Shown: piece by piece, positions 1 to 22,915 of the stretch
How positions within the stretch are numbered: the stretch's first letter is position 1
Layout of the letters: each line of letters begins with the position of its first letter
Assembly: GCA_027604685.1 (NCBI GenBank)
Contig: JADHYX010000218.1
Coordinates: 9,539-32,453 of the forward strand
Length of the DNA: 22,915 nucleotides
From: Lobulomyces angularis
Lineage: Eukaryota; Chytridiomycota; Chytridiomycetes; Lobulomycetales; Lobulomycetaceae
Direction of reading: 5' to 3'
The notes under the pieces: model-generated
The model's database searches: none
Told to the model about the DNA's origin: nothing
The model's input: only the letters and a program-made list of their open reading frames with translations
Program-made: the position numbers and the translations under genes

Positions 1-153
1 TAAATAAAATTAAACTTTAAAAATAATTTAACATTTTGTTACCAAATTTTTAATTTCATGTAAATACTTTTATTTAAATTGATATTTATTGAATGCAAAA
101 GACTAATTGAAAATGATATATATAAAGATATAATTTTTATAGATGTTTTTTTT
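1..153. other. AT-rich flank downstream of the lyase gene
   Basis: This stretch is composed of A/T runs and shows no coding signal. It lies 3' of the minus-strand lyase gene and probably holds its 3' UTR. I see no other feature in it. Confidence 0.5.
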
Positions 154-1367
154 TTAGTACAATACAAAAGAAAGTAGTAGGATAAATAAAATTGAGGAAA
201 AACTATATCCATTGGCAGAATTCAAAGCAGGTGAATCATCAACAGAAGTGTCGTTAGAGTTGGTTTTAGGCGAAGAAGGTGTTGGGGGAGTATATGGGCC
301 ATCACCGTGGTAGAGCTCCATTTTGTAAATTGTAACTTGATTTACTGCTGTTGCTGGGATCGTTTCTGAAGGTAAGTTCTGACTGTAACTTCCTGCTTTA
401 AAATACACTCCCAGTAAGTTGGTTTTATAGCCCTCTTTAGGAGTTTTGAGTTCTCCATTTAAATAAACATAAACCTAACAAAAACAATTCAACTTTTTTA
501 TTGAATTTTTTCTTACCAATCCATTATCAACAACAACTTCTAGATCAAATTTGGTTCCCATAACGTAATTTTCTATCAGAGGATATTTATCTGCACCAAT
601 AATCTTTGTCAGACTTCCATTTTCAAATTTATCAAAATCGGCAAATAGCAACACTCCAGTTTCTGGTTTAGAAAAGAGTCTAACCGTCATTACCGCACAA
701 CATTCACTGTGGATCTGAAAATTTATCAGCTGCAAACAATAAAAAAAAAAAAAAATTAAAAAAAAAACTTCATATTTTTTTTTCTACCTTTCCTTCAGTT
801 GAAGAACTAATTTTATCTATGCTTTGAGTAACTTTCATGAAGTGGACACCAGTTACTGTATCCCAATTTGCATTGTACTTCGGGTTAGTTGCATTCATTT
901 CTCGTAATTCAGTTCTTGTAAAGTCTGAGTTTGCTTTAATATCAAAAATAAAAAATATTAAGAATTGAAAATTAATTTTTTATTTCAAATAAAAAAAAAG
1001 TAAAAAAAATAGTATTTCTTGCTTTTCTTTTTTTACCTGAAGAAACACCATTAAGTGGTAAAACTGGGGTATGAAAAACGAATCCATCACCTAATTTATT
1101 TAAAAAAAAAAAGTCATTCGTATAACCAGGTTGAGTGAGGATTGGATGTTTAACAGTTTCAAATTTGGACCCTATCCCAATTGGTAGTTGCAGTGTCCAG
1201 TTTTGCAAAGAAAAAGGTTGACTCGTTGGATTCTCTGACTTCGGATGGTTTTCCGTTGGAATCGGTGCTTTTTCCTGTATAGTTTTACTTTGTGTTGAAA
1301 AGAGTAGGAAGGCTATTGAAATCAACATAAAATTAGAATCCAGCTTAAAAATGCTTCTTAGTGTCAT
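154..1367 (-). CDS. Secreted, probably GPI-anchored polysaccharide lyase (alginate lyase 2 fold, PL7/PL20-like)
   Basis: Four exons, read on the minus strand: 1367-1037, 933-788, 729-517 and 474-154. They give 336 residues in one frame. Three motifs of the PL7/PL20 beta-jelly-roll lyases appear in the right order: RTELREM at 117-123, QIHS at 164-167 and YFKAGSYSQ at 254-262. In the family the R/E-rich strand, the Q-x-H histidine and the tyrosine of Y-x-K-A-G form the substrate and catalytic cleft that cleaves uronate polymers such as alginate or glucuronan by beta-elimination. The N-terminus has a hydrophobic signal peptide; Met1 or Met14 could be the start, and Met14 would make it more compact. 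After a Pro/Ser/Thr-rich linker (about 282-318) the protein ends in a hydrophobic tail preceded by small residues, as in GPI-anchor signals, so I infer a surface-tethered enzyme. Substrate (alginate or glucuronan) cannot be decided from sequence alone. Confidence 0.85.
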
Positions 1368-1636
1368 ATTTCTATATTTTTAGTTTTTTTTCATTGTTTC
1401 TGATGTCTTTTATATAGTATAATTTTCTTTTTTTGGACTTCATTTATTTTTTTTTTTTTTTAAAACACAAAAACAAAAAAAATTTAAGTTCAGAAAATTT
1501 TATTTTTTTTTAAGGTACATTACAAAAAAAAAAATAAAATTAAAATAACGTTAAAAACAAATTAGAGAGTTTGAAAAAAAAAAATTATTAAACTAAAAAA
1601 AATTTATTTTTTTTTTGCTTCAATCAAATTTTTTTT
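1368..1636. other. Intergenic region between the lyase start and the PKC stop
   Basis: These roughly 270 bases are mostly A/T homopolymers. They should contain the lyase promoter and the PKC 3' UTR, since both genes are on the minus strand. The only structure I see is the inverted repeat at 1564-1647. Confidence 0.5.

Positions 1637-1647
<11 letters not shown>
1564..1647. repeat. 19-bp perfect inverted repeat spanning the PKC stop codon
   Basis: The left arm starts at 1564 and the right arm is 1629-1647. The 19 bases pair perfectly and include the mixed core AGAGAGTTTG, not just A/T runs. The loop is about 46 bases. The PKC stop codon (1637-1639) lies inside the right arm, so the mRNA could form a hairpin at its stop and 3' UTR. 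It may be a 3'-end processing element, a remnant of a small mobile element, or chance plus homopolymer. No function is established. Confidence 0.55.
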
Positions 1648-5615
<3,968 letters not shown>

Positions 5616-6727
5616 GATCGCTCTTGTCTTTCCTAAAAATGCTTTTCTTTTTTTAAATAAGTTGAATTAAAGAACAAAAAAAATAAATAAAAAAAAAAAA
5701 AAAATTGAGTATACTGTTTTTGAAACAAATAACCTACTTTAATTTATTTTATTTTTTTGTTTCTTTAATTTTGATTCCACAACTTTCTACTGAGAAAGTA
5801 TGTATAACTTTTCGAATTAATAGGAAAAAAATAATATTCTTTTTTTTTTTTTTTTTATATAAGTTAGGATGACAATGAGAAATTTTAGTAAACAAAGTGA
5901 TCTTGCACCTTCTAAATTTCGTCACGTTCTCATGGCTGTATTGTGTCGGAGTTTAAAAAAGTTTGGAACATGATAAAATATGAGTTGTAAGTTTAATAGA
6001 GTAGGATGGGGTTAACAAATGGATTCTAAAATGTTCAAATGTGATGTGAGAAGTTTTAGTTTAATGAAAAAACTGACTATAGTTTCTTGTTGAAAAAACA
6101 CTGATCAAATGTAGTCGGTAGGTAGTCTAGTTCAAAAAACAACATTAAGTAGCATAATGTGAAACATTGGTTGATGAACTTAAGATGATGCAAGTGTATT
6201 GATTGAACCAACCTTTCACACGCGTATGCGTGTATACACAATACTGGCAACGTTTTCATTATACAATCTAACATCATATTACAACCTTCTAAGAGCATTA
6301 ATCAATCGTAAACCTTCAAATTGCATCTTTCTCATCAGCATCAAAAATTCTTAAATCCTTCTATTGCATCATAAAATATAAATTTTTCACATCAGTCCTT
6401 CCAATATTTTTTCTCTTTTCGTAAAACATACTTCTCAATACTGCATGGGAGGTAATAACTTCTACCGTTCTACAGATGAAATTAAATTCATTTTTGCTGC
6501 ATCCTTCAACTCTTTTTTTTTTTTAAAAAAAACATCCCCACTCCTTCAAAATTCTTTTTCAATCAAAACACGATCATAAGCTTCGACATCAATAAATAAC
6601 AAACATCATCAGCTTAAATATGAATAAAAAAATACTAAATAACTTCATTCATAGTTTAAGTTTTTAAACTTAATCTTAATCATTTCGATCAACATTTTTT
6701 TTTTTTTTTTTAATTTTTATTATCAAA
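5616..6727. other. 1.1-kb divergent intergenic region with a less AT-rich island
   Basis: This region lies between two diverging genes (PKC to the left, oxidoreductase to the right), so it must hold both promoters. From about 5860 to 6480 the sequence is visibly richer in G and C than the flanks and lacks long homopolymers. It holds a 34-codon ORF at 5869-5973, a 7-bp pairing (5875-5881 with 5927-5933) and a GC-rich hairpin (6218-6233). I recognise no protein, tRNA, snRNA, SRP RNA or RNase P RNA. It could be an unannotated non-coding RNA or simply regulatory DNA. Confidence 0.4.
6218..6233. repeat. GC-rich hairpin with 6-bp stem
   Basis: ACACGC at 6218-6223 pairs with GCGTGT at 6228-6233 around a GTAT loop. 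It stands out in such an AT-rich genome. It lies in the shared upstream region of the PKC and oxidoreductase genes. It may be a protein-binding palindrome or part of a structured RNA; no role can be assigned. Confidence 0.45.
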
Positions 6728-8114
6728 ATGGATTCTATTGGAACAGGTACTTTTTTAAACTAGATCATGTGTAAAAACAATTTGTTTTTTTTTCCCAATT
6801 TAAAATTAAATATAAACTAAATCAAAAAAATATTTGCAATTAAGGTATTGTTGGTGCAGGACTCTCTGCGAAAATCTTTCATGCTCCATTTATACAAAAT
6901 AATAAAAATTTTACTCTCTTGAAATTTTTAAGGTAATAAAAAAAAAAAAAAAGCCAGTATTAATTTTTTTTTAATTTTTTTTTTTTTGTAAAACTTTAAA
7001 AACAATAAAAAAACGAAGTTAATTTTAAAAATTTCATTTTTTTTTTTTTCCATTTTAGATCTGGATCGAATAATTCAGTAGAGGGATATGAAACAATACC
7101 AGTAACAACGAACAGAAAAGAATTTTTAGAAACTAAAAATTTAGATCTCGTCATAATTACATCACCCTCTTCCACACACTTTGAAATTTGCGATTATTTT
7201 TTGAAAAATAATAAAAATGTAGTGATTGAGAAGCCTTTTACAATTAGTTTTAAAGAAAGTCAAGTTTTAATTGATACAGCAAAAAAGTTTAACCTCATTT
7301 TGGCTGTTTATCATAACAGAATTTTTGATGGCGACTTTATTACCTTGGAAAATTTGATTCAACGGAAAATATTAGGTACAAAAAAAGAACATAAATTTTT
7401 AAAAACTTTTTTTTCCTTGACAATAAATTTTTAGGAAATATTGTTGAATTGGAATCTAACTTGGAGAGATTTAGAAATATTCCTAAAGTTAACAGTTGGA
7501 GAGAATCTGACGAACCTGGAAGTGGAATACTCTATGATATGTAAAAAAATTTTGTTATAGACTTTAATATTTATATATTTTTATTTTAGAGGATCTCATT
7601 TAATTCATCAATGCATTTATCTTTTTGGAAAGCCTAAATCAGTCTTTTCAATCTTAAGTAATCAACGAAAATTTGAAAACGTTAATTCAATCGACTATTT
7701 TAAAATTGTTTTAAAATTCAAAAATGAAGAAAATTTGATTGTAACATTAAAATCTTCAATGCTGGCAAAAATTCCTGGTCCCAGATTTACGCTACATGGA
7801 GAAAAAGGTAGCTTTACTTTTTCTGGAATAGATCCACAGGAACCACAATTGAGAAATAAAATTTGTAAAGTAGGAGATGAAAATTTTGGAGTTTTTAGTG
7901 ATTATGGACATTTAAAATATGAAGTTGATGGTAAAGATATTGAAGATGTAAACTTTAAAATTACCAATGGAAACTATGGACTCTTTTATTCCAATGTATA
8001 TGATGCTATTATATCAAAAAATCAATCTCTTTTGAAAGTTAAAGTTGAAGATGCTGCTCTCGTTATTAAAGTAAGAAAAAAAAAAAAAAAAAAATGAAGA
8101 ACTCAGAAAAAAAA

Positions 8115-8145
<31 letters not shown>

Positions 8146-8206
8146 ATTGTAGATAATTGAAGCTTCTCTTCTTTCCAATAAGGAAGGAAAAATTGTGTAT
8201 TTATAA
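6728..8206 (+). CDS. Gfo/Idh/MocA-family NAD(P)-dependent oxidoreductase
   Basis: Six exons: 6728-6746, 6845-6932, 7059-7375, 7435-7540, 7590-8070 and 8153-8206. They give 354 residues, the usual length for this family. The N-terminal Rossmann fold starts at once, with a glycine motif G-I-V-G-A-G (7-12) split by intron 1, followed by A-K-I-F-H-A-P-F, typical of the family. The signature EKP triad is at 93-95, where the lysine is a catalytic/cofactor residue. AVYHNR plus DGDF follow, the usual substrate-side segment, and then G-S-H-L-I-H-Q (about 182-188), containing the family histidine. The C-terminus (E-A-S-L-L-S-N-K-E-G-K) matches the end of the GFO_IDH_MocA C-terminal domain. The substrate is probably a sugar, inositol or similar polyol/aldehyde, but the family is too broad to say which. 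It is probably cytosolic, as no targeting signal is visible. It runs convergently toward IMP4. Confidence 0.9.
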
Positions 8207-8353
8207 AAGTTTTATATTTTATTTTATTTTTTTTTCCTTGTTAGTTCTTTTAAGTATTAGCGTTTAAAAAATATTTAAACCACAAATGCAAATTATTAAA
8301 AAAAAAGTGTCTGGCTTAGCATTATTATTGGATGATATCATTTATTAACATAC

Positions 8354-8359
8354 AATAAA
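8354..8359 (+). terminator. Candidate polyadenylation signal, oxidoreductase gene
   Basis: AATAAA lies about 150 bases after the oxidoreductase stop. The motif is common by chance in DNA this AT-rich, so it is only a candidate. Confidence 0.25.
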
Positions 8360-8432
8360 AAAAAATAAAAAAACCATTAACCACCTACTATAATTAAATT
8401 ACCTTTTTTTTTTTTAATTTTATTATTTGATA

Positions 8433-9598
8433 TTACAAAAATTCTCTTTTTTTTGCAGTTCTATGGTAAGGTCTAAATACCCATTCTGTATCAGCTTCAG
8501 CAATATCTACAGTGCCGAGTTTGATTTCATATGCTTTAAAAAAAAATGACAAATAAAATTATGAAATAAACAAAAAATAAAATTATGAGAATAAAAAACT
8601 TTTTTTTGAATTAAAAAAAATTTAAAAAAATTTACCTTGCATTTCAAACCTTGGACCAACTTCCATTAAATCTATTTGTTTTCCCTGTTTATTAAAAACA
8701 TGGTGTCTAAAACTAATAAAGTCATTTTCATTACTAAAGGTTAACGTTCTTTTAGAGTCTTCTTTCGGGACTGGAAATAGGTATTTTAAAATATTTTGTA
8801 ATCTTAAGCCTAGTTTAGATTGAAAATTGTTGAATATTAAATGTGGAAATTGCTCAGAGACTGTTCCCTTGTCCGGAATATCATGACGTAAAACTACATT
8901 ATGTAAAGTAAAGTAAGCTGTTGGACCATATGGAAAATGGCAAACAACCATTCCATCTGGTTTAAAAAAATAAAATTTAGATTTTTTTTAAAAAAAGTGT
9001 TGCTAACCAGGTTGTCCTCTATGTTCATGTAAAATAATTAAATCCGTTACATCATTTTGCTTACAGGCCTCCACGATTTCTTTTGTTACATATCCACCTC
9101 TATTAATTCTCTGAGAATTAGGAAAAATTAATCTCATCTCTTTTGAAAAAATTTGTAGTCTTGAAGAAGGATCTCTTGAAGTTGTTATTAAAATTTTTGG
9201 ATCTTTCACTCCCGCATTAGCATATTCATCATCAATATGTGTTGAGTGGTCTAATTTTTTTATTTATTCATTTAATTGGTATGCAACAATAATACCTGTA
9301 ATGTGCTCATCTACATGTAACTGTTTTCGTATCTCTTCTGCCTCTTTTCTTAATTCACCAGGTATCTGAGTTCCAGCTAAAAAAAATAAAAATAAAAAAA
9401 AGTACTGTAATTAAATAAAATTAAAATTTTTTACTTTAATTTTAAAGTTTTTCTTTTCTATGTATTTTTAAAAAATAAAAGTATACCTTTAATTGCATTT
9501 TTTATAGTTTGTTTTCTTTCTAAAATTAACTTTTCCTTTGATTCATTCGATTTTCTGAATAAATAATCTCTTCGTAAACGTGCATTTCGTCGTTGCAT
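8433..9598 (-). CDS. IMP4: IMP4, Brix-domain U3 snoRNP protein
   Basis: Five exons on the minus strand: 9598-9487, 9376-9296, 9250-9008, 8956-8636 and 8533-8433. They encode 285 residues, against about 290 in yeast. The start fits the family: MQRRNARLRRDYLFRKS resembles the basic IMP4 N-terminus. The Brix domain begins at about residue 81 with KILITTSRDPSSR. It continues through N-R-G-G-Y-V, DLIILHEHRGQP, HFPYGPTAYFTLHNVVLRHD, PHLIFNNF and EVGPRFEMQ, and ends with the typical KLGT...DTEWVFRPYHRTAKK tail. Imp4 works in the nucleolus with Imp3 and Mpp10 in the SSU processome. There it helps U3 snoRNA base-pair with pre-rRNA for early 18S cleavages. All four introns are phase 1. The motif wording separates it from the Brix paralogues Rpf1, Rpf2, Ssf1 and Brx1. 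Confidence 0.96.
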
Positions 9599-10369
9599 GA
9601 TTTATTTATTATATTTAAAATTTTTATTTTTTTATAATTATTACTATTAATTTTTTTTATCTTTATATTTTTTTCTAAGTTAATTTATAATTTAACGTAC
9701 TATCAAAAAAAAAAAAAAAAAAAACAATCATAAAAAAAAAAAAAAAACAAATATAAATTTATTAAAAAAAAAAAAAAATATAAAATATTACAAAAAAAAA
9801 AAATATATAACTTTTTTTTTTTTTTGTTAAAAGAGCTTGAAAATACTTTATTTTTAAAATAATATTGCATTTGTAAATGCGTTAAAAATTAAAAAAAAAA
9901 AAAAAAAAACATTTAAGAAACATTTTAATTTTTTTTTAGCTGTAAAATTAAATTTTTTTATTAAAATATTTAAAAAAAATTTCAATACAAGAGCTTTATT
10001 TTTTTTAAAAAAAGAAAAAATATAGAGAAAAAGCTTCACCAAAAAGATAAAAAATCAGCAACAACAAGAGAAAGGAAAACAATTTAAAAATTTTTCAATA
10101 GAAGAAAAAAAATAAATAAAAATATACAAAAAAAAAATTAATATTTATATACAAAGAAAATGGTAAATTAAAAAACAATACAAGAACAAAAAAAAAAAAT
10201 AAAAAATCAAACATCAAAAATTTGTTTTTTTTTTTTTTTTTTTATTATTTTTTTTTTTTTTTTTAATTTTGTTCCAATGAATTTGTTTCGGTGGCAAAAA
10301 AAATTGAGAGTTACACCAGAAATTTTTAATAAAAAAAAAAACAAATTATAACTTTTCCAAAAAAAAACC
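9599..10369. other. Homopolymer-rich divergent intergenic region
   Basis: About 770 bases separate the starts of IMP4 (minus) and the AN1 gene (plus). The region is dominated by A and T runs, with T tracts of nearly 20 bases around 10225-10264 and many A tracts between 9703 and 10200. It should contain both promoters, but no specific element can be picked out. Open frames crossing it encode only Lys, Phe, Ile, Leu and Asn runs and are not credible genes. Confidence 0.5.
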
Positions 10370-10943
10370 ATGCAAAATAACGAATCAAAGTCTTCTACAA
10401 TTACCACCGTTGCCATAGAAACCACAAACAACCTTGTCGCAGAGGCCTCAACCACCATGGCCGCCGCTACTACCATTATATCCAAATCTACCACCTCTTC
10501 TACACCCAAGAAGTCTATAACCAGATGTGCTCAAATTTCTTGCAACGACAGAGCCGTTAAAATAATTGGTAAATTTTTTTTTTATTCTTTTAATTTTTTT
10601 ATTTTTTAAAAAAAATTATTACTGCCACTTGTTTGCTTTCCTTGGCGCTCATAAAATATTATAATTTTTTTATTTTCTTTAAATTTTTTTTTTTTTAACC
10701 TTTTCTAATTAAAAAATTTATATAAATAGGTGATTGTAGATACTGCTCTAAAAAATTTTGTGGAAAACACAGGTATGGCGTATTTTCTCTTAAATCACGT
10801 TTAATTTCCACTTTTTTTTTAATAGATTACCCGAAGTTCATATTTGTGAAGGCTTAATTAAATGTAAACAGGAAAGCATTTCAAAACTATCTGATAAACT
10901 TCAATCTGAAAGAATTCAATCTTCAAAAATAATCAAAGTTTAA
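10370..10943 (+). CDS. Small AN1-type zinc-finger protein
   Basis: Three exons: 10370-10568, 10730-10772 and 10826-10943, giving 119 residues. The N-terminal 50 residues are a Thr/Ser/Ala-rich, probably disordered segment. A C-terminal AN1 finger follows, with eight metal ligands at C53, C58, C69, C72, C77, H80, H86 and C88, in the order C-x4-C, C-x2-C, C-x4-C-x2-H, H-x-C. The segment after the finger (C-E-G-L-I-K-C-K-Q-E-S...L-Q-S-E-R) is the conserved tail I associate with small fungal AN1 proteins of the Tmc1/Cuz1 type. Those are linked to proteasome function and metal or proteotoxic stress; that role is inferred here. The finger is split by two introns and only the spliced product has all eight ligands. 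No A20 domain is present. Confidence 0.85.
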
Positions 10944-11486
10944 AAAAAAAAAATATATATATATTTTTATAAATATTCCTACAACTATATTTTATTATGT
11001 TTTTTGTTTGTGGTTTGTGTCCCCCATAACTTTTTTTTTTTAGTTAATAAAACTAATAATTGTTGTTAATTTTTTTTTTTTTTTGGTTTAAAAACTTTTT
11101 TTTTAACATTGAGAATTGAATCAAGATTAAGTCACATAAAAATAAAAAAATTTTGTCACAACGCCACAGAAAGCCCACAGCTTCAAAATCCTTAACCAAA
11201 AAAAAAAAAAAAAATTAGAATCTTTCTTAACATGAATTATATATTAGAATTAACAAAAAATTCGAAAATATGTATAATTATCAATATTTTGATTTACTTA
11301 CTTCACTTGAATCAAATTTAATATAACTAAGAACTTTTTCTTTTCACAAATATTTAAATATATCATAATATGTATATTTTTTTTTTAATTTAGCAAAGAT
11401 TAATAAATTTTAATTAAATAGATAAAAAATTAATGAAAAAAAAAAAAAAAAATTTAGTCTTAAGGTTTTTTTTTTATTTTTTTTTT
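10944..11486. other. Convergent intergenic region between the AN1 gene and RPA1
   Basis: About 540 bases hold the 3' ends of two converging genes. The DNA is made of A/T tracts with a short (AT)n run near 10953-10962. I find no gene, tRNA or structured RNA here. Confidence 0.5.
11046..11051 (+). terminator. Candidate polyadenylation signal, AN1 gene
   Basis: AATAAA lies about 100 bases after the AN1 stop and just downstream of a TG-rich stretch (about 10999-11020). It is plausible but weak, because the motif is frequent in AT-rich DNA. Confidence 0.3.
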
Positions 11487-14400
11487 TTAAATAGAAATCG
11501 GATGAACCACTTGAAACGACCCTGTTCCCCCTTCAACAACCTTACCTGCAACTAAACAAGCTGACGGTGAATTTAATGGATCCCTTTCCCCAGCTAGAGT
11601 TGAAGTCACCAAAAATTGAGTGGTTGTTTCAAATGACATTTGGGCAAATGGACTTGGGTTGGATCTCATTCCCATTCTGTTAAATGCTTTATAGCCTCCT
11701 TCAAATGTCTTTTTTTATTAATTTAAAAATTAATTTATAGCTGCTCAAACTTTAATTTTTTTTTTACCATAAAATCGGCTATTAGATTCAAATGTCTCGG
11801 ATTAACATTAATTCCATAAACTGCAAAAACACCGGCTATTTCGTTAACTATTGTAGCTCTGCAGTAAAAGAATTAATTAAATCTGTATAAACAAAAAGAA
11901 AAAAAATTTTCTACCTAGCAGCTTCAATCCCATAGGTCTTCATCATAGCAAAGACATCATTGGTTGTAACTGTATTCAAATCAATTAATCCAGAATTTAG
12001 ATTGGGATCAAATATTTCTTGAAAGTTTATTCCCTCCGTGCCTACGCTTACTGTTTTATCATTAGTAGCATCATTATCCATAATAAACCCTCTACTAATA
12101 TTTGGTATTTCTTTAACAACGGTAAATTTCAGTGCCTGCTCTGCAATTGAAAGAATCAACAATTTTTTAACATCCGCTGGAAACTAAAAAATAAAAAAGA
12201 CATAAGGTTAAATAATTTGTTTTTTGTAGTTTTACGCTTAATTCTATTTCACACCACTTTCCGGTCTTTTCAAAATTATAATCTGATACGTAATCCAAAC
12301 AGGATAAAATTTCTGTTTTTCCTGCTGTATTAGTTTTTAATTTTTCAGAGTTCACATTGTTGGTGAATTTATCCACATCACTACTGTTGTCGTCATCATC
12401 TATATCTGCAACTTTTTCATCCTCTATCTCCTCTTCCTCCTCAGTATCATTTTCATAAGTTGCTTGCTGTGTTTTTTTTCTTTTTATTTTTTCTTTTGTT
12501 GCATTATCTTCCCCATCAGAATCACTGTCCATTTCACTTTCACTAGCTTGATCATCATCTCTAAACTTTTTAGATTTTTTTTTATGTTCGGTTTCTCCTT
12601 CATCATCTTCATTAGCCGTACTCTTGCTAACTGATTTTTTGGATGATAAAATTACTTCTGCGGTAGCTTCACGAAGCCTACTTTTTAATTCTCTTCCTAC
12701 TAACCTTTCTAGTTGCTTTAAGAAAGAATTTTCGATTGTAGATTTTAAATCTTCACTTTCAATGCCAAATTCAGTTTCTATTATTAAGAAAAACAAAAAA
12801 ATTAAAACATTAGTAAAATTTTAAAAACCATAATTTTTTTTTGGCCAAAAAATTAATTTGATTTTAACAACTTTTCTTTCTGGTGTTGAGGAATTTCCAA
12901 TAAAAGTTTCTTCAATCAATACTTTATCAATAAATTGTGTCAGTATTATTTTATTTAGTCTCTTGACTAATTTTTCTCCGTCTGGAATGGTAGCAGTAGG
13001 CAGTAAATGCATTTTCATCAAAGGAGTTTTAATCGTAGGTGATGCAGTCATTACTATCTCTCGTAATCGCGGAATACCTAAAGTAACATTTTTGGTACCC
13101 AAGCCTGCAAAGTGAAAGGTGTTTAAGGTCATCTGTGTGGAAGGTTCACCGATACTCTGTGCTGCAAGTAAACCAACAGCATCTCCGGGTTCTGCCAAAC
13201 TCTGCTGATATTTCAAATTCATCATAGCTTGGAAATTTTCCTGTTTAGGGGATTTGCCAGCCCATATTCGTTTCTTGTGATTGCTACTATCGATAACATC
13301 AATCAATCCTTCTTCATTTTTCTCAATAAAATTATGTAAATTTTCTGCAAATCTTTCACTAACAGCCCCTAAATACCTGCTAGGGTTAAATTTTGATAGT
13401 ACAGGATCTTCATATTTTCCAACGTGATACCCAGCGACCTTACTGATTTTTGCACCTTTTTTCATCTTTTTTAAGGTACGCAAATTTTTTTCACGATAAG
13501 CAGTGGCTGCGGTTTCATTTATATAATCATTGCAAACAGATAATCTATTAGCAAGTGTGTAGTAATTCAAGGCGCAAAAATCAAATTTTTCTAAATACAC
13601 TTGTTTTAAAACATCCAAACCATCCTCTCCATATCGAAATTGAATTACAGAACCATCAGAATCTCTAACAGTATGATCATAATCCACTTTAAGCCCTTCC
13701 AACCCTTTTATTAAGCAACGCTGGAGATAACCGGAACGAGAAGTCTTTACTGCGGTGTCGATTAAACCTTCTCTTCCAGCCATACAGTGGAAATAGTATT
13801 CACTTGGTTTAATACCGGTCAAGAAACGACCTGTAATGAATCCACCAGCACTGGCGGAAGTTTCAAAAGGAAGAAATGAAGGCAGTGTTTTTCCTGATAT
13901 CATAGTTGGTACTCTTCGACCTTCAAGTTCCTGCTGGCCCAATAGGCACGAAATCTGAGATACATTTACCGCGGAACCTTTTGCACCGGAAACGATCATC
14001 ATTTGCATATTATTTTTGGGAAAAGGTTTTGATAAAGTATCTGGAATGCATTTTGATATAATTTCTGAAGTGACGGGATTTGTTTTAGATTTCATTGCAG
14101 AATCGAGTCCTGCCATTTTTTCCTTATTTCTCAAAACAGCTTCCAATTTAGTTTTTAACTCTGCGCTCTCATTTGTTATATGATTCTGATTTAATCCAAC
14201 AAAGTCTTTTGCAGCAGATAACCCTTTTATTTTAAAAAAAAAAAAAATTAAATTACATTTCCTAGACCAATCATTCATTAAAACCTATTCCGTTGGCTTC
14301 ATTAATCAATTTTCTTCTAATTTTGTCTCCCGTCTTATTTAAAGTTAAGTCATCCATTCTACAACTAAAACCTACAAATTGTAGATATGCAGAAAACAAT

Positions 14401-17325
14401 CTCCCGAAAATTGTAAGTAATTTCCCAGCTTGTGGAGCACCGTAGGTTTCATAAACTGCATGAACCAAACCATGCGCAGAAGCACCAAATTGAGCCTTAT
14501 CTAATATACCAGTTAACAATTGCCCATCAACTACTAAAACAGTTTGCTCCTCTTCCGCTATCTTTCCCCAGGCTTTAGCAGGAATCTTTGATTTTGATCT
14601 CAAATTCAATCCATGACTTTTTGCTGATAAGTTTAGCAAAACAGTTGAGATCTAAAAAGTATAAATTAGAAGAATTAAGAACCCTAAAATTCGGCATACC
14701 AATTGCTTTCCAGTCCATAATTGCTTTGGTTTAATAACAGCAGGCGGTAATGTTAAAATTTTCCCACAATCTCCTAAAATCACTTCCTCTTCAATATTTC
14801 CATTGCTGCCACTAACACCTCCAACAGCTTTAAAGCCTTCCGGTCTTAAACTAATATAAATAAGTTGAAAATACTCCTCTCTAGTAAAAGTTGAATCTTT
14901 TTTTGTCATTTCTACTCCAGCACATACGTGATCCTGAATAAGGCCTCTTAACACTCCACCATCTGTTGGAACTAAATATTGCTGATCCGTTCTTGCTATT
15001 AACATTGCTTCAGCTCTAGCAATACTATTTTGTGGAAAATGCATATTCATTTCATCCCCGTCAAAATCTGCGTTGTAGGTATTACTATACCATAATATTT
15101 AGTAATAAATTTCATTTAGTTAAAACATACCAATTCGCATAGTGCATTCTAATAGTCCTTTCACCTGGTAAAATTCTAGCGGTGTGACACATAATTGAAG
15201 GCTTATGTAAAGTCGGTTGTCTATTTAAAAGTAGGAAATCCCCATTTTTAATATGTCTAAAAACTTTTTTGTTTACAGAGGGAAGGGTTCCTAAAAAAAT
15301 TTTTTAGTAATATAATTTTAAATATAAAAAAAACCATCTGCATCAGTTCCTGCTGCAATTGTTGGCGTGAGTAATTGATTAGCAATTGCAGTTCTGCCGG
15401 CTTCATCAAACATCGCCAGTTTTAAAATCGACCCATCTTCGTTTTGAACCTGGGTTGCACCAGGCCAAACATCAGGTCCTCTAATAACTGCTTCCCTAAG
15501 CTCGTCTATATTGTGAGTTGTAACAGGTTCGGGGTATGTAAGTTTTAGAGCAAACGGAGGGGGAATCTGAAAATTCAAATATAAAAATCTGAAAACTAAT
15601 TGGATTTTTTTTTACCCCAATTTCATTTGTTTCAATGTTAAAATCAGGTGAAATAACACTTCTCGCGGCATAATTGACTCTTTTTCCCATCATATGTTTA
15701 CGAAATAATCCTTCTTTTTTTTCTAATAATTGTCGTATTCCAGGTGCTGGGATTTTTCCTCCAACACTTGGAGCTGCGGTACTATCGATAAAATTATTTA
15801 CATTTGATTGAAGTATTACTAAAGCGTTTACCATTTTTTGAGAACTATCAATGGATCTATTTTCATTTATATCCATAATAATTAAATTTGCTTTTAAAAC
15901 ATCAGCAAGATAACCATTTTGTGGAGATTCAAAAATTTGCCCTAACATTATTAAATATAAATTTAAAATTTTTAAAATTTCAATTTTACCATTCATTTTA
16001 GAAGTGGGTCTAAATTTATTTGGTGGAACAGGTAAATATTTTATAAAAAACATTGAGTGGTTAGAGGTTCTAATGTTATTAGAAGAGAGAGATCCATAAA
16101 GAAGGTGCAATATATTTTCTTCTTTTTTCCATAAACGTTCCATATGCTCGTAAACTTCAATAGCAGAAAGATATCTAGTTGTTTCTTCCTCGTTTGTTTT
16201 CGATTTTGACGGTTCCCTCTCATCCGTTGAATCGTCATCGGAGTTTTCTTCGTTTTTAATTTTCAGCTCTATAATTAAAAAAATGCATTAAAAAAAATTT
16301 TTTCTCCAAAATATTAAAACTTACTGTTTATAGGTGAAATTGAAGAATGACATGTCAATGGGTATAATGTCATTCCTTTACTAACCATAGCCTTTTTCTG
16401 TTTAGCTCCCAGTGGTTTTTGAAAAATTTTAATCATTCCTTCGGACCGAAACTTTGGACTTTGGCCTTTACAGTTTGCACAAGATTGAGTAGGTATAGAC
16501 GACAAAAAAAGTTTTTCAACTTCTCTAATTGTATCAGTAGCTAAAATAGTTCTATTTTTGCTATAAGCGTTGTTAGCTGAAAGTTTTTCTTTTTTATCAA
16601 AACATTCAGTAACAAAGTCTTCAATTTTTTTAATAAAATCTCCTTCTGACATTGGTTGAGAATCAAGTTCTTCCTCACCAACCGCCTCCGCTGGCTCGTC
16701 AATATCCATTTCGTCATCACTCTCTTCTATAGTTTCATCAACAATGACTTTATCGTTATTATCTGATCTGCTTTTTTTCTCAGTTTTCTTTTTTTTTGAT
16801 TTTTGCTTCCACTTGTAACTTATAACATCGTCTAGTTCAGTTGCCTCCAAAATTAACCCTGCATGAATCAGCCTTAATTTAGCTCCTATATGATAAACTT
16901 GAGTTCTTGAAGTACGAAAATGGTGGCAGTATAAACAAATAGAGGATAATAATTTCCTTAATAATTTGAAAGTTATCGGATTGTAACATATTGACGACAA
17001 CTCGATATGTCCAAAATGACCTGGACATTGAAAGTAGGAAAGAGAACAAGTAGCACAACTACAATAAAACTGTTATATCAAAACTTACTTTTTATTTTTA
17101 CCTAGAATCTTTATCAACAGGTCCCAAAGCAGGATCATTTAAGCCACCAGGATTAGGATGATTTAAATTGTTATTTGTAATTGGATTATATATTTGCTTT
17201 ACTGAAAGTTTTAAAATTTCCTCTGGGGAATAAAAGGAAAAAGAAGTTGCTTTTATTTCTCGAGAAATTGGATGAGAGATATCCTACATAAAAACTTAAT
17301 ATGTCAACTGTTTTAAATATACCAT
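11487..17325 (-). CDS. RPA1: RNA polymerase I largest subunit
   Basis: Thirteen coding exons on the minus strand: 17325-17323, 17283-17102, 17058-16325, 16268-15616, 15566-15335, 15290-15131, 15084-14700, 14651-14285, 14223-12829, 12777-12236, 12183-11915, 11858-11768 and 11708-11487. They encode about 1744 residues, versus 1664 in yeast. The first zinc site is C63-x2-C66...C73-P-G-H76. The second is split between C103/C106 and C255/C258. The catalytic magnesium loop NADFDGD is at 659-665, the bridge helix around 1035-1075 and the trigger loop around 1255-1280 ([12 protein letters not shown]). The C-terminus [14 protein letters not shown]...[10 protein letters not shown] is Pol I-type. The enzyme transcribes 35S pre-rRNA in the nucleolus. 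Acidic/lysine-rich inserts lie in the clamp (about 143-195) and jaw (about 1417-1510); the jaw insert sits where the Pol I-specific expander (DNA-mimicking) loop is found. The start codon appears to be alone in its coding exon, and three introns use GTTTT donors. Confidence 0.95.
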
Positions 17326-17917
17326 ATGCCTTTTTCACTTTATATAAGAAAGATCACTACAAAATGAATGGTGTTTTTTTTTTTTTAAAAAAAAAAAAAA
17401 AAATTGAAATTAAAATAAAATAAAAATAACTAAAAATTATATACTGAGGGTTCTTTGAAAAAAAAGTAAAAAATCAGATATTGAAGTTGAGGTTTTTAAG
17501 ATTTTTTTAAAATATATGGAATAAAAAAGAAAATCCAAATTAAAAAAATAAAAAAAATTAAATAAATTAAGATAGAAATAAAGATAGTAAAATCAAAATT
17601 TTATTTAAAAGAGAAATAATAAATAAATAATAACGTTGATTCTGTAAATTGGTCTGTAGATTGGTCTGTAGAGAACGGAAGTTCGATAGAAAATCTCTAT
17701 TTTATTTACGATCTTTTTAAGTAATTATGAAAAATTAAGTGACATTAAACTTTATATTGTTGAGTTTTATTGATTTATCCTTCCACTTTTCACTTTACAG
17801 AAAGAGAATTTTTTTTAGATTAATGCCAAGTTTTTCAGCCTCCATAATTCCTTAATCATCTTCAATTATTACCACACTTAAGAAAGTTACACCATTATCG
17901 TATCAATACAAAATTAA
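17326..17917. other. Divergent intergenic region between RPA1 and the TMEM184-like gene
   Basis: About 590 bases with A-rich tracts from 17370 to 17640, expected to hold two promoters. The only distinct sequence is the short tandem repeat at 17649-17672. No gene or RNA is recognisable. Confidence 0.5.
17649..17672. repeat. 12-bp tandem repeat, two copies
   Basis: TTGGTCTGTAGA occurs at 17649-17660 and again at 17661-17672. A partial, diverged copy (TCTGTAAA) lies just before it. It sits about 250 bases upstream of the TMEM184-like start and may be a repeated factor site or replication slippage. Confidence 0.6.
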
Positions 17918-19680
17918 ATGTTAGATCTTGATGAAGGCTACAAGAAAGTTGGTATTTTTTGGTACTCATTGGCAGGATTATGTTCATTTAGCGGTTCAAT
18001 AATTTCACTCTTTACGATGTCACAACACTTAAAAAATTACAGGAGACCAGAATTGCAGCGCAATACCATTAGAATATTGTGGATGGTAACGGAAATATTT
18101 CAACACCTAAATTTTTTAATGAAATTATTGTAGTTTAACAACTCTTAAATTTTTTAATCTAGGTTCCAGTATATGCCCTCGCGTCGTTTATATCCCTAAG
18201 TTCTAAATATTATTCAGATTACATTGATACCATTAGAGACATTTATGAAGCTTTCGTTATTTATACCTTTTTTATTCTGTTAATCAACTATTTGGGTGGA
18301 GAAAGGCAATTATTGATTACACTGGAAAATTCGATGAGAGTTCATCAATTATGGCCCTTTAATTATATATATGGGCCAATGGATGTAAGTGATATTTATT
18401 TTCCTTATTGTGCTTTTGTTTACTTTTGTGTACTAAACCAGTCCTCACATTCTCCTACTTTTTGACTTTCTATTGCAAAAATTAATTTTTAATTTCTTGT
18501 TATAGATGTCTAATCCAGTAACGTTTCTGAATATTAGAAGAGGAATATTTCAGTTTGTTATTTTAAAACCTATTTTAGGAATTCTGATAATGCTGTTAAA
18601 AGTTAATAATGCTTACCATGAAGGATATATTGCCCTAGAAAGCTCTTACTTTTGGATAAATTTATTTTACAACATATCAGTTTGCACCGCTATGTACTGT
18701 TTAGTAATGTTTTACTTGCAATCTAAAAATGAACTGAAATCTTTTCGGTATTTGATTTTTTTTGCACTTATTTTTCATATAATTTTAATCTTTATCAGAC
18801 CTTTGCCCAAATTCCTTTGTGTTAAAGCTATCATTTTTTTTTCTTTCTGGCAGGGGTTCTTTATTGCGATATTAGTGGCAACAGGAATTATTACTCCAAG
18901 TATCTTGAAAATATAGTTATATTGTTTTGATTTTTTTTACAAATAGATGGAGATTATAGTGCCAGCAAAGTTGCTGTTGCACTGCAGGATTTATTAATAT
19001 GCTTCGAAATGGTCCCTTTTGCAATTGCCCATTGGAGTGCCTTCACGTGGAAAGATTTTGATTCGTCTCGGCTTTCTGCTAGAATGAGAATCAATTTTGC
19101 GTTCAGAGATTCTTTAGGAATTAAAGATGTTGTGCAAGATTTTAAGCACATTTTAATGGGAACAAGTTTTAAAAATGTTTATACAAACTACGAGACGCAT
19201 CAGGAAAGAGAGGGTGAAGATGGTGATGAAAATTTTGTATTCTCTAGTGAAAGAAGATTTTATCGTAGTATTAATAGAAAATCTGGATACGGTAGTATTC
19301 GAAATTTAGTAGACGATTACGCTGCTGGTGTAGAATTTAGTGATTTGATTGAAGATGTAGAATTAGAAAATCAATACGAAAAAGCCCGAACCTTTATATA
19401 TGGTAATTTAGTTTAAACTAGCAGTGTTTTTTATTGGCTTTTTTGTAGGGGATTCAAATTATCCTGTTATTCATGAAAGCTTCCGAGAGCCACCAGCTGT
19501 TCAAGCTAGAATCGATCAAATGGTATGTAGAAATTAAAATTTGATTTTTTAATGCGTGATTTTATTTATTTACTTTTAAATTAGGCTTCCGAAATTATAG
19601 ATAATTTTGCTAGAAAAAGTTACCACAGTAAGGACAAAAATATTTTTAATCATAGTAGTGGCTCTTCGAATATAGTTTAA
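17918..19680 (+). CDS. TMEM184 / OST-alpha family seven-helix membrane protein
   Basis: Seven exons: 17918-18085, 18163-18384, 18506-18747, 18799-18899, 18947-19402, 19449-19522 and 19585-19680. They encode 452 residues. Family signatures are the Y-R-R-P-E-L-Q-R-N-T-I-R segment before helix 2, W-M-V-P-V-Y-A spanning intron 1, Y-L-G-G-E-R at the end of helix 3, LPKFLCVKAIIFFSFWQG in helix 6, and ALQDLLICFEM in helix 7. About seven hydrophobic helices fall near residues 11-33, 53-75, 90-110, 145-165, 180-205, 217-245 and 255-280. A soluble, charged C-terminal tail of about 160 residues follows. The family (Pfam Solute_trans_a) includes the bile-acid transporter subunit OST-alpha and yeast/plant vacuolar or endosomal members; the substrate here is unknown. 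The intron at 18748-18798 is 51 bases with no stop, so reading through it would add 17 hydrophobic residues. Confidence 0.9.
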
Positions 19681-20202
19681 ATATTTCATATCACATTTTA
19701 GATTGACTGTTTAGATTGACTGGTTTTTACAAATCATTTCTAACACTTTCTGCAAATTATTATAAATACTGTAAAGAAAATTATGTTTTAACTTAAATGA
19801 TTGTCCAAATTGTGTTTTGTAAACTTTAAAGGAATTTAAATAAAATACATTAAGGTCAACAGTTGTTGAAATTTCTAAGAATTAATTAATTTACAAATTT
19901 TGTAAACAAAATATTTAGTATAGTTAGTGTTTCCATTAAAAATTTAAGGTAAATTTTCAGTAAACAGTAATTTGTTTTTTTTAATTTAATTAATATACAT
20001 GTTAAATTATTCCTAACATATAGTCTCCTTTATTATAACTTAAAAATGTTCTAAAAAAAATGTTTTAATCTATTCAGAATTTTATTGGTAATATTTTAAC
20101 TAAGAATTTTATTTGTAATATTATGTACTTGAGTATTAAATTCCTGAAAAAAAAGTTTGATTGGGTAAAAAGAAACAAAGGTTTTAAGCTCTCTCTAAAG
20201 AA
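19681..20202. other. Intergenic region upstream of the first GPCR gene
   Basis: About 520 bases, AT-rich but with fewer homopolymers than elsewhere. It should contain the TMEM184-like 3' UTR and the first receptor promoter. Apart from the AATAAA at 19839 I see nothing specific. Confidence 0.5.
19839..19844 (+). terminator. Candidate polyadenylation signal, TMEM184-like gene
   Basis: AATAAA lies about 160 bases after the stop of the TMEM184-like gene, with T/G-rich sequence nearby. Weak evidence only. Confidence 0.3.
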
Positions 20203-21506
20203 ATGGATATTGCGATAAATGACCTACCTGAATTTATCCCCTTTACTGTGGATACTGAATATCAAAATGCCTACTTTCAAACCATCCTTCACATAGTGGG
20301 ATTCATCGGTATTTCCACATTTATTTTTTAACTATTTTATTAATAATAATTAGCAAACCTATTATTGTCAATTTCAATTCTATCATTAAAAGAGATCAGT
20401 TCATATAGATTTAATTTGATAATATTTTGCATAAGTGTAAAACCATTTTAATTCTTTTAAAAATATTCATTATAGTTTTTTTTTTTTTTTATCTTAAACA
20501 AAATAGGATTATTTGTGCTCGCTATTTCGTAAAATTTAAAAAATATTTTGATGAAACTAAAATTAAGGTTTCAATAATTATTAGTAATAGCTTTTTCGAT
20601 CAGTACTTTAATGTATGGTGGTGTTTCTGTAAGCAAGATGCAATGTGCTTTTATATCTGGACAAACAATATTTTTTTGTTTTGTGTCTCTGTGTAGTTGT
20701 TTAGGATTAACATTTGAGAGATATAATCTGGTAGTACTGAAAAAAAATATTACAAAAAAGTACTTTTCAATTTACTTAATAATTATCGTCACCATTGGTT
20801 TATTGTTAGCTTTTTTTCCTGTCATGGTAAGATTATATTGCAAGAATGCTAAAAAAGTTTTTAAATAGACTAACAGTTATGGAGAGGTCTATGGATTAAG
20901 GAGCTCATATGATATTTGCCTTGTGCTATGGTATAAGCGGGGAACTCCAGTAGCAGCAACCTTTGTCACAGCTTGCTTGATGACCATATTTGTCCCTACG
21001 GCTTTCATGTTTTTTGCATATTACAGGTTCGTTAAAACTAATATATTTATAAAAAAAATCAAAAACTTTAGGATTTATCAAAATGTAAAAATGTCAGGAA
21101 AAATGCTGAATGATTGCTTTAAAACACAATCAGAATCAAAATGCCTGGAAAAAGGAAGTAGTGCAGATGATTTATCTGAGAAACCCAACAGCAGAAATCA
21201 AGTACATTCAGTTCAAACTGTGTTGGAAAAAAAGGTTTTAATGCAAAGTATATCTATATGTTTTTGCTTTCTCATGGGTGTAATAAATTAAATTATCCTT
21301 TTTATTTTTTTAACTTTTGCATTTAGTGGACCCCAGTGATGATGATAATCGCATACGAAGTAGTGTTGGGAAAACCAGCACCAGTTTGGTTAATGCATTT
21401 GCACACCGCTGGCCCATCCTTTTCTTGTCTTTGTAATCCAATTTTGGTTTACTTTTTTGACATCCAGATGAGAAACACTTTAAAATGTTTTGTATTTTGG
21501 AAGTGA
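20203..21506 (+). CDS. Class A (rhodopsin-like) G-protein-coupled receptor, tandem copy 1
   Basis: Seven exons: 20203-20308, 20354-20436, 20507-20528, 20585-20826, 20869-21026, 21072-21279 and 21327-21506. They encode 332 residues with seven hydrophobic helices and a short extracellular N-terminus without a signal peptide. Landmarks in class A numbering: N37 (1.50), D64 (2.50), C91 (3.25), E115-R116-Y117 (3.49-3.51), C168 in loop 2, P194 (5.50) and Y202 (5.58), F270 (6.44), W274-T-P276 (6.48-6.50), N310-P311 (7.49-7.50). The D2.50-C3.25 gap (27) and C3.25-R3.50 gap (25) match class A exactly. Helix 7 reads NPILVY rather than NPxxY. Position 7.43, the retinal lysine of opsins, is serine, so it is not a canonical opsin. 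Intracellular loop 3 is about 60 residues and polar. Ligand and G protein are unknown. An alternative last exon could splice 21491 to 21711, replacing the last 4 residues with 36. Confidence 0.88.
20507..20528 (+). other. 22-nt microexon carrying D2.50 of the GPCR
   Basis: This exon encodes D-Y-L-C-S-L-F and the first base of a Leu codon, the start of helix 2. It lies between a 70-base and a 56-base intron. Reading on past 20528 reaches a stop within a few codons, so it must be spliced. The paralogue has an exon of the same length at 22610-22631. Confidence 0.8.
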
Positions 21507-22320
21507 GGATTTACTTATATATCATTTCATTTTTTATGATAAGTACCACATTTCTTAATTTTGAAATAAAACATCTGTTAAAAGTATAACTGTTGTTAAA
21601 ATTTTCCTAATAAAAAATTATTTGTTTACTTCATGAAGTACAAAGAAGTATAATGCAAAAATTGTTTGTTAAGAAATTGGAATGACTTTGTTTTTTTTTT
21701 TATTTTATAGAATACTAAAAATGACAATATGAAACTGACAATGTTTATGAGTAGGCTGCCAACTTCATGGACTATTACAATTTTGAAGTTATATTTTTTT
21801 TTTGCTCTACCTCAAATTTAAGGTAAAAGTAATTTTTTTAAATGAATTTGAAGTAAGAGATCAAAATTGCATAAACTGGCTTATGTTATTTTCCTTAAAA
21901 GAAATCATTCAGGCTACCTGGTATCATATAAATACTGTATATTGTTAGATTTTAAATACATTTTGCAACGAAAAAAAATTAAACTGAACTTAACAAAAAC
22001 TACCTCTATACTTCATCATTTATTACAGAATATTTCACATTGAGTTATTATATCTTAAATTAAAATCTAATTAAATTACTAATTTTCTGGCAAACACATT
22101 TTTTTTAAACTGAATAGGTGTTAAAATTAATAATGTAAATTGACTTTATAATAAAATTTTGTTTTGTTCTAAATTAAAATAGACATTCATCATCAAACAA
22201 TAATAATAAAATGTGAGTACACATGACGAAAGAAATTAAACCTTAAGCGTAATTTGTGTGGATAAATTTTTAAATTTTTGTAGGATTGATTGGCTAGAAG
22301 AATCAATTATAAATTAATAA
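21507..22320. other. Intergenic region between the two GPCR genes
   Basis: About 810 AT-rich bases. A candidate polyadenylation signal lies at 21565-21570. A polypyrimidine tract and acceptor (to 21710) precede a 36-codon open frame ending at 21821, which could be an alternative 3' exon of copy 1. From about 21830 to 22320 I see no gene; it should include the copy 2 promoter. Confidence 0.45.
21565..21570 (+). terminator. Candidate polyadenylation signal, GPCR copy 1
   Basis: AATAAA sits about 60 bases after the copy 1 stop. If used, it supports termination at 21506 and argues against the alternative last exon at 21711-21821. Confidence 0.35.
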
Positions 22321-22915
22321 ATGGATATTTCAATAAACGAATTGCCAGAATTTGTGCCATTTACTGATATTACCCAATACCAAAATGCCTACACTCAAAC
22401 TATACTTCACATTATAGGATTTATAGGTAATTTTGCAAGAATACCTTGTTTTTAATTTTTTTTATAATTAGGTAATTTGTTTCTGACAGCCTCAATTTTA
22501 TCCTTAACCGAGATAAGTTCTTATAGGCTCAGTTTGCTTGTATACAGTATAAGTGTAAGAAAGAAACAATTATTGAATTCCATTAACTTTTTCTTATATT
22601 AATATAAAGGACACTTTGTGCTCTTTAATTCGTATAATTTTTCAACCCATATTTTTTGGACTAATAAACCTAAAAATCTACAATTAGTGATTGTTTTTTC
22701 AATAAGTACTATAATTTATAATGGTGTTGGCATAAGTAAGGTGAATTGCGCTTTTATATCTGCACAAACTATATTTTTTTGCTTTGTGTCCCTTTGCAGT
22801 TGTTTAGGATTAACTTTTGAGAGATACAATTTGGTGGTATTAAAAAAAGACTTCACCAAAAACTCTTTTGCAGCTTATTTAGCTGCAGTGATAGTTATTG
22901 GATTAAGTTTAGCAC
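22321..22915 (+). CDS. Class A (rhodopsin-like) GPCR, tandem copy 2, cut by the window edge
   Basis: Exons visible: 22321-22426, 22472-22554, 22610-22631 and 22688 to the edge. They cover the N-terminus to helix 4 (about 146 residues). The first three exons have the same lengths as copy 1 (106, 83 and 22 bases), and introns 1 and 3 also match in length (45 and 56 bases). Of the first 36 residues, 28 are identical between the copies by my count. N1.50 in G-N-L-F-L, D2.50 in S-D-T-L-C, C3.25 in V-N-C-A-F and E-R-Y after helix 3 are all present with class A spacing. Helix 3 from C-A-F-I-S to E-R-Y is nearly unchanged, while loops and the end of helix 4 differ. It is a recent tandem duplicate under protein-level constraint. 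The 3' half lies outside the window. Confidence 0.85.

Follow-up and report, generated by a model that had tools for sequence, protein, structure and literature searches.

A tandem pair of predicted class A G-protein-coupled receptor genes in the zoosporic fungus Lobulomyces angularis

Class A receptors constitute the largest family of receptors in animals. For fungi, Krishnan et al. (2012) reported 12 Rhodopsin-family proteins from three zoosporic species (3 in Allomyces, 1 in Batrachochytrium, and 8 in Spizellomyces) and described them as 'ERY and NPXXX' (PMC3251606). A census from 2025, covering 1357 species, lists 984 Rhodopsin-class proteins in fungi and calls them concentrated in Entomophthoromycotina (PMC12842992). 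Set against these numbers, the statement in an earlier note on the present DNA, that such receptors are rare in fungi and mostly known from zoosporic lineages, needs correcting. A type II opsin-like gene was reported in 2022 from a range of zoosporic fungi, and as absent from sanchytrids and Neocallimastigales (PMC9616733). Gut fungi are described as having one or two rhodopsin/Dicty-CAR-like receptors each (PMC5168858), and a paper from 2026 counts four 7tm_1 orthogroups among 107 that are specific to flagellated fungi (PMC13358043). A literature search by title and opening of the abstract, with subscription papers, preprints and supplements outside its range, found no paper on receptors of Lobulomycetales.

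In the present study we describe two adjacent genes of L. angularis that lie near the right end of the stretch analysed (22,915 nucleotides, here called the window). The window corresponds to C218:9539-32453, the right end of the 32453-base contig C218, in an assembly of 20.76 Mb and 533 contigs. Judged by their sequences, the two are real class A GPCR genes, and the original observation, that a zoosporic fungus has class A GPCR genes in tandem, is confirmed by 7tm_1 matches, class A landmarks and direct DNA repeats. They are further members of a kind of receptor already reported from zoosporic fungi, to which they add detail. Like the receptors of Krishnan et al., they combine class A landmarks, D/ERY, an aspartate in helix 2, extracellular-loop cysteines, and a helix 7 that has NP but no fixed tyrosine, and are found in a zoosporic host; unlike them, they come from another chytrid order, form a tandem pair, and belong to a set of six genes of which three have DRY, the likeness being one of published description only (PMC3251606). 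Class 15 of the census comprises proteins with 7tm_1 and seven helices in the expected topology, and the Pfam part of this definition is found here; the main text of the census contains neither 'Lobulomyc' nor 'Clydaea' (PMC12842992). The type II opsin-like GPCR of Spizellomyces punctatus is likewise a class A protein with ERY and an altered NPxxY (there NPVLF), but has a retinal lysine that is present in none of the six genes here (PMC5410147).

The first gene (copy 1) is complete. It occupies positions 20203-21506, and splicing of its seven exons yields an open protein of 332 residues, the same length as given in the earlier note (Table 1). The six introns are all GT-AG and measure 42-70 nt. 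Exon 2, with 83 nt, has a counterpart with the same phases in the second gene (copy 2) and in a third member of the family, R3; a 22-nt exon at the place of exon 3 is also shared by copy 2 and R3, and the same micro-exon join is used by a public protein of Clydaea vesicula, P0002. Copy 2 starts at 22321 and can be followed through four exons encoding 146 residues, after which the contig ends. The window DNA of this copy includes the landmarks through ERY and reaches into helix 4.

Table 1. Exons of the two receptor genes, in window positions
Feature	Position	Strand	Basis
Copy 1 exon 1 (N-terminus, start of helix 1)	20203..20308	+	gene model; DNA repeat with 22316-22432
Copy 1 exon 2 (N1.50, ICL1, start of helix 2)	20354..20436	+	gene model
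Copy 1 exon 3 (22-nt micro-exon; D2.50 codon first)	20507..20528	+	gene model
Copy 1 exon 4 (remainder of helix 2, C3.25, S3.39, ERY, helix 4)	20585..20826	+	gene model, alignment
Copy 1 exon 5 (C45.50 of ECL2, P5.50, Y5.58)	20869..21026	+	gene model, alignment
Copy 1 exon 6 (ICL3, F6.44)	21072..21279	+	gene model, alignment; preceded by 45-nt intron
Copy 1 exon 7 (W6.48, P6.50, N7.49-P7.50, tail, TGA stop)	21327..21506	+	gene model, alignment
Copy 2 exon 1	22321..22426	+	gene model
Copy 2 exon 2	22472..22554	+	gene model
Copy 2 exon 3 (22-nt micro-exon, D2.50)	22610..22631	+	gene model
Copy 2 exon 4 (C3.25, ERY, start of helix 4), cut by contig end	22688..22915	+	gene model

The search of the 332-residue model against Pfam 7tm_1 that had been proposed earlier gave 53.6 bits, above the cut-off of 30.5 (E 2.9e-14), and 7tm_1 was the sole Pfam family matched by copy 1 at E≤0.1. 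The fragment of copy 2 alone scored 26.4 bits, under the 30.5 cut-off. When all six genes of the family were scanned at E≤0.1, with copy 2 completed from public proteins, 7tm_1 was found in 6/6 (best 2.1e-34) and a weak match to ActD in one (0.071), while a scan of the six against NCBIfam gave no match. Solved receptors were also matched by a profile of the six members, and the best 60 of 515 matches included 5-HT5A (7um5, 1.3e-15), squid rhodopsin (2z73, 5.4e-14), and the alpha-2A receptor (7ej0, 5.5e-14). Many of the PDB matches are BRIL-fused, and the support is restricted to entries not named as fusions. In the search with copy 1 (a 347-residue query that retained the 45-nt intron), the fusion part of PDB entries aligned with ICL3, and solved receptors were matched at 5.2e-4, partly via this fusion part. 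The gene on contig C307, used alone, matched bombesin receptor 3 at 3.2e-15 (among the best 60 of 318 matches), and no single animal subfamily was prominent among the best-listed matches to solved receptors. Hydropathy at a threshold of 1.2 delineated seven segments in four of the six genes and six in copies 1 and 2, whose rather polar helix 7 falls under the threshold. The loop charges are compatible with an outside N-terminus.

Landmarks were placed by our own Ballesteros-Weinstein assignment on a six-member alignment, two rows of which are composites (copy 2 completed from public proteins, and R3 joined from two contigs). On this alignment, copy 1 displays N1.50, D2.50, C3.25, S3.39, E3.49-R3.50-Y3.51, C45.50, P5.50, Y5.58, F6.44, W6.48, P6.50, N7.49, and P7.50, so every landmark claimed before is present in copy 1, and those of helices 1-3 are in the window DNA of copy 2. 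The animal-like spacing that had been pointed out was measured as 27 residues from D64 to C91 and 25 from C91 to R116, and bovine rhodopsin has the same D2.50-C3.25 and C3.25-R3.50 spacings. All of these landmarks apart from D2.50 and E3.49, 13 in number, are invariant in 6/6 genes. D2.50 is present in five, with G in the gene on contig C149, and position 3.49 is acidic throughout: R1 and R2 (the window pair) and R3 have E, and hence ERY in helix 3, and the genes on C307, C177, and C149 have D, and hence DRY. The complete set of residues invariant in the six, in copy 1 numbering, is N37, L57, S63, G83, C91, S105, R116, Y117, V121, C168, W172, P194, Y202, L255, I264, F270, W274, P276, I281, N310, P311, F317, and D318. 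None of the six genes has the NPxxY tyrosine; at position 7.53 they carry V, V, I, I, I, and I. Since the motif is given as NPXXX for the fungal members already in print (PMC3251606), the missing Y7.53 is a mark of the fungal branch and no bar to class A.

The part of copy 2 that lies beyond the contig end can be supplied from public proteins. P0001 (L. angularis HDU92_002856) contains 126 of the 146 copy 2 residues in identical blocks and looks like copy 2 itself with another choice of exons, its model reading through the introns around helix 2 and dropping part of helix 4. Exon 4 of copy 2 has an identical block of 66 residues in common with P0001 and one of 75 residues in common with P0003; past this exon P0003 continues as far as the beginning of helix 6, and P0001 goes on to a full C-terminus. 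The two together complete the C-terminus of copy 2, each model being without some piece, and the completed protein has the remaining class A landmarks. A search of the assembly with P0001 found no match elsewhere to the missing part.

A genome search with 7tm_1 reached four places, on C307, C23, C177, and C149; as genes were searched exon by exon, the window pair escaped it. Searches with P0001 and the genes on C307 and C149 added C218 and C31 and nothing further, giving seven places and six genes, a count that more divergent members could escape. R1 and R2 are 69% identical (R2 as completed from public proteins), and R3 is 48-49% identical to either; the genes on C307 and C177 share 44%, and the gene on C149 shares 20-30% with the rest. 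The lineage-specific family suggested in the earlier note does extend past the pair, to six genes in this genome. Its supposed continuation past position 22915 falls where contig C218 ends, at the edge of the window, and a longer local array is therefore not visible. R3 is split between two contigs, with its first four exons in C23, its last three in C31, and a poly-A run at both breaks. The break falls exactly at the expected intron 4, and introns 1, 2, 3, 5, and 6 (5/5 seen) match those of copy 1 in phase. Because a single protein in a C. vesicula record contains both halves, a misjoin in the assembly is more probable than a genuine break.

This record, P0002 (HK099_002171), shares 324 of 358 residues with the R3 model, in blocks 1-141 and 155-337 that span introns 1, 2, 3, 5, and 6; its model drops 13 residues of helix 4 at intron 4, and its end is fused to the following gene. 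On this agreement P0002 is the R3 paralogue itself. Identical blocks also connect the family to P0004 (53 residues of R3) and P0005 (289/332 of the C307 gene) in L. angularis, and to P0006 (257/332 of the C307 gene) and P0007 (202/332 of the C177 gene) in C. vesicula, the stretches between the blocks being exon choices or fusions. Named homologues come from only two chytrids, L. angularis and C. vesicula (43-100% identity), both of which we take to belong to the order Lobulomycetales. Word-based protein searches found no relatives outside this order, and a search with the six-member alignment, in which the 8000 candidates with most shared words were scored, returned three proteins, none of them new.

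The duplication is independent of any gene model, because direct DNA repeats of 117, 95, and 199 nt (76, 71, and 79% identity) are seen between the copies without one; they are spaced by 2118, 2118, and 2103 nt. Identity between the copies amounts to 66-75% in the four exons that they have in common and 43-56% in the three common introns. All three introns agree between the copies in codon position and phase, and exons of 106, 83, and 22 nt occur in both. A comparison over 146 codons gave 71% identity, dN 0.19, dS 1.54, and dN/dS ∼0.12, the ratio being rough because such a dS over 146 codons is near saturation. The ratio was 0.23 between copy 2 and R3, and silent sites were saturated between copy 1 and R3. 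Both copies look old and under purifying selection. They had been called diverging, which is correct for their sequences, but the low dN/dS points to constraint on both and not to decay.

The genome holds parts for G-protein signalling, and all counts that follow are lower bounds. At least 64 matches to G-alpha were obtained at E≤0.001 (one of 14 control genomes matched, below the cut-off), and grouping by position, done by hand, resulted in 23 substantial clusters and five that were short or at contig edges. A regular-expression search of 20 stretches, covering 27 of the 28 groups (C250 left out), recovered the P-loop 19 times and the switch II motif 19 times; at 15 places the two occurred together. 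G-alpha genes, which the earlier note had proposed to look for, are thus present at ∼23 G-alpha-like loci, an estimate from grouped matches in which exon breaks can hide motifs. RGS gave two matches, both over the cut-off, and Arrestin_C one, below it. The class C family 7tm_3 gave 25 matches in ∼20 places, 18 of them over the cut-off. Counted by exon, there were 11 matches to the cyclase domain (5/14 control genomes also matched) and eight to PI-PLC-X. The G-alpha-like loci far outnumber the six class A receptors of the same genome.

The window also contains a PKC-like gene, in partial agreement with the PKC reported earlier: C1 and kinase pieces score above the cut-off, but HR1 falls below it and the reading frame proposed for C2 has no match. 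Neither a tRNA nor an Rfam match at the gathering score was detected in the window, and the contig of the receptor pair also carries ordinary eukaryotic genes.

We consider it highly probable that the pair are paralogous fungal 'Class 15' class A receptors which arose by an old local duplication, were both kept, and serve as G-protein-coupled chemical sensors. This reading builds on the genes themselves, their landmarks, family and sequence constraint, and on the G-alpha, cyclase, and PLC genes of the genome. Against it weigh the missing Y7.53, the near-saturated dS, the few RGS and arrestin matches, the incompleteness of copy 2 in the assembly, and the E value of 5.2e-4 at which copy 1 alone (347-residue query) matched solved receptors. 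That one or both copies are non-functional, as a pseudogene or decoy receptors, might be argued from the truncation of copy 2 by the contig end, from the missing Y7.53, and from the absence of copy 1 among the annotated proteins found, where the best match to the 347-residue query is 58% identical. It is nevertheless very unlikely, given that copy 1 is open through seven exons, that the dN/dS of the pair is 0.12, and that P0001 and P0003 jointly reach the full C-terminus of copy 2, each dropping a piece; in published fungal members, described as NPXXX, position 7.53 is not fixed as Y either (PMC3251606). Animal DNA contaminating the assembly would account for class A receptors, which are far commoner in animals, but the probability is practically negligible. 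The named homologues are all filed under chytrids, copy 1 with the 347-residue query matches no solved animal receptor at an E value better than 5e-4, and its neighbours on the contig are ordinary eukaryotic genes. As the two chytrid records may not be independent, this argument is strong but not conclusive.

The remaining alternatives concern the kind of receptor. Pfam models separate class A poorly from the cAMP-receptor (Dicty_CAR) family near their split, so the genes could belong to the latter, but the same paper tells the families apart by D/ERY as opposed to NxY in helix 3 (PMC3251606). ERY or DRY occurs in 6/6 genes, and among Pfam families the genes matched 7tm_1 (6/6) and, weakly, ActD (1/6) at E≤0.1 but not Dicty_CAR, which makes this assignment extremely unlikely; a search of the genome with Dicty_CAR gave no match, a weak negative because control genomes were also without one. 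Opsin-like light receptors, of type II as modelled for S. punctatus, would agree with the class A family, with squid rhodopsin among the profile matches (best 60 of 515), and with the type II opsin-like GPCR reported across zoosporic fungi (PMC5410147, PMC9616733), although the Spizellomyces protein is described as having its lysine 'unlike those in other chytrids' (PMC5410147). The six genes have S, S, A, Q, E, and S at position 7.43, K occurs in none, and we find a role as opsins very unlikely indeed. An aminergic receptor was considered as well and rejected: D3.32 is the amine-binding residue of aminergic GPCRs, and position 3.32 is T, T, T, S, T, and I here, with D in 0/6. Lacking K at 7.43 and D at 3.32, the pair is unlikely to encode receptors for light or amines.

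For the pair as chemical sensors, the established mechanism of class A receptors suggests how ligand binding, switching and coupling might proceed. Each receptor would most likely bind an extracellular small molecule or peptide within the helical bundle. Binding would move the W6.48/F6.44/P5.50 switch and open the E3.49-R3.50 lock, whereupon a G-alpha subunit of the cell could dock at R3.50/Y5.58 and act on cyclase or phospholipase C. With V or I in place of Y7.53, the usual active-state contact between Y5.58 and Y7.53 is impossible, and helix 7 would be held by other means. As the lifestyle of the fungus suggests, the receptors may serve chemosensing by zoospores, in which the pair would presumably be expressed; Entomophthoromycotina, for their part, have no flagella. 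A zoospore role is favoured by the four 7tm_1 orthogroups specific to flagellated fungi (PMC13358043), whereas the Entomophthoromycotina count in the census argues against a strictly flagellar role (PMC12842992).

A more speculative idea, which we regard as doubtful, starts from an inverted ratio: six class A receptors, together with ∼20 class C loci, face ∼23 G-alpha-like loci, several of them tandem, and there are few RGS or arrestin-like matches. The receptors might then be hubs for many G-alphas, operating without the NPxxY tyrosine. To our knowledge, a layout with many G-alphas and few receptors is not typical of animals or other fungi.

The presence of class A receptors in fungi with swimming spores bears on sensing by the common ancestor of fungi and animals. 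A compact chytrid set of six genes with intact copies offers a tractable system in which to seek a ligand for a fungal class A receptor, and to learn how activation proceeds when the NPxxY tyrosine is missing.

Public proteins corresponding to the receptor genes of this genome are filed under two species names, Lobulomyces angularis (P0004 and P0005) and Clydaea vesicula (P0002, P0006, and P0007). Each of the five shares identical blocks of 53 to 324 residues with our models, so that long identical blocks with the same genome occur under both labels. The two sets of records may represent one species, or one set may be mislabelled.

The third paralogue of the window pair, R3, is divided between two contigs, C23 (L007) and C31 (L022), and the break lies at a poly-A run in intron 4. 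In P0004, the 3′ half of R3 is fused to another sequence that resembles a membrane protein, an arrangement expected from a misjoin. The class A receptor gene on contig C307 is represented by P0005 and P0006, both of which lack its last helix or helices and extend past the receptor into other sequence. Both are annotated as ‘DEAD-box ATP-dependent RNA helicase 3, chloroplastic’.

Neighbours of the receptor pair were identified by a domain family scan of 10 ORFs in the window, in which one ORF of the PKC-like region had no family match. The ORF with a weak Alginate_lyase2 match is possibly a piece of a secreted polysaccharide lyase.

Features in the window and at other loci of the genome
Feature	Location	Strand	Basis
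ORFs adjoining Alginate_lyase2-like ORF	window 154-783	-	
Weak Alginate_lyase2 match	window 972-1379	-	20.6 bits, below cut-off 29.7
PKC-like pieces (kinase, C1, weak HR1)	window 2179-5283	-	domain family scan
Gfo/Idh/MocA oxidoreductase	window 7009-7434	+	domain family scan
Brix domain	window 8622-8987	-	domain family scan
RNA polymerase Rpb1 domains	window 14652-15098	-	domain family scan
Ost-alpha-type membrane protein	window 18163-19416	+	domain family scan
C307 gene, clear 7tm_1 receptor	L006 2179-3269		public counterparts P0005, P0006
G-alpha-like loci	C17, C176, C199, C305, and others (L039-L058)		family search

A family search found ∼20 places with class C (7tm_3) receptors in the genome (L038 and others), which outnumber the class A receptors; this agrees with reports for chytrids and gut fungi (PMC12842992, PMC5168858). 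Family searches also gave ∼23 G-alpha-like loci, estimated from matches clustered by position and several arranged in tandem, versus 2 RGS matches. Five further G-alpha-like clusters are short or lie at contig edges. The P-loop and switch II motifs occur together in 15 places among the G-alpha-like stretches, and the candidate G-alpha-like set looks like a strong expansion.
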